Assembly: GCF_009467795.1 (NCBI RefSeq)
Contig: NZ_WIAX01000006.1
Coordinates: 1-64,000, forward strand
From: Nesterenkonia halophila
Lineage (GTDB): Bacteria > Actinomycetota > Actinomycetes > Actinomycetales > Micrococcaceae
Direction of reading: 5' to 3'
Length of the DNA stretch: 64,000 nucleotides
A program made the translations under genes and the position numbers. Shown one piece after another: positions 1 through 64,000 of this stretch (positions are counted from its first letter, which is position 1; each line of letters opens with the position of its first letter). The notes beneath the pieces were generated by a model. The model had not been told where the DNA came from and ran no database searches. It saw only the letters and a list, made by a program, of their open reading frames with translations.

Positions 1-9
1 CCGGACGTC

Positions 10-1350
10 TCAGGCGGCGACGGCCCCGCGCGTGGCCAGGAAGGCCTGTCCGGAGTCTCCGCCGACGAGCCGATGGCGCGCCGTCGCCGGCAGGTAGGCG
101 GACTGGCCGGGTCGCAGCCTCAGGCGTGCGGCCCCGCGCGGGATCACGGCGCCGTCGGCGGAGCCGGTCCGAACCTCCTCTGCCAGGCGCTCGACGACCA
201 GCTCCCCGGCGGTGCAGAGCAGCACCGCCGGCCCCTCGTCGGCCAGCGCCAGCGGGGAGCCGGCCTCGGGCAGCTCGATGCGCTCGAGGGCGAAGTCCCG
301 GCATTCCGGCGTGTAGCGGCGGCGGCCGGGCGCCGGCGTCGTCGGCGGGCAGTGCGGCACCGGCAGGCGGCGCGCCTCGGTGACGGAGAGCAGCTCGTCG
401 ACGTCGATATGCTTGCCGGTCAGCCCGCCGCGGAGCACATTGTCCGAGCTGGCCATGATCTCCACGCCGACGCCGTGCAGGTAGGCGTGCAGGTTGCCCG
501 CCGGCAGGAAGAGCGCCTCGCCCGGCCGCAGGTCGACGCGCTGCAGCAGCACGGTCACCAGCAGTCCCGGGTCGCCGGGGAAGGCCGCGGCGACCCGGCG
601 GAGCGTGTCCGCCGTCGACGTCGCCAGCCCGCCGGGGCGGCCGAGGACGTCGGCGCGGAGGGCCGGTGCCTCGGGAGCGAGGAGCCGAGTGATCCGCTCG
701 GCGGCGGCGACGAACTCTTCCCGGCGGCCGCGCAGGATCTCCTCCAGCGCTCCATGGTGGTCCCCGGCGGCGAGCAGGTCGGCCAGCGATCCGACGGCCT
801 CCGCGTCCTCGGAGCCGTCGGTGCCGTCGGCTCCGGCGCCGTCGGCGCGGAGCAGCCGGACCAGGGCCTCGAGGTCCTCGGCGGCCTCGTCGGCGTCCCG
901 GAAACCGCTCAGCGCGGCGAACTCGTCGAGGGCGACGAGCAGCTCGGGCTTGGGGCTGGGATCCGGATAGCAGCGCCGGCGGTCGGTGCGCGGGATGCCG
1001 GCGGCATCCTCGGCCGCGAAGCCAGCGCGGGCCCGCTCGGCGTCGGGATGCGTCTGGATGGACAGCGGCCGGGCGGCGGCGAGCACCTTCAGCAGGAAGG
1101 GCAGACCGGCGGCGCGGGCCGAGCCGCCGTCGGCGGCGCCGGCCAGCTCCGGGCGGTCGGCGAGCAGCGTGTCCAGGCTCGTCGTCTCGGGCCCGTCCTC
1201 GTCGAGGACGACCTGCGAGGGCGCCGTCGGGTGGGCGCCCATCCACACCTCGGCCCGGGGCTCTGCGGACGGCGGCCAGCCGAAGAGCTCGGTCAGCGCC
1301 GAGGTCGACCCCCAGGCGTAGTCCTGCACGGGATTGATCATCCGGAACAT
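10..1350 (-). CDS. manA: Mannose-6-phosphate isomerase, class I
   Basis: Type I phosphomannose isomerase, 446 aa, which interconverts fructose-6-P and mannose-6-P in the cytoplasm and so supplies mannose for GDP-mannose and mannosylated glycans. The sequence shows the family's zinc and active-site motifs in order: LSIQTHPD, KPELL, and LPAGNLHAYLHG followed by GVEIMASSDNVLRGGLT. I chose the ATG at 1350 (MFRMINP) because a TATGCT -10 box ends 7 nt upstream, which fits a leaderless message; two ATGs further upstream overlap or precede that box. The order manA, LCP, purE/purK, GtrA, whiB resembles the mycobacterial Rv3255-Rv3277 region. Function is confident; the exact start is an inference. Confidence 0.93.
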   Translation of the reverse strand: MFRMINPVQDYAWGSTSALTELFGWPPSAEPRAEVWMGAHPTAPSQVVLDEDGPETTSLDTLLADRPELAGAADGGSARAAGLPFLLKVLAAARPLSIQTHPDAERARAGFAAEDAAGIPRTDRRRCYPDPSPKPELLVALDEFAALSGFRDADEAAEDLEALVRLLRADGAGADGTDGSEDAEAVGSLADLLAAGDHHGALEEILRGRREEFVAAAERITRLLAPEAPALRADVLGRPGGLATSTADTLRRVAAAFPGDPGLLVTVLLQRVDLRPGEALFLPAGNLHAYLHGVGVEIMASSDNVLRGGLTGKHIDVDELLSVTEARRLPVPHCPPTTPAPGRRRYTPECRDFALERIELPEAGSPLALADEGPAVLLCTAGELVVERLAEEVRTGSADGAVIPRGAARLRLRPGQSAYLPATARHRLVGGDSGQAFLATRGAVAA

Positions 1351-1357
1351 CGCTCGA

Positions 1358-1363
1358 AGCATA
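1358..1363 (-). promoter_or_regulatory. -10 box TATGCT of manA (leaderless)
   Basis: TATGCT lies 7 nt before the manA ATG, so transcription should start at or next to the start codon. No Shine-Dalgarno is present. Confidence 0.55.
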
Positions 1364-1429
1364 CCAGCGGCGGTCACCGGCGAGTCCCGCCGTGCCCGTG
1401 ACGCGCCGGCGGCTCACCGTCGCGTCGAC

Positions 1430-1461
1430 GCGCCGTCACTGTGCCGTCACTGCGCCGTCAC
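1430..1461. repeat. 11-bp tandem repeat, three copies
   Basis: Three imperfect head-to-tail copies of GCGCCGTCACT lie 8 nt beyond the stop codon of the LCP gene, between it and the manA promoter. They look like slippage duplication; no function is evident. Confidence 0.7.
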
Positions 1462-1468
1462 CGGCCGG

Positions 1469-3100
1469 TCAGCCCGCCGGCGAGCACTCGTCGTTCGTCG
1501 AGGCCGCCTCCTCGAGGATCGCGGTCTGCCCGGCGTCCTGGGCCTCGATGAGGTACTCGCGGGTCAGCGGCGAACCGTCGGGCTGGGTGGGCAGCTCGTC
1601 CTCCTCGCCGGAGTCCTCCGCGCCGGCGGAGGACCCGCCCTCGGCCGAGGCGGCGACCATGGTCGCCAGCGTCGGATGTCCGGGCGACGGGCCGCCGGAG
1701 GCGCCGCCGAAGAGCCCGCCGCCGTCGCCGGAGGAATCCTGCTCGGCGAGGAGCTCGTCGACTCGCTGGTGGATCGCGTCGTAGTCCGGGTAGGTGGAGA
1801 ACAGGTCGCCGAGCTCGCCGAAGTCCGGAGGGCCCAGCACCAGCTGCTCGGGCTGCTGCTCCTTGGCCTGCGCCGCGAGCGAGACGAAGGAGCCCAGCTG
1901 CTGCTGCGGCAGGTCGGTCTCGACGACCTGCTCGCCGGCGCGCATGATCTCGGTGAAGCGGCTGACCAGCGTCTGCGGGTCGAACTGGTCGATCATCGCC
2001 TTCTGGATGCACTGCTGGCGCTGGATGCGGTTGTAGTCGGTGGCGAAATGCCGCGAGCGGGCATAGGCCAGCGCCTCGGTGCCGGTGAGCTCGAGGGTGC
2101 CGGGCTCGAACCAGGTGTCGCCCCAGGTGCCGTCGGGGCGGACGCCGCGGTACGGGACCCAGCCGCCGGACTCGACCTCGACTCCGCCCATCGCGTCGAT
2201 GAGCTCGGTGAAGCCGCCCATGTCGATCATCGCGTAGCCCTGGATGTCGAGGTCCAGGATGCCGGAGGCCGCGTCCATCATCGCCTGCGCGCCGGGGTCC
2301 TCGGCGTCGGGGTAGAGGTCCTGATGCTCCTGCATCACATCGGTGTAGAGGAAGTTGATGATGCACTCGTCGCCGCAGGAGTAGCCCTCGGGGTAGACGT
2401 CCCAGAGCGGCGACCCCTCGCGGAACGGCGCGTTCTGGAGGTTGCGCGGGATGGAGATCATCAGCGACTCGCCGGTGTCGGCGTCGACGCTGACCACGTG
2501 GATCGAGTCCGGGCGCAGCCCCTGGCGGCCCTCGCCGGCGTCGCCGCCCATCAGCAGGAAGTTGTAGCGGCCGTCCACCGGGTCGAGGGAGGGCCCGGAG
2601 GAGAAGATTCCGCCCAGGGATTCGCGGGAGGTGTTCGCCGCATGCGCCGCCCACCCCAGTGACCCGGAGGTCAGCACCAGGAGCACCACGGTGACCGCGC
2701 CGACGATCGGCCGCATGCCCGGGGCCAGCGAGCTCAGCCGGATCAGCCGCAGCGTGTCCAGCCAGAGGATCGCCCAGCCGACGGCGAGGAGCGCCAGCAC
2801 CACAGTGGCGGTCCAGAGCGACACCGGCCGGGTGAGGAGATTGAGCAGCAGCGGTCGCAGCGTGAAGAACAGCACGAGGCCCAGCAGCAGCGTCGCCCAG
2901 ACGCCGACGGTCACCGCCAGCGCGACCCGGCCCAGCCTCCGTGACCCGGCGGCGATCTGGGCGGCGCCGGGGATGACGAGGGTCAGCGCCAGCAGCAGGA
3001 ACGCCCGGCGCGACCGGTCGGTCTCGGAGCCGGTCCGGGGGCTGCGCAGCACCTCCGGCTCGGTGGTGAAGCGGTGGTAGGAGACGCTGGATCCGGCCAT
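1469..3100 (-). CDS. LytR-CpsA-Psr (LCP) family protein
   Basis: Membrane-anchored LCP protein of 543 aa. The family transfers lipid-linked glycopolymers such as teichoic acid or arabinogalactan onto peptidoglycan. The N-terminal 155 residues hold about four hydrophobic segments (near 33-52, 61-82, 98-118, 132-154), more than the single helix usual in LCPs. The extracellular LCP domain follows with VDADTGESLMISIPRN and AYARSRH..TDYNRIQRQQ, which carry the conserved Asp and Arg residues of the phosphoprenyl-binding site. The C-terminal ~90 residues are acidic, Gly/Ser-rich and probably disordered. The ATG overlaps the purE stop by one base (TGATG), so translation is probably coupled to purE. 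The precise glycopolymer cannot be told. Confidence 0.9.
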   Translation of the reverse strand: MAGSSVSYHRFTTEPEVLRSPRTGSETDRSRRAFLLLALTLVIPGAAQIAAGSRRLGRVALAVTVGVWATLLLGLVLFFTLRPLLLNLLTRPVSLWTATVVLALLAVGWAILWLDTLRLIRLSSLAPGMRPIVGAVTVVLLVLTSGSLGWAAHAANTSRESLGGIFSSGPSLDPVDGRYNFLLMGGDAGEGRQGLRPDSIHVVSVDADTGESLMISIPRNLQNAPFREGSPLWDVYPEGYSCGDECIINFLYTDVMQEHQDLYPDAEDPGAQAMMDAASGILDLDIQGYAMIDMGGFTELIDAMGGVEVESGGWVPYRGVRPDGTWGDTWFEPGTLELTGTEALAYARSRHFATDYNRIQRQQCIQKAMIDQFDPQTLVSRFTEIMRAGEQVVETDLPQQQLGSFVSLAAQAKEQQPEQLVLGPPDFGELGDLFSTYPDYDAIHQRVDELLAEQDSSGDGGGLFGGASGGPSPGHPTLATMVAASAEGGSSAGAEDSGEEDELPTQPDGSPLTREYLIEAQDAGQTAILEEAASTNDECSPAG

Positions 3101-3681
3101 CAGCTCAGCGGGCTCCGGTTCGTGGGCAGCTCGGCGGCCTCGTCCCGCAGGGCCTCGCCCTTGGCATGCGCGGAGGAGGCCAGCTCCTGCTGGAAGCTGA
3201 GCAGCCGCTCGCGCAGCGCGGCGGCCTGCTCGCCGGTGCCGGCGGCCAGCGTGCGCACCGCCAGCAGGCCGGCGTTGCGCGCCCCGCCCACGGAGACGGT
3301 GGCCACCGGCACGCCGGCCGGCATCTGCACGATGGACAGCAGCGAGTCCATGCCGTCCAGGTGCTTCAGCGCGACCGGCACGCCGATCACCGGCAGCGGC
3401 GTCACCGCGGCGAGCATGCCCGGCAGATGCGCGGCGCCGCCGGCGCCGGCGATGAGCACCTGCAGGCCGCGCTCATGGGCGCGGCGCCCGTAGTCGAGCA
3501 TCTCCTGAGGCATCCGGTGGGCGGAGACGACATCGGCCTCGAAGCTGACGCCGAACTCGTCGAGCGCCTCGGCGGCGGCGCGCATCGTCGGCCAGTCGGA
3601 GTTCGAGCCCATCACGAGTCCGACCTGCGGAGTCTCGGGCGCGGCGGGGGTCGTCGGCGTGGACGGGGCGGCGTCGGTCAT
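3100..3681 (-). CDS. purE: N5-carboxyaminoimidazole ribonucleotide mutase
   Basis: PurE, 193 aa, converts N5-CAIR (made by PurK) to CAIR in purine synthesis. Seen in order: the phosphate-binding GSNSDWPTM, the active-site [20 protein letters not shown], and [22 protein letters not shown], all typical of class I PurE. About 17 extra residues rich in Ala, Pro and Thr precede the domain. The start codon overlaps the purK stop in an ATGA arrangement, and the purE stop overlaps the LCP start, so purK-purE-LCP forms one tightly coupled operon. Coupling a purine step to a cell-wall ligase is by position only; no functional link is shown. Confidence 0.96.
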
Positions 3682-4952
3682 CGGCTCTCGGTCCCTTCGG
3701 CGATGCGGCGGGCGGTCTCCTCGGCGGTCCGACGGGTCGCGGCGACGTCGGCGCCGGTCTCGCCGCCGGGGGCCACCACGGTGACGTGGCCGATCTTCCG
3801 ACCCGGCCGCGGCTGTTTGCCGTAGAGGTGGATCTTGGCGGTCGGCGCGGCGCGCATCGCCTCGAGGGCCTCGGCGTGCAGATCCTCGGCGGCGCCGCCG
3901 AGGATGTTCTTCATCACCGTCGTCGACCCCGGGCCGGCGATCGGGTCGGTCGCGCCCAACGGCAGCCCCAGCACGGCGCGCAGGTGCTGCTCGAACTGGC
4001 CGGTGACGGCGCCGTCCATGCTCCAGTGGCCGGAGTTGTGCGGGCGCATGGCCAGCTCGTTGACGTGGACGCCGGCGCGCTCGCCGTCGGCGATCTCGAA
4101 GAGCTCGACGGCGAGCATGCCGGTGACGTCGAGCTCCTCGGCCAGCGTCGCGGCGATCTCGGCGGCCTCGCGCAGCCGCTCGGCCCCCTCGCGGTCGTCG
4201 ACGGCGACCGGGGCCGGCGCGGTGACCACGTCGCAGACGCCGTCGGTCTGCAGCGACTCGACCACCGGGTAGACGCGGACCTCGCCGGCGGCCGAGCGGG
4301 CGACCTGGGCGGAGAGCTCGCGGGTGTAGGGGACCTTCTCCTCGGCGAGCAGCGGCGTGCCCTGCTCCGCGGCGCGGGAGAACCAGTCGGCGGCCTCGTC
4401 GGCGGAGGCGGCGGCGTCGACGACCCGCACGCCCTTGCCGTCGTAGCCGCCGCGCGGCGTCTTCAACACCACCGGCCAGCCGGCCTCCTCGCCGAAGGCG
4501 ACCAGCTCCTCGACCGACGAGACGGCGGCCCAGCGCGGGTTCGGCAGGTCCAGACGCTCGACGGCGCGGCGCATGCTCAGCTTGTCCTGGGCGTGGACGA
4601 GCGCCTGCGGGCCGGGATGCATGGGCACTGCGGCGCCGGCCAGCGCGGCGAGCACGTCGTCGGGGACGTGCTCGTGGTCGAAGGTGACGACGTCGACGGC
4701 GGCGGCGAAGGCCAGCACGTCCTCGACGCTGCGGTGGTCGCCGAGCGTGGTGCGGGCGATGACCTGGGCGGCCGAGGCCTCGGCCGAGCCGGCGAGCAGG
4801 TGCAGCTCGACGTCGAGCTCGGCGGCGGCCGGAGCCATCATCCGGGCCAGCTGACCGTCGCCCAGCACGCCGACGCGCGGCGGGCGGGCTCCGGTCTCCG
4901 GACCTCCGGGACGGGCGGGACGGGACGCGGGGAGAGCGGCTGGTCGTGTCAC
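3678..4952 (-). CDS. purK: N5-carboxyaminoimidazole ribonucleotide synthase
   Basis: PurK, 424 aa, an ATP-grasp enzyme that carboxylates AIR with bicarbonate and ATP to give N5-CAIR. The N-terminal preATP-grasp region reads [13 protein letters not shown]. The ATP-grasp core has [14 protein letters not shown] and [10 protein letters not shown], with the later metal-ligand stretch [24 protein letters not shown]. The GTG at 4952 follows a CATAAT -10 box by 8 nt, which indicates a leaderless transcript; about 24 residues of Pro/Ala-rich leader precede the fold. First gene of the purK-purE-LCP operon, divergent from the GtrA gene. Confidence 0.95.
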
Positions 4953-4960
4953 AGTCCCTC

Positions 4961-4966
4961 ATTATG
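4961..4966 (-). promoter_or_regulatory. -10 box CATAAT of the purK-purE-LCP operon
   Basis: CATAAT matches TATAAT in five of six positions and ends 8 nt before the purK GTG, implying a leaderless transcript. Confidence 0.5.
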
Positions 4967-5065
4967 GGGCATCACCGTCCTGGAGAGGATCAGGCGGACA
5001 CGCCGGAGGGGTGACCTCTCGGCCGGCGTCGGGCCGACGTCCAGCTGATCGCCCGACGGGATCCG

Positions 5066-5071
5066 TAGACT
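5066..5071 (+). promoter_or_regulatory. -10 box TAGACT upstream of the GtrA gene
   Basis: TAGACT lies about 70 nt before the GtrA start, giving a leader of roughly 65 nt that contains its ribosome site. Confidence 0.4.
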
Positions 5072-5142
5072 GGGCATCGCCCGGAGACCCTCGCCGGACC
5101 TCCGCCCCCGCCGTCGTCGACCGACCAGGAGTCCGACCACCT

Positions 5143-5739
5143 ATGATCGCCCGTCTGGCCCGCCGCGCTGTCGATCTGTTCCTGAGGCTCTGGCGGGAGA
5201 TCGCGAAGTTCGGCGTCGTGGGAGGTCTGGCCTTCATCATCGACTCCGGCGTCTTCCTGGCGCTGCTGCAGGGACCGATGCCCGACTCGCAGCTGAAGGC
5301 CAAAGTCATCGCCGGGACTGTGGCCACGCTGTTCTCCTGGGTGGCGAACCGCTACTGGACCTTCCGGCACAAGCGGTCGGCGGGCAAGGCCCGTGAGCTG
5401 ATGCTCTTCCTGGTGATGAATGCGATCGGCCTGGGCATCCAGACCGGCTGCGTGGGCGTGAGCAAGTATCTGCTCGGCCTGGGCTCGGTGACACAGGTCT
5501 TCATCGCCGGCAACGTCATCGGCCTGGTGCTGGCCACATCGTTCCGCTTCGTCGCCTATAAGCTCTGGGTCTTCACCGGCGATCAGGAGGACCAGCACGC
5601 CCATATGCTCTCCGATCGGGAGCTGCTCACCGGCGAGGTGCCGGTGGTCGGCGAGCACAGCACGGCCGACGGCGACCAGCGGGCGGAGCATCCTGCCGAC
5701 CGCCCGACCGGGACGCGGTCCGCCGGCGAGATGGACTGA
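5143..5739 (+). CDS. GtrA family membrane protein
   Basis: Small polytopic membrane protein, 198 aa, of the GtrA family. Members are thought to move or present undecaprenyl-linked sugars for cell-surface glycosylation. Four hydrophobic helices are visible: KFGVVGGLAFIIDSGVFLALL, the stretch around AGTVATLFSWVANRYWTF, LMLFLVMNAIGLGIQTG, and FIAGNVIGLVLATSFRFVAYK. The family landmarks FGVVG, NRYWTF and FRFVAYKLWVF are present. The C-terminal ~45 residues are hydrophilic and acidic. The ATG at 5143 is preceded by AGGAG at 5127; an earlier in-frame ATG lies before the likely transcription start. GtrA next to purK is the same neighbourhood as Rv3277. Confidence 0.88.
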   Translation: MIARLARRAVDLFLRLWREIAKFGVVGGLAFIIDSGVFLALLQGPMPDSQLKAKVIAGTVATLFSWVANRYWTFRHKRSAGKARELMLFLVMNAIGLGIQTGCVGVSKYLLGLGSVTQVFIAGNVIGLVLATSFRFVAYKLWVFTGDQEDQHAHMLSDRELLTGEVPVVGEHSTADGDQRAEHPADRPTGTRSAGEMD

Positions 5740-5760
5740 TCCGCCGGCGCAGCGGACTGA

Positions 5761-6615
5761 TCAGCCGACCGACTCGTCGGCCAGCGCGCGCTCCCACTGG
5801 GGCCCGCCGGGCTCGGCGTCGACGAGCACCGCCGGCCGTCCCCGGGCCCAGAGGCTCAGCAGCTCCGCGGCGGTCTGCGTGGTCCATCCGCGCAGGGCCC
5901 ACCGGGTCCAGTCCGCGGCGACGGAGGACGCCGTCGTCGCCGCGTCCGCCTCGAGCACCATCAGCCCGTCCAGGCGGTCCAGGGCCTCCAGGTCGTCCGG
6001 ACCGGCGGAGCCGCCCGACCCGTCGGGGACCGTCCGCGCCGCCGCGTCGAGCGCCGGCAGCGGCAGCTCCTCCAGCGGCTCGACGAGCTGGTCGGGATGC
6101 TGGCGCACCTCGGCGGAGACGTCCAGCACCCAGGCGGGCAGCTCCTCGCCGGCGACCTCGGCCCAGGAGCCGTCCAGCAGACCGGGGGAGAGCGCGGCGA
6201 GCTCGGCGTCGCCCAGGGCGGCGGACCGCTCCCAGGCTGCGGGCCGGTCGGTGACCACCAGCGCGGATTCGGCGTCGGCGCCGACATCCGCGGCGGAGTC
6301 GGCTGCGGCGTCGCGGCGGGTGATCCGCGGTTCGGCGCCCAGCGCCCGGCAGGCCAGCACGACGGCGGCCGCCTTCCAATGCGGGGGCGTGTCGACGAGG
6401 ACCGTCGCGCCGCGGACCAGCTCGACCTCCTCGCGCAGCAGGCCGATCAGCTTGACCGCCCAGTTGTGCAGCACGCGGCCCGAGAGCTCGACACGTTCGC
6501 CCTCGGGTCCGTACCAGACGACGGCCGGCTGCGGGCGCGCGGCGAGCAGCTCCAGCAGCGCTGGGCAGGAGCTGGGAATCTCGTGTGAACTCGTGGTCGG
6601 GAGCAGCGGAACGAT
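5761..6615 (-). CDS. TIGR03089 family protein; apparent ATC start
   Basis: Actinobacterial protein of unknown role, about 284 aa from the start chosen here. TIGR03089 members resemble the N-terminal part of adenylate-forming (AMP-binding) enzymes but lack the rest. Seen: AVVWYGPEGERVELSGRVLHNWAVK near the N-terminus, ATVLVDTPPHWKAAAVVLACRALGAEP, and a C-terminal half rich in Ala, Asp and Leu. The first in-frame ATG (6474, MLHNW) lies inside the conserved region. No ATG, GTG or TTG occurs in frame between it and the upstream stop at 6748-6750. A perfect AGGAGG sits 5 nt before an in-frame ATC at 6615, which I take as the likely start. Product type is fairly sure; the start is unusual. Confidence 0.72.
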   Translation of the reverse strand: MVPLLPTTSSHEIPSSCPALLELLAARPQPAVVWYGPEGERVELSGRVLHNWAVKLIGLLREEVELVRGATVLVDTPPHWKAAAVVLACRALGAEPRITRRDAAADSAADVGADAESALVVTDRPAAWERSAALGDAELAALSPGLLDGSWAEVAGEELPAWVLDVSAEVRQHPDQLVEPLEELPLPALDAAARTVPDGSGGSAGPDDLEALDRLDGLMVLEADAATTASSVAADWTRWALRGWTTQTAAELLSLWARGRPAVLVDAEPGGPQWERALADESVG

Positions 6616-6620
6616 GAGGT

Positions 6621-6626
6621 CCTCCT
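6621..6626 (-). promoter_or_regulatory. Shine-Dalgarno AGGAGG before a non-standard start
   Basis: On the minus strand AGGAGG is followed by ACCTC and then ATC GTT CCG in the frame of the TIGR03089 protein. It is one of the strongest ribosome sites in the window, yet no standard start codon follows it. Confidence 0.6.
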
Positions 6627-6718
6627 GGACGCGGCGCGCCGATGCATGGCCCGCGGCCCCGCGGCGTGTCGCCCGCGACGGCGGGCCGGAGTGGGGTAGG
6701 GGCGGCTGTCGACGGCAC

Positions 6719-6749
6719 TTGACGGATAGTTGCCTACACCAGTGTAATT
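6719..6749. promoter_or_regulatory. whiB promoter with overlapping divergent -10 and inverted repeat
   Basis: On the plus strand TTGACG (6719-6724), an 18-nt spacer and TGTAAT (6743-6748) form a good sigma-A-type promoter for whiB, with a leader of about 100 nt. TACACT on the minus strand (6746-6741) could be the -10 of the TIGR03089 gene. A perfect inverted repeat TACAC-CA-GTGTA (6735-6746) sits between -35 and -10 and overlaps the -10, where a repressor or autoregulator could bind. The surrounding bases are notably AT-rich for this window. Confidence 0.55.
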
Positions 6750-6856
6750 AGGTGCGGCGGCCCCGGATCCCCGGAATGCCGCCGGAGACGAGACGTTCGA
6801 CGGGTCCTGCCGGATCCGACAGACCACCGAGATGGACCACGACGGGGAGGCCCTTG

Positions 6857-7438
6857 ATGGGGAACGCAGAGCGGCTGAGCGAACAGCAGGAGGAGACGTC
6901 CCGACCGACGCGACGGTCCGGACTCGACGTCCCCGCCGACTGGTTCGTCGACCCGGCCGATCCTGACGCCGCCGAGGGTCTCGAGCATGGTCGGAGCCTG
7001 GACGACCAGGCTACCGCCTACCTCGCCGACCACGAGGAGGCGGGCCAGGATCGGCGCGCCGCCGAGCCCGTCGAGGCTCCCGTGTCGCTGACCGAGGCTC
7101 CCTCCCGCCGCGCCGACCGGACTGACCGCACCGACCGTGAGGACGGCGAGGCAGGACGCTCCGGCGACGGCGTCTGGCTGGGGCTGCCCTCGCTGATCCC
7201 GGCCGAGGAGATCGAGGGCGAGCTCGCCTGGCAGGTCGACGCCCTCTGCGCCCAGACCGACCCGGAGGCATTCTTCCCGGAGAAGGGCGGCTCGACCCGT
7301 GACGCGAAGAAGGTCTGCGGCGCCTGCACCGTGCAGCAGGAGTGCCTGGACTATGCGCTGGCCAACGACGAGCGATTCGGGATCTGGGGAGGCATGTCCG
7401 AGCGCGAGCGCCGCAAGCTGAGGAAGCGAGCGGTCTGA
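6857..7438 (+). CDS. whiB: WhiB family iron-sulfur transcription factor (WhiB2/WhmD-like)
   Basis: WhiB regulator of 193 aa binding a redox-sensitive [4Fe-4S] cluster. The C-terminal third carries four Cys ligands (about C131, C154, C157, C163), the GIWGG turn and the basic tail RERRKLRKRAV. The first ~120 residues are acidic and low in complexity, longer than in most WhiB proteins. The ATG at 6857 is preceded by GGGAGG with a 6-nt spacer. The position near manA, LCP and purE and the basic C-terminus point to the WhiB2/WhmD subgroup, which in mycobacteria is needed for division and septation; the subgroup is inferred. The GT2 gene begins at its stop codon. Confidence 0.9.
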   Translation: MGNAERLSEQQEETSRPTRRSGLDVPADWFVDPADPDAAEGLEHGRSLDDQATAYLADHEEAGQDRRAAEPVEAPVSLTEAPSRRADRTDRTDREDGEAGRSGDGVWLGLPSLIPAEEIEGELAWQVDALCAQTDPEAFFPEKGGSTRDAKKVCGACTVQQECLDYALANDERFGIWGGMSERERRKLRKRAV

Positions 7439-10400
7439 TCGCCGCCCTCGCCGCACCGCATATCGCCGCCGTCGTCCTGAGCGCCGGCGGCGATTCCGCG
7501 TCCGGAGACCGACGCGCCGTCGCGCAGCTGAGGGCGGCCCTCGAGGCCCAGACGCGCGCCCCCGACACCATCATCGAGCTCTCCGCGCCCGGTTTCCGCG
7601 GGCCGGAGGACCTCTCGCGCTCGCTGCAGTCGCGGCTGCTGCGCGATCCGGCCCACGCTCGTCGGATCTCCACCCGCGGCGTGGCCGGCGAACGCGTCAC
7701 ACCGCTCTGGCGCAGCCTGGAGCGGCGGCTGCCGGAGGGCTTCGCCGGACGCCACCAGTGGCTGTGGATCCTCACCGCCGATTCCATTCCGGCCCCCGAT
7801 GCGCTGGAGCAGCTGGTCGAACGGCTGCTGACGGTCACCGACGAGGAGACCCACGCCGCGCTGCAGGTCGTCGGCGCCGAGCAGCTGCACGCCGCGCCGG
7901 ACGACGTCGACGACGCCCGGGACGGCGGCGCGGACGGGCCGGATCGGCTGGTCGACGTCGGACTCTCCAGCGCCCGCTCCGGAGAGGTGGTGCCCACCAC
8001 CGAGCCGATGGAGCTGGACCAGGGCCAGTACGACGGGCGCGATGCCGTCGGAGCGGCCTCGCTGCACGGGATGCTCGTCCACGCCCCGCTGCTCGGCGAC
8101 CTGGGCGGCTTCGATCCGACCATCTCCGGCGACCACGCCGCCGCGCGCTTCGCCGACCGGGCCCGCGAGGTCGGCGCCCATGTCGTCGTCGCGCCGCAGG
8201 CCCGCATCCGCCGGCTGACCCCGCCGCGCCGCGAGCAGGTCCACCGGCTGGGCGGCACGCTGCATCTGCCCGCCGAGCAGCGGATCGGACAGATCCGTCG
8301 GCGCCTGGCCGAGGTCCCGCTGCTCGCGACGCCGGTGATCTGGCTGGGCGGCTGGCTGGCGGCGCTGCTGCGGCTGGTCGGACTGACCGCGGTGAAGGCC
8401 CCCGACGCCGGCGTCGGCGAGCTGGTCGCCTCGGCCCGGGCCCTGCTGAATCTGCGTGCCCTCGTCCATACCCGGCGCTTCGCCGCCCAGGGGCGGCGCG
8501 CCGTCCTGGAGCGGCTGCGTCGCGACGAGCGCCTCGCCTCGACCCGCGCCGCCCGGGAGCTGGTCCGCGACGGCCGGCGGACCTCGCGGCGGCTGCGACT
8601 CCCGGCGGCGACGGTGCGCGCCGAGCGACGGCGCAGCCTCACCGCCCAGACCGTGGCCCCGCCGTCGGGCGACGACGGCGCCCAGGACGCCGCGATGCTC
8701 GCCGGCGGCTCCGGCGACGGCGACTTCGATCAGCTGGCCTCGCGACGCTCGGGGGACCGGCTGGGCCTGTTCCTGCTGCTGCTCGGGCTGACGGCGCTGT
8801 CGCTGGTGGTCCACCGCGGCCTGCTGGGGGCGGAGGCGGTCGTCGGCGGTGCCGCGCTGCCGGTCTCCGACACGGTCGGGGAGGTCTTCGCCGAGACGAC
8901 GAGCCTGGTCGCGACCGACGGACTGGGCCGGCTGGCCGCGGCGAATCCCTTCGACCTGGTGCTGCTGGTGCTCTCGGTGCTCAGCGCCGGACAGGCCTCC
9001 GCCGTGCTGGTCTGGCTCACGATCCTGGCGCTGCCGCTGGCCGCGCTGACCGCCTGGGCCGCCGCCGGCGTCGTCACCGCCGCGGCGACCGCCCGGATCC
9101 TCGCCGCGCTGCTGTGGGTCGCGGTGCCGAGCCTGCACACCGCTCTCGGCGAGGGACGCTTCGGCGCGGTGATCGCCCATATCCTGCTGCCGCTGGTGGT
9201 GCGCCTCGGCGTGCGCGCCGCGGGCCGCCGACCGGCCGCCGCCGGCCCGGAGGCGCGCGGCGGCGCGAGCTCCTGGGAGCACGCCGCCGGCACCGCGTTG
9301 CTGCTGGCCGCCGTCACCGCCGCCGCGCCAATCCTGCTGCTGCCGGCGACGCTGGTCTGCGCCCTCGCGGCGCTGACCCGCGGCGGACGCACCTTCTGGC
9401 TGATCCCGCTCCCCTCGCTGGCGCTGGCGGCCCCCATGCTCGGCGCGGCGGCGCTGACCGGGCAGAACGTGCTGGGCGTGCTGTTCTCCGCGCCGACGCG
9501 TCTGCTGGCCGCGGACCCGGCCCCGCTGTGGCAGCAGCTGCTCGGCCACGCTCGCGCCGTCGACCCGGCCGCCGGGCTCAGCGTCGGGCCGGATCTGGAC
9601 TGGCTGCCCGAACTGCTGAGCACTCCGCACTGGGCGCTGCGACTGATGCTGGTCATCGGCCTGCCGCTGCTGCTGCTCGGCCTGGCCGGGCTATTGCTGC
9701 CGGGACCACGGTCCGCCGGCGCGTGGGGCGTCGCCGGAACGCTGCTGCTGACGCTGCTGGTCTCGGCGGCCGCCGGTCTGGTCGCCGTCGGCGACGACGG
9801 CGTCGAGCTGACGCCGGCACATGCGGCCCCGCTGGTCTCGGTGATGATGCTCTGCCTGCTCCTCGGCGCATCCCGTCTGCTGGACGGGCTGCCCCGGTCG
9901 CTGCCGCGCGCCGGCTCCGCGGCCGGACCCGTGCTGGCCACGCTGCTGGTGCTGGCCGTGGTCGCCTCCGTCGGCTCCTGGGCCGCGCCGCGGGTGCTGG
10001 AGGGCTCCGGCTCCCGGCCCGCGCTGACGGCGATGACCGCCGAGCCCGCGGAGATCCGGGCGGGCACCGTGCGGCAGCTCCCGGCCACCGCCGCCGACCA
10101 GGGCGAAGGGCCGGCGGCGCTGCGCACCCTGGTGCTGACCAGCTCTGCCGACGGCGTGGTCGGCGAGCTGGTCGCCGGCTCCGGCCGCACGCTGGACTCC
10201 GCCCGATCGGCGCTGACCGCCGGAGACGCGCCGCTGTGGACCGACCCGGAGCTGCTGCCGACGTGGCTGGGCGGCGGCGACGGAGCCGCCGTCGAGGAGC
10301 CGGTGCAGGGGTCGGTGGCCGAGCTGAGCCCCGGCCGCGCGCGCACCGGCCAGCTCATCTCCGCGCTCATCACGCCCGGAGCGGCCGAGGTGCCGGCGCT

Positions 10401-11055
10401 GATGGAGGAGCTGGCGGTGGGCTTCGTGGTCGTCGACGGCCCCGGCGACGGGGCGCTGGCCGGCGCAGTGGACACTGCCGCCGGACTCGTCGGCGTGGGG
10501 TCGACCGACCAGGGGCAGCTCTGGCGCGCCGACCTCGAGGACGCCGCGGGGCTCCCGCGGGCGGCCTCGATGAGCGGTGCGGCCACCTCCTGGGCCCGGC
10601 TGGTCGACGCCGAGGGCACCACGCTGGCGCTGCTGCCGGCCGACGGGGGGCGGGTCGACGTCGACCTGGACGCGCTCGCCGCCCCCGACGGGGGAGAGGG
10701 ACTCTCCGCCGAGGCCGCCGCTGAGGATGTCCACGTGCAGCTGGCCACCGCCCCGGCCGCGGGCTGGTCCGCGGAGCTGGACGGCGAGCCGCTGGAGTCG
10801 CTGGCCGGCGGCTCCGGCGAGGGGCCGCCGCTGTGGGGTCAGCAGTTCCGCCTGCCGGAGGGCGAGCTCTCCGGAGAGCTCGTCGTCGAGCATCGCAGCG
10901 TCTGGCGCGCGCCGGCGCTGATCGCCGTCGCCGCCGTCCTGGTGCTGGTGGCGCTGATCGCGGTGCCGCTGCCGCGGCGGGTGCGGCTGCTGCCGGTGGC
11001 CACCCGCGGTGAGCTCGGCGACCGGCCCGCGGCACGATCCGAGGGGGAGGCATGA
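7435..11055 (+). CDS. Large GT2-like membrane glycosyltransferase
   Basis: About 1,206 aa. An N-terminal domain of ~280 residues resembles family 2 glycosyltransferases (APHIAAVVLSAGGD, then LLGDLGGFDPTISGDHAAARFADRA, then VVVAPQARIRR). A linker, a polytopic region of about ten to twelve hydrophobic helices, a soluble Asp/Glu-rich domain and a final helix (ALIAVAAVLVLVALIAVPLP) follow. The usual acidic pair of the DXD loop is not obvious; the equivalent segment reads WLWILTADSIPAPDAL. No ATG or GTG lies at the whiB junction: reading starts either at CTG 7435, overlapping the whiB stop and preceded by AGGAAG, or at GTG 7342 inside whiB. The next gene overlaps by ATGA. Substrate unknown; a role in an envelope polysaccharide is inferred. 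Confidence 0.75.
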   Translation: MIAALAAPHIAAVVLSAGGDSASGDRRAVAQLRAALEAQTRAPDTIIELSAPGFRGPEDLSRSLQSRLLRDPAHARRISTRGVAGERVTPLWRSLERRLPEGFAGRHQWLWILTADSIPAPDALEQLVERLLTVTDEETHAALQVVGAEQLHAAPDDVDDARDGGADGPDRLVDVGLSSARSGEVVPTTEPMELDQGQYDGRDAVGAASLHGMLVHAPLLGDLGGFDPTISGDHAAARFADRAREVGAHVVVAPQARIRRLTPPRREQVHRLGGTLHLPAEQRIGQIRRRLAEVPLLATPVIWLGGWLAALLRLVGLTAVKAPDAGVGELVASARALLNLRALVHTRRFAAQGRRAVLERLRRDERLASTRAARELVRDGRRTSRRLRLPAATVRAERRRSLTAQTVAPPSGDDGAQDAAMLAGGSGDGDFDQLASRRSGDRLGLFLLLLGLTALSLVVHRGLLGAEAVVGGAALPVSDTVGEVFAETTSLVATDGLGRLAAANPFDLVLLVLSVLSAGQASAVLVWLTILALPLAALTAWAAAGVVTAAATARILAALLWVAVPSLHTALGEGRFGAVIAHILLPLVVRLGVRAAGRRPAAAGPEARGGASSWEHAAGTALLLAAVTAAAPILLLPATLVCALAALTRGGRTFWLIPLPSLALAAPMLGAAALTGQNVLGVLFSAPTRLLAADPAPLWQQLLGHARAVDPAAGLSVGPDLDWLPELLSTPHWALRLMLVIGLPLLLLGLAGLLLPGPRSAGAWGVAGTLLLTLLVSAAAGLVAVGDDGVELTPAHAAPLVSVMMLCLLLGASRLLDGLPRSLPRAGSAAGPVLATLLVLAVVASVGSWAAPRVLEGSGSRPALTAMTAEPAEIRAGTVRQLPATAADQGEGPAALRTLVLTSSADGVVGELVAGSGRTLDSARSALTAGDAPLWTDPELLPTWLGGGDGAAVEEPVQGSVAELSPGRARTGQLISALITPGAAEVPALMEELAVGFVVVDGPGDGALAGAVDTAAGLVGVGSTDQGQLWRADLEDAAGLPRAASMSGAATSWARLVDAEGTTLALLPADGGRVDVDLDALAAPDGGEGLSAEAAAEDVHVQLATAPAAGWSAELDGEPLESLAGGSGEGPPLWGQQFRLPEGELSGELVVEHRSVWRAPALIAVAAVLVLVALIAVPLPRRVRLLPVATRGELGDRPAARSEGEA

Positions 11056-12842
11056 GCGCGAAGAAGGTCCGTCGCCATATCCGCCGCCTGCAGCGCGACC
11101 GGCGCCGTGCCCGGCGTCGCGGGTCCGCGAGCACGCCGCGGCCTCCCGCTCCGGCGCCGCCGGCCGCGGACACGACACCGGCCGCGGACACGACACCGGC
11201 CGCGGACACGATGCCGGCCGCCGGCGGGCGACGCCGCGGCGGGGGCCGGACCGGCGCCGTGCCGGCGGTGCCGGCGGTGCTGGCGGTGCTCGCCGTCGTC
11301 GCCGTCGCCGGCGGATCCATCGCCCGCGACGTGACGGACGCCGCTCCCGGCACTCGCCCGGTGGACGCCCCGCTGTTCCCCACCGCCGCGGCGGACACTC
11401 CGTTCGTCTGCCCGCCGATGCCCGGGCGTCCGGAGACGCTGAGCTCCGACGGGCGGGTGTCCTACCAGCAGCGCGACGACGCGGCCTCCTCGGCCCTCCA
11501 CGGGCTCGTCTTCGCCGTCGACGATGCCGGCAGCTTCCCCGAGGTGCGGCGGGCCCGGCTCGCCGAGGACGGGCGCCGGGACGCCGAGACCGTCGTCGAG
11601 GGAGCCGACGCGCCGGCGGAGGGGGCCTCGGCCTCGGCGCTGGCTGACCGGGAGACCACTGTGGTGACCGAGGAGGATCCGCGGCGCGCCGCGCTGCTCG
11701 AGATCGGGCCGGGGCCCGGCGGTGCGCCGATCGCCGCCTCGGCGATGCTCGAGTACTCGGCCTCCTCCGGGCCGGTCAGCGGCGTGGCCGCCGCCCGGTG
11801 CGCCGTGCCGCAGCGCGAGCAGTTCTTCCTGGGGCCGGAGACCGGCTCGCAGGCGACCTCGCTGCTGACGCTGGCGAATCCGGCCGAGCGGGAGGCCGCA
11901 GTCGAAGTCGCCGTCCACGACGCCGACGGTCCGCGCTCGGGCGCCGGCACGCGCACGGTGGTGGTGCCCGGCGACTCGCTGCGCACGGTGAACCTCGCCG
12001 GGCTCGCCGAGGACGGGGCGATCGGCGTCTCCGTGGAGTCTTCCGGGGCACCGGTCGCGGCGCAGCTGACGTCCTCGGCGGCCGCCGGATCGGTCGGTGC
12101 CGGGGTCGAGTTCCTGCCCGGCCAGGCCGGGGCGGCGGGCGAGCACCGGATGCCTGCGGTCCCGCTGCCGGACACGGACGGCGGCGGGACGCTGTGGGTC
12201 CACGTGCCCGGCGAGGACGAGGCGACTGTCGAGGTGCAGGTCTTCGGCGAGGACGGCCTGGAGCCGCTGGAGGGCTCCTCGGTGTTCAGCGTCGATGGCG
12301 GCGCGGTCCGCGCCATCGACCTCGCCGGGGTGCCGGCCGGTGCCCATGACGTGGTGGTGCGCACCTCCGTGCCGACCCATGCGGCAATGCGGACCGTCTC
12401 CAGCGATGAGCGCGGCGACGGCGATGACGGCGGCGAGGAAGCCGGAGCGTCCGGCCCGGACTTCGCCTGGCAGGCCGGCGTCGAGCGTCTGCGCGCCGGC
12501 TCGGGGACGCTGCTGCCCGCCGAGGGCGAGGCATCGGTGCACCTGCGGGCCGAGGAGCAGGCGACGACGGCGACCTATCGGCTCATGGACGGCGAGGGGA
12601 GCTTCGGCGGGCCGCGGGAGGTCGAGATCCCGGCCGAGGGCTCGGCCGCGCTCGGCTCCGAGGACCTGCGGCTCTCCGGTCAGGGCGGCGGGGGCGAGCA
12701 GGCCTCGGCGATCGTCTTCGAGGAGCCCGGAGCCCCCGTCGTCGGTTCGCTGCGCGTCTCCGGCGAGGACGGGTTGTCGATGACCGGGCTCGCACCGCTC
12801 GGCGACCCGCACCAGGCGGTGCGCGTGCGGCTGCGCGACTGA
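11052..12842 (+). CDS. DUF5719 family protein
   Basis: Protein of 596 aa with a very basic N-terminus (KKVRRHIRRLQRDRRRARRR), a Pro/Ala spacer with a threefold PAADTT repeat, one hydrophobic segment near residues 72-90 (VPAVLAVLAVVAVAGGS), and a long beta-rich part that should lie outside the membrane. Blocks such as LTLANPAEREAAVEVAVHDADG and RTVNLAGLAEDGAIGVSVES suggest repeated Ig-like folds. The start overlaps the stop of the GT2 gene in an ATGA arrangement. The order whiB, GT2, DUF5719, DUF3499 is familiar from actinobacterial genomes, so it may be an extracytoplasmic partner of the glycosyltransferase. The biochemical role is unknown. Confidence 0.8.
   Translation: MSAKKVRRHIRRLQRDRRRARRRGSASTPRPPAPAPPAADTTPAADTTPAADTMPAAGGRRRGGGRTGAVPAVPAVLAVLAVVAVAGGSIARDVTDAAPGTRPVDAPLFPTAAADTPFVCPPMPGRPETLSSDGRVSYQQRDDAASSALHGLVFAVDDAGSFPEVRRARLAEDGRRDAETVVEGADAPAEGASASALADRETTVVTEEDPRRAALLEIGPGPGGAPIAASAMLEYSASSGPVSGVAAARCAVPQREQFFLGPETGSQATSLLTLANPAEREAAVEVAVHDADGPRSGAGTRTVVVPGDSLRTVNLAGLAEDGAIGVSVESSGAPVAAQLTSSAAAGSVGAGVEFLPGQAGAAGEHRMPAVPLPDTDGGGTLWVHVPGEDEATVEVQVFGEDGLEPLEGSSVFSVDGGAVRAIDLAGVPAGAHDVVVRTSVPTHAAMRTVSSDERGDGDDGGEEAGASGPDFAWQAGVERLRAGSGTLLPAEGEASVHLRAEEQATTATYRLMDGEGSFGGPREVEIPAEGSAALGSEDLRLSGQGGGGEQASAIVFEEPGAPVVGSLRVSGEDGLSMTGLAPLGDPHQAVRVRLRD
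11163..11219. repeat. 18-bp coding tandem repeat, three copies
   Basis: Three nearly identical copies of GCCGCGGACACGACACCG encode the PAADTT spacer before the membrane helix of the DUF5719 protein. Copy number may vary between strains. Confidence 0.85.
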
Positions 12843-12929
12843 GGCGGAGACCCCCCCCCGGGACTCGGCTCCGCTTCTGCCGGCGCGGACACGGCGTCCG
12901 GCCTGACCGGCGGGGAGCGCCCGGGTCGT

Positions 12930-12935
12930 TAGGGT
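12930..12935 (+). promoter_or_regulatory. -10 box TAGGGT of the DUF3499 gene (leaderless)
   Basis: TAGGGT ends 8 nt before GTG 12944. The in-frame ATG at 12938 is only 2 nt beyond the box and would not be transcribed, so the box decides the start. Confidence 0.5.
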
Positions 12936-12943
12936 GGATGACC

Positions 12944-13372
12944 GTGGATTCTTCGCGCCGATGCACCAGAAGCAGCTGCGGTCAGCCCGCCGTGGCGACG
13001 CTGACGTACAGCTACCGGGACTCCACTGTGGTGGTGGGGCCGCTGAGCGTGTATCCGGAGCCCCACACCTATGACCTCTGCGCCCGGCACGCCGACAGCG
13101 TGACTCCGCCGCGCGGCTGGGAGGCCCTCCGTCTGGACTACCCGTCGGCGCCGGCCGACGAGGGCGCGGCGGCCGCCGACGACCTGCTGGCCGTCGTCGA
13201 CGCCGTCCAGCGCGAGGACGACTCCACCCCGGCGACGGACTCCTCCGGCCACGAATCGGGCTCTCCGGCGCCGGGCACGCTGCCCTCCCGCGAGAGCCGC
13301 GGCAGGATCGCGCCGCCGGAGGCGAGGTCCGCAGTGGTGCGCGGCCACCTGCGGGTGGTGGACGACTCCTGA
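12944..13372 (+). CDS. DUF3499 family protein
   Basis: Small actinobacterial protein of 142 aa. The N-terminal half holds the conserved family core: RRCTRSSCGQPAVATLTYSYRDSTVVVGPL, then EPHTYDLCARHADSVTPPRGWEALRL. The cysteines in CTRSSC and LCARH look like a metal-binding knuckle. The C-terminal half is variable and acidic, ending in RGHLRVVDDS. GTG 12944 is preferred to ATG 12938 because of the -10 spacing. It follows the GT2 and DUF5719 genes as in other actinobacteria. Function is not known; the likely zinc ribbon is an inference. Confidence 0.85.
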   Translation: MDSSRRCTRSSCGQPAVATLTYSYRDSTVVVGPLSVYPEPHTYDLCARHADSVTPPRGWEALRLDYPSAPADEGAAAADDLLAVVDAVQREDDSTPATDSSGHESGSPAPGTLPSRESRGRIAPPEARSAVVRGHLRVVDDS

Positions 13373-13379
13373 CGCGGCC

Positions 13380-13718
13380 CTAGGGTCGCTGGCGTCGGAG
13401 CACGCGCACGGCGACGCGCCTGTCGGCCACGGTCTCGGTCGACTGCAGTCCGTCGACGATGTCGTCGACGACGTGCGCCATGGGACGGGAGCCGTCGACG
13501 TCGCAGTCGATGTAGACGATCACCGATCCGTCGCGCACGACCACGTCGACTCCGGTGGCCGGCTCGGCGGTGTCGAGATCGACGATGGATCGCACCCGAG
13601 CGGTGAGCATCTCGCGGAATCCCGGCACCAGCCTCGCGACGCCGGGCACGGATCGGACGTGGTCGAGGACGTCCTGCGGGGCAGGGGGCCGCGCACCTGC
13701 GCCGACGGCGTCACCCAT
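13380..13718 (-). CDS. Short Asp23/Gls24-like protein
   Basis: Protein of 112 aa and the last gene of the sigma-factor operon. The C-terminal part (VDVVVRDGSVIVYIDCDVDGSRPMAHVVDDIVDGLQS) has the strand-helix pattern of Asp23/Gls24 domains but is shorter and divergent. The N-terminal part (PPAPQDVLDHVRSVPGVARLVPG) looks helical. The start at 13718 has a strong GGAGGAGG 6 nt upstream and overlaps the previous gene by 8 nt. Asp23 proteins are cytoplasmic, bind AmaP-type anchors and form envelope-associated assemblies; here that role is inferred from context. Confidence 0.6.
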   Translation of the reverse strand: MGDAVGAGARPPAPQDVLDHVRSVPGVARLVPGFREMLTARVRSIVDLDTAEPATGVDVVVRDGSVIVYIDCDVDGSRPMAHVVDDIVDGLQSTETVADRRVAVRVLRRQRP

Positions 13719-14238
13719 CGTGCACCTCCTCCAGCACCAGGTCGATCCGCGCGGTCGACACCCCGACCTCGCGGCGGACGGCGTCATCGACCTCGGTGCG
13801 CAGCTGCGGCTCGACATCATCGATGCCGACATGCGGCGCCATGGACAGACCGATGCGCAGGCTCATCGCGGCGCCGTCGTCGTGCGCGTCGACGTGGACT
13901 CGACGGGCGGCGAGACCGGGCGTCTCGTCGACGACGTCTCGCACGATCGCCCGGACGGCGGCGGTGAGCACCTCGAAGTGCCGCCCCCGGGGTGTTCTCA
14001 ACTCGGTGGAAGGCCCCATCGCGGTCTCGCGGTGGACGATGTCGAGGACGCGTTCTCGCAGGCCGACCGTCGGACGATCAGCCAGCGAATCAGTGGTCTC
14101 GCGATATTCAGCGATGACATGGCGTAGGCGTTCATGGCTGGTGGTGAGTTCGGCATCGGTGAGTTCGGCGAGCCCGTGGAAGTCATCGATGTCCTCCACC
14201 CCCTCGTCCTGGTGCGGGGGATCGTGTCGGCTGGTCAT
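13711..14238 (-). CDS. Asp23/Gls24-like protein following the ECF sigma gene
   Basis: Protein of 175 aa. The N-terminal ~80 residues (HGLAELTDAELTTSHERLRHV and onward) are helical and unlike Asp23. The C-terminal ~95 residues (RHFEVLTAAVRAIVRDVVDETPG.. to ARIDLVLEEV) fit an Asp23/Gls24 domain. Of two close ATGs I prefer 14238, which has GGAGG 7 nt upstream and overlaps the sigma stop by ATGA; the alternative is 14244. Coupling directly to a sigma gene without a recognisable anti-sigma protein makes the helical N-terminus a candidate sigma-binding region, which is speculation. Confidence 0.65.
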   Translation of the reverse strand: MTSRHDPPHQDEGVEDIDDFHGLAELTDAELTTSHERLRHVIAEYRETTDSLADRPTVGLRERVLDIVHRETAMGPSTELRTPRGRHFEVLTAAVRAIVRDVVDETPGLAARRVHVDAHDDGAAMSLRIGLSMAPHVGIDDVEPQLRTEVDDAVRREVGVSTARIDLVLEEVHDG

Positions 14239-14813
14239 GCCCATCCCTCCATTCCTCGCACGATCGCTGTCCGCGCCCGGTGGAGCCTGCCCCGGACGCT
14301 CCCGTCGGTGGTGCCCATCATGGCGGCGATCGTCGCGTAGGTCTCACCTTCGACCTCGTGGAGCAGCCAGGCCATCCGCTGCTCGGCCGGCAGCGTGCCG
14401 AGGACCTGCTCGAGATGCCGCACCGCGGCTCCTGTCTCGGCAGAGTCCTCCAGGGACGGCCCTCCGCTCTCGACGGAGCCCAGAGAATCGGGATCGGTGG
14501 CCTGCGCCGGTCGCCGCTCCCGCCGGCGGATGATGTCGAGGCACCGATTGCTCGCCGTGCGGTAGAGCCAGGTGCGGAACTGGTCGATCGACTCCAGCGT
14601 CGACAACCGGCGCCAGACGGTCAGGAACGTGTCCTGGACGACGTCCTCCGCCTCGCCCGGGTCCCGGAGCATCCGAGTGCAGAGACGGAGGAGCGGCCGG
14701 TCGTAGCGCCGGAGCAGCTCTTCGAATGCCTCGACGTCGCCGTCCTGAGACCGCACGACGAGGGTCGCCTCCTCGAGCCCGGCGGCAGGCGTGGTCCGCG
14801 CTCCGCTCGTCAT
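14235..14813 (-). CDS. RNA polymerase sigma-70 family ECF sigma factor
   Basis: ECF sigma factor of 192 aa. Region 2 reads LVVRSQDGDVEAFEELLRRYD, then EAEDVVQDTFLTVWRRL and QFRTWLYRTASNRCLDIIRRR. Region 4 reads LPAEQRMAWLLHEVEGETYATIAAMMGTTDGSVRGRLHRARTAI, with a clear helix-turn-helix. No zinc-finger anti-sigma gene follows; instead two Asp23-like genes overlap it. A TAGGAT -10 box ends 6 nt before the ATG (leaderless). It is divergent from the main Asp23 operon, so it probably controls that operon, its own, or both. Confidence 0.92.
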   Translation of the reverse strand: MTSGARTTPAAGLEEATLVVRSQDGDVEAFEELLRRYDRPLLRLCTRMLRDPGEAEDVVQDTFLTVWRRLSTLESIDQFRTWLYRTASNRCLDIIRRRERRPAQATDPDSLGSVESGGPSLEDSAETGAAVRHLEQVLGTLPAEQRMAWLLHEVEGETYATIAAMMGTTDGSVRGRLHRARTAIVRGMEGWA

Positions 14814-14819
14814 GCTCTC

Positions 14820-14825
14820 ATCCTA
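14820..14825 (-). promoter_or_regulatory. -10 box TAGGAT of the ECF sigma operon (leaderless)
   Basis: TAGGAT ends 6 nt before the sigma-factor ATG. This is a housekeeping-type box rather than an ECF box, so basal expression of the sigma gene probably does not need the sigma factor itself. Confidence 0.5.
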
Positions 14826-14970
14826 CATGCGCAGTCCGTCCGGGCCGACGTCGTCCGGTCCGGCACGGATCGCGTCCACGAGGGCGGCCGCCGACTCACG
14901 TCGCCGGTGGGAGGCACGGCGACTGCGGAGGAGAAAAGTCTGCCCGGGAGCGTGACGTTCCTGCTCGAAG

Positions 14971-14988
14971 GGCGTCTGTACAGATGCC
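14971..14988. promoter_or_regulatory. 18-bp near-palindrome upstream of the Asp23 operon
   Basis: GGCGTCTGTACAGATGCC has a perfect 10-bp palindromic core (TCTGTACAGA) with near-symmetric flanks, 50 nt before the Asp23 start at 15039. Its size and place suit an operator for a dimeric regulator. It could instead be part of the promoter. Confidence 0.5.
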
Positions 14989-14999
14989 GACGTCGATGA

Positions 15000-15017
15000 C
15001 CGTGCCGTCCGGCACGG
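15000..15017 (+). promoter_or_regulatory. Short hairpin just before the Asp23 ribosome site
   Basis: CCGTGCC-GTCC-GGCACGG forms a 7-bp stem with a 4-nt loop, ending about 20 nt before the start codon and next to the GGAAGAGGAA ribosome site. It might affect translation; this is only a structural observation. Confidence 0.4.
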
Positions 15018-15038
15018 CCGAACGGAAGGAAGAGGAAC

Positions 15039-15557
15039 ATGAGTGAGCAGCACACGACAGCGAAGGCGGCGAAGTCCTCGGAGGACGGGGCTCGCACGGA
15101 TGACGAGCGTGCCGAGGAGACTCGTCGCGAGATGCTCCAGCAGCGAGCCCGGCAGGCCGACAGCCCGCTGGTGACCACACAGGGGACGACGACGATCGAG
15201 GAGACGGTCGTCCAGAAGCTCGCCGGGATCGCAGCTCGTGAGGTCAGCGGCGTGCACGCCATGGGCAACGCCGCTCGGCGGACGTTCGACGCGATCTCCG
15301 AGCGGATCCCCGGGTCTCGGGCCCAGGTGGCCGGGGGCGTGTCCGTGGAGAAGGGCGAGAAGGAAGCTGCCATCGATCTCACGGTCATCGTCGAATACGG
15401 CGCCTCGGTAGTCGAGGTCGCCGAGACGGTCCGCCGCAGCGTGATCCGGTCGGTCGAGCACGGGACGGGCCTGAACGTGATCGAGGTCAACATCACCGTC
15501 GCGGATGTCCATCTGCCGGAGGACGAGGAAGAGTCCCAGGACGGCGAGCTGGCCTGA
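15039..15557 (+). CDS. Asp23/Gls24 family envelope stress response protein
   Basis: The clearest Asp23 protein of the module, 172 aa. The first ~45 residues are charged and variable. The domain runs from TTTIEETVVQKLAGIAAREVSGVHAMG through VEKGEKEAAIDLTVIVEYGASVVEVAETVRRSVIRSVEH to LNVIEVNITVADVHLPEDEEE. The family is abundant, cytoplasmic and tethered to the membrane by AmaP in staphylococci; loss induces cell-wall stress genes there. First gene of a six-gene plus-strand operon with GGAAGAGGAA before the ATG, divergent from the ECF sigma gene. Confidence 0.92.
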   Translation: MSEQHTTAKAAKSSEDGARTDDERAEETRREMLQQRARQADSPLVTTQGTTTIEETVVQKLAGIAAREVSGVHAMGNAARRTFDAISERIPGSRAQVAGGVSVEKGEKEAAIDLTVIVEYGASVVEVAETVRRSVIRSVEHGTGLNVIEVNITVADVHLPEDEEESQDGELA

Positions 15558-15586
15558 GTGCAGTCCTCGGCCGAGAAGGAGGATCG

Positions 15587-15772
15587 ATGAAAGCCATGCA
15601 TGTGGGTCTGCTCGCCGGTCTGCTCGTCGGTCTGGCGGCGGTGGTCGGCGGCTTCTGGGCGACGCTCGGGGTGCTCTGCTTCGGCGCAGTCGGCCTCGTC
15701 CTGGGAACGTTCGTCGACTCCGGGCGCCTGGACCTCGTCGACCTGCTCCGCGGCGGAAGGAGCCGCAGGTGA
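15587..15772 (+). CDS. DUF2273-like small membrane protein
   Basis: A 61-aa protein made of two hydrophobic helices (VGLLAGLLVGLAAVVGGFWATL and VLCFGAVGLVLGTFV) and a short basic tail ending LLRGGRSRR. This matches DUF2273 proteins that accompany Asp23/AmaP genes. GGAGG lies just upstream of the ATG. The next gene begins inside its stop codon (GTGA overlap), so they are translated together. Probably a membrane partner of the Asp23 complex. Confidence 0.8.
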   Translation: MKAMHVGLLAGLLVGLAAVVGGFWATLGVLCFGAVGLVLGTFVDSGRLDLVDLLRGGRSRR

Positions 15773-16194
15773 GTGCTCGGCGGGATGTGCAGGAGAAGAC
15801 GCGGACGGACGCCGACGAGCCGGACGAGCTCCGGTGCGGGCGGCTGACGATCCGCGAGCCGGTCGTGAGACGTTCCGCGGCGCAGGCCGCCTCTGAGCTG
15901 CCGGAGGTGTGGGCGACGACCGGCGTCTTCCACCGCCGCGCCGCTCAGAACGCCCGCCCGGACGTCGCGGTGCGGCTCATCGGCGGAACGGTCGAGCTCG
16001 ACGTCACGCTGGCCCAGTTCTACCGCAGCCCGCTGCGGGCCATCACGGAGAGTGCGCGCAGTCATCTCAAGCGGCGCGTAGAGGCGCTCACCGGGCTTCC
16101 GGTGCGGGCGGTGAACTTCTCCATCGAACATCTGGAGGTCTCCAGCGGTGTTCGAGGTCGGTCGACCAGGAGCTCCGGACGGGAGACAGCATGA
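15769..16194 (+). CDS. Asp23/Gls24-like protein
   Basis: Protein of 141 aa. A charged N-terminus is followed by LTIREPVVRRSAAQAASELPEVW, then RPDVAVRLIGGTVELDVTLAQFYRSPLRAITESARSHLKRRVEALTGLPVRAVNFSIEHLEV, the alternating strand-helix pattern of Asp23 domains. It starts at GTG 15769, overlapping the DUF2273 stop, and ends overlapping the next start by ATGA. Divergent from the main Asp23 protein, so it is probably a specialised subunit of the same assembly. Confidence 0.75.
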   Translation: MSARRDVQEKTRTDADEPDELRCGRLTIREPVVRRSAAQAASELPEVWATTGVFHRRAAQNARPDVAVRLIGGTVELDVTLAQFYRSPLRAITESARSHLKRRVEALTGLPVRAVNFSIEHLEVSSGVRGRSTRSSGRETA

Positions 16195-16829
16195 GCCGGC
16201 CCCTGATACGCCGACGGTCTGCCCGAGCGGCGACGAGCATCGTGGTGGCGATCCTGCTGCTGGGCATCGCCGTCGGCGGTCTCTGGCTCGGAGGGCATCT
16301 CCTCCTCGCCGGTCCCGACGGCGCGCAGATCCCGGCTGAGGAGCTCCGCTGGAACTCGTCGGGGGTCCTCGCCTCGGCCGGCGCGCTGCTCCTGGCGGGC
16401 ATCCTCCTCCTCGCGGCGGCGCGACCGGGTCCGCCTCTGGTGCGCGAGATCCGGAGTGCGCCAATCCTGCGTCCTGCGACCGACGGGGTCGCCGAGGGCA
16501 TGGACGACGGTCGCGGCGCAGACGCACCTGAGGAGCGGAGCAGCTCCTCGCAGGGTCCGATCCTCGACGTGCGTCGCGTCCGGACCTATGTCAGCACGCG
16601 CGGGCTGGCGAATATCGCCGCCGGAGAGGCCTCACGCTCCGGCGGCATCAGCTCGGAACGAGTCCGTCGTCGACGCGGTGCACTCCAGGTGCGAGCCGTC
16701 ACGACGGGGGACGATGCTGACGCCGACCGCCGGGTCGTGCATGCGCGCATCATGCGGCGTCTCGGAGAGCTCCCGCTGCAGCGGCCGGGTCGAGTGCGCG
16801 TCCGGCTGCACCGAGGAGGCAGATCATGA
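16191..16829 (+). CDS. DUF6286-like membrane protein of the Asp23 operon
   Basis: Protein of 212 aa with two N-terminal membrane helices (ATSIVVAILLLGIAVGGLWLG and VLASAGALLLAGILLLAAARP), an acidic linker, and a basic C-terminal part (SERVRRRRGALQVRAVTTG.. to RPGRVRVRLHRGG) whose ending is typical of DUF6286. ATGA overlap with the gene before and the gene after. It probably anchors Asp23 proteins at the membrane together with the next gene product. Family assignment is moderate. Confidence 0.65.
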   Translation: MSRPLIRRRSARAATSIVVAILLLGIAVGGLWLGGHLLLAGPDGAQIPAEELRWNSSGVLASAGALLLAGILLLAAARPGPPLVREIRSAPILRPATDGVAEGMDDGRGADAPEERSSSSQGPILDVRRVRTYVSTRGLANIAAGEASRSGGISSERVRRRRGALQVRAVTTGDDADADRRVVHARIMRRLGELPLQRPGRVRVRLHRGGRS

Positions 16830-17566
16830 TCACCCGTCCTCGAACGATGAACCGCGTCTGGCTCGGTCTCATCGGAGCTGCGCTGGTGGTCCTCGGCGTC
16901 GTCGGAGTCGCTCTGGGCACCGGCGCGGCGGGGTCCGTGCGGCGGGCCGTCGTCGATCGGACGACGGTGAATCTGCCTGACCCTCCTCCGGCGGACGGCC
17001 GGGTCGGCGACGGGATGCCGTCCGCCGCGGAAGTTCTTCCCGGTGCCGCGGTCGTGCTGGTGGTGGTCTCGGCGGTGCTGGCCGCACTGGCGATCGTCTG
17101 GATCGTTCGTGCGGTCCCGCGCCTCCCTCCGGCATGGAGGCTGCAGCTGCAGTACGACGGTCGTGAGGGCATCACCGCGGTGTCCTCGCGAGTGATCGAA
17201 CGGGCGGCGGAACGGGATGCGCAGCAGCTGGACGGAGTGCTCGCTGCGCATATCGCGATCACCGGCACGGCATCGGCGCCCGAAGTCCTGGCCCACGTCG
17301 AGGTCGATGAGCGTCAGGACCTCGCGATGGTGCTGCGCCGGAGCGTGGAACGGATCGGCGGAGGCATGGCGGCGACACTGCAGACGGATCTGCGGGCAGT
17401 CTCCCTCGTGCTCGATCCGGCGTGCGACGCAGAGCCTGCGCAGAGCGTCGACGTTCCGCAACGATCGTCGGCTCGTCGAGGAGCTCCGGAGAAGAAGACT
17501 GGCGGGGCAACAGCCGCGCAGAATCAACGAAAGCCGGGGCTTCAGACCTCGGAGAACAGGAGATAA
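16826..17566 (+). CDS. AmaP-like alkaline shock membrane anchor protein
   Basis: Protein of 246 aa with two membrane helices (VWLGLIGAALVVLGVVGVALG near 11-31 and GAAVVLVVVSAVLAALAIVWIVRA near 72-95) separated by about 40 extracytoplasmic residues. A cytoplasmic domain follows (LQLQYDGREGITAVSSRVIERAAERDAQQLDGV..) with an Asp23-like strand-helix pattern, and then a charged tail. This matches AmaP, which holds Asp23 at the membrane in Staphylococcus aureus. The start overlaps the previous stop; the stop is immediately before the GlsB-type gene. Confidence 0.7.
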   Translation: MITRPRTMNRVWLGLIGAALVVLGVVGVALGTGAAGSVRRAVVDRTTVNLPDPPPADGRVGDGMPSAAEVLPGAAVVLVVVSAVLAALAIVWIVRAVPRLPPAWRLQLQYDGREGITAVSSRVIERAAERDAQQLDGVLAAHIAITGTASAPEVLAHVEVDERQDLAMVLRRSVERIGGGMAATLQTDLRAVSLVLDPACDAEPAQSVDVPQRSSARRGAPEKKTGGATAAQNQRKPGLQTSENRR

Positions 17567-17568
17567 GG

Positions 17569-17835
17569 ATGGCCATCATCGGCTGGATCATCGTCGGACT
17601 CGTCGCAGGCGTCCTCGCCCGCCTCATCATGCCGGGCAAACAGGGAGGAGGCTGGCTCTCGGCGATCCTGCTGGGCGTCGTCGGCGCCCTCCTCGGCGGG
17701 CTGCTCTTCGGGCTCTTCGGCGGCAAGGGCATGGGTGCTGTGATGAGCGACCCGTGGTCGCTGGGGTCCCTGATCATCGCCGTCATCGGCGCGCTGGTGT
17801 TCTCGTTCGTCTGGCGCCTGGTCGCGAAGCGCTGA
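17569..17835 (+). CDS. GlsB/YeaQ/YmgE family stress membrane protein
   Basis: An 88-aa protein with three hydrophobic helices: IIGWIIVGLVAGVLARLIMPG, AILLGVVGALLGGLLFGLFGG and LGSLIIAVIGALVFSFVWRLV. The GxxAGxLARLIMPGKQGGG motif is characteristic of this transglycosylase-associated family, whose genes often sit with general-stress or alkaline-shock genes. The ATG at 17569 is three bases beyond the AmaP-like stop. Last gene of the Asp23 operon, followed by a strong hairpin terminator. Confidence 0.92.
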   Translation: MAIIGWIIVGLVAGVLARLIMPGKQGGGWLSAILLGVVGALLGGLLFGLFGGKGMGAVMSDPWSLGSLIIAVIGALVFSFVWRLVAKR

Positions 17836-17880
17836 GAATGCAGCCCACGTCCTCGCCGGGGCGTGGGCACCGTGCAGAGA

Positions 17881-17921
17881 CGGCCGGGGCGGGCTCCTCG
17901 TGGAGGAGCGCGCCCCGGCCG
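17881..17921. terminator. Bidirectional hairpin terminator
   Basis: An 11-bp perfect stem (CGGCCGGGGCG with CGCCCCGGCCG) encloses a second 7-bp stem (GCTCCTC-GTG-GAGGAGC). It lies between the convergent ends of the Asp23 operon and ahcY and can serve both. Confidence 0.8.
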
Positions 17922-17975
17922 TCGTGTCTGCGGCCCGTCGACCCGGCGCAGTCGCTGCGCCGGGTCCGGGCGGGC

Positions 17976-19451
<1,476 letters not shown>

Positions 19452-19530
19452 GCAGGGGGGTCCTTCGTCTCGGGAGTGGGCGTCGACGGCGCGCCGGCGG
19501 GACGCCGTCGCGCGCGGACGGGTCGGGACC

Positions 19531-19536
19531 AGCGTA
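19531..19536 (-). promoter_or_regulatory. -10 box TACGCT upstream of ahcY
   Basis: TACGCT on the minus strand, leaving a leader of roughly 75 nt before the ahcY ATG. Confidence 0.35.
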
Positions 19537-19653
19537 TCGCGGGGCCTCCGCCGGCGGCGGCCCCGCACGTCACCGGGGGTCACCGGTGCGACGGCGAGCT
19601 CCCGCCGGACGCGCCGGTCCGGACGGGCGGCCAGGACGGGCGGGGCGGAGCGC

Positions 19654-20472
19654 TCAGGTGTAGGGCAGCGCGTGCAGCCGCCGGCCCAGCCGCGCGCTGC
19701 GCTCCTGCCGGCGCACCAGCCGCCGATACTCGCGATTGCGCCGCTCCGCCATCACCGCGGTGAGGAACTCCACAGTGCTCGACGGCGGGGGCGGCGGCAT
19801 GACGTGCGGGCGCAGCTCGGCGGCCAGCTGGTCGGCGCTGCGCCGCAGCGCCTCCGAGTCCACGGCCCTGCCCCCGGAGTCCAGGCGCTGCAGCAGCCGG
19901 GAGATGCGCAGCGCGAGGCCGTCGGGGACGCGGCCGACGTCGGCGATCTGCGTCCACGAGGACAGGTGCTGCGGCACCGGCAGCATCATCGGCTTGGTCT
20001 GCGGCTGGCGGGTGAGCACCCCGTAGGTGCCGGCCAGCATGTCGCCCAGGCGCTTGCCGCGGGAGTTGAGCAGCCCGCAGAGCAGCGGCAGCAGGCCCAG
20101 GCTCAGCACCGCCTCGGGCCAGAGCAGCAGCCCGCGGACGATCGCATGGCGCAGCCGCACCGGGCCGCCGTCGTCGCGGACCACCCGCACGCCCAGGATC
20201 AGTCGGCCCAGCGAGCGGCCTCGGGAGAGCGCCTCGACCGTCACCGGGGCGACGACGAAGCAGAGGATCAGCGTGCTCAGCATGGCCGCCTGGGTCAGGG
20301 CGGGGTCCGGGGAGACGGCCATTGTCCCGGAGAAGGCGCCGAAGAGCAGCAGGATCCCGAGATAGGCGGCCAGATAGACGGCCAGGTCGATCATCAGCGA
20401 CAGTCCGCGGACGAGGACCGAGGCCGCCGGCAGGTCCAGCTGGACCGCCTCACCGGTGATCACTGTGCGCAT
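19654..20472 (-). CDS. RDD family membrane protein
   Basis: Protein of 272 aa. The N-terminal ~150 residues form an RDD domain with about three or four helices ([71 protein letters not shown]) and the landmarks [19 protein letters not shown] and [12 protein letters not shown]. The C-terminal ~110 residues are soluble, with many Arg pairs. It is divergent from a SpoIIM-type gene across only 51 bp, a pairing common in actinobacteria. TAGGCT ends 6 nt before the ATG (leaderless). Function unknown; a transport or envelope role is supposed. Confidence 0.9.
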
Positions 20473-20478
20473 GCGGCC

Positions 20479-20484
20479 AGCCTA
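20479..20484 (-). promoter_or_regulatory. -10 box TAGGCT of the RDD gene (leaderless)
   Basis: TAGGCT ends 6 nt before the RDD start; it shares a 51-bp gap with the SpoIIM promoter. Confidence 0.5.
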
Positions 20485-20510
20485 GCGGCTCTTCGGCGCA
20501 TGAGCTGAGT

Positions 20511-20516
20511 TAGGGT
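20511..20516 (+). promoter_or_regulatory. -10 box TAGGGT of the SpoIIM-type gene (leaderless)
   Basis: TAGGGT ends 7 nt before GTG 20524, with no ribosome site between. Confidence 0.55.
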
Positions 20517-20523
20517 CGGGGAT

Positions 20524-21513
20524 GTGGACATCGATGCCTTCGTCGCCGTGCACCAGGGGGAGTGGGACCGCCTGGCCGAGCTCTCCTCCCGCACCCGACC
20601 GACTGCCGACGAGGCGGACGAGCTGCTGCGGCTCTACCAGCGCACGTCCACCCATCTGTCGATGATCCAGGCCCACGACCCCGGCGGCGCAGTCGCCGCC
20701 GGTCTCTCGGCGCGGCTGGGCCGGGCGCGCGGCCGGCTCACCGGCGGCGGGGACAATCTGCTGGTCAGCATCGCCCGCTTCGTCATGCAGGTGCTGCCGG
20801 CGGCCTTCCACCGCGTCGCCGTCCCGACAGTGGTCGTCGGCGCACTGTTCCTGCTGGTCTCCGGAGCCTTCGCGCTGTGGACCCAGCACCATCCGCAGAT
20901 CGAGCTGCTGATGTCCGACGAGGCCCGGGCCGCCTACGCCCGCGACGACTTCGTCGATTACTACTCGGACCACCCCAACGCCTCCTTCGCCGCTCAGGTG
21001 TGGACCAACAACGCCTGGATCGCCGCGCAGGAGGTGACCCTCGGGGTGACCGGCGTCTGGGTGCCGGCGGTGCTGCTGGTCAATGCGCAGGGACTGGGGA
21101 TCTCAGCCGGGGTGATGTTCGAGCAGGGCGAGGCATGGACCTTCTGGGCCCACATCCTGCCGCACGGTCTGATGGAGCTCACTGCGGTCTTCGTCGCCGG
21201 CGCGGCCGGGCTGCGGATCTTCTGGGCCTGGGTCTCCCCGGGACGCCGGCGGCGGCTCACCGCGCTGGCGGAGGAGGGCCGCCGGCTGATCACCGTCGCG
21301 ATCGGCCTGACCGCCGTGCTGCTGGTCAGCGGCGTCGTCGAAGGCTTCGTCACCCCCAGCGACCTGCCGGCCGCGGTGAAGATCCTCATCGGCGCCGCGG
21401 TGCTGGCGGGCTACTGGACCTACACGCTGGTCCTCGGCGGTCGAGCCCGCCGGGCGGGCATCACCGGCGACCTGGCCCGCTACGATTCCGGAGCCCACGA
21501 GCTCACCGCCTGA
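20524..21513 (+). CDS. Stage II sporulation protein M (SpoIIM) superfamily membrane protein
   Basis: Protein of 329 aa. A soluble N-terminal ~90 residues (DIDAFVAVHQGEWDRLAELSSR.., LYQRTSTHLSMIQAH) precede about five membrane helices, including VAVPTVVVGALFLLVSGAFALW, VWVPAVLLVNAQGLGISAGVM, WTFWAHILPHGLMELTAVFVAGAAGL and two near the C-terminus. The NN.W and HGLMELTAVFVAG motifs are typical of the superfamily. In non-sporulating actinobacteria these proteins pair with RDD and MoxR/DUF58 genes and are not linked to sporulation. GTG start chosen from the -10 spacing. Confidence 0.9.
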   Translation: MDIDAFVAVHQGEWDRLAELSSRTRPTADEADELLRLYQRTSTHLSMIQAHDPGGAVAAGLSARLGRARGRLTGGGDNLLVSIARFVMQVLPAAFHRVAVPTVVVGALFLLVSGAFALWTQHHPQIELLMSDEARAAYARDDFVDYYSDHPNASFAAQVWTNNAWIAAQEVTLGVTGVWVPAVLLVNAQGLGISAGVMFEQGEAWTFWAHILPHGLMELTAVFVAGAAGLRIFWAWVSPGRRRRLTALAEEGRRLITVAIGLTAVLLVSGVVEGFVTPSDLPAAVKILIGAAVLAGYWTYTLVLGGRARRAGITGDLARYDSGAHELTA

Positions 21514-21627
21514 TCCGCGTCGGTCATCCGCCTGATCACCGACGGAGACGAGCCGGCGACGCGGCCGGAACCACGCGGATCCTCGACTCTCCGGCAGGTC
21601 TGACCGGGCGCGACGGGCTCTGCCCCG

Positions 21628-21633
21628 TACCCT
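21628..21633 (+). promoter_or_regulatory. -10 box TACCCT of the DUF1461 gene
   Basis: TACCCT lies about 34 nt before the ATG, giving a short leader containing the GGAGAGG ribosome site. Confidence 0.4.
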
Positions 21634-21666
21634 CGACAGTGGACATCACTGCGTGGAGAGGCAACC

Positions 21667-23163
21667 ATGAGCGCGAACTCACAGCGGCCCGAGCACGGGG
21701 AGCCGCAGGACACCGGAGGCGGATTCGAGTCCGGCCTCGACTACGGGGCGTTCGCCGAGGACGCGCCGGACTATCCGGAGGACCGGCCGGACGCGGCGAC
21801 GCCGCAGGAGCCGGAGGAGGGGTCCCCCGAGGCCGCGGACGACGCCGGCGCGGCGCCGACGTCCGACGACGAGACCACTGAGACCGCCGGGCGCGCGGCC
21901 GCGGCCGGCGAGCAGCCCACTGAACCGATCGGCGGGGCGTCCGCTCCGCGCGCCGAGGATCAGCCCACGGCCGCGATGCCGCGCACTGCGGCCTCCGACG
22001 ACGCGACGCGTCCGCTGGGCGACGTCGCGACCGAGGCGACCGGCGGGCAGTCGGAGGGCTCTTCGCAGGCCGGCTCCGCATCGACCCCGGCCCCGGCGCC
22101 GGCCATGGACACCGAGCCGGCCCCGGCCCCGGCCATGGACACCGAGCCGGCCCCGGCGCCGGCCGTGGACACCGAGCCGGCCCCCGGCGCGCAGCCGGCG
22201 AGCGGCGGCGCCGACGAGCAGGAGACCGCCACGCTGAGCGCGGCCCGCGAACCGCAGCCGAGCGAAGCCTCCCGCGACCTGCCCTATGAGCCGGCCGCCG
22301 CGGGCGCGGCCGGTGCGGCCGGCGGCTCCGCAGTCGTCGGGCGCACGGCCGCCGACGAGGCGATCACCGATCAGGACCTCGACGAGGAGGTCGCCAAGGA
22401 CAAGCGCGGCGCCTCGCGCCTGCTGCAGGTGCTGCTGGCGATCTTCGTCCCGCTGCTGGTGCTGGCCGCCGCAGTCCGGCTGGTGGCCTCGCCGCTGTTC
22501 GTCTGGCTGGAGTACCGGCTGCCGCACTTCCCGGCCGACGAGCTCGGATTCGGCACCGACGACCGGACCCTCTACGGCTCCTACGGCGTGGACTACCTGT
22601 TCAACGGCGCCGACTCCCGGTACCTCTCGGAGCTCGCCGTCGAGGGCGGTCCGCTGTTCACCGAGGCCGAGGTCGGGCACATGGCCGACGTCAAGCGGGT
22701 CATGCTCATCGGCATGGCCGTCGCGGCGGTGCTGCTGATCGTCACACTGATCTTCGTGCTGCTGCTGCGCCGGTGGCGCCCCGGGGCGGTCGCCCGCGGA
22801 TTCTTCTCCGCCGCCTGGGTCGCCCTGGTGCTCGTCGCCGCGCTGGTGACGCTGGCGGTGCTGGGCTGGCAGGACTTCTTCTCCGGCGTGCACGGGGTGC
22901 TCTTCGCGGAGGGCAGCTGGCAGTTCCCGGCAGACTCGACGCTGATCCGACTCTACCCGGGGCAGTTCTGGATGGACGCCGCCATCGGCGTCGGCGGCCT
23001 CATGGTGCTCATCGCGCTGCTGCTGCTGATCATCACCTGGCCGACGAAGAAACGCCGCGCCCGCCGTCGGGCCCGGCTCGAGGAGGTCCAGGAAGCCCGC
23101 CGCGAGAAGCTGGTCGCCGAGCTGACCAAGGACGCCGAGTACTCCAACGCCGCGCGCGGCTGA
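21667..23163 (+). CDS. TIGR01906/DUF1461 family membrane protein with disordered N-terminus
   Basis: Protein of 498 aa. Residues 1-240 are acidic, Ala/Pro/Thr-rich and surely disordered, including three copies of a ten-residue APAPAMDTEP-type repeat. Residues ~250-470 contain the membrane part: LLQVLLAIFVPLLVLAAAVRLV, an extracytoplasmic loop with YLFNGADSRYL, GPLFTEAEVGHMADVKRVM (the EHM.DVK block of the family), and three further helices including MVLIALLLLIITW. The tail is strongly basic. GGAGAGG precedes the ATG. The molecular role of DUF1461 is not known. Confidence 0.85.
   Translation: MSANSQRPEHGEPQDTGGGFESGLDYGAFAEDAPDYPEDRPDAATPQEPEEGSPEAADDAGAAPTSDDETTETAGRAAAAGEQPTEPIGGASAPRAEDQPTAAMPRTAASDDATRPLGDVATEATGGQSEGSSQAGSASTPAPAPAMDTEPAPAPAMDTEPAPAPAVDTEPAPGAQPASGGADEQETATLSAAREPQPSEASRDLPYEPAAAGAAGAAGGSAVVGRTAADEAITDQDLDEEVAKDKRGASRLLQVLLAIFVPLLVLAAAVRLVASPLFVWLEYRLPHFPADELGFGTDDRTLYGSYGVDYLFNGADSRYLSELAVEGGPLFTEAEVGHMADVKRVMLIGMAVAAVLLIVTLIFVLLLRRWRPGAVARGFFSAAWVALVLVAALVTLAVLGWQDFFSGVHGVLFAEGSWQFPADSTLIRLYPGQFWMDAAIGVGGLMVLIALLLLIITWPTKKRRARRRARLEEVQEARREKLVAELTKDAEYSNAARG
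22091..22180. repeat. 30-bp coding tandem repeat, three copies
   Basis: Three near-identical 30-bp units (22091, 22121, 22151) encode the Pro/Ala repeat in the disordered part of the DUF1461 protein; only two positions differ between copies. Likely to vary in copy number. Confidence 0.9.
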
Positions 23164-23187
23164 GCCGACCGCACCGTCTCCCTCGCA

Positions 23188-23228
23188 GAGATCCGGGCCC
23201 GCAGGGGAATCCTGCGGGCCCGGATCTC
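23188..23228. terminator. Hairpin terminator after the DUF1461 gene
   Basis: Perfect 18-bp stem (23188-23205 with 23211-23228) and a GGAAT loop, followed by GTTCT rather than a T run. It lies 25 nt after the stop codon. Confidence 0.8.
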
Positions 23229-23307
23229 GTTCTACCCGGTGTTCGACAGTGTGCTCGAGCCTGAGGCCGGGCGCCCGGCGCCTGCCGAGCGAGTCCGGCA
23301 CGTCCAG

Positions 23308-23313
23308 TACACT
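23308..23313 (+). promoter_or_regulatory. -10 box TACACT upstream of panD
   Basis: TACACT lies between the terminator and panD, leaving a leader of about 90 nt. Confidence 0.4.
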
Positions 23314-23411
23314 GTCGGGGTCCGCGGGCCGCCGCGGCGCGTGCCGGGGCGCCCCGACGGGCCGCCGGGACCACGAGCACGACCGAGTCCTCCGTCGAAA
23401 GCGAGCGCCTC

Positions 23412-23834
23412 ATGCTGAGAACCGTCATGGGCGGCAAGATCCACCGCGCCCGGGTCACCCAGGCCGACCTGCACTACGTGGGGTCGATCACTGTGGACCA
23501 GGATCTGCTCGACGCCGCCGGGATCGTCGAGGGGGAGAAGGTCCAGGTCGTCGACATCGCCAACGGCGCGCGCCTGGAGACCTACACCATCGCCGGCGAC
23601 CGCGGGACCGGCATCATCGGCATCAACGGCGCCGCCGCGCACCTGGTCGGCACCGACGACCTGGTCATCATCATCTCCTACCGGATGGGCACCGACGCCG
23701 AGATCGCCGAGCACGTCCCGCAGGTCGTCCACGTCGACGCCGACAACCGGATCGTGCAGCTGGGGAACGACCCCGCCGAGCCGGTGCCCGGCTCGGCCGA
23801 TCAGCTCTCCCCGCGCAGCCCGCTGCCGGCCTGA
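23412..23834 (+). CDS. panD: Aspartate 1-decarboxylase
   Basis: PanD, 140 aa, makes beta-alanine from aspartate for pantothenate and CoA. The proenzyme cleaves itself at Gly24-Ser25 to form the pyruvoyl cofactor; the sequence has YVGSITVD at that place. Other family landmarks: [20 protein letters not shown] at the start, [19 protein letters not shown] and [10 protein letters not shown]. The last ~20 residues are a variable tail. panB and panC are not adjacent here; the next genes are the two GT29-like proteins, with their own promoter 32 nt after the panD stop. Confidence 0.97.
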
Positions 23835-23865
23835 GCCGAGACGGGCCGGCGTCGCCGCCGGCCAG

Positions 23866-23871
23866 TAGACT
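23866..23871 (+). promoter_or_regulatory. -10 box TAGACT of the TPR-GT29-like pair
   Basis: TAGACT ends 9 nt before ATG 23881, giving a leader of at most a few bases. No ribosome site is visible. Confidence 0.45.
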
Positions 23872-23880
23872 CGCGTCACG

Positions 23881-25863
23881 ATGCTGAAACCACTCGTGCT
23901 GGCCGCCGACGTCGGCCGTCGCGCCGTCCGCACCGCCGCGAAGGCCCCGGGGGCCGATCTCGCCCTGGCCCGCGCCGTCGTCGCCGCCGGCCGCACAGTC
24001 CCCGCGGCCCGGGGCGACGCGCTGCGCCCGGACCGTTCGCGGCTGGGGGCGCTGCACGAGCAGGCCGCCGACGTGCTCTTCGCCGCCAACCCGGACGGGG
24101 CCGCGCGGCTGCTGGCCGCGACCGACGTCGCGAGGATCGACGACGCGGCCCGGCTCGAGCGCCTGGCCCGGCGATTCCTGGCCGTGGACGAGTACGAGGC
24201 CGCGCTGCGCATGCGTCGACGGGCCGTCGACCTGCAGCCGGAGAACCCCGTGCGCTGGGGCGCCCTCGCGGCGTCGCTGCGCCGCTCCGCCGCCGGCGGG
24301 CTGGTCCGTGACTCCGTCGCCGGCCTCGTCGAGGGGCCGGTGGCCGAGGAGGAGGCCGCGCGCCGCGCGCTGGCCCGTGCCGTGGAGCTGGCCGGCGACG
24401 ACCCGGAGATCCGCTTCGAGCTCGGCTGCCTGACCTTCGACCAGGGTCGGACCGAGGACGGGCTGGATCACCTGCAGGCCGCCGTGGCCCGCCGGCCCGA
24501 CGCCCGATGGCTGATCGAATACGCCCACCGCGCCCGACGGCCCCACGTGCTGCAGCTGGATCGTGCGCTGGACGCCTATGAGCAGGCCCTCGACCGGGCG
24601 CCGCACTCCAGCGTCGCGCTGCGCGGGGTCATCTCGGCCGGCGCCCGGGCAGGCCAGGACTGGCCGCGGCTCTGGGCCGCGGCGATGCGCTACGAGGCCG
24701 GCCTCCGCCGCGGGCTGGCGCGGCGGCAGGCGCTGGCCGCCGAGCTGGAGCCGCTGGTGACCGCGCCGCAGCTCGACGCCGAGCGGGCCGAGACGATCAT
24801 GGCGCTGCTCTTCCACGCCGAGACCCGCGGCATCCGGCTGCGCTGGGCGACCACGTCGCTCATCGTGCTGCGGCTGCAGTTCGCCGGTCGTCTGCGCGAC
24901 GGCTTCGCCCTGCGCCGGAGACTGGCCGAGCGCACGCTCGACTGGCTCGGCCGCTCCTCGGGCGGCCACGCTGGGCACCGGCAGAAGGTCCTCGCCGCGC
25001 TGGTGGCCCTCGGCCGCGAGGAGGAGGCGCTGGAGCTGATCGACCCGCTGCCCTGGGAGCCCGACAGTCGGAGGGGGCGTCGCCAGCTGGAGAAGCTGCG
25101 CGCCGACGCCCAGCTGGCCGCCGGGGAGCCGGGCCCCTATCTGGAGTACTCCTCGCGGGTCCGCTCCGAGGTGCCGCTGCCCGGCGAGGAGCGCATGGCC
25201 GCGCTGGTGGCCGGCCGCCGCGTCGCCGTCGTCGGACCGGCGCAGACCGACGATCAGCTGGGCGAGCTCATCGACACCTACGACGTCGTCGTCCGCACCC
25301 GGTTCCAGGCCGACTTCGTCGCCGAGAACGCCGCACGCCTCGGATCCCGCACCGACATCACCTACTACGCCGGCCGCGACCAGGAGCTGCTCGCCGCCGA
25401 GGGCGCCGCGGCCGCCGAGGCCGGGGATCTGGCGCTGGTGGTCGCCCGACCGCTGAGCATGGACGCCGCCCGCGGACTGCTGGGCGGCGAGCTGCCGGAG
25501 TGGCTGCGCGTGGCGCGCCACGACTTCTCGCTCTGCTACCACGGCGCCCTGCTGGGGGTGCCGCGCATCGTCTACGACGTGCTGCAGTTCGATCCGGCCG
25601 AGATCGCGCTGTTCCACGCCGACTTCTACGCCGGATCGCAGGCCTACTCCGCCGGGTACTGGGAGGAGCAGCACATCGGCTTCGGACCGTACTCGAAGAT
25701 GAACGACGTCATCGCCAGCCACGACCTCGCCGTCGACTTCCGGTTCATGCAGGCCGTCGCCGCCACCGGCCGGCTCACCGCCCACGGGGCCTCCGCCGAA
25801 GTCATGGCGCTGGACCTGGACGACTATCTGGAGCGGGTCGAGGCCGCTCCGCTCTTCGGCTGA
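23881..25863 (+). CDS. TPR-like protein with C-terminal GT29 (sialyltransferase)-like domain, copy A
   Basis: Protein of 660 aa that I could not match to a named family. Residues ~60-430 are helical with TPR-like units (YEAALRMRRRAVDLQPENP; AYEQALDRAPHSSVALRGV). From ~445 the sequence follows the layout of GT29 sialyltransferases. A sialylmotif-L-like block reads RRVAVVGPAQTDDQLGELID followed by TYDVVVRT. RTDITYYA comes next, then a motif-S-like block around LLGVPRIVYDVLQFDPAEI with LFHADFYAG. A motif-VS-like HDLAVD (H614-x4-D619) closes it. No membrane helix or signal peptide is clear. It stands 9 nt before a shorter paralogue. A role in a surface sialic-acid-like (nonulosonate) glycan is an inference; remote GT29 homology rests on motif order only. 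Confidence 0.6.
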   Translation: MLKPLVLAADVGRRAVRTAAKAPGADLALARAVVAAGRTVPAARGDALRPDRSRLGALHEQAADVLFAANPDGAARLLAATDVARIDDAARLERLARRFLAVDEYEAALRMRRRAVDLQPENPVRWGALAASLRRSAAGGLVRDSVAGLVEGPVAEEEAARRALARAVELAGDDPEIRFELGCLTFDQGRTEDGLDHLQAAVARRPDARWLIEYAHRARRPHVLQLDRALDAYEQALDRAPHSSVALRGVISAGARAGQDWPRLWAAAMRYEAGLRRGLARRQALAAELEPLVTAPQLDAERAETIMALLFHAETRGIRLRWATTSLIVLRLQFAGRLRDGFALRRRLAERTLDWLGRSSGGHAGHRQKVLAALVALGREEEALELIDPLPWEPDSRRGRRQLEKLRADAQLAAGEPGPYLEYSSRVRSEVPLPGEERMAALVAGRRVAVVGPAQTDDQLGELIDTYDVVVRTRFQADFVAENAARLGSRTDITYYAGRDQELLAAEGAAAAEAGDLALVVARPLSMDAARGLLGGELPEWLRVARHDFSLCYHGALLGVPRIVYDVLQFDPAEIALFHADFYAGSQAYSAGYWEEQHIGFGPYSKMNDVIASHDLAVDFRFMQAVAATGRLTAHGASAEVMALDLDDYLERVEAAPLFG

Positions 25864-25872
25864 GGTGCGGCC

Positions 25873-27567
25873 ATGGCGGTGAACCTCCACCACCTGCGGT
25901 ACAAGATCGCCGCGGCGGCGGTGCTCAAGGCCGGGGTGCGACGGGCGGCGCGGCTGCCGGGGGCGCGCGGCGCGGCGTCCGCCCTCGCCGAGCGGCTGCA
26001 GCCCGTCGGCGAGCCCACCGGCTCGCACCGCGGGATCGCGGCCACGCTGCTGCGGCAGACCGTGGGGCCTAGTCCCGGAGGCGACGCCGTCGCCCAGGAC
26101 GTCGTGGCCGGCCTGCTCCCCGCCGCGGCGCCGGAGCCCGCCCCGGATCTGCCCGCCCTGCGCGCCCGCGCCGACCAGGACCCCTCCGCCGGGAACCTCA
26201 TCGCCGTGGCCGCGGCGCTGCGGAGGTCCTATGTCGCCGACTTCGAGGCCTCCGCCGCCGCCTATGAGCAGGCCCTCGCGGCGAACCCCCGGGATCTGCG
26301 CGCCGTCGAGGGAGTGCTGGTCAGCGGAGCGCGGTCGCACTACGACTGGCCGCGGATCTGGCGCGCCGCGGCGACGCTGAAGCCGTCGCGGGGCCCGCTG
26401 GTCGCCGGCGCGCCCCTCTGGGAGGCGGTGGACCCGCTCTTCGCCCAGGACCCGGAGGCCGAGACGGTCGGCCGGGCGGTGCAGGCGCTCGACGCCCGCG
26501 CCGAGGAGGTCCCGCGGCTGCACCAGCTGCTGATCGAGACGCTGGCGGCGCGGCTGCAGCTGCTGGGCGCCTTCCGCGCCGGCGCCCGGATGCGCCGGAT
26601 GATGGCGGTCGACCGCGTCCGTGAGCTGGGCGGTATCCCGCTGGAGTCGGGCCTGTGGCTGAAGCACCTGCTGGGCGCGCTGGCACATCTCGAGGAGGAC
26701 GAGCGGCTGGCCCGCACGGCGGCACGGCCCCCGGTGGACCGCGCCGACCCGATCGTCGCCCGCCAGGCCGCGGCGCTGCAGGCCGACGCCGCCCTGTGGT
26801 CCGGCGATCCCACGCCGCTGCACGACCACGTCGCCGCCCGCGCCGCCGAGCTGACGCTGCCCGGCGAGGAGCGGATGCGCGAGCTGGTGGCCGGCCGGCG
26901 GGTCGCCGTCGTCGGCCCGGCCGCGCCGGACGCCGCCGTGGGCGAGCTCATCGACTCCCACGACGTCGTCGTGCGGACCAATCTGCGGCGGCCCCCGGGC
27001 CCCGAGGCCGCCGAGGAGATCGGGGCCCGGACCGACATCGCATACTACGCGGTCATCGACGTCGCCCGGACCGGCGAGCAGATCGCCCGACTGATCGAGG
27101 ACGGCGAGCTGCGGCTGGCGGTCACCCGCCCGCACGCGCTGCCGTTCTTCGGCGGCGATCTCGCCGGCCTGCCCGCAGGGCTCCGCCTGGCGCGCACCGA
27201 ATTCGGCCTGTACTTCCGCGGGGCCCCGATGGGCGTGCAGCGGATCCTCTACGACCTGCTGCAGTTCGCGCCGGCGGAGATCTCGCTGTTCCATGCCGAC
27301 TTCTACGTCGGCCCCGAGGTGACCACGGCCGGCTATCGCGACGAGGCGGCCAGCTTCGGCCCGCACTCGCTGGCCAACGACCCGGTGGTGATGCACGACC
27401 TCAGCTTCGAGTTCCGGTTCACCCGCCGGCTCGTCGGCGCCGGACTCGTCACCCCGCACGGCCGGGCGGCCGAGGTGCTGGCGCTGGACGAGGAGGACTA
27501 CCTCGCCCGGCTGGAGACGGGGCCGCTGGCCGCCGGACTGCCGGGAGGCGGGCTCCGACGGCGATGA
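25873..27567 (+). CDS. TPR-like protein with C-terminal GT29 (sialyltransferase)-like domain, copy B
   Basis: Paralogue of the preceding gene, 564 aa, with about 100 residues less in the helical part. It shares YEQALAANPRDLRAVEGVLVSGAR..DWPRIWRAA, then GEERMRELVAGRRVAVVGPA, GELIDSHDVVVRTN, ARTDIAYYA, and the block around GVQRILYDLLQFAPAEI with LFHADFYVG. HDLSFEFRF gives H508-x4-E513, the exact H-x4-E spacing of sialylmotif VS, where copy A has Asp. A GAGG ribosome site precedes the ATG and the two genes are surely one operon. The difference at the VS position suggests the copies differ in activity or acceptor. Function inferred only. Confidence 0.6.
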   Translation: MAVNLHHLRYKIAAAAVLKAGVRRAARLPGARGAASALAERLQPVGEPTGSHRGIAATLLRQTVGPSPGGDAVAQDVVAGLLPAAAPEPAPDLPALRARADQDPSAGNLIAVAAALRRSYVADFEASAAAYEQALAANPRDLRAVEGVLVSGARSHYDWPRIWRAAATLKPSRGPLVAGAPLWEAVDPLFAQDPEAETVGRAVQALDARAEEVPRLHQLLIETLAARLQLLGAFRAGARMRRMMAVDRVRELGGIPLESGLWLKHLLGALAHLEEDERLARTAARPPVDRADPIVARQAAALQADAALWSGDPTPLHDHVAARAAELTLPGEERMRELVAGRRVAVVGPAAPDAAVGELIDSHDVVVRTNLRRPPGPEAAEEIGARTDIAYYAVIDVARTGEQIARLIEDGELRLAVTRPHALPFFGGDLAGLPAGLRLARTEFGLYFRGAPMGVQRILYDLLQFAPAEISLFHADFYVGPEVTTAGYRDEAASFGPHSLANDPVVMHDLSFEFRFTRRLVGAGLVTPHGRAAEVLALDEEDYLARLETGPLAAGLPGGGLRRR

Positions 27568-27580
27568 CTCCGCCGGAGGT

Positions 27581-27604
27581 GTGGGAACGCGAGCGCTTTC
27601 CCAC
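27581..27604. terminator. Possible hairpin after the GT29-like pair
   Basis: GTGGGAA (27581-27587) and TTCCCAC (27598-27604) form a 7-bp stem with a 10-nt loop, 13 nt after the stop codon. A T-rich stretch overlaps the second arm. Modest evidence for termination. Confidence 0.35.
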
Positions 27605-27616
27605 AGTTTCCACGGG

Positions 27617-27645
27617 GCCATCGTGGCGACGAAGCCATCGTGGCG
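27617..27645. repeat. 12-bp direct repeat
   Basis: GCCATCGTGGCG occurs twice with a 17-nt period, about 35-60 nt before the -10 box of the histidine phosphatase gene. Could be paired operator half-sites; nothing else supports it. Confidence 0.4.
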
Positions 27646-27677
27646 GCGGGGGGGGCAGGGCGGGGCGCGCCGCCCGG

Positions 27678-27683
27678 TAGGCT
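27678..27683 (+). promoter_or_regulatory. -10 box TAGGCT of the histidine phosphatase gene
   Basis: TAGGCT lies 53 nt before the ATG; the leader contains the AGGAAGG ribosome site. Confidence 0.45.
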
Positions 27684-27736
27684 GGCGAGCTCGCGCAGCA
27701 GGCCCGTCGGAGGGACGGGGGAGAGGAAGGGATCGC

Positions 27737-28504
27737 ATGATCCGGGTGATCTGTGTCCGGCACGGGGAGACGGAGTGGAACATCGCCCACCGCCTGCAGG
27801 GCCGGTCGGCGGTGGATCTCGCGGCCAGCGGGGTCGCGCAGGCCCGTGCGGCCGGCCGCTACGTGCGTGGGCAGCATCCGACCGCCGGCTACGTCTCGCC
27901 GCTGTCCCGCACTCGGGCCACCTTCGACGCCTTCGGCCTGGACTTCGAGCCGACGGAGCGGGCCGATCTCGTCGAGCAGAGCCTCGGGGACTGGGAAGGT
28001 CGGAAGACCGCCGCAGTGCGCGACGGCGACGCCGAGCGGTACCGGGCGTGGAAGCGCGGGGAGGGCGCGCCGCCGCGCGGCGAGCCGACCGACGCCGTCG
28101 TCGAGCGCATGACCCGGGCGTTCTGCGGCATCGTCCGCGCCGCCGCCGAGCTGCCGGCCACCCCCTCGGTCGATGCCGAGCAGGACCTGCGCACCGTGGT
28201 CCTCGTCTCGCACGGCACCGCCACCAAGGCGCTGCTGGAGGGGCTCGGCCTGGCAGAGCGCTCGCAGGTCATCTCCCTGACGGCGGGGGCGATCAGCGTG
28301 GTCGACGTGCCGCTGCACGACGGACCGCTGAGTTCCTCGCTGCCCGGCGGGGGCGCCGCCGTCGCCGGCGGGGCCGAGGCCGAGGCGGAGATCATCCGTG
28401 GGCTGGACGACGCGCAGATCCGCTCCCGGGCCAGGCTGCGGATGTACAACCTGTCCCCGGAGGTGCTGGCGACGGCGGCCGGAACGGCGGAGACGTCCGC
28501 CTGA
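27737..28504 (+). CDS. Histidine phosphatase (phosphoglycerate mutase-like) family protein
   Basis: Protein of 255 aa of the histidine phosphatase superfamily. The catalytic motif RHGETEWN sits at the N-terminus, followed by LSRTRATF, the proton-donor stretch VEQSLGDWEGR, and VLVSHGTATKALLEGL with the second catalytic His. These are features of phosphatase-type members rather than the glycolytic mutase. The C-terminal ~70 residues are a variable acidic extension. Start fixed by AGGAAGG upstream of ATG 27737. Substrate unknown. Confidence 0.92.
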   Translation: MIRVICVRHGETEWNIAHRLQGRSAVDLAASGVAQARAAGRYVRGQHPTAGYVSPLSRTRATFDAFGLDFEPTERADLVEQSLGDWEGRKTAAVRDGDAERYRAWKRGEGAPPRGEPTDAVVERMTRAFCGIVRAAAELPATPSVDAEQDLRTVVLVSHGTATKALLEGLGLAERSQVISLTAGAISVVDVPLHDGPLSSSLPGGGAAVAGGAEAEAEIIRGLDDAQIRSRARLRMYNLSPEVLATAAGTAETSA

Positions 28505-28525
28505 GGCCGCCGGCGGGTCGGAGCC

Positions 28526-29182
28526 TCAGATCGTGACGTGGCCCTGCGGGGAGCGGAAGGTCACCGACATGATCCCGGGCGTGCCCGACGGGGCGACCCA
28601 GTCGACGTCGACGTCCTCGAAGGGATCGGCGTCGGGGCAGGACAGCCAGTCGGCCACGCGGTCGCGGGAGCCGGCGATGGACAGGCGGACCAGCTCGGCC
28701 TCCGGCTCGTAGGCCTGCGAGGGGTGGAGGTCCTCGGTGCCGTCGTCCCAGCGCAGCAGGTAGGGGACCTGGGGATCGGCGATGAGCCCCTTGATCCCGA
28801 TCTGCTGCCAGGTCAGCTCCTGGCCGTCGGGGAACTTGCGGTTGCCGGGGACGGCGCGGCGGCCCAGCCGCTCCTCAAAGGGGGCCAGGTCGTCGACGGT
28901 GACGCACCAGCCCATCCAGCCTCCGCCGACCTGCGAGCGGTTGCGCACCGCCTGGCCGAAGGGCGCCTTGTCCGCCGAGGGGTGGTCGAGCACCTCGACG
29001 ACTTCGAGGTACTGACGGTTCGCCAGCGGGATGATGGCGTTGCGCGTGCCGAAGCGCGGATGGATGCCGCCTCTGACGCGCTCCACCCCGAGTGCGGACA
29101 CGATCCGGTCGACTGTGGCGTCCATGCCATCGGGGCCCACCGCATAGGAGACGTGATCCAGACGCATCATGGGTGCATTCAT
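28526..29182 (-). CDS. VOC/glyoxalase-like domain protein
   Basis: Protein of 218 aa similar to the Glyoxalase_3 group: MRLDHVSYAVGPDGMDATVDRIVSAL at the start, IHPRFGTRNAIIPLANRQYLEVVEVLDHP, then MGWCVTVDDLAPFEERLGR, typical of a VOC fold with a metal-binding His and Glu (LDHVSY, YLEVVEV). The last part (DVDWVAPSGTPGIMSVTFRSPQGHV) may be a degenerate second repeat. CACGAT ends 6 nt before the ATG, a weak leaderless -10. Convergent with the phosphatase gene and divergent from SURF1. Substrate unknown. Confidence 0.85.
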   Translation of the reverse strand: MNAPMMRLDHVSYAVGPDGMDATVDRIVSALGVERVRGGIHPRFGTRNAIIPLANRQYLEVVEVLDHPSADKAPFGQAVRNRSQVGGGWMGWCVTVDDLAPFEERLGRRAVPGNRKFPDGQELTWQQIGIKGLIADPQVPYLLRWDDGTEDLHPSQAYEPEAELVRLSIAGSRDRVADWLSCPDADPFEDVDVDWVAPSGTPGIMSVTFRSPQGHVTI

Positions 29183-29188
29183 GCTCCC

Positions 29189-29194
29189 ATCGTG
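29189..29194 (-). promoter_or_regulatory. Possible -10 box CACGAT of the VOC gene
   Basis: CACGAT ends 6 nt before the ATG and keeps the A at position 2 and T at position 6; weaker than the other leaderless boxes. Confidence 0.3.
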
Positions 29195-29318
29195 ACACCG
29201 CCGTGGTCCGTCTCACGAATCCGGGCCGGTTCATGACGCCGGCCGCTGACCTGGGGTGATCTTCTACGGCATGTAGAAACACCCGGTCGGCGGCACGCGG
29301 CGCGGGGCCGCGGGCACG

Positions 29319-29324
29319 TATCCT
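29319..29324 (+). promoter_or_regulatory. -10 box TATCCT of the SURF1 gene (leaderless)
   Basis: TATCCT ends 6 nt before GTG 29331. Confidence 0.55.
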
Positions 29325-29330
29325 TGTCAG

Positions 29331-30278
29331 GTGCTCAAGACCGCTCTGCAGCCGAGATGGCTGGCGACCCTCGCCCTGGCGCTGATCCTCGCGACGGTGT
29401 TCGTGGTGCTCAGCGCCTGGCAGTTCGGCCGCTCGCAGATCGACGACGACGCCACCGGCGCGGACCCGGCGACGGCCGGCGCCTCACTCGAGGAGGCGCT
29501 GGACGACCCGACGCCGCTGACCGAGGTGATCCGCCCCGGCGAGCCGATGGGCGGTCCGCAGGCCGACACCGTGGTGAGCCTGGAGGGGGAGTTCGTCGAG
29601 GGCACCGAGGTGCTGATCGACCAGCGGCTCCAGGATGATCGCGAGGGCTACTGGGCGGTGGCCGCCTTCGCCGTCGACGGCGCCCCGGAGGGCCAGGTCA
29701 TCCCGGTGGTCCGCGGCTGGGTGGCCGATCCCGACGACGCCGACGCCGCGCCCTCGGACGATCAGCTCGCCGTGGTCGGCCGACTGCTGCCCACGGAGGC
29801 CCCGGAGGCCGAGCCGCGGCCCGACGGCCGTGTGCTGCCCTCGCTCTCCGTGGCCGAGCTGATCAACCGGTGGGACACCTCCTCCTACTCCGGCTTCGTC
29901 GTGGCCTTCTCCGCGCAGCCGGCGGAGGCGTCCGAGTCGGCCGGGCCGGCGGGGGAGCTCGACGGCGCTCAGGTCGACGCCGCCGCCGAGGACTCGCCGC
30001 TGGAGAGCGTCTGGGTCGGTCCGCAGCCTGAGGGCCCGCAGATCCACTGGCTCAACGTCTTCTACGGGGTGGAGTGGACGTTCTTCGCCGGCTTCGCGTG
30101 CTATCTGTGGTGGCGATTGGTCAGGGACGACCACGAGCGGCGCCTGGAGGAGGAGCGGCTGGATCGCGAGTGGGAGGAGCAGTGGCGCCGCGAGCAGCTG
30201 GCCCGACGCGCCGAGCAGTCCGGCCGCCCGGCCGGAGAGCCAGGATCTGATGGACCCGAGGAGCAGACGCATGACTGA
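29331..30278 (+). CDS. SURF1 family cytochrome oxidase assembly protein
   Basis: Membrane protein of 315 aa with the SURF1 layout: an N-terminal helix (WLATLALALILATVFVVLSAWQFGRSQ), a soluble extracytoplasmic domain, and a C-terminal helix (NVFYGVEWTFFAGFACYLWWRLVRDD). Family landmarks seen are AWQFGR, VIPVVRGWV, and HWLNVFYGVEW. The family helps assemble the haem a-containing cytochrome aa3 oxidase. The tail is long, charged and likely coiled. GTG start set by the -10 box. It overlaps the DUF3817 start by 8 nt. Confidence 0.92.
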   Translation: MLKTALQPRWLATLALALILATVFVVLSAWQFGRSQIDDDATGADPATAGASLEEALDDPTPLTEVIRPGEPMGGPQADTVVSLEGEFVEGTEVLIDQRLQDDREGYWAVAAFAVDGAPEGQVIPVVRGWVADPDDADAAPSDDQLAVVGRLLPTEAPEAEPRPDGRVLPSLSVAELINRWDTSSYSGFVVAFSAQPAEASESAGPAGELDGAQVDAAAEDSPLESVWVGPQPEGPQIHWLNVFYGVEWTFFAGFACYLWWRLVRDDHERRLEEERLDREWEEQWRREQLARRAEQSGRPAGEPGSDGPEEQTHD

Positions 30279-30765
30279 CCAGCCGACCCCCGACGACGAC
30301 CTCCCTCCCGCCCCGCCGCGGCCGAAGCAGCGCCGCTTCCAGGGCACCATCGCCCAGATCTCCGGGGCGCTGGGCTTCTACCGCGTCTGCGCCTACGTCA
30401 CCGGCATGATGCTGCTGCTGCTGGTGGCCAAGATGATCATGACCTACGCCGTCGGCGTCGAGCTCTACGCCGGCGGCACCGCCGAGGACGGTTCGGCCAA
30501 TGCGCTGGGCTTCCACAGCATCGGCTCGGTGGTCGGCGGGCAGGCCGTCTCGTACTGGGTGGCGGTGGTCCACGGCTGGATCTACGTGGTCTACCTGATC
30601 TCCGGCTTCCGGCTGTGGTTCCTGATGCGCTGGCCCTTCGGCCGGCTGGCGACGATCGTGCTCGGCGGCGTGGTGCCGTTGTTGAGCTTCATCGTCGAGC
30701 GCCGCATCGCCGGCGAGGCCCGCCGCGAGATGGAGCAGAACCCCGAGGCCGCCCGCCGGTACTGA
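30271..30765 (+). CDS. DUF3817 family membrane protein
   Basis: Protein of 164 aa. After a Pro-rich start come three helices (FYRVCAYVTGMMLLLLVAKMIM; AVVHGWIYVVYLISGFRLW; LATIVLGGVVPLLSFIVERR). GFYRVCAY, VHGWIYVVYL and the E-R pair in the last helix are typical of DUF3817, which commonly lies between SURF1 and guaA in Micrococcales. GAGGAG precedes the ATG, inside the end of SURF1. Role unknown. Confidence 0.9.
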   Translation: MTDQPTPDDDLPPAPPRPKQRRFQGTIAQISGALGFYRVCAYVTGMMLLLLVAKMIMTYAVGVELYAGGTAEDGSANALGFHSIGSVVGGQAVSYWVAVVHGWIYVVYLISGFRLWFLMRWPFGRLATIVLGGVVPLLSFIVERRIAGEARREMEQNPEAARRY

Positions 30766-30834
30766 GCTCCCGGCCCCGGGTGCCCGGATGCCCGGGTGCT
30801 CGGCGCCGGCGTCCGCACGGTCGGCGGTGTCCTT

Positions 30835-30840
30835 TAGGAT
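30835..30840 (+). promoter_or_regulatory. -10 box TAGGAT of guaA (leaderless)
   Basis: TAGGAT ends 6 nt before GTG 30847; no ribosome site is present. Confidence 0.6.
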
Positions 30841-30846
30841 GGACGA

Positions 30847-32445
30847 GTGACTTCTCAGCCTGCTTCCGAACGGCCCGCCCACGAGGCCCAGACCGTGCTG
30901 GTCGTCGACTACGGCGCCCAGTACGCTCAGCTCATCGCCCGCCGCGTGCGTGAGGCCCGCGTCTACTCCGAGGTCGTGCCGCACAGCCTCACCGCCGCCG
31001 AGATCCTCGAGCGTCGCCCGTCCGCGGTGATCCTCTCCGGCGGTCCCGCCAGCGTCTACGCCGACGGCGCGCCGTCGGTGGAGGAGGAGCTCTTCGCCGC
31101 CGGGGTGCCGGTGCTCGGCATCTGCTACGGCTTCCAGGCGATGGCCCACGCCCTCGGCGGCGAGGTCGCCCGCACCGGCGACCGCGAGTACGGCAAGACC
31201 GAGGTGCGGTCGACGAACGCCCCGCACTCGCTGCTGTCCGGCACCGACACCACCCAGACCACCTGGATGAGCCACAGCGACTCCGTGCAGGCCGCGCCGG
31301 CCGGCTTCGAGGTGCTGGCCTCCTCCGACGGCGCGCCGGTCGCGGCCTTCGCCGACGCGGACCGCCGCCTCTACGGCGTGCAGTGGCACCCTGAGGTCCG
31401 GCACTCGCCGCAGGGCCAGAAGGTGCTGGAGAACTTCCTCTACGACGGCGCGGGGCTGACGCCGGAGTGGACCACCGGCAACATCGTCGAGGAGCAGGTC
31501 GCCGCGATCCGCGAGCAGGTCGGCGACGCCCGGGCGATCTGCGGACTGTCCGGCGGCGTCGACTCCGCCGTCGCCGCCGCACTCGTCCAGCGCGCCATCG
31601 GCGAGCAGCTGACCTGCGTGTTCATCGATCACGGCCTGCTGCGCGAGGGCGAGGCCGAGCAGGTCGAGCGCGACTTCGTCGCCGCCACCGGGGCGAAGCT
31701 GCACGTCGCCGACGAGCGCGAGCGCTTCCTCACCGCCCTGGAGGGCGTCTCCGATCCCGAGCAGAAGCGGCGGATCATCGGCCGCGAGTTCATCCGCGCC
31801 TTCGAGGACGCCGAGGCCGCGGTGCTCTCCGCGGCCCACGCCGAGGGCGCGAAGGTCGAGTTCCTCGTCCAGGGCACGCTCTACCCCGACGTCGTCGAGT
31901 CCGGCGGTGGCGAGGGCGCGGCCAACATCAAATCCCACCACAACGTCGGCGGGCTGCCGGAGGACATGGTCTTCCAGCTCGTCGAGCCGCTGCGCGCCCT
32001 GTTCAAGGACGAGGTCCGCGCCGTCGGCGCCGAGCTGGGCCTGCCGGCCGAGATCGTCCAGCGTCAGCCCTTCCCGGGGCCGGGGCTGGGCATCCGCATC
32101 ATCGGCGAGATCACCGAGGACCGCCTGGAGGTGCTCCGCCGCGCCGACGCCATCGCGCGCGAGGAGCTCACCGCCTCCGGGCTGGACCAGGACGTCTGGC
32201 AGATGCCCGTGGTGCTTCTCGCCGACGTCCGGTCGGTGGGCGTGCAGGGCGACGAGCGCACCTACGGCCACCCGATCGTGCTGCGCCCGGTCAGCTCCGA
32301 GGACGCGATGACCGCCGACTGGTCGCGGCTGCCGCACGACCTGCTGTCGCGGATCTCCAACCGCATCACCAACGAGGTCTCCGAGGTCAACCGAGTGACC
32401 CTCGACGTGACCTCGAAGCCCCCGGGGACTATCGAATGGGAATGA
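30847..32445 (+). CDS. guaA: GMP synthase (glutamine-hydrolysing)
   Basis: GuaA, 532 aa, converts XMP to GMP using glutamine and ATP. The class I glutamine amidotransferase domain has the oxyanion region SGGPASV, the nucleophile GICYGFQ, and the His-Glu pair in VQWHPEV. The ATP pyrophosphatase domain has the P-loop [28 protein letters not shown] and [13 protein letters not shown]. The dimerisation domain ends [24 protein letters not shown]. The GTG start is fixed by the leaderless -10 box. It is followed after 47 nt by the helicase-like gene. Confidence 0.98.
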
Positions 32446-32492
32446 TCCCGCATCATCGTCCACGAGAAGGTGATCCTGCCGGAAGGTCAGAA

Positions 32493-35400
32493 GTGAGCAG
32501 AGACGACATGAGCACCGCCGGATCGGCGGTGCACGAAGACCTGGTCAGCGCCGCGTCCACGGAGCAGGCCGTCGACCACGCCGCGGCGCGGGCCGACCGC
32601 GTCGCGGACCCCGCGGACCCGGTGGCGGCCTGGGCGGAGTCGCTGGACTCAGGCGCGGACAACGACACGATGCTGCGCTTCACCCCGTCGCGGCAGAACG
32701 CCGTCGACCTCACCGACGCCAACTCCTCGGGTCAGATGCAGCTCTTCGCCGGACGGCGCACGCGCCTGTCGACGCTGCTCAACGAGGACGCCGCCTTCGC
32801 GGCTGGACGCGAGGCCGCCGCGGCGATCCGCGCCAAGGTCCGCGAGATGTCCGAGGAGCGCGGCATCGACGTCGGGCATCTCGCCGCCGGCGTCGCCGGC
32901 TGGACCGAGGAGACCGCCGCCGGCGCCGAGCAGTTCACCGCCCCGGTGATGCTGGTGCCGGTCTCGCTGCGGCCGCGGCCCGACGGCGACGACTTCGAGG
33001 TCCAGTTCACCGCCCCGGCCCGGCTGAATCCGGCGCTGGCTCGGCATCTGGCCGACCGCCACGGACTCGTGCTGGATCCGGCCGAGTTCGAGGCCGCCGG
33101 ATACGCCACGGCGCGCTTCGACCCCTCGCGCACCTCCGAGCTGCTCGACCGGCTGGCCGCCCGCCGCGCCGGAGAGTCCGAGGACGGCGACGGTGCGCTG
33201 GGCTCGCTGCAGGTCTGGCGCCAGGTCTACCTGTCGACCTTCGCCGACGTCAGCGGTCTGGGTCGGCCCGCCGGGCTGGACTCGTCGCATCCGGTGCTGC
33301 GCGCGCTGGCCGCGTCCGAGCCGCTGTCACAGCCGGAGGCCGACGCCGAGGCGCAGGCGGCGCCGAGCCTGGACGACCGCGATCCGCAGGACGAACGACT
33401 GGTGGTCGACGCCGACGCCGATCAGCAGGCGGTGCTCGACGCCGTCGCGGCCGGGCAGTCGATAGCGGTGTCCGCCCCGCCGGGCACCGGACAGACGCAG
33501 ACGGCGGTCAACGCCGTCGCCGCGCTGGCCTGGGCGGGCAAACGCACTCTGGTGGTCTCCGAGCGGGCCGCCGCGGTGGAGGAGTTCACCCGCCGGCTCT
33601 CGCAGGCGCGGTTGGGCACGCTGGCGCTGCAGGTGCCGGCGTCGACGACCACCGAGGACCTCCGGCAGCAGCTCATCCGCGCGATCAAGCGGGTCGAGCG
33701 CTCCGAGCCGCCGCGACTGACCGGTCTGCAGGAGCGGCTGCGCGAGCGCCGGCACGAGCTCGTCGACCACGTGGACTCGCTGCACCAGGTGCGCAGCCGG
33801 TGGAGCTGCTCGCCGTATCAGGCGATGCAGGCGCTGGCGGCGCTGACCTCGCTGAACCCGGCGCCGTCGACGAGCGTGCGGCTCAAGCGCTCGGTGCTGG
33901 ACACCACAGTGGACCGCAGCCAGGTCACGGTGAAGCTCGTGCGCGCCGCCGAGCTGGGCGCCTTCTCCGCCGAGACCCGGCGCAGCCCCTGGTACAACGC
34001 CCGGCCGCGGAATCGGCAGGAGACCGACGACGCGGCGGCTCTGGTCGCCCGGCTGCGCGAGGAGCTGCCGCGGCTGAAGGGCCACATGGAGACTGCGGCC
34101 GCGGTCACCGGGCTGCGGCCGGGGACCTCCTTCTCCGACTGGCACGCCCAGGTGATGCTCTTCCAGCGGGTGCAGGAGTCGCTGGGGAAGTTCGCCCATG
34201 ACGTCTACACCAAGCCGGTCGACGACCTGATCGCCGCCACGGCCCCGGGCTGGTGGCGCAAGCAGCACGGTGTGGAGATGACCTCCATCGCCCGCTCGCG
34301 GCTGCGCCGGGTGGCCAAGGAGTACATCCGCCCCGGCGTCTCCATCCATGATCTGCATTCCTCGCTGGTCGAGGTCCAGACCGAGCGCGAGGAGTGGGCC
34401 GAGCACGCCGTCGACGAGGTCCGGCCGAAGGTCCCGAAGAACCTGGACCGGCTGGCCGACGCAGTGGGCGCCGTGCAGTCGCATCTGGAGAAGCTCGTCG
34501 AGGTGCTCGACCCCGACGTCGCCGAGCGGCAGCTGCACGGCGTCGCCGGCGGCTCCGAGCCGGCCGGCGGCGACGGCGCCGCGGACTCGGCCGGCTCCGG
34601 GCGTCGAACGCTGCTGGACATCCCGTTCGCCCGCATGGTCGACATCGTCGAGGCCCTCGCCGAGGACCCGGAGCCGCTGGAGACGCTGCCCGAGCGCACG
34701 CTGGTCACCGAGCAGCTGCGCGAGCAGGGCTTCCGGGAGCTGATGGAGGACCTGGCCGAGCGCGAGGTCCCGGCCGAGCGCGTCGCCGACGAGCTGGAGC
34801 TGGCCTGGTGGCAGTCCACGCTGGAGGCGATGATCTCCGGCGACGACTATCTCGCGATGACCTCGGGGGAGAATCTGCGGCGCATCGAGGAGGAGTTCCG
34901 CGCCGCCGACGCCGCCCACATCGAGGCCGGCGCCCGGCGGCTGGACCACAGCCTGTCGGTCCGCTGGAAGTCCGCCGTCGAGGCTCATCCCCAGGCCGCA
35001 GCGCGGCTGAAGGAGCTGCTGCGCGACGGCAGCCCGACGGTCGCGGCGCTGGACGAGGTCGCCGACGAGCTGGTCCAGCCGCTGGTCCCGGTCTGGACGA
35101 GCTCCCCGCTGGGTCTGGTCGAGCAGTTCCCCGAGGACCTGCGCGCCGACGCGGTGGTGCTGCTCGACGCCGAATCGCTGTCCACGGCGTCGGCGCTGGG
35201 CGCGATCACCCGCGGCGCGCAGGTGGTCGCCTTCGGCGACCCGGCGACCGGGGTGCCGAAGCCGCTGCAGATCTCCGCCGATCCGACGGCTCCGGCCGTC
35301 GGCCGGGAGGTCCCCGAGTCGATCCTCGACCGGCTGGCCCGGGTGCTGCCGGTGCACCGGCTGCGCCGCGTGCACCGCGGCGTGGACCAGGAGCTCACCG

Positions 35401-36533
35401 AGCAGCTCTCCGAGGAGGTCTACGACGGCGACCTGATGCGCCTGCCCGACGCCGCGCAGCTGACCGGCCAGGGGCGCCGGCTGACGGCGGAGTCGCTCGC
35501 CGAGTCCTCTGCCGTGCCGAGCGCCGGCGACGTCCCCGACTCGCCGACGCGCGAGGTCAACCGCGTCGTCGACATGGTCTTCGACCACATCCGGTCCCGG
35601 CGGGACGCCTCGCTGGCGGTGATCACCGGCTCGGAGCGCCACGCCCGCCGGGTGGCCGACGCGTTGAAGGTGAATCTGGCCAACCACTCCTGGGCCCGGG
35701 GCTTCTTCGAGGCCGAGGGGCGCGAGCGGTTCGTCGTCGCACCGGTGGAGCGGGCCCATCACCTGGTCCGTGACCAGGTGATCTTCTCGCTGGGCTTCGG
35801 CCGCGGCGTGGCCGGCGACCCGGTGCGCGAGTTCGGCGCTCTCTCCGGCCCCCGCGGCCGCGAGTACGCCGCCGTCGCCGCCACCCGAGCGCGCGAGCAG
35901 CTGCGTCTGGTGACCTCGCTGACGCCGGACCAGCTCGACGTCGCGTCGTTGGATCCGGGAGCGGCGCTGGTGATGCGGCTGGTCGACCGCGGCCTGCGGG
36001 GCGGCGGCAACCCGACGGCGTCGGCGACGCTGACCGACCCGCTGGTGCTGGACCTGGTCGACCGCATCCGGGCTCGCGGCGGTCGGGTCGAGGACGGCTT
36101 CCACGGGACGCTGGATCTCGCGGCCTGCCCGCGCAAGATCTCGCCGCAGGTGCCGGTCACCCCGGTGGCGATGGTCTCCGACGGCACCGACGGCTATGCG
36201 GCGATGTCAGTGCGCGAGCGCTCCCGGCAGAATCCCGAGCAGTTCGAGCAGCTGGGCTGGACCCACGTGGTGCTCTGGACCATCGAGGTCTTCACCGATC
36301 CGGCGCGCTGCACGGAGACGGTCGCCGAGAAGGTCGGTCTGGCCGCCGGACCGGAGTTCGCCGAGCACGGCCGCATCGCGCTGAAGACCACCGGCGCTCT
36401 GGCCGACCGCGAACCGGAGGAGGCTGTCGGGGCCCGCGTGCGCTTCGGCGGGGCCGCCGACGTCGGCGACGAGGACTCCCGGCGCCGCGCGACGACTGAG
36501 CCGTCGTCGCGTCAGCACGACCGGACCAGCTGA
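32493..36533 (+). CDS. Large superfamily 1 helicase-like protein with degenerate ATPase motifs
   Basis: Protein of 1,346 aa related to the AAA/SF1 helicases that follow guaA in Micrococcales. The Walker A-like loop near residue 330 reads APPGTGQTQT: the invariant Lys is Gln334. The Walker B-like segment reads VVLLDAESL (Asp892) where helicases have DEAS. A motif III-like VVAFGDPATGVPKPL and a C-terminal REYAAVAATRAREQLRLV block remain. A ~320-residue N-terminal domain and a long coiled middle (500-850) surround these. Loss of the nucleotide-binding Lys argues against normal ATP-driven unwinding; a binding or scaffold role is possible. GTG 32493 is chosen over ATG 32508 because GGAAGG lies 6 nt before it. 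Confidence 0.8.
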   Translation: MSRDDMSTAGSAVHEDLVSAASTEQAVDHAAARADRVADPADPVAAWAESLDSGADNDTMLRFTPSRQNAVDLTDANSSGQMQLFAGRRTRLSTLLNEDAAFAAGREAAAAIRAKVREMSEERGIDVGHLAAGVAGWTEETAAGAEQFTAPVMLVPVSLRPRPDGDDFEVQFTAPARLNPALARHLADRHGLVLDPAEFEAAGYATARFDPSRTSELLDRLAARRAGESEDGDGALGSLQVWRQVYLSTFADVSGLGRPAGLDSSHPVLRALAASEPLSQPEADAEAQAAPSLDDRDPQDERLVVDADADQQAVLDAVAAGQSIAVSAPPGTGQTQTAVNAVAALAWAGKRTLVVSERAAAVEEFTRRLSQARLGTLALQVPASTTTEDLRQQLIRAIKRVERSEPPRLTGLQERLRERRHELVDHVDSLHQVRSRWSCSPYQAMQALAALTSLNPAPSTSVRLKRSVLDTTVDRSQVTVKLVRAAELGAFSAETRRSPWYNARPRNRQETDDAAALVARLREELPRLKGHMETAAAVTGLRPGTSFSDWHAQVMLFQRVQESLGKFAHDVYTKPVDDLIAATAPGWWRKQHGVEMTSIARSRLRRVAKEYIRPGVSIHDLHSSLVEVQTEREEWAEHAVDEVRPKVPKNLDRLADAVGAVQSHLEKLVEVLDPDVAERQLHGVAGGSEPAGGDGAADSAGSGRRTLLDIPFARMVDIVEALAEDPEPLETLPERTLVTEQLREQGFRELMEDLAEREVPAERVADELELAWWQSTLEAMISGDDYLAMTSGENLRRIEEEFRAADAAHIEAGARRLDHSLSVRWKSAVEAHPQAAARLKELLRDGSPTVAALDEVADELVQPLVPVWTSSPLGLVEQFPEDLRADAVVLLDAESLSTASALGAITRGAQVVAFGDPATGVPKPLQISADPTAPAVGREVPESILDRLARVLPVHRLRRVHRGVDQELTEQLSEEVYDGDLMRLPDAAQLTGQGRRLTAESLAESSAVPSAGDVPDSPTREVNRVVDMVFDHIRSRRDASLAVITGSERHARRVADALKVNLANHSWARGFFEAEGRERFVVAPVERAHHLVRDQVIFSLGFGRGVAGDPVREFGALSGPRGREYAAVAATRAREQLRLVTSLTPDQLDVASLDPGAALVMRLVDRGLRGGGNPTASATLTDPLVLDLVDRIRARGGRVEDGFHGTLDLAACPRKISPQVPVTPVAMVSDGTDGYAAMSVRERSRQNPEQFEQLGWTHVVLWTIEVFTDPARCTETVAEKVGLAAGPEFAEHGRIALKTTGALADREPEEAVGARVRFGGAADVGDEDSRRRATTEPSSRQHDRTS

Positions 36534-36537
36534 GCCG

Positions 36538-36894
36538 ATGCCCGCGGACCGCAGCGAGGATCGCGTCGAGGATGTCGTCGGGGCGGAGGGCGCCGAGCGG
36601 CCGAGCCCTCGGGGCCCGGGCGCCCGCGCGGTCCGGCGCGGGCGGCGCGGGGCGCGACGGGTGGTGGCTCCGGCGACGTCGGGCCGGCCGGAGTCCGAGG
36701 AGGCCCGGCGGTTCCACTCCGCCTCTGCCGACGGCGACGCGGCGACGCGCGAGCCGACGTCCGGCACGGCCGACGACGGCTCGGAGGAGTCGGCGCAGGC
36801 GCCGAGGACGCGCGTGGCCCGTCCGGCCGAGGGAGCCGAGCGGCTGAGCCCGCGCGACCGGTGGATCCTCGAGGAACGTCCGCCGCACTGGTGA
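36538..36894 (+). CDS. Short protein with C-terminal RPPHW motif
   Basis: A 118-aa protein starting 4 nt after the helicase-like gene stops. Almost all of it is low-complexity (Arg, Glu, Ala, Ser, Gly) and disordered. The last 16 residues, LSPRDRWILEERPPHW, look like a real short motif; I recall similar endings in other actinobacterial hypothetical proteins, but cannot check. Its position suggests cotranslation and a partner role with the helicase-like protein. Function unknown. Confidence 0.6.
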   Translation: MPADRSEDRVEDVVGAEGAERPSPRGPGARAVRRGRRGARRVVAPATSGRPESEEARRFHSASADGDAATREPTSGTADDGSEESAQAPRTRVARPAEGAERLSPRDRWILEERPPHW

Positions 36895-37009
36895 GACTCT
36901 CCGGGGCCTTCCTGCACAGGCCTCCGCTGTCCGCGTCGGACACGCCGTTCCGTCCACAGCTCCCCGGACGCTGCTGGTCGCCAGGGCCCGCTGCGGCGAC
37001 GCTGGAGCC

Positions 37010-38032
37010 ATGAGCACAGCCTCCCGTGGATCCGCCGCCTCCGCCGCCGGTTCTTCCCCGGCGCCGTCGCTTCCGCCGACGTCGCGTCGAGCCCGCCGTC
37101 TCGGCCAGCAGCAGCCGATGCGCCTGCCGGCCCCGCCGCGTCCCACTCCGGCTGCCGCGCGGAGCGGGACGCCCGATCCTGACTCCGTCACCGCGGATCC
37201 GCCCCCGCCGGGCCGCGGGGACCGGACGCGACCTGCGGGGCGGAGCCATCGATCCGGAAATTGGTCCGGGCGCCGGTCCGGGCGCCGGTCCGGCGGCCGG
37301 TCGGCGCGGCGACCGCGCGGAGAGCGTCCGCCGCGGATGGCGCGCCGGCTCCGCGGCGCCTCGTCGACGCGCGTGGTGCGCCGGATGCGCCTGCCGCTGG
37401 CGCTGCTCTTCGCCTGCTGCGCAGTGGCCGCGGGGATGCTCGCCGGCGGCACGGCGCCGCCGGGCGAGAGGGTCACCGTCGTGCGCACCACCGGCGAGGC
37501 CGCGGCGGGCGAGAGATTGGAGGCGGCCCAGCTGGAGACGGCCCGGGTCGAGGCCGCCTCAGTGCCGGCCGGGGCCGCGGCCGCCGCGTGGGGCGGGCCG
37601 GGGGAGGGCGGGGACGGGGCCGGAGAGGAGCTCCTCGACCGAGTGGCCGGACGTCAGGCGGCCGTGCCCCTGCCGCAGGGGGCCGTGGTCCTGGAGACTC
37701 AGCTCGTCGGGCCGGGGCTGCTCGACGGGCAGGATGAGGAGGTGGTGGCCATGCCGGTGCGGCCGGCCGACACGGCGCTGGTCGGGATGCTCACCCCGGG
37801 GCGTCGGGTCGACGTGCTGGTCTCCGGGTCAGGCCCGGAGGGCATGCCGCCGGCGGAGACGGTCGCGGAGGCGGCGCCGGTCCTCTGGACGCCGCAGAGC
37901 GTCTCCGACGACTGGCTGCCGGCTGATGATCAGGCCGGCGAGGTGGTGATCCTCGCCGTGGAGCCCGACGTCGCCGAGACGCTGGCCGAGGCCGCTCACC
38001 GTGGGCGGATCGATCTCAGCCTGGTCGAGTGA
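37010..38032 (+). CDS. SAF-domain / CpaB (RcpC)-like membrane protein
   Basis: Protein of 340 aa. The first ~110 residues are basic, Ser/Pro/Arg-rich and disordered. A membrane helix (MRLPLALLFACCAVAAGMLAGG) follows, then a SAF-like domain (TVVRTTGEAAAGERLEAAQLETARV..; LDRVAGRQAAVPLPQGAVVLETQLV) and an RcpC-like part (DTALVGMLTPGRRVDVLVSG.. to VVILAVEPDVAETLAEAAHRGRIDLSLVE). CpaB/RcpC proteins belong to Flp/Tad pilus systems; no other Tad gene is in the window. The ATG follows GGAGCC closely. Function uncertain. Confidence 0.78.
   Translation: MSTASRGSAASAAGSSPAPSLPPTSRRARRLGQQQPMRLPAPPRPTPAAARSGTPDPDSVTADPPPPGRGDRTRPAGRSHRSGNWSGRRSGRRSGGRSARRPRGERPPRMARRLRGASSTRVVRRMRLPLALLFACCAVAAGMLAGGTAPPGERVTVVRTTGEAAAGERLEAAQLETARVEAASVPAGAAAAAWGGPGEGGDGAGEELLDRVAGRQAAVPLPQGAVVLETQLVGPGLLDGQDEEVVAMPVRPADTALVGMLTPGRRVDVLVSGSGPEGMPPAETVAEAAPVLWTPQSVSDDWLPADDQAGEVVILAVEPDVAETLAEAAHRGRIDLSLVE
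37263..37298. repeat. 12-bp coding tandem repeat, three copies
   Basis: Units of GGTCCGGGCGCC (third copy diverged) encode SGRRSGRRSGGR in the disordered N-terminus of the SAF-domain protein. Confidence 0.8.
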
Positions 38033-38045
38033 GCCTGGTCGAGTG
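38018..38045. repeat. 14-bp tandem duplication across a stop codon
   Basis: Two exact copies of AGCCTGGTCGAGTG; the first contains the last codons and TGA of the SAF-domain gene, the second lies just beyond. It duplicates the coding end without changing the protein. Confidence 0.85.
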
Positions 38046-38051
38046 AGCACG

Positions 38052-38093
38052 GGCGGCCGGCCTGGTGCGGCGGCGCCGCGAGGGCCGGCCGCC
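38052..38093. terminator. Bidirectional hairpin between convergent genes
   Basis: An 11-bp perfect stem (GGCGGCCGGCC with GGCCGGCCGCC) has a 20-nt loop that itself contains GCGGCGCCGC. It lies between the SAF-domain and FmdB genes and could end both. Confidence 0.65.
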
Positions 38094-38119
38094 GGTGGGG
38101 GCGACCCGGTGCGTGCCGC

Positions 38120-38494
38120 TCAGGAGGAGGCGGCCTGGGCGCCGGAGCTGTTCGTGGATCCCGACGCGGCCGAGGAGGACTCGGATCCGGAGGAGCTCGT
38201 CGAGGACTCGGAGGAGCTCGAGGAGTTCGAGGATCCGGAGGAGGTCGACGACTCCGACGAGGAGCCGGAGGAGGACCCGGACGAGGAGCTCGAGGCACTG
38301 TCGGAGGACGAGCCGGAGCCGCGGGAGTCGTTGCGATAGAAGCCCGATCCCTTGAAGGTCACCCCGACGTTGCCGAACTTCTTGCGCAGCGTGCCGCCGC
38401 ATTCGGGGCACTCGGTCAGCGAATCCTCGCTGAACGGCTGGACGATGTCGAAGGCGTGGCCGCAGTCCTTGCAGCCATAGGCATAGGTGGGCAT
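38120..38494 (-). CDS. FmdB family zinc ribbon protein with Ser-rich tail
   Basis: Protein of 124 aa. Residues 1-45 form the FmdB-type zinc ribbon: MPTYAYGCKDCGHAFDIVQ, then ECPECGGTLRKKFGNVGVTFKGSGFY, with two CxxC pairs. The remaining ~70 residues are a tail made almost only of Ser, Gly, Thr and Asn. GAGGA lies 6 nt before the ATG and an AT-rich -10 stands about 65 nt upstream. The family is described as a putative regulatory protein, but its role is not established. Confidence 0.9.
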   Translation of the reverse strand: MPTYAYGCKDCGHAFDIVQPFSEDSLTECPECGGTLRKKFGNVGVTFKGSGFYRNDSRGSGSSSDSASSSSSGSSSGSSSESSTSSGSSNSSSSSESSTSSSGSESSSAASGSTNSSGAQAASS

Positions 38495-38558
38495 CGAGAT
38501 TCCTCGGGGGACAGGTCATGGCGGCGCGTCCGCCGCCGACGGATCGGGCAGACGCTCC

Positions 38559-38566
38559 ATTCTATA
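38559..38566 (-). promoter_or_regulatory. -10 region TATAGAAT of the FmdB gene
   Basis: TATAGAAT on the minus strand offers TATAGA or TAGAAT as -10, about 65 nt before the ATG; among the most AT-rich spots in the window. Confidence 0.5.
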
Positions 38567-38626
38567 CTGCGCCGCATCCCGCCCCCGCATCGCCGGCGGG
38601 GGACGCGGCATCGGCGGGCGCGTCGG

Positions 38627-39292
38627 TCATCCGGTCAGGTCGAGCCGCACCGGACCCTGCGCGGTGATCGCTCGGGCCACGCGCAGATCATGCGGTTCGA
38701 CCGGGATATCGCCGGCGGAGAGCAGCTCCTCAGGATGGACCACGGCGATCCGCTCCGGACCCGCGGCGCCCTCAGGATCGGCGCCCTCCGGCTCAGCGTC
38801 AATGCCCGCCGGACCGGCGTCGACCGTGTCCTCGCCGGTCTCAGGGCCCGGCCCCAGCAGGCGGTCGTAGTAGCCGCCGCCCTGCCCCAGGCGCACCCCG
38901 TCGCGGCCGACGGCCAGAGCCGGAACCAGCATCACGTCGACGTCCCTGGGGACCTCCAGAGCAGCGGGTTCTCCGGCGGGCTCGTCGAGGGGGAGCTGCC
39001 GACTGCGCCGCATCGTCGTCTCCGGGGTCCACGGGATCCACTCCATGCGGCGTGCGGGACCGGGCACCACGCGCGGCAGCAGCACAGTGCCGCCGCGCGC
39101 CAGGTGGGCGGTCAGGAACGGGCCGACATCGGGCTCGCCGGTCATCGGCCGGTAGGCGGCCACGACGGCCGTCGGGCGGATATGCGCCTGCAGCACCGCG
39201 GCGATCTGGTCGGCACGGCGGGCCTGCTCCGCGGCGTCGAGCCGGGTCCGGGCGGCACGCAGTCGGCGGCGCAGCTCAGTCTTCGTCGACAT
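38627..39292 (-). CDS. 5-formyltetrahydrofolate cyclo-ligase
   Basis: Enzyme of 221 aa (5-FCL, MTHFS) that uses ATP to turn 5-formyl-THF into 5,10-methenyl-THF. Family features: KTELRRRLRAARTRLD at the N-terminus, VVAAYRPMTGEPDVGPFL, and the signature VPALAVGRDGVRLGQGGGYYDRLL that binds ATP. An acidic insert (GPETGEDTVDAGPAGIDAEPE) interrupts the region after it. TAGGCT ends 6 nt before the ATG (leaderless) and contains the stop codon of the upstream GT4 gene. Pairing with FmdB downstream is common in actinobacteria. Confidence 0.95.
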   Translation of the reverse strand: MSTKTELRRRLRAARTRLDAAEQARRADQIAAVLQAHIRPTAVVAAYRPMTGEPDVGPFLTAHLARGGTVLLPRVVPGPARRMEWIPWTPETTMRRSRQLPLDEPAGEPAALEVPRDVDVMLVPALAVGRDGVRLGQGGGYYDRLLGPGPETGEDTVDAGPAGIDAEPEGADPEGAAGPERIAVVHPEELLSAGDIPVEPHDLRVARAITAQGPVRLDLTG

Positions 39293-39298
39293 GCCCCC

Positions 39299-39304
39299 AG
39301 CCTA
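39299..39304 (-). promoter_or_regulatory. -10 box TAGGCT overlapping the upstream stop codon
   Basis: The TAG of this -10 box is the stop codon of the GT4 glycosyltransferase gene (39304-39302). It ends 6 nt before the ATG of the cyclo-ligase gene, so the two genes are separate transcripts despite a 9-nt gap. Confidence 0.5.
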
Positions 39305-40921
39305 TCCGCCGCCTCCGACCTGCGGTGAGTGCGGCCCGCGGGAACGCCGCCGCCGGCGGGAACCGGGAGGCCGGCGAGGTCGGCGTCGTCGCCGTCGGCC
39401 GGAGGAGATCACGCCGGGTCGGGGGGAGCCGGCCTCGTCCGGCGTGCCGGCCGCCGTCGCGGTGTCCACCACCGGAATCGGCGTGGTCAGCCCCGCATGC
39501 GTGCTGCTGGGCAGGCTCAGCAGGCGCAGGACCTCGCCGGCGCGCCGCGTCCAGGTGTGGCGCTCGACGACGGCGGCCCGGCCGGCGAAGGCCATCCGCG
39601 CCCGCAGATCCGGCTGGTCGGCCAGCTGGCCCAGTGCCGCGGCCAGGGCGCCGACGTCGCCGGGCGGGACCAGCAGTCCGCGGTCGGCGTCGGAGATCCG
39701 CTCGGCCGAGTCCACCGGTTCACGGGTCGACTGGTCGCCGGAGGTGCCCTGCCGAGAGGCCGGGCTGCGCAGCAGCGCCGGCAGATCGCCGACGGCCGAG
39801 GCGACCACCGGCACGCCGCAGGCGAGGTGCTCGTAGACCGTCAGCGGCGAGATCGGCCGCCCCTCGCCCTCCTGCGCGGCGGGGAAGGGGGCCACGGCCA
39901 CGTCGACGCGAGTGAGCATCTGGGGCATGTCCGCAGAACGGATCGGTCCGTGGAACGTCACCTGACGGTAGGCGTCGAGCTCCGCGGCGCGGACCTGCAG
40001 CTGCTCCATCTGCGGGCCGCCGCCGATGATCTCCAGCATCCAGTCGCTTCGCCGCGGGTGGGGCGCCTCGGCCAGCGCGCGCAGCAGCAGGTCGATGTCG
40101 TGGCGGGGGTCGAGCGAGCCGACCAGCCCGACGGTGAACGGAGCCCCCGGGTCGCGGTCGGCGGGGATGAACCGGTCGGTGTTGACGCCGTGGGGGACCA
40201 CGGCGAGGCGGGACGCCGCCGCCTGCTCGGCCGCGGAGCCGCGCTCGGCACCCTGCTCGTCCTGTTCCTCCTGCTGGTCCGCGGCGTCGCTCCCGTCGCC
40301 GGCGAGCAGCTCGCCGGCCCACCGGGCCAGCGAGCTGGAGGCGCAGGTGATCAGGTCCGCCGCCGTCAGCGCGCGGACGGTGGGGGACCAGCAGGAGGTC
40401 GTCGCGTCGGTGCGCTCCTCCACCAGCGGGGCGTCGAGCTCCATGACCAGCTGGGCGGAATGTCCGGCGGCGGCCAGCTGCTCCTTCACCCGGGCGCCGG
40501 CGTCGGAGAACATCGAACAGCGCTCGTAGATCAGGTCGAACGGCACCGCCTCCTCGACGGCGCGGGAGGCCAGCTGCGCCGCGGCATGGCCGACGGCCTC
40601 GCGGCGAGCGTCGCCGGCGGACTCCGCCCCGGCCCCGCCGGATCCCGTCGGGGGCGCATCCTCGGCCTCGGCCGGCTGCACCGGACTCCGCGGCACCTCG
40701 ACCGGCACGGTGACCACCGGCAGGTCCCGCAGGCCGGCGGGCTTCAGTCCAGACCCCGTTCCCGAGGCCTCCTCCGGACGGTCCTGCCGGGTCAGGCAGA
40801 ACACGGTGACGTCGTGGCCGTGCGCCTGGAAGGCACGGATCATCTCCTGCACGCGGACCGAGGCCCCGGTCGTGCCGAAGAGCCCCACCGCAGGGTCGAC
40901 GAGCAGATAGGCGATCTTCAT
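39302..40921 (-). CDS. GT4-type glycosyltransferase
   Basis: GT-B fold glycosyltransferase, 539 aa. The N-terminal domain begins MKIAYLLVDPAVGLFGTTGASVRVQEMIRAF and is broken by two acidic Glu/Ala/Ser-rich inserts (around 75-105 and 205-235). The C-terminal nucleotide-sugar domain has VVPHGVNTDRFIP, FTVGLVGSLDPRHDIDLLLRA, and the E-x7-E region PLTVYEHLACGVPVVAS. The last ~50 residues are unusually basic ([20 protein letters not shown]). GGAAGGA precedes the ATG. Near galE, so probably part of surface glycan synthesis; donor and acceptor unknown. Confidence 0.9.
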   Translation of the reverse strand: MKIAYLLVDPAVGLFGTTGASVRVQEMIRAFQAHGHDVTVFCLTRQDRPEEASGTGSGLKPAGLRDLPVVTVPVEVPRSPVQPAEAEDAPPTGSGGAGAESAGDARREAVGHAAAQLASRAVEEAVPFDLIYERCSMFSDAGARVKEQLAAAGHSAQLVMELDAPLVEERTDATTSCWSPTVRALTAADLITCASSSLARWAGELLAGDGSDAADQQEEQDEQGAERGSAAEQAAASRLAVVPHGVNTDRFIPADRDPGAPFTVGLVGSLDPRHDIDLLLRALAEAPHPRRSDWMLEIIGGGPQMEQLQVRAAELDAYRQVTFHGPIRSADMPQMLTRVDVAVAPFPAAQEGEGRPISPLTVYEHLACGVPVVASAVGDLPALLRSPASRQGTSGDQSTREPVDSAERISDADRGLLVPPGDVGALAAALGQLADQPDLRARMAFAGRAAVVERHTWTRRAGEVLRLLSLPSSTHAGLTTPIPVVDTATAAGTPDEAGSPRPGVISSGRRRRRRPRRPPGSRRRRRSRGPHSPQVGGGG

Positions 40922-41230
40922 GTCAGTTCCTTCCCCACCAGGTGCGTCCTGCCGGTCGACGGCGCGACGGCGCGACGGCGTCGGCGCCGAGCTGCGCGGG
41001 CGCCTCGGCGCTGACGGTACGTGGCGAGTCTCGGCGTCAGCTGTGCACCGTCTGAACGTCCGACGGCGGTCCGCTGGAGCCGCGGGGGATCACGATCGAC
41101 CCGGCGATCGACCGCCCCGACCGCCGTCGGGCCTGCTAGGCTCCGCCACGGAACACCGAGGATGGCGCCGCGGCGACCACCGGTGATCCGTCGAGGCGAC
41201 GACGCAGCGAGGCAGCGAGGAGAGACCTGC
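40922..41230. other. Divergent intergenic region between GT4 and galE
   Basis: About 309 bp without a gene. It holds three tandem copies of CGACGGCG (40957-40980) near the GT4 side and the galE -10 box TAGGCT at 41137-41142. I could not identify a convincing promoter for the GT4 gene. Nothing else is evident. Confidence 0.6.
41137..41142 (+). promoter_or_regulatory. -10 box TAGGCT of galE
   Basis: TAGGCT lies about 88 nt before the galE ATG, leaving a leader of about 80 nt with a GGAGAG ribosome site. Confidence 0.45.
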
Positions 41231-42169
41231 ATGAAGGTGCTGGTGACCGGAGGAGCCGGCTACATCGGAGGCGTGGTGGCACAGCAGTTGCTCGCCGGCG
41301 ACCACGAGGTGGTGATCCTCGACGACCTCTCCACCGGCCATGACGACGCCGTGCTGGCGGGAGCGCAGTGGCACGAGGGCAGCATCGCCGCCGCCGGCGA
41401 GGTGCTGGACTCCAGCTTCGACGCGGTCATCCATCTGGCGGCGAAGTCCCTGGTGGGCGAGTCCGTCCAGCACCCCGAGCGGTACTGGCACGGCAACATC
41501 GTGGCCTCGCTGGCGCTGATCGACGCCGTCCGCGCCGCGGGCGTGCCGCGGTTCATCTTCTCCTCGACCGCGGCGGTCTACGGCACGCCCGTCAGCGACG
41601 CGATCACCGAGGACCATCCGACCGCCCCGATCAACCCCTACGGCGCCTCGAAGCTGGCCATCGACCACATGCTCGCCGCCGAGGCGACCGCCCACGGGCT
41701 GGCCGCGGCGAGCCTGCGCTACTTCAACGTCGGCGGCGCCAGCGACGGGCTCTCCGAGCGCCATGACCCGGAGACGCACCTGATCCCGAATCTGCTCCGG
41801 GCCGCGGCCGGCGGCGGCGAGCCGGCGAAGCTCTTCGGGACCGACTACCCGACGCATGACGGCACCGCGGTGCGCGACTACATCCACGTGCTCGACCTCG
41901 CCGACGCGCATCTGCGCGCGATGGAGCAGATCCGGCCGGGCACCCACGAGGTGTTCAACCTCGGCACCGGCGTGGGCTCCAGCGTGCGCGAGGTCCTCGA
42001 CGCCGTCGAGACCGTCACCGGTCGTCGGGTGCCGGTGACCGAGGAGGGCCGCCGCCCCGGCGATCCGGCCACGCTGGTCGCCTCCGGGGAGAAGGCCCGC
42101 GAGGTGCTGGGCTGGACGCCGCGGCGCGCCCTGGTCGACATCGTCCGCGACGCCTGGGATCACCTCTGA
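41231..42169 (+). CDS. galE: UDP-glucose 4-epimerase
   Basis: GalE, 312 aa, interconverts UDP-glucose and UDP-galactose (or the N-acetyl forms) using tightly bound NAD. Extended SDR features: TGGAGYIGGVVAQQL with the glycine-rich NAD site, DDLSTGH, FDAVIHLAAKSLVGESVQ, FSSTAAVYG, the catalytic Tyr and Lys in NPYGASKLAIDH, SLRYFNVGGA, and GTAVRDYIHVLDLADAH. It is somewhat shorter than E. coli GalE (338 aa), as is usual for actinobacteria. Likely supplies galactose for the surface polymer made by neighbouring glycosyltransferases. Confidence 0.95.
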   Translation: MKVLVTGGAGYIGGVVAQQLLAGDHEVVILDDLSTGHDDAVLAGAQWHEGSIAAAGEVLDSSFDAVIHLAAKSLVGESVQHPERYWHGNIVASLALIDAVRAAGVPRFIFSSTAAVYGTPVSDAITEDHPTAPINPYGASKLAIDHMLAAEATAHGLAAASLRYFNVGGASDGLSERHDPETHLIPNLLRAAAGGGEPAKLFGTDYPTHDGTAVRDYIHVLDLADAHLRAMEQIRPGTHEVFNLGTGVGSSVREVLDAVETVTGRRVPVTEEGRRPGDPATLVASGEKAREVLGWTPRRALVDIVRDAWDHL

Positions 42170-42200
42170 GCCGACCCCGGTGCTGAGCCGACTCCGGCGC
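42167..42200. repeat. 17-bp tandem repeat starting at the galE stop codon
   Basis: TGAGCCGACCCCGGTGC is followed by a copy differing at two positions and a degenerate third start (TGAACCGCAC). The first TGA is the galE stop codon. Confidence 0.75.
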
Positions 42201-42243
42201 TGAACCGCACGCGGCGTCGTCGCGATGCGCCGCCGCGGGGCGT

Positions 42244-43233
42244 TCAGCCCTTCCGGGCGGCGACGGCGGCGTCGTAGAGCTCGCGGGAGGTCGCCCCGTG
42301 CGCGGCGGCGACCTCCTTGGCCGCGGCCTTGACCTTCTCTCCCGCCTCGGCCCGGCGCAGCACCTCGGCCACCAGGTCCTCGTGGGAGGGCGCCGCCTGC
42401 TCCGCGGCGCCGCCGATGACCAGCACCACCTCGCCGCGCAGCTGCCGGGAGGAGATCTGCTCGGCCAGCTCGGCGAGGCTGCCGCGCAGCACCTCCTCGT
42501 GCTTCTTGGTCAGTTCCCGGCACATCGCCGCGCCGCGTCCGCCGCCGAGCTGCTCGGCGCATTCGGCCAGCGTGGCCGCCGTGCGATGCGGGGACTCGAA
42601 GAGCACCGTGGTCCATTCCTCGGTGGCCAGCCGATGCAGCAGCCGACGGCGCTCGGCGCCCTTGCGCGGCATGAAGCCGGCGAAGGTGAACCGGTCGGTG
42701 GGCAGTCCGGAGAGCGCCAGGGCGGTGGGCACCGCCGAGGCTCCGGGGGCGGCGGTGACCTCCACCCCCGCCTCGACGGCGGCGGCGACCAGCCGGAATC
42801 CGGGGTCGGAGACGGCCGGCATCCCGGCGTCGGAGACCACCAGCACCCGGGCGCCGGCGGCGGCGCGCTCGACCACCTCCGCGGCGCGGGAGGCTTCGTT
42901 GTGCTCGTGCAGGCTGACCAGCCGCCCGGTCGGGCGCACGCCCAGCGCCTGGCACAGGTGCCGGGTGCGACGGGTGTCCTCGGCGGCGACGACCTCGGCG
43001 CTGGCCAGCAGCGCGCGCAGCCGCGGGCTGGCGTCGGAGAGATTGCCGATGGGGGTCGCGGCGAGCACCAGCGGCACGTCCCAGAGGCCGGCGGGGACGG
43101 CGACGGCGGAGGTTCCGTGCTCGTCCTCGGCAGCGTCCTCGGAGGCGTCGTCGGCGCGGTCGGCCGGGGCGTCCTCCGGGGCGTCGTCCTGCGGTCCGCC
43201 CCGGAGCTCGTCCTGCGCGTCGTGGTCGGACAT
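42244..43233 (-). CDS. rsmI: 16S rRNA (cytidine(1402)-2'-O)-methyltransferase
   Basis: RsmI, 329 aa, 2'-O-methylates C1402 of 16S rRNA at the decoding centre. The fold is a tetrapyrrole-methylase type: LVLAATPIGNLSDASPRLRALL, VAAEDTRRTRHL, SLHEHNEASRA, VLVVSDAGMPAVSDPGFRLV, the SAM-binding PGASAVPTALALSGLPTDRFTFAGFMPRK, and FESPHRTAATL. About 45 acidic residues precede the domain. ATG 43233 is preferred because GGAGG lies 8 nt before it; 43248 is an alternative. A GTG at 43338 is too close to the TATGCT -10 box to be used. Divergent from pmt, as in mycobacteria (Rv1003/Rv1002c). Confidence 0.95.
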   Translation of the reverse strand: MSDHDAQDELRGGPQDDAPEDAPADRADDASEDAAEDEHGTSAVAVPAGLWDVPLVLAATPIGNLSDASPRLRALLASAEVVAAEDTRRTRHLCQALGVRPTGRLVSLHEHNEASRAAEVVERAAAGARVLVVSDAGMPAVSDPGFRLVAAAVEAGVEVTAAPGASAVPTALALSGLPTDRFTFAGFMPRKGAERRRLLHRLATEEWTTVLFESPHRTAATLAECAEQLGGGRGAAMCRELTKKHEEVLRGSLAELAEQISSRQLRGEVVLVIGGAAEQAAPSHEDLVAEVLRRAEAGEKVKAAAKEVAAAHGATSRELYDAAVAARKG

Positions 43234-43339
43234 GGCGGCGGCCTCCATCGGCGGACGGGGTGCGGGAGCGTTCCGGAGATGCGTCGGCGACGTCGCGACC
43301 GTCCGGAGTGGGAGCGCCGAGGTCTCGGAGCTCGCCACG

Positions 43340-43346
43340 TAGCATA
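43340..43346. promoter_or_regulatory. Overlapping divergent -10 boxes for pmt and rsmI
   Basis: TAGCATA holds TAGCAT (plus, 43340-43345), 7 nt before the pmt GTG. It also holds TATGCT (minus, 43346-43341), which faces rsmI. Five bases are shared, so polymerase can bind in only one direction at a time. Confidence 0.6.
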
Positions 43347-43352
43347 CCCACC

Positions 43353-45002
43353 GTGACCCGCCAGACTCCCATCGTCGCCGCGACGGATCGCGCGACGTCG
43401 ACCGAGGCCGCCCTCGGCGCCCGGCGCGCCCGGCTGATCCGTCGACTGGGCGCCGAGCCCTTCCGTCCGGGCCTGTGGGGCGTCTGGATCCCGGCGCTGG
43501 TGACGATGCTCGCCGCCGCGCTGCGCGTGCCCGGGCTGGCGCGTCCGCATGAGCTCATCTTCGACGAGACCTACTACGCCAAGGATGCCTACGCCCTGCT
43601 GCAGGCCGGCTACGAGCTCTCCTGGCCGGAGGAGGCCGACGAGGCCTTCCTCGCCGGGGCCCCGGCCCCGGAGGACGAAGCCTCCTTCGTGGTCCACCCG
43701 CCGCTGGGCAAGTGGCTCATCGCGCTGGGCATCCGCGCCGTGGGGGCGGATTCGGCCGTCGGATGGCGGATCGCCTCAGTGGTCGCCGGGGTGCTGACCG
43801 TGCTGCTGGTCGCCCTGATCGCGCAGCGGATGTTCCGCTCGGTCTTCCTGGGCGGGGTCGCCGGCGTGCTGCTGGCGGTGGAGGGCCACCACCTGGTGAT
43901 GAGCCGGGCGGCGCTGCTCGACATCTTCCTCTCGCTGTTCGTGCTCGCGGCCTTCGGCGCACTGCTGGCCGACCGCTGGCAGGGACGACGACGGCTGGCC
44001 GCGCTGCTGGCCCGTGCCCCGGAGGCCGGGGGCGGGGACGGCGGCTGTGCCGGAAGCGGGCGCGGTCCGCTGCTGCTCTGGCGCCCGTGGCGGCTGGCCG
44101 CCGCCGTGCTCCTGGGCTGCGCGACGTCGGTGAAGCTCTCGGCGCTGGCCTTCGTCGCCGTCTTCGGCGTGCTGGTCGTGCTCTGGGATCTGCAGGCCCG
44201 CCGCGCGGCCGGGCTGCGCGGCTGGTCGAGCGCCGGGCTGCGAGACGGGCTGCTGGCCGTGGTCACCGTGCTGCCGCTGGCCGCGGTCACCTATGTGATC
44301 ACCTGGACCGGATGGCTGGTCACCTCCGGCGGCTGGGGGAGGACCTGGCATCTGACGCATCCGGCCGAGGGCCTCGGGCAGCTGGTGCCCGGGCCGCTGC
44401 GGTCGCTGTGGCATTACCACGTCTCCATCCTCGAGTTCCACGAAGGGCTCAGCGACGGGCACGACTACGCCTCCTCGCCCTGGACGTGGCCGTTCATGGG
44501 ACGTCCGGTGTCGATGCACTACGAGTCGATCGAGGCCGGGTCGTCGGGATGCGGGGAGGCGGCGTGCTCGCAGGCGGTGCTCGACCTGGCGAACCCGGTG
44601 ATCTGGTGGGGCGGGCTGGTCGCCCTGCTGGTCGTCGTCGCCCTGTGGCTGGGACGTCGGGACTGGCGCCACGGGGCGATCCTCTCCGGCGTCCTCGCCG
44701 GATGGGCGGTCTGGCTGTTCTTCCCCGCCCGGACGATGTTCTTCTTCTACACCGTCGCCTACGAGCCCTTCCTGATCCTGGCGCTCGTCGCCGTCGCAGC
44801 CCTGGTGATGCGCCGCGGAGCCGCCCGCGCCGGCAGGCGTCGACCGGGGCGCGCGGGGTCGTCTCAGCGTGCGGCGGCGCTCGTGCTGGCCTTCGTCCTG
44901 CTGGCGACGGCGGCCTCGATCTTCTTCCATCCGCTCTGGACCGCGGAGCTGATCCCGACGGACCAGTGGCAGTGGCGCATGTGGCTGGAGTCCTGGGTGT
45001 GA
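43353..45002 (+). CDS. pmt: Protein O-mannosyltransferase (GT39, phospholipid carrier-dependent glycosyltransferase)
   Basis: Polytopic membrane enzyme of 549 aa that transfers mannose from polyprenyl-phosphate-mannose to secreted proteins. The first extracellular loop has HELIFDETYYAKDAYALLQAGYELSW with the catalytic Asp-Glu, as in GT39. About ten helices follow (such as IASVVAGVLTVLLVALIAQ, AVLLGCATSVKLSALAFVAVFGVLVVLW). A loop with WHYHVSILEFHEGL and the C-terminal FFPARTMFFFYTVAYEPFLILALVAVAAL are typical PMT_4TMC features. GTG 43353 is set by the leaderless -10 box. ManA at the start of the window supplies mannose. Confidence 0.93.
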   Translation: MTRQTPIVAATDRATSTEAALGARRARLIRRLGAEPFRPGLWGVWIPALVTMLAAALRVPGLARPHELIFDETYYAKDAYALLQAGYELSWPEEADEAFLAGAPAPEDEASFVVHPPLGKWLIALGIRAVGADSAVGWRIASVVAGVLTVLLVALIAQRMFRSVFLGGVAGVLLAVEGHHLVMSRAALLDIFLSLFVLAAFGALLADRWQGRRRLAALLARAPEAGGGDGGCAGSGRGPLLLWRPWRLAAAVLLGCATSVKLSALAFVAVFGVLVVLWDLQARRAAGLRGWSSAGLRDGLLAVVTVLPLAAVTYVITWTGWLVTSGGWGRTWHLTHPAEGLGQLVPGPLRSLWHYHVSILEFHEGLSDGHDYASSPWTWPFMGRPVSMHYESIEAGSSGCGEAACSQAVLDLANPVIWWGGLVALLVVVALWLGRRDWRHGAILSGVLAGWAVWLFFPARTMFFFYTVAYEPFLILALVAVAALVMRRGAARAGRRRPGRAGSSQRAAALVLAFVLLATAASIFFHPLWTAELIPTDQWQWRMWLESWV

Positions 45003-45015
45003 GTCGCTCGGCCGA

Positions 45016-45021
45016 TAGAGT
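45016..45021 (+). promoter_or_regulatory. -10 box TAGAGT of the acyl-CoA synthetase gene (leaderless)
   Basis: TAGAGT ends 7 nt before GTG 45029. Confidence 0.55.
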
Positions 45022-45028
45022 GGCGACT

Positions 45029-46930
45029 GTGACTGCTGACGCCCCGATCACCGAGGCCGCCACCGAACAGGTGGCGCATCCTGACCCGGCGACCAACGTG
45101 ACCGACGGGGTCCTCGCCCTGTGCGAGAGGGACCCCCGATGCCCCGTCTACGCGGTGCCCAACGGCGTCGGCGGCTGGGTGGACGTGACCATCGACAGCT
45201 TCGTGGGACAGGTGCGTCATACTGCTCGAGGGCTGATCGGCCTCGGCGTGGGCGTCGGCGACCGTGTGGTGGTCATGGCCCCGACCAGCTACTGGTGGGC
45301 GGTGATCGATCAGGCGATCTGGTTCGCCGGCGGCGTCTCGGTCCCGATCTACGAGACCAGCTCCCCGCAACAGGTGGCCGACGTCGTCCGCCATGCGGCG
45401 CCGCGACTGGCGCTGGTCGGCGGCGCGGAGATCGCCGAGACGGTCCGTCGCGGCGTCGAGGCCGCCGCTGGGGGACAGGGGACCGGCGAGCACGGGGCCG
45501 GTGCACCGGATCCGGACGACCGGGACCGCCCCGCCGCGGAGGCGGTCCGGGTGCTGGCCGTCGACGGCGACGAGGCGCTGCGCGCGATCGCCGCCCACGG
45601 CGACGGCGTCGACGAGGCGACGCTGGAGGCGGCCCGCTCGGCGGCGTGCCTGGACGACGTCGCCACGCTGGTCTACACCTCCGGGACCACCGGCCGCCCC
45701 AAGGGGGTGCGCATCACCCACCGCAACCTGGCCGAGGGAGCGGCGAACATCGTGCCCTTCGCCCGCGACATCCTCGGCGCAGGGCCCTCGCGCACGCTGA
45801 TCTTCCTGCCGCTGGCCCATGTGCTGGCCCGGGCGGTGCAGCTGATCTGCCTGCACCACGGCATCCAGGTCGCCCACAGTCCCGGCGCCGCCCGGCTCAC
45901 CGACGACCTGGCCAGCTTCCGCCCGGAGTGGATGCTCGCGGTGCCGCGGGTCTACGAGAAGGTCCACCATTCGCTGCAGGACGCCGCCCGCGACGCCGGC
46001 CGCGCACAGATCGCCGAGTCGGCGCGGCGCACGGCGGTGGAGTACTCGCAGGCCCGGCAGCGGCAGGCCGACGGCGGGGACGGTCCCTCGACGGCGCTGC
46101 GGGCTAAGCGCGCGCTCTACGATCGGCTGGTCTACCGCCGGCTGCGCGACCGGCTCGGCGGGCAGATCCGCTATATGGTCTGCGGCGCCTCCGCACTCAA
46201 CCCGGAGATCGCCCACTTCTTCACCGGAGCCGGCCTGCCGGTCCAGGAGGGCTACGGACTGACCGAGTCCACCGCGCCGATCACGTTGAATATCCCCGGG
46301 GCCACGCGGCTGGGCACTGTGGGGCTGCCCGTGCCGGGCAGCACCGTGCGCGTGGCCGACGACGGGGAGGTCCTGCTGCGCGGATCGGTGGTCTTCGACG
46401 GCTATCACCGCGACGAGCGGGCCACTGAGGAGGCCTTCGACGACGCCGGCTTCTTCCGCACCGGCGACCTGGGCGCCCTGGACGAGGACGGATACCTGGC
46501 GATCACCGGCCGGAAGAAGGAGCTGCTGGTCACTGCCGGGGGCAAGAACATCCACCCGGCGCCGTTGGAGGAGCGGATCCGGCTGTGCCCGCTGGTGGCG
46601 CATGCGGTCGTCGTCGGCGACGATCGGCCGTTCGTGGCCGCGCTGATCACCCTCGACGCCGAGGCAGTGGCCTCCTGGAGCGCCGCGGCCGGCCACGAGG
46701 AGATGAGTCTGAGCGAGGCCGCCGAGCATTCCGCAGTGCGCGTGCAGGTGCAGCAGGCCGTGGACGCGGCCAACGAGGCGGTCTCGCGAGCCGAGTCGGT
46801 GCGGACCTTCCGGATCCTGCCGCTGGAGTTCAGCGAGGAGACCGGACACGTGACGCCCTCGCAGAAGCTGCAGCGGCACCGGGTGATCGCCGACTGCGCC
46901 GAGGAGATCGAGGCGATCTACTCCCGCTGA
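45029..46930 (+). CDS. Long-chain fatty acid-CoA ligase (AMP-binding)
   Basis: Adenylate-forming enzyme of 633 aa activating long-chain fatty acids as acyl-AMP and acyl-CoA. Motifs in order: VVVMAPTSYWWAVIDQAIWFAGG, the P-loop LVYTSGTTGRPKGVRITHRNL, PLAHVLARAVQLICLHHG, the A5 region VQEGYGLTESTAPITLN, FRTGDLGALDEDGYLAITGRKKEL (A7-A8) and the A10 Lys in TPSQKLQRH. An acidic insert near 150-175 is variable. The sequence is closest in layout to FadD15-type ligases. Its own promoter separates it from pmt. GTG start from the -10 box. Confidence 0.93.
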   Translation: MTADAPITEAATEQVAHPDPATNVTDGVLALCERDPRCPVYAVPNGVGGWVDVTIDSFVGQVRHTARGLIGLGVGVGDRVVVMAPTSYWWAVIDQAIWFAGGVSVPIYETSSPQQVADVVRHAAPRLALVGGAEIAETVRRGVEAAAGGQGTGEHGAGAPDPDDRDRPAAEAVRVLAVDGDEALRAIAAHGDGVDEATLEAARSAACLDDVATLVYTSGTTGRPKGVRITHRNLAEGAANIVPFARDILGAGPSRTLIFLPLAHVLARAVQLICLHHGIQVAHSPGAARLTDDLASFRPEWMLAVPRVYEKVHHSLQDAARDAGRAQIAESARRTAVEYSQARQRQADGGDGPSTALRAKRALYDRLVYRRLRDRLGGQIRYMVCGASALNPEIAHFFTGAGLPVQEGYGLTESTAPITLNIPGATRLGTVGLPVPGSTVRVADDGEVLLRGSVVFDGYHRDERATEEAFDDAGFFRTGDLGALDEDGYLAITGRKKELLVTAGGKNIHPAPLEERIRLCPLVAHAVVVGDDRPFVAALITLDAEAVASWSAAAGHEEMSLSEAAEHSAVRVQVQQAVDAANEAVSRAESVRTFRILPLEFSEETGHVTPSQKLQRHRVIADCAEEIEAIYSR

Positions 46931-47040
46931 GCTCGCCGGACGGTCCCGTCCCTCCCCGTCCAGTGGGGCGGGGACACCACCCGTCCCCGTCGTGTTCCGA
47001 TGTCCCGGTCCAACTGGACGAGGCCCGGCGAACAGCACGG

Positions 47041-47079
47041 GGCCGATCCGTCGGGAGGAACAGCACGGACGGATCGGCC
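47041..47079. terminator. Hairpin after the acyl-CoA synthetase gene
   Basis: Perfect 12-bp stem GGCCGATCCGTC / GACGGATCGGCC with a 15-nt loop. An 11-bp direct repeat GAACAGCACGG (47030 and 47058) overlaps it, one copy in the loop. Probably a terminator, though 110 nt after the stop. Confidence 0.5.
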
Positions 47080-47166
47080 AGAACCGAGCGGTGGTCCGGG
47101 GCCAGCTGCTCGGCGTCTCGAGGAGCCGGAATCGACGTCGTCGGCCGGGCCGGCGGCGACGGCGGC

Positions 47167-47172
47167 TAAGCT
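47167..47172 (+). promoter_or_regulatory. -10 box TAAGCT of tatD-rsmA (leaderless)
   Basis: TAAGCT ends 8 nt before GTG 47181. Confidence 0.5.
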
Positions 47173-47180
47173 GGGGTGCT

Positions 47181-48170
47181 GTGAGTGATGAAGCTGCGAG
47201 CGAGCCCGCTGTCCGCGAACCGCATCCCGTCGTGCCCGGCGAGACCCCGCCGGTCTATCGGCCCCAGGAAGCCTCTGCCCCCGAGGACGAGTCGCCTCGG
47301 CGCGATCCGGCGGAGGAGAACTCCGGCCGCCGTCGGCGTCTGGAGTACCCGCCGGCGCCCGAGCCGCTGGCAGTGTCGGTGATCGACAACCACGCTCATC
47401 TGGACTTCCGCGACGGTCAGGCGGCGGTGAGCGTCTCCGAGGCGCTGGACGCCGCAGCGTCGGTCGGCGTCGCCGGGGCGATCAACGTCGGCTACGACGT
47501 CGCTTCCAGCGAGTTCTCCGTCCGCGCCGCCCGCCAGGACCGTCGGCTCAAGGCCGCCGTCGCGCTGCACCCCAACGACGCCCCGGAGCTGGCGGCCGCC
47601 GGGACGTACGACGACGCGCTGGCCCGCATCGCCGAGCTGGCCGGCGACGAGGAGGTCGTCGCAGTCGGCGAGACCGGCCTGGACTACTTCCGCACCGGTG
47701 AGGAGGGGCGTGCCGCCCAGCGCCGCAGCTTCGCCGATCATCTGCAGCTGGCCGCCGAACAGGGCCTGCCGGTGCAGATCCACGATCGCGACGCCCACGA
47801 CGACGTCGTCGCAGTGCTGCGGGATGCCCCGCGGCTGCCCGAGGTGGTCGTCTTCCACTGCTTCTCCGGCGACGCCGAGCTCGCCCGCATCTGCACGGAG
47901 AACGGCTGGTACATGTCCTTCGCCGGCACGGTGACCTTCAAGAACGCCGAGTCGCTGCGCGAAGGGCTCGACGTCGCCGATCCCGAGCTGATCCTCGTCG
48001 AGACGGACACCCCGTTCCTCACCCCGCACCCGCACCGCGGCCGGCCCAACGCCCCGTATCTCATCCCGCAGACGATGCGGCTGATGGCCGAGCGGCGCGG
48101 CGTCGAGCTGGACGCCCTGTGCCGGCAGGTCATGGACAACACCGTCCGGGCCTACGGAGCGTGGCTGTGA
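47181..48170 (+). CDS. tatD: TatD family hydrolase / metal-dependent DNase
   Basis: TatD-type TIM-barrel hydrolase, 329 aa. Metal ligands are visible: HAHLDF near residue 73, the Glu in [12 protein letters not shown], the His in [11 protein letters not shown] and FHCFSGD, and the Asp in [26 protein letters not shown] is the usual family ending. The first ~65 residues are a Pro/Glu-rich extension absent from most TatD proteins. The family acts as a 3'-5' exonuclease in DNA repair. GTG 47181 is set by the -10 box. rsmA starts within its stop codon. Confidence 0.93.
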
Positions 48171-49168
48171 GCGGCCCGGGCGACGGCGCCGCGGGCGGCG
48201 AGCTGCTCAGCGCGCCGCGGATCCGCGCCCTCGCCGAGGAGCTGGGGGTGCATCCCACCAAGCAGTGGGGGCAGAACTTCGTCGTGGACCCGAACACGAT
48301 CCGGCGGATCGTCGGCCTGGCCGAGCTCGACGGCTCCGAGCATGTGCTCGAGGTCGGCCCCGGGCTGGGGTCGCTGACGCTGGGACTGCTGGACGAGGCC
48401 GCGCAGGTCACCGCCGTGGAGATCGATCCCCGGCTCGCCGCGCGGCTGCCGGAGACGATGGAGCAGATGCGTCCCGCCGGCGCGGGGCGGCTGCGCGTGA
48501 TCCGCCAGGATGCGATGACGCTGGGGACTGACCGCGCCGACGGGCGGAGGGTCGGCGGGTCCGGCTCCGGCGGGGAGGCGCTCGCCGGCGACGACGTCGA
48601 CGCCGAGGTGGGCGCCCCGGACGTGCTGGTGGCCAACCTGCCCTACAACGTCGCGGTGCCGGTGGTGCTGCATCTGCTCCAGGTCCTGCCCAGCCTCACC
48701 AAGGGGCTGGTCATGGTCCAGGACGAAGTCGCCGACAGGCTCTGCGCGGGGCCGGGGTCGAAGATCTACGGGGTGCCCTCGGTGAAGGCCGCCTGGGACA
48801 CCTCGATGCGCAAGGCGGGAGTCGTCGGCACGCGGGTCTTCTGGCCCGAGCCGCGGATCTCCTCGGGACTGGTGCGCTTCGACCGGCGCGATCCGGCCTC
48901 GGAGACGGTGAGCCGCCAGGAGGTCTTCGCCGTCGTCGACGCCGCCTTCGCCCAGCGCCGCAAGACGCTGCGGGCGGCGCTGTCCTCGCTCGCCGGCTCG
49001 GGAGTCGACGCCGAGGAGGTGCTGCGCGCCGCCGGCGTGGATCCCCGGGCGCGCGGCGAGACGCTGGAGGTCGGCGCCTACACGCGGATCGCCGAGGCGC
49101 TGCGGGGCCGGGGCGACGACGACCCCGACGCTGAGGACGGGCCCGACCCGGAGGCGAGCGCTCCCTGA
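48167..49168 (+). CDS. rsmA: 16S rRNA (adenine(1518)/adenine(1519)-N6)-dimethyltransferase
   Basis: RsmA (KsgA), 333 aa, dimethylates two adjacent adenines in the 3' loop of 16S rRNA. SAM-binding: [48 protein letters not shown]. The catalytic NLPY motif is in [20 protein letters not shown], then [17 protein letters not shown], and the C-terminal [13 protein letters not shown]. An acidic 25-residue insert lies before the NLPY strand. GTG overlaps the tatD stop (GTGA). In mycobacteria rpfB lies between tatD and rsmA; it is absent here. Confidence 0.96.
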
Positions 49169-49169
49169 G

Positions 49170-49676
49170 ATGACCCGGCCGCCCTCGTCGACGTCGCCCC
49201 GGCGGGGCCGTGGGTGGTTCCTGCTGGCCGCGGTCTGCGGCACGCTCCACGCCGCGACGAGCCTGGTGTGGGCCGCCGGGGGCGACTGGCTGCTGGCGAC
49301 CGCCGGCGGGTTGGCGACCGCACTTGTGGAGGACGCCCCGGGGTCGGCGGCGGCCGCGCTGGGCGCCGTCGGAGCGGCGAAGCTCGCCGCCGCCTGGACG
49401 CCGCTGCTCGTCGAGCGGATGCCCGGACGGCTCCGACGCCTGCTGCGCGCCGCCGAGTGGTGCGCAGCCGTCGTGCTGCTGGCCTACGGCCTCGTCTGGC
49501 ACATGCTGCTCAGCGGCGTCGGGCTGCTCGGGCTGTTCGGCGCACCGGAGGCCCCCGTGGCGCTGGCCGGCCACCTGCTGATCTGGGGGCCGCTGTTCTC
49601 GCTGTGGGCCGCGGCGCTGCTGGCAGGCCTGGCGCGTTCGAGACTCCTCGGCGGCGATTCGCGGCCCAGTCGGTGA
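49170..49676 (+). CDS. DUF3995-like membrane protein
   Basis: Protein of 168 aa with about four helices: GWFLLAAVCGTLHAATSLVWAAGG, AAALGAVGAAKLAAAWTPLLV, WCAAVVLLAYGLVWHMLLSGV and HLLIWGPLFSLWAAALLAGLAR. HAATSLVWAAGGDWLL and the W-G-P-L-F block fit DUF3995. It begins one base after the rsmA stop and is probably cotranscribed with tatD-rsmA. Function unknown; it sits between rsmA and ispE, which are adjacent in mycobacteria. Confidence 0.75.
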   Translation: MTRPPSSTSPRRGRGWFLLAAVCGTLHAATSLVWAAGGDWLLATAGGLATALVEDAPGSAAAALGAVGAAKLAAAWTPLLVERMPGRLRRLLRAAEWCAAVVLLAYGLVWHMLLSGVGLLGLFGAPEAPVALAGHLLIWGPLFSLWAAALLAGLARSRLLGGDSRPSR

Positions 49677-49748
49677 CCTGGAGCGATTCCTCGAGAGCGG
49701 CTGGTGGTGAGCTGGACGTCGGCGCGGACGCCGTCCAGTCGCCCGCGA

Positions 49749-49754
49749 TAGAGT
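49749..49754 (+). promoter_or_regulatory. -10 box TAGAGT of ispE
   Basis: TAGAGT about 43 nt before the ispE ATG; the leader carries an AGGAGG ribosome site at 49780-49785. Confidence 0.45.
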
Positions 49755-49796
49755 GCCGGATCAGACACATCGATCTCCCAGGAGGAACTCCCCAGG

Positions 49797-50774
49797 ATGA
49801 GGGACAGCGAATTCTTCGGCCATGTCACCGCGGTCGCCCCCGGCAAGGTGAACATGAGTCTGCGCGTGGGGCCGCTCCGCGAGGACGGCTACCACGAGGT
49901 CGCGACCCTCTACCTGGCTGTCTCGCTGCAGGAGGAGGCCAGCGTCGTCCCGCGCGACGACGAGGCCATCACGCTGAGCCTCTCCGAACGGTCTGCATTC
50001 ACCTCCGCCCCGCTCGACGACCCTGACGTGGACGACGCGTCCGCTCCCGGAGTGCCGCTGGACGAGCGGAACCTGGCCCATCGGGCGGCGTCGACGCTGC
50101 GCGATCGGCTGGGCCATCGCCGCGGAGTGGACATCACTCTGACCAAGAACGTTCCTGTCGCCGGAGGGATGGGCGGCGGCTCCGCGGACGCGGCGGCCAC
50201 GCTGGTCGCCTGCTCGGCGCTCTGGGAGGCCGGACTGACCAAGGAGCAGCTGGCCGAGATCGGCGCCGAGCTGGGGGCGGACGTGCCCTTCGCCATACTC
50301 GGCGGAGCCGCCGTCGGGCAGGGCGTCGGCGACGAGCTCTCCCCGCTGCTGACTCGCGGCGAGCTGCATCTGGTCATCGTCCCGGCCGCCGCGGGACTGT
50401 CGACGCCTCAGGTCTACCGGCGGCTGGACACGATGCGCGCCGAGTCCGCGGTGGAGGCGGAGGCGCCGCGGCTGGACCCCGACCTGGTGCGCGCACTCTG
50501 CACGACCGATGCAGAGCTGATCGCCACGCTGATGGCCAACGATCTGCAGGCTCCGGCGGTCAGCCTGATCCCCTCGCTGGAGGACATGCTCGACGCCGGG
50601 CTCGTCGACGGCGCGCTGCAGGGGATCGTCTCCGGGTCGGGGCCGACGCTGGTCTTCCTGGCGCGCGACGCCGAGTCGGCCGGTCAGGTCGCCACGCGGC
50701 TGCAGGAGCGCACTTCGGTCTGGGCGATCCCGGTGACCGCTCCGGCGCCGGGGGCGCGGCTGCTGACGACCTGA
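49797..50774 (+). CDS. ispE: 4-(cytidine 5'-diphospho)-2-C-methyl-D-erythritol kinase
   Basis: IspE, 325 aa, a GHMP kinase that phosphorylates CDP-methylerythritol in the MEP pathway to isoprenoids, hence to the polyprenyl carriers used by the envelope glycosyltransferases. Visible: the substrate-binding VTAVAPGKVNMSLRVGPLREDGYHEV, the ATP loop VPVAGGMGGGSADAAATLVA, GADVPFAILGGAAVGQGVGD, and the C-terminal QGIVSGSGPTLVFLA. AGGAGG at 49780 supports the ATG, with a fairly long 11-nt spacer. Confidence 0.96.
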   Translation: MRDSEFFGHVTAVAPGKVNMSLRVGPLREDGYHEVATLYLAVSLQEEASVVPRDDEAITLSLSERSAFTSAPLDDPDVDDASAPGVPLDERNLAHRAASTLRDRLGHRRGVDITLTKNVPVAGGMGGGSADAAATLVACSALWEAGLTKEQLAEIGAELGADVPFAILGGAAVGQGVGDELSPLLTRGELHLVIVPAAAGLSTPQVYRRLDTMRAESAVEAEAPRLDPDLVRALCTTDAELIATLMANDLQAPAVSLIPSLEDMLDAGLVDGALQGIVSGSGPTLVFLARDAESAGQVATRLQERTSVWAIPVTAPAPGARLLTT

Positions 50775-50850
50775 TCCAGCGGAGCGGGCGCGGCGAGTCG
50801 CCGTCGTCTCGTCCGGGGCCGCTGATTCTCCCTGAGCCCGCGCGGTTCAA

Positions 50851-50856
50851 TACCCT
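50851..50856 (+). promoter_or_regulatory. -10 box TACCCT of the ABC-F gene (leaderless)
   Basis: TACCCT ends 7 nt before ATG 50864. Confidence 0.55.
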
Positions 50857-50863
50857 GGAGCCC

Positions 50864-52801
50864 ATGGCGCATCTCCTCGGAGCCGAAGGGCTCACCCTGA
50901 CGTTCGGCACCCGCACCATCCTCGACGGACTGACCATCGGCATCGACGCCGGCGACCGCATCGGCATCGTCGGACGCAACGGCGACGGCAAGTCGACGCT
51001 GATGCGTCTGCTGGCCGGCCGAGCCCAGGCCGACGACGGCCGGGTCACCTGGCGCGGCGGCGTCGACGTGGGCTTCCTGGACCAGTCCGACGTCCTCGAC
51101 GGCGACGACTCCATCCGACGGGCGGTGGTCGGCGAGATGGCCGACTACGAGTGGGCCTCCAGCCCGATGCTGCGCGATGTGGCCGACGGTCTGCTCGGCG
51201 GCCTCGACTGGGATCAGCCGGTCGGCGCGCTCTCCGGCGGCCAGCGGCGTCGCGTGGCGCTGGCGAAGCTGCTGATGGGCGAGCACGACGTGCTGATGCT
51301 CGACGAGCCGACCAACCACCTCGACGTCGAGGGCGTGGCCTGGCTGGCCGACCACCTGAAGAAGCGCTGGAAGGCCGACGAGGGCGCGTTCCTGGTGGTC
51401 ACCCACGATCGCTGGTTCCTCGACGAGATCTGCACCACCACCTGGGAGGTCCACGATGCGACGGTGGACACCTACGAGGGCGGCTACGCGGCCTACACGC
51501 TGGCCCGCGCCGAGCGGGATCGGGCCGCGGCGGTCGAGGAGCAGAAGCGTCAGCAGCTGGTGAAGAAGGAGCTCGCCTGGCTGCGCCGCGGCGCTCCGGC
51601 GCGCACCTCGAAGCCCAAGTTCCGCGTGGACGCGGCGACTGCGCTGATCAACGACGTCCCCGAGCCGCGGGACACCGTCTCGCTGCGGCGGATGGCCACC
51701 GCCCGGCTGGGCAAGGACGTCCTCGACCTGGAGCACGTCACCCTGCGGCTGCGCGGCGAGGGTGACGAGCCGGCCGTCGCGGACGGTCGGACGCTCTTCG
51801 ACGACGTCACCTTCCGGCTCGGCCCCGGCGAGCGGGTCGGCGTCGTCGGCGTGAACGGCGCCGGCAAGTCGACGCTGCTGCGCCTGCTGGACGGGCAGGT
51901 CACCCCCGACGAGGGCCGGATCAAGCGCGGTCGGACCGTCCAGACCGCGATCCTCTCCCAGGAGGTCGAGGAGCTGCGGGAGAAGGCGCATATGCGCGTC
52001 CACGAGGTGATGACCGAGGAGAAGAACGTCTTCGTCGTCGGCGGCAAGGAGCTCTCCGGCGCGCAGCTGCTCGAGCAGATCGGCTTCAACCGCAAGCGCC
52101 AGTGGACCCCGGTGAGTGACCTCTCCGGCGGCGAGCGGCGGCGGCTGCAGCTGCTGAAGCTGATGACCGGCGAGCCGAACGTGCTGATGCTCGACGAGCC
52201 GACCAACGATCTCGACACCGACACGCTGGCCTCGATGGAGGATCTGCTCGACGACTGGCCCGGCACGCTGGTGGTCGTCAGCCACGACCGCTATCTGCTC
52301 GAGCGCGTCACCGACCATCAGGTCGCGCTGCTCGGCGACGGTTCGGTCCGCCTGCTGCCCGGCGGCGTCGAGCAGTACCTGCGCATCCGGTCGGGCAGGG
52401 AGGCCGCCCCCGGCGAGGCGATCCGCACGTACCGCGGTCAGACCAGCGCCGAGGCCGGCGCGACGGCCTCAGGGCGTGGGTCCGCCGCCGCACCGGCGGG
52501 TTCGGGGGAGTCGACGAGCTCGGCGTCGTCCTCCGACTCCGGGCCCGCCGGCGCGGCCGAGACCCCCGACGGCGCCTCCGCGGCCGAGAAGCGGCAGGCG
52601 CGCAAGCAGATGCAGCGGGTGGAGAAGCAGATGGAGAAGCTCTCCTCCCGGCAGCGCCAGCTGCACGAGGAGATGGCCACCGCCTCCGAGGCCGGCGACG
52701 TCGACCGGCTGCGCACGCTGCAGGCCGAGCTCGACGACGTCGACGCCCAGCTCGGCGAGCTCGAGGAGACCTGGCTGGAGGCCGGCGAACTGGCGGAGTG
52801 A
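50864..52801 (+). CDS. ABC-F family ATPase (Uup/EttA type)
   Basis: Soluble protein of 645 aa with two ABC ATPase domains and no membrane helix. Domain 1: GIVGRNGDGKSTLMRLLAG, signature ALSGGQRRRVALAKLLMG, Walker B VLMLDEPTNHLD. A linker with ERDRAAAVEEQKRQQLVKKELAWLRRGAPARTSKPKFRV is the P-site tRNA-interaction motif type. Domain 2: GVVGVNGAGKSTLLRLLDG, DLSGGERRRLQLLKLM, VLMLDEPTNDLD. A C-terminal acidic linker and a coiled coil (KRQARKQMQRVEKQMEKLSSRQRQL) resemble Uup. ABC-F proteins act on ribosomes. Resistance function is not indicated. Confidence 0.93.
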   Translation: MAHLLGAEGLTLTFGTRTILDGLTIGIDAGDRIGIVGRNGDGKSTLMRLLAGRAQADDGRVTWRGGVDVGFLDQSDVLDGDDSIRRAVVGEMADYEWASSPMLRDVADGLLGGLDWDQPVGALSGGQRRRVALAKLLMGEHDVLMLDEPTNHLDVEGVAWLADHLKKRWKADEGAFLVVTHDRWFLDEICTTTWEVHDATVDTYEGGYAAYTLARAERDRAAAVEEQKRQQLVKKELAWLRRGAPARTSKPKFRVDAATALINDVPEPRDTVSLRRMATARLGKDVLDLEHVTLRLRGEGDEPAVADGRTLFDDVTFRLGPGERVGVVGVNGAGKSTLLRLLDGQVTPDEGRIKRGRTVQTAILSQEVEELREKAHMRVHEVMTEEKNVFVVGGKELSGAQLLEQIGFNRKRQWTPVSDLSGGERRRLQLLKLMTGEPNVLMLDEPTNDLDTDTLASMEDLLDDWPGTLVVVSHDRYLLERVTDHQVALLGDGSVRLLPGGVEQYLRIRSGREAAPGEAIRTYRGQTSAEAGATASGRGSAAAPAGSGESTSSASSSDSGPAGAAETPDGASAAEKRQARKQMQRVEKQMEKLSSRQRQLHEEMATASEAGDVDRLRTLQAELDDVDAQLGELEETWLEAGELAE

Positions 52802-52826
52802 GCTCGCCGCCGCACATTCTGCGGAT

Positions 52827-52844
52827 GATCATGACGCCATGATC
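52827..52844. promoter_or_regulatory. 18-bp inverted repeat GATCATG-ACGC-CATGATC
   Basis: A perfect 7-bp inverted repeat with a 4-nt spacer lies 25 nt after the ABC-F stop and 160 nt before the metallophosphoesterase gene. Its mixed AT/GC makeup is unlike the GC-rich terminator stems here, so an operator is possible. Confidence 0.35.
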
Positions 52845-52920
52845 CGGCGTTTCGTCGACGCTGACCGGAAGGATCCGCCCACGGTGCCCTTCATTCCGAT
52901 GTAGATCCCCCTGACCTGCG

Positions 52921-52942
52921 GTTGGCCGGGAATTCACGCCGA
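52921..52942 (+). promoter_or_regulatory. Possible PHO-box-like direct repeats
   Basis: Two 11-nt units, GTTGGCCGGGA and ATTCACGCCGA, loosely match the GTTCACC-type repeats bound by actinobacterial PhoP. They lie 65-85 nt before a secreted phosphoesterase gene. The first unit matches poorly. Confidence 0.2.
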
Positions 52943-53006
52943 TGCGACAGCCTCGTGCGGGTCCGATGATCACCCACCGGACCACCGCACACGAAGGGAC
53001 GCATCC

Positions 53007-54809
53007 GTGAATCCAACGCGCACTCGAGCACTGCGCACGAGCCTTGGCGCCGCCCTGGCCGGCGTCACGATCCTCGCCGCTCCGGCCGCCGTCGCCGATC
53101 CCGGCGGACAGCCGGGCGGCCCCCATCGCGGCGGCGACTGGAACCAGGAGGCCTTCCGCGGTGACGTGGAGGTCGTCCCCGGCGACGACGCCTCGGCCAC
53201 GACGTTGAGCGGCGTCGTCTTCGACGATGCCGACCGCGACTCCACGCAGGACGCGGGCGAGCGCGGCATCGAGGGAGTGTCGGTCTCGAACGGCCACGAC
53301 GTCGTGACGACGGACGCGGAGGGTCGGTACGAATTGACCGTCGAGCCGGGGATGGACGTCTTCGTCACCCAGCCGCGCGGCTATCAGGTGCCGGTCGACG
53401 AGGATAACGTCGCCCAGTTCTCCTACACGCACATGCCCGAGGGGTCTCCGGGCCTGAAGTACGGCGGGATCGAGCCCACCGGCGCGCTGCCGGAGGCGGT
53501 GAACTTCCCGCTGGCCTCCAGCAAGGCTGCCAAGCACCCGCTGCAGAACTGCGTCATCGGCGGCGACATCCAGCCCTACACTGCCTCCGAGGTCGGCTAC
53601 GCGGCCGCCGGGGCCTTCACGGATCTGGCCGCCCGTGAGGACTACACCTCCTGCGGGGCGCTGTTCATCGGCGACGTCGTCGGCGACGACTTGTCGCTGT
53701 ACTCGGGGGTCCGCGAGCAGACCGCCCGGCTCAACGGCCCGGCACGCTTCCTGCCGGGCAACCACGATCTGGACTTCGACGCCGCGACCCGCGAGCACTC
53801 GGTGGACACCTACCGCTCGGAGTTCGGTGCGCAGTACTACTCCTACGACGTCGGAAAGCTGCACGTGGTGGCGCTGAACTCGATCGAGTACCCCGTCGGC
53901 GACAGCTACAACGGCTCGTTGGGCGACGAGCAGCTGGAGTGGCTGCGCCGGGACATCGCGCAGACGCCCCAGGACCGCACTGTGGTCGTCGCCTCGCACA
54001 TCCCGCTGCTCGACTACGCCGACCAGGACAGCACGAAGCACCAGGTCGACGAGGTCGCCGAGATCCACGAGATCCTCTCCGGCCGGGAGGCGATCGCCCT
54101 GGGCGGCCACACCCACAGCATCGAGAATCTCCGTGTCGGCGACAGCCTCGCGGGCTGGCAGGAGAACTTCGGGGTCGAGGAGCTGCCCTTCACCCACCTG
54201 ACCGCCGGAGCGATCTCCGGCGACTGGTACTCCGGCGAGCTGCTCGACGCCGGCTACCCGGCGGCCGTCCAGCGCGACGGCGGCGTGCCCGGTGTCGTGA
54301 CGCTCGAGGCGCGCGGGGGACAGATCGCCGAGCACTTCACCCAGCGTGGCGACGACGGGTCGAACCAGATGAACATCGGGCTGAACACTCCGTCCTATCG
54401 CGACTGGTTCGACACCTACCGCGACAGCGCCGGCGAGGCGCCCGCTCTGGAGACCGCCGGGACGGTGGCTCAGTCCGACCTCGGCGAGACCTGGCTGAGC
54501 ACGAACTTCTGGATGGGCGGCTCCGGCTCCGAGGTGCAGGTGAGCATCGACGGCGGCCCGGTCCGCAGCGCCGAGCGCACTCAGGCGATGGACGGCGAGG
54601 GCCAGCACGTCGGCGCCGAGTGGTCCGACCCGGAGGCGGTCCAGCAGCAGCTGGTCGACGGCGGCAACGTCGCCGACCGGTCCATGCATCTCTGGCGGCT
54701 GCCGATGCCGGAGGGCCTCGCCGTCGGCGCCCACACCGCCGAAGTGACCGCCGTCGGCGTCGACGGACAGGCGACGACCGAGACCTTCGAGTTCGAGGTC
54801 ACCGAGTGA
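53007..54809 (+). CDS. Secreted calcineurin-like metallophosphoesterase
   Basis: Exported protein of 600 aa. A signal peptide (MNPTRTRALRTSLGAALAGV..AAPAAVADP, cut near 31) is followed by a carboxypeptidase-regulatory-like beta domain (~65-140). The metallophosphoesterase core carries all metal-ligand motifs: VIGGDIQ, FIGDVVGDD, LPGNHDLDF (Asn252), ASHIPL and GGHTHS. A C-terminal beta domain follows (from ~440). The layout matches proteins with calcineurin-like N- and C-terminal extensions. Substrate unknown; surface phosphodiester or nucleotide scavenging is plausible. GTG 53007 is supported by AAGGGA 7 nt upstream. Confidence 0.92.
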   Translation: MNPTRTRALRTSLGAALAGVTILAAPAAVADPGGQPGGPHRGGDWNQEAFRGDVEVVPGDDASATTLSGVVFDDADRDSTQDAGERGIEGVSVSNGHDVVTTDAEGRYELTVEPGMDVFVTQPRGYQVPVDEDNVAQFSYTHMPEGSPGLKYGGIEPTGALPEAVNFPLASSKAAKHPLQNCVIGGDIQPYTASEVGYAAAGAFTDLAAREDYTSCGALFIGDVVGDDLSLYSGVREQTARLNGPARFLPGNHDLDFDAATREHSVDTYRSEFGAQYYSYDVGKLHVVALNSIEYPVGDSYNGSLGDEQLEWLRRDIAQTPQDRTVVVASHIPLLDYADQDSTKHQVDEVAEIHEILSGREAIALGGHTHSIENLRVGDSLAGWQENFGVEELPFTHLTAGAISGDWYSGELLDAGYPAAVQRDGGVPGVVTLEARGGQIAEHFTQRGDDGSNQMNIGLNTPSYRDWFDTYRDSAGEAPALETAGTVAQSDLGETWLSTNFWMGGSGSEVQVSIDGGPVRSAERTQAMDGEGQHVGAEWSDPEAVQQQLVDGGNVADRSMHLWRLPMPEGLAVGAHTAEVTAVGVDGQATTETFEFEVTE

Positions 54810-54835
54810 TGCGACGCTCGTGATCCTCCGCGCAC

Positions 54836-54878
54836 GTCCTGCACCCCGGGGGCCCGCGCGACTCTCGGGGTGCAGGAC
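54836..54878. terminator. Hairpin after the metallophosphoesterase gene
   Basis: Perfect 13-bp stem GTCCTGCACCCCG / CGGGGTGCAGGAC with a 17-nt loop, 27 nt after the stop codon; no T run. Confidence 0.75.
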
Positions 54879-54986
54879 CGCCGCGCCCGACGCCCCGGAA
54901 TCCCCGAGGTGCCCGGCCGCTGCGCGGATGTGAACTCCCCGCGCCTCTCATGCGAAGATGGACTGCATGCGTGCCCGCGCGTGTGG

Positions 54987-55058
54987 TCCGCCCTGGTGTA
55001 ATGGCAGCACGCCAGCCTTTGGAGCTGTGCAGTCTAGGTTCGAGTCCTAGGGGCGGAA
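54987..55058 (+). tRNA. tRNA-Gln (anticodon TTG)
   Basis: A 72-nt cloverleaf. The acceptor stem is TCCGCCC with GGGCGGA plus an A discriminator base. The D arm is TGGTGTAATGGCAGCA. The anticodon loop is CTTTGGA, giving TTG at 55019-55021, and the T arm is CTAGG-TTCGAGT-CCTAG. The U1-A72 pair is typical of tRNA-Gln. No CCA is encoded (ACG follows). It lies 90 nt before glmU, as often in actinobacteria. Confidence 0.95.
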
Positions 55059-55103
55059 CGGCCCCGGCCTCGGCCCCGGGCTCCCGGATCGCCGGGTTCC
55101 CGA

Positions 55104-55109
55104 TAGGAT
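55104..55109 (+). promoter_or_regulatory. -10 box TAGGAT upstream of glmU
   Basis: TAGGAT about 40 nt before the glmU GTG, giving a short leader with the AAGGAG ribosome site. Confidence 0.45.
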
Positions 55110-55148
55110 CGAGGGGTCCTCCGCCCCCGTGTCAAGGAGCATCAGCAC

Positions 55149-56624
55149 GTGCCCACGCTCGAGACTCGCCCCGCCGCCGTGATCGTCCTCGCCGCCGGCG
55201 CCGGAACCCGCATGAAGTCGCGGACGCCGAAGATCCTGCATCGCCTCGGGGGAGTGTCCATGATCGGGCACGCGCTCACCGCCGCCGCCGGCCTGCGGCC
55301 CGAGCACCTGGTCGCCGTCGTGCGCCACCAGCGCGAGACCGTCGCCGAGCACATCAGCTCCTTCGACCCCTCCGTGGTCCTCGCCGACCAGGACGAGGTT
55401 CCCGGCACCGGCCGCGCCGTCGAATGCGGCCTGGAGCAGCTCGCCGCCGACGGCGTCCCCGCCGAGGCCGGCACCGTGGTGGTCACCTACGGCGACGTCC
55501 CGCTGCTGAGCACCGAGATGCTCGCCGAGCTCGTCTCCGCCCACGAGGCCGAGGACAACGCCGTCACCGTGCTGACCACGGTGCTGGACGACGCCGGCGC
55601 CTACGGCCGGGTGCTGCGCGCCGAGGACGGCTCGGTCACCGGCATCGTCGAGTACAAGGACGCCACCGATGAGCAGCGTGCCGTCCGCGAGATCAACTCC
55701 GGGATCTACGCCTTCGACGCCGCAGTGCTGGCTCGGGCGCTGGCGCAGGTCTCCACCGACAACGTCCAGGGCGAGAAGTACCTGACCGATGTGCTCTCGC
55801 TGGCCCGGGCCGAGGGCGGCCGCGTCGCCGCCGTCGTCACCGAGGATCGCTGGCAGGTCGAAGGTGCCAACGACCGCGTCCAGCTGCAGGCCCTGGGCGC
55901 GGAGCTGAACCGCCGCACCGTCGAGGCGCATATGCGCGGCGGCACCACTGTCGTCGACCCGGCGACCACCTGGATCGACGCCACCGTCACCCTGGACGAG
56001 GACACCACAGTGCTGCCGGGCACCCAGCTGCACGGCACGACGCGCATCGGCCGCGACGCCGTCGTCGGGCCGGACACCACGCTGACCGACGTCACCGTCG
56101 GCGAGGGCGCGGCGGTCACCCGCACTCACGGCGAGGGCGCGGAGATCGGCGACGGCGCGCGCGTCGGCCCCTTCACCTACCTCCGCCGGGGCACCCGGCT
56201 CGGCGAGACCGGCACGATCGGTGCGTTCTACGAGACGAAGAACGTCGAGATCGGCCGCGGTGCGAAGCTCTCCCACCTCGGCTACGCCGGGGATGCGGTC
56301 ATCGGCGAGCACACCAACATCGGCTGCGGCAACATCACCGCCAACTACGACGGCGAGACGAAGCACCGCACGGTGATCGGCTCGCATGTGCGCACCAGCT
56401 CGAACACGGTGTTCGTCGCGCCGGTCGACGTCGGCGACGGCGCCTACACCGGAGCCGGTGCGGTGGTCCGCAAGGATGTGCCCGCCGGGGCGCTGGCGCT
56501 GTCGGTGGCCCCGCAGCGCAACGCCGACGGCTGGGTGGAGCGCAGGCGTCCGGACAGCGGATCGGCCGAGGCGGCCCGTCGTGCGGCGGGGTCCTCGCAC
56601 GAGCCGACGGATGCGGCGGAGTAG
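55149..56624 (+). CDS. glmU: Bifunctional UDP-GlcNAc pyrophosphorylase / GlcN-1-P acetyltransferase
   Basis: GlmU, 491 aa, makes UDP-GlcNAc, the precursor of peptidoglycan and surface glycans. The N-terminal uridyltransferase has VLAAGAGTRMKSRTPKILH, ADQDEVPGTGRAVECGL, VVTYGDVPLLS and EINSGIYAFD. The C-terminal left-handed beta-helix acetyltransferase has THGEGAEIGDGARVGPFTYLRRGT, YETKNVEIGRGAKLSHLGYAGDA, NIGCGNITANYDGETKHRTVIG, with the catalytic His and Lys regions. The C-terminus is a short variable Ala/Arg-rich tail. GTG start with AAGGAG. prs follows, as in mycobacteria. Confidence 0.97.
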   Translation: MPTLETRPAAVIVLAAGAGTRMKSRTPKILHRLGGVSMIGHALTAAAGLRPEHLVAVVRHQRETVAEHISSFDPSVVLADQDEVPGTGRAVECGLEQLAADGVPAEAGTVVVTYGDVPLLSTEMLAELVSAHEAEDNAVTVLTTVLDDAGAYGRVLRAEDGSVTGIVEYKDATDEQRAVREINSGIYAFDAAVLARALAQVSTDNVQGEKYLTDVLSLARAEGGRVAAVVTEDRWQVEGANDRVQLQALGAELNRRTVEAHMRGGTTVVDPATTWIDATVTLDEDTTVLPGTQLHGTTRIGRDAVVGPDTTLTDVTVGEGAAVTRTHGEGAEIGDGARVGPFTYLRRGTRLGETGTIGAFYETKNVEIGRGAKLSHLGYAGDAVIGEHTNIGCGNITANYDGETKHRTVIGSHVRTSSNTVFVAPVDVGDGAYTGAGAVVRKDVPAGALALSVAPQRNADGWVERRRPDSGSAEAARRAAGSSHEPTDAAE

Positions 56625-56627
56625 AGT
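56622..56627 (+). promoter_or_regulatory. -10 box TAGAGT overlapping the glmU stop codon
   Basis: The TAG of TAGAGT is the glmU stop codon (56622-56624). It lies 45 nt before the prs ATG and would give prs its own short-leader transcript. Confidence 0.4.
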
Positions 56628-56672
56628 CGAGACAGCAGCCAGGGAAGCGACCGGAGAGAAGGAATAACAGGC

Positions 56673-57653
56673 ATGGACGAGATCAGGCTGAGCGGGGAGA
56701 AGACCCTCGTCGTGGCATCCGGACGGGCGCACCCCGAGCTGGCGGACGAGATCGCCGCCGAGCTGGGGACCGAGCTGCTTCCGATGAGCGCCTACGAGTT
56801 CGCCAACGGCGAGCTCTACGTGCGCTCTGCGGAGTCTGTGCGCGGCAAGGACGTGTTCCTGCTGCAGTCGCACCCGTACCCGCTGAACAACTGGCTCATG
56901 GAGCAGCTCATCATGATCGACTCCATGAAGCGTGCCTCGGCCAAGCGCATCACCGTGGTCTCGCCGTTCTACCCGTATGCACGCCAGGACAAGAAGGGGC
57001 GCGGGCGTGAGCCGATCTCGGCGCGTCTGGTCTCCGACCTGTACAAGACCTCAGGCGCCGACCGGATCATGTCGGTCGACCTGCACACCGCACAGATCCA
57101 GGGCTTCTTCGACGGACCGGTCGACCACCTCTTCGCCGTCCCGCTGCTGGCCGACCACATCAAGGCCCAGGTCGCCGGCGACGCGGTCACCGTGGTCTCG
57201 CCGGACACCGGCCGCGTGCGCGTCGCCGAGCAGTGGGCCGAGCGGCTCGGCGGGGCGCCGCTGGCCTTCGTGCACAAGACCCGCGACCTGACCCAGCCGA
57301 ACATGGCCGAGTCCAAGCAGGTCGTCGGCGAGATCGAGGGCCGGACCTGCGTGCTCATCGACGACATGATCGACACCGGCGGCACGATCTCCGGGGCGGT
57401 GAAGGTGCTCAAGGACGCCGGGGCGAAGGACGTCATCATCGCCGCCACCCACGCTGTGCTCTCCGATCCGGCGCCCGAGCGTCTCGAGCAGTCCGGGGCC
57501 CGGGAGGTCGTGGTCACCAACACGCTGCCGATCCCGGACGAGAAGCGCTTCAGCAACCTCACGGTGCTCTCCATCGCCCCGATCCTCGCGCGGGCGATCC
57601 GCGAGGTCTTCGAGGACGGCTCGGTGACCTCGCTCTTCGAGGGCAACGCCTGA
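56673..57653 (+). CDS. prs: Ribose-phosphate pyrophosphokinase
   Basis: PRPP synthetase, 326 aa, which makes PRPP from ribose-5-P and ATP for purine, pyrimidine, His, Trp and NAD synthesis (and, in actinobacteria, decaprenyl-phosphoarabinose). Class I features: the ATP-binding region FANGELYVR..RGKDVFLLQS, the flexible loop SPFYPYARQDKKGRGREPISARL, the metal-binding SVDLHTAQIQGFFDGPVDHLF, and the PRPP loop CVLIDDMIDTGGTISGAVKVL. GGAGAGAAGGAA precedes the ATG. Followed by a very strong terminator. Confidence 0.98.
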   Translation: MDEIRLSGEKTLVVASGRAHPELADEIAAELGTELLPMSAYEFANGELYVRSAESVRGKDVFLLQSHPYPLNNWLMEQLIMIDSMKRASAKRITVVSPFYPYARQDKKGRGREPISARLVSDLYKTSGADRIMSVDLHTAQIQGFFDGPVDHLFAVPLLADHIKAQVAGDAVTVVSPDTGRVRVAEQWAERLGGAPLAFVHKTRDLTQPNMAESKQVVGEIEGRTCVLIDDMIDTGGTISGAVKVLKDAGAKDVIIAATHAVLSDPAPERLEQSGAREVVVTNTLPIPDEKRFSNLTVLSIAPILARAIREVFEDGSVTSLFEGNA

Positions 57654-57705
57654 GCTGACCCCGCAGGCGGCGGCGACGCCGCCGATCCTCCTCCTCGGGG
57701 AACCA

Positions 57706-57758
57706 CAGGACTGCGGCCGACCGCCTCGCACAGATCGAGGCGGTCGGCCGCAGTCCTG
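57706..57758 (+). terminator. Very strong hairpin terminator after prs
   Basis: A perfect 23-bp stem (57706-57728 with 57736-57758) with a 7-nt loop CACAGAT, starting 53 nt after the prs stop. The longest uninterrupted inverted repeat I found in the window. Little T tail follows. Confidence 0.85.
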
Positions 57759-57801
57759 CCTCGTCCCGCCACCTCGCCGCGGTGTGATGTCCTGCTCGTG
57801 C

Positions 57802-57875
57802 GTCGGGAGAAATAACCCGGTGCCGCGCACCCTTGAAACTCCCGACAGATCACCCGCGATGCCTGCGGGCATCGC
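57802..57875 (+). promoter_or_regulatory. Inverted repeats upstream of the alcohol dehydrogenase gene
   Basis: GTCGGGAG (57802-57809) and CTCCCGAC (57839-57846) form an inverted repeat around an AT-richer stretch with TTGAAA. Immediately after, GCGATGCC-TGCG-GGCATCGC (57856-57875) is an 8-bp hairpin ending 24 nt before the ATG. Together they suggest regulated transcription or leader structure; no -10 box is clear. Confidence 0.4.
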
Positions 57876-57899
57876 CACGAGCAGCGAGGAGATGCCGCG

Positions 57900-59021
57900 A
57901 TGAACGTGCGAGCCGCAGTTCTGGAGGAGACGGGGTCGCCGTTGGCGATCCGCGAGCTGGCTCTGGACGATCCGAGGGCGAACGAGGTGCAGGTCCGCCT
58001 GGTGGCGACGGGAGTGTGTCACACCGACGCCGCCGTGCGGGACGGTCTGATCCCCACCCGGTCGCCGGTCGTGCTGGGCCACGAGGGCGCCGGCGTGGTG
58101 GAGACAGTCGGCGAGGGGGTGGATCACCTGCAGCCCGGGGACCACGTGGTGCTCAGCGTGAACAGCTGCGGCACCTGCCGACAGTGCTATTCCGGACATC
58201 CGTCGAGCTGCCTGCGGGTCAACGAGTACAACTTCGAGGGCGGACGCCGCGACGGCACCTCGGCCTTCGCCGCCGAGGACGGGACGACGGTGGGCTCGCA
58301 CTTCTTCGGGCAGTCGTCCTTCGCCGAGCGCGTGAACGCGTCGGTGCGCAGCGTGGTCAAGATCCCCGAGGACCTTCCGCTGGATCTGGCCGCGCCGCTG
58401 GGCTGCGGGCTGCAGACCGGCGCCGGGGCCGTGCTGAACGTGCTCGAGCCGGCGCCGGGCGGCAGCCTCGTCGTCTTCGGCACCGGCACCGTCGGTCTGG
58501 CCGCGGTCATGGCCGCGGCGGCCCGGCGGCTCCAGACGGTGATCGCAGTGGACGTCCACGCCCACCGCCTGGAGCTGGCCGCCGAGCTCGGAGCCACCCA
58601 CACCATCAACGGCGCGGAGGAGGACGCCGTCTCCCGGATCCGGGAGATCACGGGAGACGGCGTGCAGACCGCGCTGGACACCACGGGGAATCCGCATGTC
58701 TTCCGCCAGATGGTCGACTCCCTGGGCCCCTGGGGCCACGCTGGCCTGGTGGGAGCTTCGCCGGCGGACGCCGAGGCGGTCGTCGACATGCCGTCGGCGC
58801 TGTCCGGCGGGCTGAAGCTCAGCTGGATCGTCGAGGGCGACGCGGTGCCGCAGCTGTTCATCCCGGAGCTCATCGCCCTGCACCGGGCCGGCGACTTCCC
58901 CTTCGACAAGCTGATCAAGCACTACGCCTTCGACGAGATCGCCGAGGCCTTCGCCGATTCCGCGTCGGGCGACGTGCTCAAGCCCGTGCTGACCTTCGCC
59001 GAGGAGAGCGCGGCGGCGTGA
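57900..59021 (+). CDS. Zinc-dependent NAD(P)-binding alcohol dehydrogenase
   Basis: Medium-chain dehydrogenase of 373 aa. The catalytic zinc site shows GVCHTDAAVRDG and LGHEGAGVVETVGEGV. The structural zinc has four Cys in SCGTCRQCYSGHPSSC. The nucleotide site reads VVFGTGTVGLAAVMAA, with VIAVDVHAHRLELAAELGA and its Asp suggesting NAD rather than NADP. GCGLQTGAGAVLNVL is shared with class III and aryl-alcohol (benzyl-alcohol) dehydrogenases, the likely subgroup. Single gene, flanked by terminators and convergent with an alpha/beta hydrolase. Substrate unknown. Confidence 0.93.
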   Translation: MNVRAAVLEETGSPLAIRELALDDPRANEVQVRLVATGVCHTDAAVRDGLIPTRSPVVLGHEGAGVVETVGEGVDHLQPGDHVVLSVNSCGTCRQCYSGHPSSCLRVNEYNFEGGRRDGTSAFAAEDGTTVGSHFFGQSSFAERVNASVRSVVKIPEDLPLDLAAPLGCGLQTGAGAVLNVLEPAPGGSLVVFGTGTVGLAAVMAAAARRLQTVIAVDVHAHRLELAAELGATHTINGAEEDAVSRIREITGDGVQTALDTTGNPHVFRQMVDSLGPWGHAGLVGASPADAEAVVDMPSALSGGLKLSWIVEGDAVPQLFIPELIALHRAGDFPFDKLIKHYAFDEIAEAFADSASGDVLKPVLTFAEESAAA

Positions 59022-59041
59022 CGACGTCGCTCATGGTGCGG

Positions 59042-59065
59042 GCCGCCGACCACCTGGTCGGCGGC
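59042..59065. terminator. Bidirectional hairpin between convergent genes
   Basis: GCCGCCGACC-ACCT-GGTCGGCGGC, a perfect 10-bp stem with a 4-nt loop, midway between the dehydrogenase and hydrolase stops. Confidence 0.75.
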
Positions 59066-59094
59066 GCGCACGGCGTCTGCGGCCGGACGGTGCG

Positions 59095-59916
59095 CTAGCT
59101 CTGCAGGAGGCCGCGCAGCAGCTCGGCCGTCTCCGTCGGCTTCTGCGTCGGAATCTGATGTGCGACGCCGGGCACTGTCGTCGCCGAGCCGCGAGGCACC
59201 CCGGCGGCGATGATCTCGGCCTGCTCCGGCGGGGCCACCGGGTCGTGCTCTCCGGCGACGGCCAGCACCGGCACGGCGACCTCGTCGAGCCGGCCGCGCA
59301 GATCGAAGCGACTCTGCACGCTGCACAGCGCGGCGTAGCTGGCATCGTCGGCCGCGCGCAGCGAGTCCAGCACCGCCTCCACCACGTGAGGGCCCTCGCG
59401 GCGGAAGTCCTCGGTGAACCACTTGCCCGCGCTGCCCTCGGCCAGCGAGGCGGTGCCCGAGGCGCGGATCGCCTCGGCCCGGTCGATCCAGGTCTGCGGC
59501 TCGCCGAAGCGCGGAGCCCCGCCGACGACGACCAGATGGGCGAAGCGGTCGGCGTGGTCGATGCCCAGCTGCAGCATCAGGCCGCCGGCCAGCGACGTGC
59601 CGGCGGCCGTCACGGGAACCTCGGCCAGTCCGGAATGGCGGGCCCGATGCTCGACCACCGCCTCGACCAGCAGATCGCCCAGATCGGCCATGGTCGGCTC
59701 CGCCGGCGCATCCGTCCAGGGGGCGGAGAGGCCGTGGCCGGGCAGATCGACGCCGATCACCTGCGGGCCGGCCGCCGCGCTGCCGTCGACCAGATGCGCG
59801 GCGGTGCGCGCCCAGGTGCTCGCCACATCGGTGCCGAGCCCCGGCACCAGGACGATCAGCGCGGTCGGCTCGGTCGGGGCATGCAGCGTGGTGGCGCTCA
59901 ACGTGGTGTGCTCCAT
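59095..59916 (-). CDS. Alpha/beta hydrolase
   Basis: Protein of 273 aa with an alpha/beta-hydrolase fold: LIVLVPGLGTD and VIGVDLPGHGLSAP near the oxyanion hole, the nucleophile elbow AAGTSLAGGLML, the acid Asp in AVAGEHDPVAPPEQ and the base His in VPGVAHQIPTQKP. The layout resembles 3-oxoadipate enol-lactonases and related esterases, but substrate cannot be assigned. GATACT ends 7 nt before the ATG (leaderless). Convergent with the alcohol dehydrogenase; a metabolic link is possible but unproven. Confidence 0.9.
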   Translation of the reverse strand: MEHTTLSATTLHAPTEPTALIVLVPGLGTDVASTWARTAAHLVDGSAAAGPQVIGVDLPGHGLSAPWTDAPAEPTMADLGDLLVEAVVEHRARHSGLAEVPVTAAGTSLAGGLMLQLGIDHADRFAHLVVVGGAPRFGEPQTWIDRAEAIRASGTASLAEGSAGKWFTEDFRREGPHVVEAVLDSLRAADDASYAALCSVQSRFDLRGRLDEVAVPVLAVAGEHDPVAPPEQAEIIAAGVPRGSATTVPGVAHQIPTQKPTETAELLRGLLQS

Positions 59917-59923
59917 GGGGCCG

Positions 59924-59929
59924 AGTATC
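59924..59929 (-). promoter_or_regulatory. -10 box GATACT of the alpha/beta hydrolase gene (leaderless)
   Basis: GATACT ends 7 nt before the ATG. Confidence 0.45.
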
Positions 59930-60019
59930 GTCGTCCGCGCCGTCGGCGGGCAAGGTCGGAGCCCGTCGTCGCCGGCCGGGGCGGCCGCCGGGACGTCGTG
60001 GGCGCCGCCTGGGCCGTGA

Positions 60020-60025
60020 TAGCAT
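60020..60025 (+). promoter_or_regulatory. -10 box TAGCAT of rplY, long leader
   Basis: TAGCAT is followed by about 165 nt before the rplY ATG. An in-frame ATG at 60024 overlaps the box and should not be transcribed. The leader holds a run of eight C and a repeated GTCGACC; its structure could serve autoregulation. Confidence 0.4.
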
Positions 60026-60197
60026 GAGCGACTGTGCCCAGGCGAGGGAGCGCGGACGGCGAGGCCGCCGCGACTCCGTGATCGACGAGGCGAGGCTCGA
60101 CAGCCCTCCGCATGCCGTGCAGCGTGCGATGGTCCGACGTCTTCCCCCCCCCGTCGACCCCTGGACGTCAGGACCGTCGACCAACGAAGGACACAGC

Positions 60198-60839
60198 ATG
60201 TCGGACAAGATCATCATTCAGGCCCACCTGCGCGACGACTTCGGCAAGGGCGCCGCCCGCCGGGCCCGCCGCGAGGGTTACATCCCCGCCGTCGTCTACG
60301 GCCACGGCGAGGACCCGCAGCACCTGCTGCTGCCGAAGCACGAGACCACCCTGGCGGTCCGCAACCCCAACGCCCTGATCACCCTGGACGTCGAGGGCAA
60401 GCAGCAGATGGTGCTGCCGAAGGACATCCAGCGCGACGCCATCTACCGCAGCGTCGACCACCTCGACCTCATCGTGGTCCGCCGCGGCGAGAAGGTCGTC
60501 GTCGACGTCACCGTCGAGGTCATCGGCGAGCCGGCCGCGGGCCTGGCCTACCTGCTGGACCACCCGACCGTCTCCGTCGAGGCCGAGGCGACCCACCTGC
60601 CGGAGTCGGTCAGCATCGACATCACCGAGCGCACCGAGCACGCGCTGCCGGAGCTGCTGCAGCTGCCGAAGGGCACCACGCTGGCGATGTCGGACCTCGA
60701 GTCCCCGATCGTGACCATCTACGAGCCCGCCGCGCAGGACCTGGGCGAGGACGAGGAGTCCGACGAGGACGAGGCCGAGGCCGCCGGGGACTCCTCCGCC
60801 GAGGAGTCCGGCGAGGGCGAGGGCTCCTCCGAGGAGTGA
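60198..60839 (+). CDS. rplY: 50S ribosomal protein L25 (general stress protein Ctc type)
   Basis: L25/TL5/CTC protein, 213 aa, which binds 5S rRNA. The N-terminal L25 domain has IIIQAHLRDDFGKGAARRARREGYIPAVVYGHG, QQMVLPKDIQRDAI and VDHLDLIVVRRGEKVVVDVTV. The C-terminal TL5 beta domain has EAEATHLPESVSIDITERTEHALPELLQLP. The final ~35 residues are an acidic Glu/Ser/Asp tail. AAGGA lies before ATG 60198. It is the gene before pth, as in mycobacteria (Rv1015c/Rv1014c). Confidence 0.97.
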   Translation: MSDKIIIQAHLRDDFGKGAARRARREGYIPAVVYGHGEDPQHLLLPKHETTLAVRNPNALITLDVEGKQQMVLPKDIQRDAIYRSVDHLDLIVVRRGEKVVVDVTVEVIGEPAAGLAYLLDHPTVSVEAEATHLPESVSIDITERTEHALPELLQLPKGTTLAMSDLESPIVTIYEPAAQDLGEDEESDEDEAEAAGDSSAEESGEGEGSSEE

Positions 60840-60878
60840 GCGCTCCGGAGTCGATGCGACCCGCGGCGAGCGGGTCGA

Positions 60879-60884
60879 TAGACT
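60879..60884 (+). promoter_or_regulatory. -10 box TAGACT of pth (leaderless)
   Basis: TAGACT ends 7 nt before ATG 60892, giving pth its own transcript despite the 52-nt gap to rplY. Confidence 0.55.
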
Positions 60885-60891
60885 CGACTCC

Positions 60892-61476
60892 ATGAGTTCA
60901 GAGAACTGGCTGGTGGCGGGGCTCGGGAATCCCGGGCCCCGCTACTCGCGCACCCGGCACAACGTGGGGCAGATGGTCGTCGACGAGCTCGTCGACCGCA
61001 TGGGGGCCGGCCTGGCCCGCACCAAAGTCGGCGCGCGGATGGTCGGCGCCCGGTTGCAGCCCGGCGGGCCCAAGATGCTCTTCGCCGTCTCCGAGGGCTA
61101 TATGAACACCTCGGGTCAGCCGATCCGCCGGCTGATGGACTACTACGATGTCGACCCGGCGCGACTGATCGTCATCCACGACGAGGTCGACCTGGACTTC
61201 GAGCGCATCAAGCTCAAGCGCGGCGGCTCCGAGGGCGGGCACAACGGGCTGAAGTCCATCACCCAGCACCTCGGCGGCGACCGCGACTACATCCGCGTGC
61301 GGGTGGGGGTCTCGCGTCCGCCGGGGCGCATGGACACCGCCGACTACGTGCTGCAGAACTTCTCCGCCGACGAGCGCAAGGCGCTGCCGCAGGTGCTGCA
61401 GCGCGCCGGCGACGCCGTCGAGCACGTCATCGCCGACGGCCTGACCGCCGCGCAGAACCGCGTGCACCAGCTCTGA
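60892..61476 (+). CDS. pth: Peptidyl-tRNA hydrolase
   Basis: Pth, 194 aa, frees tRNA from prematurely released peptidyl-tRNA. Landmarks: LVAGLGNPGPRYSRTRHNVGQMVVDEL with the catalytic His and Asn, GYMNTSGQPIRRLMDYY, VIHDEVDLDFERIKLKRGGSEGGHNGLKSI with the catalytic Asp, and RVGVSRPPGRMDTADYVLQNF. Length is standard. Leaderless ATG from the -10 spacing. Confidence 0.98.
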   Translation: MSSENWLVAGLGNPGPRYSRTRHNVGQMVVDELVDRMGAGLARTKVGARMVGARLQPGGPKMLFAVSEGYMNTSGQPIRRLMDYYDVDPARLIVIHDEVDLDFERIKLKRGGSEGGHNGLKSITQHLGGDRDYIRVRVGVSRPPGRMDTADYVLQNFSADERKALPQVLQRAGDAVEHVIADGLTAAQNRVHQL

Positions 61477-61507
61477 GGCCGCGACTCCGCGGAGCCGCTC
61501 CGCACAG

Positions 61508-61555
61508 ACGACGCCGGCCCGGATCCGCGAGGAGCGGAGCCCGGGCCGGCGTCGT
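61508..61555. terminator. Bidirectional hairpin terminator after pth
   Basis: A 15-bp perfect stem (61508-61522 with 61541-61555) encloses an inner TCCGC/GCGGA stem. It lies between pth and the convergent DUF2505 gene. Confidence 0.8.
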
Positions 61556-61569
61556 CGTGTCGGGGCGGA

Positions 61570-62073
61570 TCAGCCGTTCCGGCTGATCCAGGCGGAGACC
61601 TCCCGGGCCTGCACCGCCACGAACTTCTTCATGTAGGGCTCGGCCGCCGACGCCAGCTTCTTGCCGATCAGCGGCACCGAGGTGGTCACCTCGCCGCGCA
61701 CAGTCGCCAGCGTCTCGGAGTCGCCGCGGGCGTGCAGCACCTGCGAAGCCGTGGCCTTCACCGGGGCGGAGTGGATCGCGACGTCCATGTCCGAACGGCG
61801 GGACCCGTCGGCGTCGGGGGCGGACCAGGTCTCGGTCACGGTGACCTGGACCTGACCCTTGATGACCTTCTTGGCGATGTCCGGCAGCTGGTCCACCGGC
61901 ATCCGCTGCTCGGAGGTGACGGTGACGGCTCCGGCCGGATCGCCGTCGACGCCGAAGCTGATCAGCTCCGAGCCGACGCGCCCGGCCAGGTGCTCGTGGA
62001 AGTCGCGGGAGGTGTAGGCCTGCAGGATCTGCTCGGCGCCGTGGGAGATCACGGTCTCGGTCTCGAGGGCCAC
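61570..62073 (-). CDS. DUF2505 family protein
   Basis: Protein of 167 aa with the DUF2505 pattern: a beginning like TVISHGAEQILQAYTSRDFHEHLAGRVG, a middle QLPDIAKKVIKGQVQVTVTETWS, and an end GEVTTSVPLIGKKLASAAEPYMKKFVAVQAREVSAWI. The fold is thought to be START/SRPBCC-like (lipid binding), an inference from the family. GTG 62073 has AAGGAG 8 nt upstream; a TATGAT -10 lies 37 nt before it. Role unknown. Confidence 0.88.
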   Translation of the reverse strand: MALETETVISHGAEQILQAYTSRDFHEHLAGRVGSELISFGVDGDPAGAVTVTSEQRMPVDQLPDIAKKVIKGQVQVTVTETWSAPDADGSRRSDMDVAIHSAPVKATASQVLHARGDSETLATVRGEVTTSVPLIGKKLASAAEPYMKKFVAVQAREVSAWISRNG

Positions 62074-62109
62074 GGAGGGGTCTCCTTCGCTGGGGGACGT
62101 GTCCCGATC

Positions 62110-62115
62110 ATCATA
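62110..62115 (-). promoter_or_regulatory. -10 box TATGAT of the DUF2505 gene
   Basis: TATGAT, five of six matches to TATAAT, 36 nt before the GTG. Confidence 0.5.
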
Positions 62116-62287
62116 GGCGCCCGGCGGGCCGATCTGCTCTCGGCGGATCCGCTCTGCGCAGGATGCGTCGGCGTCAGCGGCTCGGGGAGGAGCCGTGCGA
62201 GCGGCGGCCGGCCGGCGTCCTGCTCGCGCCCGGCCCCGACGACGTTCCCGCTGAGCGGACATATGTGCCCGCGGCCCGGCGGGGCAG

Positions 62288-62293
62288 TATCCT
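62288..62293 (+). promoter_or_regulatory. -10 box TATCCT of mfd
   Basis: TATCCT about 105 nt before the mfd ATG, so the message has a leader near 100 nt. Confidence 0.4.
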
Positions 62294-62398
62294 GTGGAGG
62301 TCCTCCCGACCGGGGCGCGGGATCAGTCCGCCGGCCCGGACGGCACCTGCGAAGGCACCCCGACGACGGTCCTGTCACGAAGCGAGGCGAGCAACTCC

Positions 62399-64000
62399 AT
62401 GGCATTGTCCGGTCTGCGTACGGCCCTGGCGGCGGATTCCTCCTATGCACGGGTCGCCGCGGCGGCGTCGAAGCCGGCGTCCGAGCGGACCGAGGAGCTG
62501 CAGGTCGCCGCGACGTCCGGCATGCGCCCGGCGCTGGTCGCCGAGATCGCCGGGCAGCTGCGCACCGCCTCAGGCTCCGGCGTGGTGCTCACCGTGACCG
62601 CCACCGACCGCGAGGCTGAGGAACTGGCCTCCTCGCTGCAGGCCTACCGGCCCGAGACCCGGGTCGCCCACTTCCCCTCCTGGGAGACGCTGCCGCATGA
62701 GCGGCTCTCGCCGCGCTCGGACACCGTCGGTCGCCGGCTGGCGGTGCTGCGCCGACTGGCGCACCCGGAGGAGGCCGGCGCGCTCGACGTCGTCGTCGCC
62801 CCGGTGCGTGCGGTGGTCCAGCCGATCGTCGCCGGACTCGGGGAGCTGGCTCCGGTGCGACTGGCCGTCGGCGAGGAGCACGACTTCGACGCGATCGTCT
62901 CCGCGCTGGCCGACGCCGCCTACTCCCGGGTGGACATGGTCACCCGGCGCGGCGAATTCGCCGTCCGCGGCGGCATCCTGGACGTCTTCCCGCCCACTGA
63001 GCCGCATCCGCTGCGCGTGGAGTTCTTCGGCGACGAGGTCGAGCAGATGCGCTGGTTCTCGGTGGCCGATCAGCGCTCCCTCGACGACGAGGCGCCCGTG
63101 GTCCTCGACGCCGCTCCCTGCCGCGAGCTGCTGATCACCGACGACGTCGCCGCCCGGGCGAAGGCGCTGCTGCCGGAGATGCCCCATGCCCAGGACCTGC
63201 TGGCCAAGATCGCCGAGGGCATGGCCGTCGAGGGTATGGAGTCGCTGGCTCCGGTGCTGGTCGAGCAGATGGTCCCGTTCGTCGCCGAGCTGCCGGAGGG
63301 CTCGCTGACGCTGGTCGTCGAGCCGGAGAAGACCCGCACCCGCGCCCACGACCTGAACACCACCAACGAGGAGTTCCTCGCCGCGGCCTGGCAGGCCAGC
63401 AGCGACGGCGGCTCCGCCCCGCTGGACCTGACCAGCGCCGAGCGCGACGACCTGGCGGCCGGCTCCTTCGCCAGCCTCGCCGAGACGCGCGAGGCCTCGC
63501 TGGAGCACGGCGCCGGCTGGTGGTCGATCACCTCGCTGGGTCTGGACGAGGAGCTCGAGCAGGACGCCGACGTCGCCTCCATCGACTCCCGCGAGCCCTT
63601 CGGCTATCGGGGCAGCGTCGACGAGGTGATGACCTTCCTCGCCGAGCGTGCCCGCGACCGCTGGTCGGTGGTCGTCACCACCGCCGGCGCCGGGTCCGCC
63701 CAGCGCGTGGCCGAGCTGCTCACCGAGAACCGGGTGCCGGTCGAGCGCGTGGAGGGGCTGACCGAGGCGCCGACGCCGGGACGGATCACCGTGACCACCG
63801 CCGAGGTCTCGGAGGGCTTCGGGATCGACGCGCTGCACCTGGCGCTGCTGACCGAGTCGGAGATGCTGGGCCGCTCGATGCGCGCCAGCTCCGGCGAGGG
63901 GCGGAAGGTGCCTGCACGGCGCCGGCGGCACGCCGTCGACCCGCTGGCGCTGAGCCCGGGCGACTACGTCGTCCACGAGCAGCACGGCATCGGCCAGTTC
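62399..64000 (+). CDS. mfd: Transcription-repair coupling factor, N-terminal part (runs off the window)
   Basis: The first 534 codons of Mfd, which removes RNA polymerase stalled at DNA damage and recruits UvrA. The UvrB-homology module is visible: VAHFPSWETLPHERLSPRSDTVGRRLAVLRRL, DVVVAPVRAVVQPIV, and the domain 1b stretch RVDMVTRRGEFAVRGGILDVFPPTEPHPLRVEFFGDEVEQMRWF. The visible part ends in the RNA polymerase-interacting domain (PLALSPGDYVVHEQHGIGQF). The translocase domains lie beyond 64000. GAGG stands upstream of the ATG at long spacing. mfd after glmU, prs, rplY and pth agrees with actinobacterial order. Confidence 0.96.
   Translation, partial: MALSGLRTALAADSSYARVAAAASKPASERTEELQVAATSGMRPALVAEIAGQLRTASGSGVVLTVTATDREAEELASSLQAYRPETRVAHFPSWETLPHERLSPRSDTVGRRLAVLRRLAHPEEAGALDVVVAPVRAVVQPIVAGLGELAPVRLAVGEEHDFDAIVSALADAAYSRVDMVTRRGEFAVRGGILDVFPPTEPHPLRVEFFGDEVEQMRWFSVADQRSLDDEAPVVLDAAPCRELLITDDVAARAKALLPEMPHAQDLLAKIAEGMAVEGMESLAPVLVEQMVPFVAELPEGSLTLVVEPEKTRTRAHDLNTTNEEFLAAAWQASSDGGSAPLDLTSAERDDLAAGSFASLAETREASLEHGAGWWSITSLGLDEELEQDADVASIDSREPFGYRGSVDEVMTFLAERARDRWSVVVTTAGAGSAQRVAELLTENRVPVERVEGLTEAPTPGRITVTTAEVSEGFGIDALHLALLTESEMLGRSMRASSGEGRKVPARRRRHAVDPLALSPGDYVVHEQHGIGQF

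Follow-up and report, generated by a model that had tools for sequence, protein, structure and literature searches.

Two adjacent genes of Nesterenkonia halophila encode proteins in which a TPR solenoid at the N-terminus is followed by a C-terminal domain of ~225 residues. Profile searches, bridging sequences, and AlphaFold models combined with structure searches place this C-terminal domain in the GT29/GT42 sialyltransferase fold group; its best structural match is mammalian ST3Gal1. The two proteins, copies A and B, are probably cytosolic CMP-nonulosonate transferases that build a nonulosonate-containing, teichulosonic-acid-like wall polymer, likely of the glycerol-phosphate type. Their status as true GT29 enzymes is unproven, because the family lacks an invariant His in motif III and, in most of its domains, the donor-contacting Asn. 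The genes are located in a stretch of 64,000 nucleotides, here called the window, and the assembly from which it was taken is 65.5% complete. The pair, its parts and its neighbors are as follows, with the basis of each assignment in parentheses.

23412..23834, + strand: neighboring panD (aspartate decarboxylase), 46 bp upstream and outside the system
23881..25863, + strand: copy A, TPR plus GT29-like protein of 660 aa (ORF, codon-position GC)
24148..25197, + strand: TPR-like helical region of copy A, about residues 90-439 (sub-cut-off TPR matches; homology with the copy B model, family profile)
25198..25860, + strand: GT29-like domain of copy A, residues 440-660 (AF2 model, structure search)
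25216..25305, + strand: L-like motif of copy A (motif coordinates)
25342..25368, + strand: GSRTDITYY block of copy A, end of the L region (motif coordinates)
25555..25635, + strand: S-like motif of copy A (motif coordinates)
25654..25668, + strand: GYWEE of copy A, possible counterpart of motif III without the His (putative placement)
25720..25737, + strand: VS-like HDLAVD of copy A (motif coordinates)
25873..27567, + strand: copy B, TPR plus GT29-like protein of 564 aa (ORF, codon-position GC)
25873..25950, + strand: N-terminal basic helix of copy B, residues 1-26 (helix 8-26 in the AF2 model, at low to medium confidence)
26134..26853, + strand: TPR solenoid of copy B, about residues 88-327 (AF2 model, family profile)
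26863..27540, + strand: GT29-like domain of copy B, about residues 331-556 (sub-cut-off Pfam GT29, AF2, structure search)
26896..26985, + strand: L-like motif of copy B, ending in RTN, with the donor Asn retained (motif coordinates)
27022..27048, + strand: GARTDIAYY block of copy B (motif coordinates)
27232..27312, + strand: S-like motif of copy B (motif coordinates)
27331..27345, + strand: GYRDE of copy B, possible counterpart of motif III without the His (putative placement)
27394..27411, + strand: VS-like HDLSFE of copy B (motif coordinates)
27737..28504, + strand: neighboring histidine phosphatase

The copies are adjacent paralogues, as an earlier note on this DNA had claimed: both open reading frames were found, separated by only 9 bp, and their products are 39% identical over the full length and 52% over the C-terminal domain. 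The GC content at the three codon positions (0.82/0.51/0.94 in copy A and 0.83/0.53/0.95 in copy B) follows the pattern of real genes. An antisense ORF of 1370 aa (23671-27783), picked by codon-position analysis, was rejected, since A and B carry the coding GC3 pattern and have conserved homologues. The first 45 residues of copy B have a net charge of +7, and the hydrophobic moment of its N-terminal helix does not exceed the protein's own 95th percentile. In relatives, a homologue of the histidine phosphatase is found 3' of the pair, directly in one locus (L136) and with one gene in between in two others (L128 and L134).

The C-terminal domain of copy B alone matched Pfam GT29 (PF00777) with an E-value of 1.7e-4 and a score of 21.5 bits, i.e., below the gathering score of 23 bits. 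That of copy A alone had no Pfam match, and its assignment is based on its 52% identity to the domain of copy B and on its own structure model. Within the family, 19 of 29 domains matched Pfam GT29 at E<=1 (best 9.5e-6), so that the resemblance goes beyond chance. When the profile of the 29 domains was searched against the sequences in the PDB, ST3Gal1 (best E 6.8e-4) and ST6Gal1 ranked first; an ABC-transporter pair (E 0.02) outranked ST8Sia3 and another chain of ST6Gal1. A PHROGs search reached a best E-value of only 0.055, and neither copy was named as a transferase by NCBIfam. The gap to the known enzymes is bridged by a set of 19 sequences from viral contigs and one from a MAG, which matched the Nesterenkonia profile at E 4.4e-23 (hhalign) and, in a search of the PDB, ST3Gal1 at E 7e-12; all ten viral-contig relatives scanned passed the Pfam GT29 cut-off.

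Structural comparison pointed in the same direction. In the AF2 model of full-length copy B, the GT29-like domain has a pLDDT of 88.6, and its best structural match is ST3Gal1 (2wnf; Z 12.4, rmsd 3.5, 188 residues). The model of copy A, made of 25168-25860, has a pLDDT of 85.4, and its best match is again ST3Gal1 (2wnb; Z 12.8, rmsd 3.0, 172 residues). The first 19 rows of the latter search are all GT29 or GT42 structures; among non-sialyltransferases, archaeal HPPK and SteA reached Z-scores of 10.4 and 8.3, respectively. Thus, GT29 structures lead for both copies, which indicates the sialyltransferase GT-A-like fold and bears out the GT29-type fold proposed in the earlier note, whilst sequence identity to known sialyltransferases is low (10-19%).

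The enzymes of CAZy GT29/Pfam PF00777 (ST3Gal1, ST6GalNAc2, ST8Sia3, and ST6Gal1) share with the Nesterenkonia copies the fold, the L-like motif, the position of the S-like block, and the VS His. However, in the Nesterenkonia copies, TPRs replace the transmembrane stem, the disulfide Cys pair is absent, and the window copies remain below the Pfam cut-off. GT42 (CstI/CstII) belongs to the same fold group, with a structural Z-score of up to 11.6 (copy A domain with CstI), but the Nesterenkonia sequence profile lists GT29 chains and not a single GT42 chain at E<=10 in the PDB. The GT29-like proteins from viral contigs (L047-L126), many of them open frames that span about 190-320 aa, contain the same domain; in the bridging set, the donor Asn is kept in 17 of the 20 rows and PN[T/S]G in 11.

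All TPR matches in copy A were below the Pfam cut-offs (best E 4.5e-4). A helical stretch in the AF2 model of copy B runs from about residue 88 to residue 339, and the profile of the full-length family matches designed TPR proteins and the TPRs of OGT in the PDB; model and profile together uphold the fusion to a TPR region. TPR matches, likewise below the Pfam cut-off, are found upstream of a GT29-like domain in three loci of other Actinomycetes (L216, L217, and L220), which, unlike the Nesterenkonia proteins, keep RFNSY and PTTG-type motifs. The TagF-like capsule polymerases Cps3D and Cps7D likewise combine a TPR solenoid with a transferase that builds a polymer, but their catalytic domains are of the GT-B type and not of the sialyltransferase fold (PMC11666461).

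Of 30 Nesterenkonia genomes, 20 contain the family, which the same search detected in none of 28 genomes of other genera. A PF00777 scan of the N. halophila genome was empty, although both copies are present; the scan is therefore blind to the Nesterenkonia family, and the number of PF00777 matches above the cut-off in the class, at least 6/394, is a lower bound. One scan of viral contigs yielded 108 stretches that encode relatives. With these, and with GT29 described in alpha-, gamma-, and epsilon-Proteobacteria (PMC5811610), the statement in the earlier note that GT29 is scarce in bacteria is exaggerated. In the available text of that source, only Proteobacteria and one archaeon are named as prokaryotic holders. 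According to its description, the proteobacterial enzymes have the same order of sialylmotifs and are devoid of the Cys pair and of a transmembrane segment, whereas the Nesterenkonia family is actinobacterial and fused to TPRs (PMC5811610).

The L-like, S-like, and VS-like blocks are present in both copies as originally described. Family-wide counts refer to 29 aligned domains; from the alignment (A2), the broken copy L021 of genome G016 was left out, and 21 of the 51 family matches had no fetched locus and fell outside it. A set of 48 distinct Nesterenkonia domains was collected later from fetched loci. The available tree was rooted on one very long branch and left the orthology of the window's copy A to all A copies of relatives unsettled; it was not used. 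The L motif was aligned to that of ST3Gal1 by HMMER without guidance. The GxRTD columns are invariant and the VS His, H614 in copy A and H508 in copy B, is present in all 29 domains, in agreement with the H-x4-E motif of GT29. Among the 48 distinct domains, 37 end this motif with Glu and 11 with Asp, with Asp in copy A and Glu in copy B; the ten A-type rows of the alignment are divided equally (five Asp, five Glu).

Other positions deviate from the known enzymes. At the position of the donor-contacting Asn, which comes after the L-motif Arg, 24/29 domains have Arg and 3/29 have Asn; copy A is among the former and copy B among the latter. In the S-like block, which lines up with the S motif of the viral-contig relatives, the Gly is kept and the Thr preceding it is missing in all 29 domains. 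The segment that separates the VS His from the S-like block contains no invariant His in these domains: the highest number of His residues at any column in this segment is 13/29, at a GP-H/Y position where Tyr is found in eight. Motif III is defined by a His-Tyr pair, and its His, H299, acts as the catalytic acid and is essential in human ST3Gal1 (PMC6884586). Judged by sequence, GYWE/GYRD may be a remnant of this motif. The Cys pair for the disulfide between the L and S motifs was not found: copy B contains no Cys at all, and copy A has two in 660 residues, neither in a motif. This pair is likewise reported to be missing in bacterial GT29 (PMC5811610). The changes at the motif III His, the donor Asn, and the S-motif Thr, together with the Pfam scores of the window copies, argue against strict GT29 membership; the three changes could reflect another donor or lost activity.

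The earlier note had also proposed, from the Asp in the VS motif of copy A, that the copies may form an active/regulatory pair. A regulatory meaning of this residue is not supported: Asp occurs in 11 of the 48 domains and in half of the A-type rows, and its position corresponds to E321 of human ST3Gal1, where E321Q is, along with W301F and E302Q, among the mutants said to keep 25-80% activity (PMC6884586). On the same grounds, i.e., Asp/Glu variation across the family and the activity ascribed to the E321Q mutant, the Asp was rejected as a mark of inactivity.

The genomic context connects the family to nonulosonates and wall polymers. A NeuB-type nonulosonate synthase was detected in 19 of 20 family-positive and in none of 10 family-negative genomes (Fisher p 3.7e-7, uncorrected for shared ancestry), the family-positive genome without a detected NeuB being G029; within the genus, this co-occurrence may go back to one island that was gained or lost once. 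A TagB/F-like glycerophosphotransferase (PF04464) is present in 20/20 and 1/10 genomes, respectively. In 19 of the 20 genomes, a CMP-sugar synthetase gene is located no more than 8 kb away from a copy, measured between gene starts, the exception being the genome of the window; the count omits 23 weak matches in frames of 461-626 aa, taken for GlmU (the best name in the five that were checked), and one 130-aa fragment in G016. In the island of genome G002, a bifunctional CMP-sugar synthetase gene is situated between two GT29-like genes, with gaps of 53 and 103 bp, and the island also contains genes for a PF01467 cytidylyltransferase-like protein ("TagD-like" being our own label), an LCP protein, and a polysaccharide pyruvyltransferase.

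In N. halophila itself, the gene set of a teichulosonic-acid pathway (NeuB-type synthase, CMP-sugar synthetase, and wall-polymer genes) is found on contig C24, which carries genes for NeuB, a PseF-like cytidylyltransferase, RgpF, GT2, and a TagF-like protein and is unlinked to the A/B pair on another contig. Thus, the search for neuA/neuB-like genes proposed in the earlier note identified NeuB-family and CMP-sugar synthetase genes in the same genome. The sole cytidylyltransferase-type match on the window's contig (55176-55592) is GlmU, over its cut-off. The NeuB and NeuA-like proteins of this genome score below the NCBIfam equivalog cut-offs, so that the sugar is given only as Kdn-, Kdo-, or Neu/Pse-like. 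Searches of the 30 genus genomes with PF06002, PF07922, and PF11477, which we take to be GT42, GT52, and GT80, gave zero matches, without a positive control. An N-terminal domain of ~250 residues fused to NeuB in this genus was considered as a second sialyltransferase but not confirmed as one, with profile probabilities of 7% and 0.5% against two GT29-like sets; it gave a single match to PDB sequences (E 0.84) and was not found in G029 and the 10 family-negative genomes in a search without a positive control.

One alternative is that the sialyltransferase fold was kept for another donor or chemistry; a different wall precursor linked to CMP or CDP, for instance CDP-glycerol, might be used. The altered motif III, donor Asn, and S-motif Thr would fit this, as would the TagF-like genes, which co-occur with the family as tightly as NeuB, and the structural resemblance of the copy A domain to HPPK and SteA. 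We nevertheless consider it rather unlikely, because NeuB and a CMP-synthetase need a matching transferase, for which the three Pfam families searched, without a positive control, offered no candidate, and GT29-like genes directly adjoin CMP-sugar synthetase genes. The chances are smaller still that one or both copies are a catalytically dead scaffold or regulator of a wall-polymer complex. Copy A differs from copy B, which keeps the Glu and the Asn, at both the VS and the donor position, and TPR domains are known to mediate protein contacts (PMC11666461), but the Asp/Glu variation in the family, the activity ascribed to E321Q (PMC6884586), and the conservation of the VS His, GxRTD, and the S-like block in both copies argue against such a role. 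Mere fold likeness of an unrelated nucleotide-binding domain with an unrelated function, for which the low identity, the sub-cut-off scores of the window copies, and the interleaved ABC-transporter pair could be quoted, is very improbable, as profile, bridging families, and structure concur and the context in relatives is a nonulosonate/wall island.

According to the favored explanation of A and B as CMP-nonulosonate transferases, a CMP-nonulosonate (Kdn-, Kdo-, or Neu/Pse-like) would be made by the NeuB-type synthase and the NeuA-type cytidylyltransferase, whose genes lie elsewhere in the genome, and the cytosolic copies would move the nonulosonic acid from its CMP form onto a precursor of a cell-wall glycopolymer. 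The conserved VS His would serve as the catalytic base. The acceptor polymer probably also contains glycerol phosphate, considering the TagF-type gene, and the product would then be a teichulosonic-acid-like wall polymer. Teichulosonic acid is described in S. coelicolor and Kribbella (PMC7831098; PMC6113628); that of S. coelicolor is phosphate-free, in contrast to the glycerol-phosphate polymer guessed for Nesterenkonia (PMC7831098). The TPR solenoid may keep hold of the chain as it grows, or serve to dock the two enzymes onto one another and onto other polymer enzymes, by analogy with the role that TPRs are thought to have in TagF-like capsule polymerases (PMC11666461). The two copies would probably make two linkages or use two acceptors. 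More tentatively, and short of what we would call probable, the pair could be a TPR-scaffolded transferase/polymerase with a remodeled donor site that places nonulosonic acids in an actinobacterial wall polymer. With Arg instead of the Asn for CMP-sialate and without an invariant motif III His, the chemistry at this site may differ from that of animal sialyltransferases.

If correct, this would single out a specific candidate for the enzyme that incorporates nonulosonate into the wall polymers of Gram-positive bacteria; in the available text of the teichulosonic-acid literature, no enzyme is named for this step (PMC7831098; PMC6113628). A sialyltransferase-fold domain would then function as a cytosolic polymer enzyme tethered by TPRs. 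The family, for whose bacterial origin the arguments have come mainly from sequences of Proteobacteria (PMC5811610), would gain an actinobacterial branch in which the donor site is altered. Within Nesterenkonia, the island-bearing species, such as N. massiliensis and N. sedimenti, and the island-free species would offer a natural comparison for the role of the polymer.

The pair of paralogous genes in the window, copy A and copy B, is separated by a gap of 9 bp, and both genes display the GC distribution over codon positions that is typical of coding sequence. Their products are 39% identical overall and 52% identical over the C-terminal domain.

23881-25863, forward strand, copy A, open reading frame of 660 aa
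25873-27567, forward strand, copy B, open reading frame of 564 aa

The L-, S- and VS-like blocks that the earlier note recognized in the C-terminal domain are found in both copies and in the order named. In Pfam, the domain of copy B alone matched GT29 with an E-value of 1.7e-4 and 21.5 bits (gathering score 23), and that of copy A alone found no match. When 29 domains of the Nesterenkonia family of such proteins were aligned (A2), 19 matched GT29 at E ≤ 1 (best E 9.5e-6), and the three other Pfam families listed had 4, 1 and 1 matching members. The A2 profile retrieved ST3Gal1 (6.8e-4) and ST6Gal1 first among all PDB sequences, followed by an ABC-transporter pair (E 0.02) and then by more ST6Gal1 and ST8Sia3. 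The Pfam GT29 cut-off was passed by all 10 scanned relatives from viral contigs, which were picked out of 80 loci kept from 108 related stretches. The A5 profile, built from 20 relatives of which viral contigs supplied 19, matched the A2 profile with an E-value of 4.4e-23 and, in the PDB, ST3Gal1 (7e-12) and GT42 (4e-7). Judged from these profiles, the viral-contig relatives are a bridge between the Nesterenkonia domains and GT29. GT29-like domains are often carried by viral contigs (L047-L126), the 108 stretches having come from one scan; many of the frames are 190-320 aa long and some about 580-760 aa.

Structure prediction bears out the proposed GT29 fold, with GT29 structures leading for both copy B and the copy A domain. 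The AlphaFold model of full-length copy B (pLDDT 88.6, pTM 0.90) matched ST3Gal1 best (2wnf; Z 12.4, rmsd 3.5, 188 residues), followed by ST6GalNAc2, ST8Sia3, CstI and ST6Gal1 (over residues 306-531), after which TPR proteins appear from Z 10.7 down. In Foldseek, full-length copy B retrieved sialyltransferases, with TM-scores of 0.19-0.25 by query length, interspersed with TPR proteins such as OGT. For the copy A domain (pLDDT 85.4, pTM 0.87), the first 19 rows of the structure search were all GT29 or GT42, led by ST3Gal1 2wnb (Z 12.8, rmsd 3.0, 172 residues). Among non-sialyltransferases, an archaeal HPPK reached Z 10.4 and SteA 8.3 and 7.5; the remaining sialyltransferases scored 9.7-10.2, and the lower rows comprised one at Z 5.6 and others shown at ≤4.0. 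Foldseek TM-scores of this domain were 0.47-0.51 by query length in the first seven rows; therefore, the match to sialyltransferases is real but diverged.

In human ST3Gal1, catalysis is reported to rely on the motif III His as the acid and on the VS His as the base, with the donor contacted by motif L Asn residues (PMC6884586). The VS His is present in 29/29 A2 domains. Between the S-like block and VS, these 29 domains have no invariant His, the fullest column containing 13 His and 8 Tyr. The L-motif Arg is followed by another Arg in 24 of them, by Asn in 3 (copy B, L003 and L004) and by Gln and Gly in 1 each; unlike most Nesterenkonia domains, 17 of the 20 A5 rows retain Asn. Ahead of the S-motif Gly, all 29 have Leu, Met or Gln and none has Thr. 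Because of these three features, strict membership of GT29 is not claimed. Of the GT29 identity proposed earlier, what stands is that the family has a sialyltransferase-type fold, homology to GT29 and a conserved VS base His. The suggestion that copy A, whose VS motif ends in Asp rather than Glu, is a regulatory copy gains little support, since Asp is found in 11 of 48 distinct domains and the Glu-to-Gln mutant of human ST3Gal1 is among those said to retain 25-80% activity (PMC6884586).

The TPR-like helical region is backed by the full-length family profile, which matched designed TPR proteins (E 4.6e-52) and the TPRs of OGT in the PDB, and by the copy B model, which has a helical solenoid at about residues 88 to 327. 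TPR matches of copy A remained under the Pfam cut-offs. Neither protein contains a strongly hydrophobic segment (best 19-residue means 1.4 and 1.07), and both are, therefore, probably cytosolic as far as sequence can tell. The basic N-terminal helix of copy B might contact the membrane; its hydrophobic moment lies within the protein's own 95th percentile.

One search found the family in 20/30 Nesterenkonia genomes and in 0/28 genomes from outside the genus. Across 394 genomes drawn evenly from the class, the A2 profile matched two Nesterenkonia and, weakly, two other loci: L210, from an actinomycete, where a long further region follows the GT29-like domain, and L211 (the same place as L220), where TPR matches precede it. 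Pfam GT29 exceeded its cut-off in 6/394 of these genomes, a lower bound as it misses Nesterenkonia itself; TPR matches, all under cut-off, occurred in three of five such proteins scanned (L216-L220). Other arrangements were seen as well: a prokaryotic 1215-aa frame fuses GT29 to GT2 (L044:3108-6752), a 1220-residue open frame contains a family domain (L135:11001-14660) and is either a fusion or overlong, and in Nesterenkonia pannonica both copies are broken over several frames by sequencing errors or decay (L042). The titles and abstract openings listed from open-licence papers mentioned neither a TPR-GT29 protein nor a nonulosonate polymer of Nesterenkonia.

Within the genus, presence of the family coincides with that of a NeuB-family synthase (19/20 family-positive vs. 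0/10 negative genomes; Fisher p 3.7e-7) and of a TagF-like protein (PF04464; 20/20 vs. 1/10; p 7e-7), p-values that ignore shared descent. In 19/20 genomes, the starts of a CMP-sugar synthetase gene and a family gene are ≤8 kb apart, a count omitting 23 weak PF02348 matches taken for GlmU (5 checked). NeuB shares a contig with a family gene in 13/20, and a TagF-like gene lies ≤20 kb away in 16/20. Enrichment of both SpsE (sialic acid synthase) and TagB/SpsB is listed for one and the same group of Nesterenkonia strains in a comparative genomics table (PMC8875376). In the relative G002, these genes form an island, in which the gene for a bifunctional CMP-sugar synthetase is placed between two family genes, 53 bp from the first and 103 bp from the second, accompanied by genes for NeuB, a PF01467 cytidylyltransferase-like protein (labeled TagD-like here), a TagF-like protein, LCP, two pyruvyltransferases, TupA-like and GT8 proteins. 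The island of G002 and G019 is bordered by genes for AdoHcy hydrolase or RDD, SpoIIM and Lit at one end and for histidine phosphatase, glyoxalase and SURF1 at the other; both borders are homologous to the window flanks. Transposase-like ORFs, recognized by eye within the G002 island (L128:4435-7130), suggest past mobility. At L128:10879-12699 lies a gene that matches GmrSD_C (29.1 bits, cut-off 23) and whose start resembles a signal peptide; this type (cluster c5) adjoins the pair in several relatives (also L134, L137, L203 and L205), and no such gene was called next to the window pair.

Compared with L127 and L128, positions 17976-30765 of the window have the flanks without the island; the pair is retained, with panD ahead of it. 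A search for neuA/neuB-like genes elsewhere in this genome, whose assembly is 2.19 Mb and 65.5% complete, had been proposed, and contig C24 indeed carries genes for NeuB and a PseF-like cytidylyltransferase, together with RgpF, GT2 and TagF-like genes and sugar genes that are RmlA- and RmlB-like by eye. This NeuB (L189:11690-13282) has an extra N-terminal domain. Such a fusion to a conserved domain of ~250 residues, with the motifs GKGPS ... INDAERI ... VGFDF and without significant match in Pfam, NCBIfam or PDB sequences, occurs at 18 loci of the genus (L189, L140-L158).

Teichulosonic acid is reported to occur in Kribbella (PMC6113628), and the TPR domains of TagF-like capsule polymerases to be needed for elongation and processivity (PMC11666461); the TPRs of copies A and B may have a role as well. 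The most economical reading is that copies A and B are nonulosonate transferases for a wall polymer, with a donor and an acceptor that we infer. They would use a CMP-activated nonulosonic acid as donor and attach the sugar to a wall polymer precursor, probably one with glycerol phosphate, unlike the teichulosonic acid of S. coelicolor, a polymer that is described as free of phosphate and composed of galactose and Kdn (PMC7831098).
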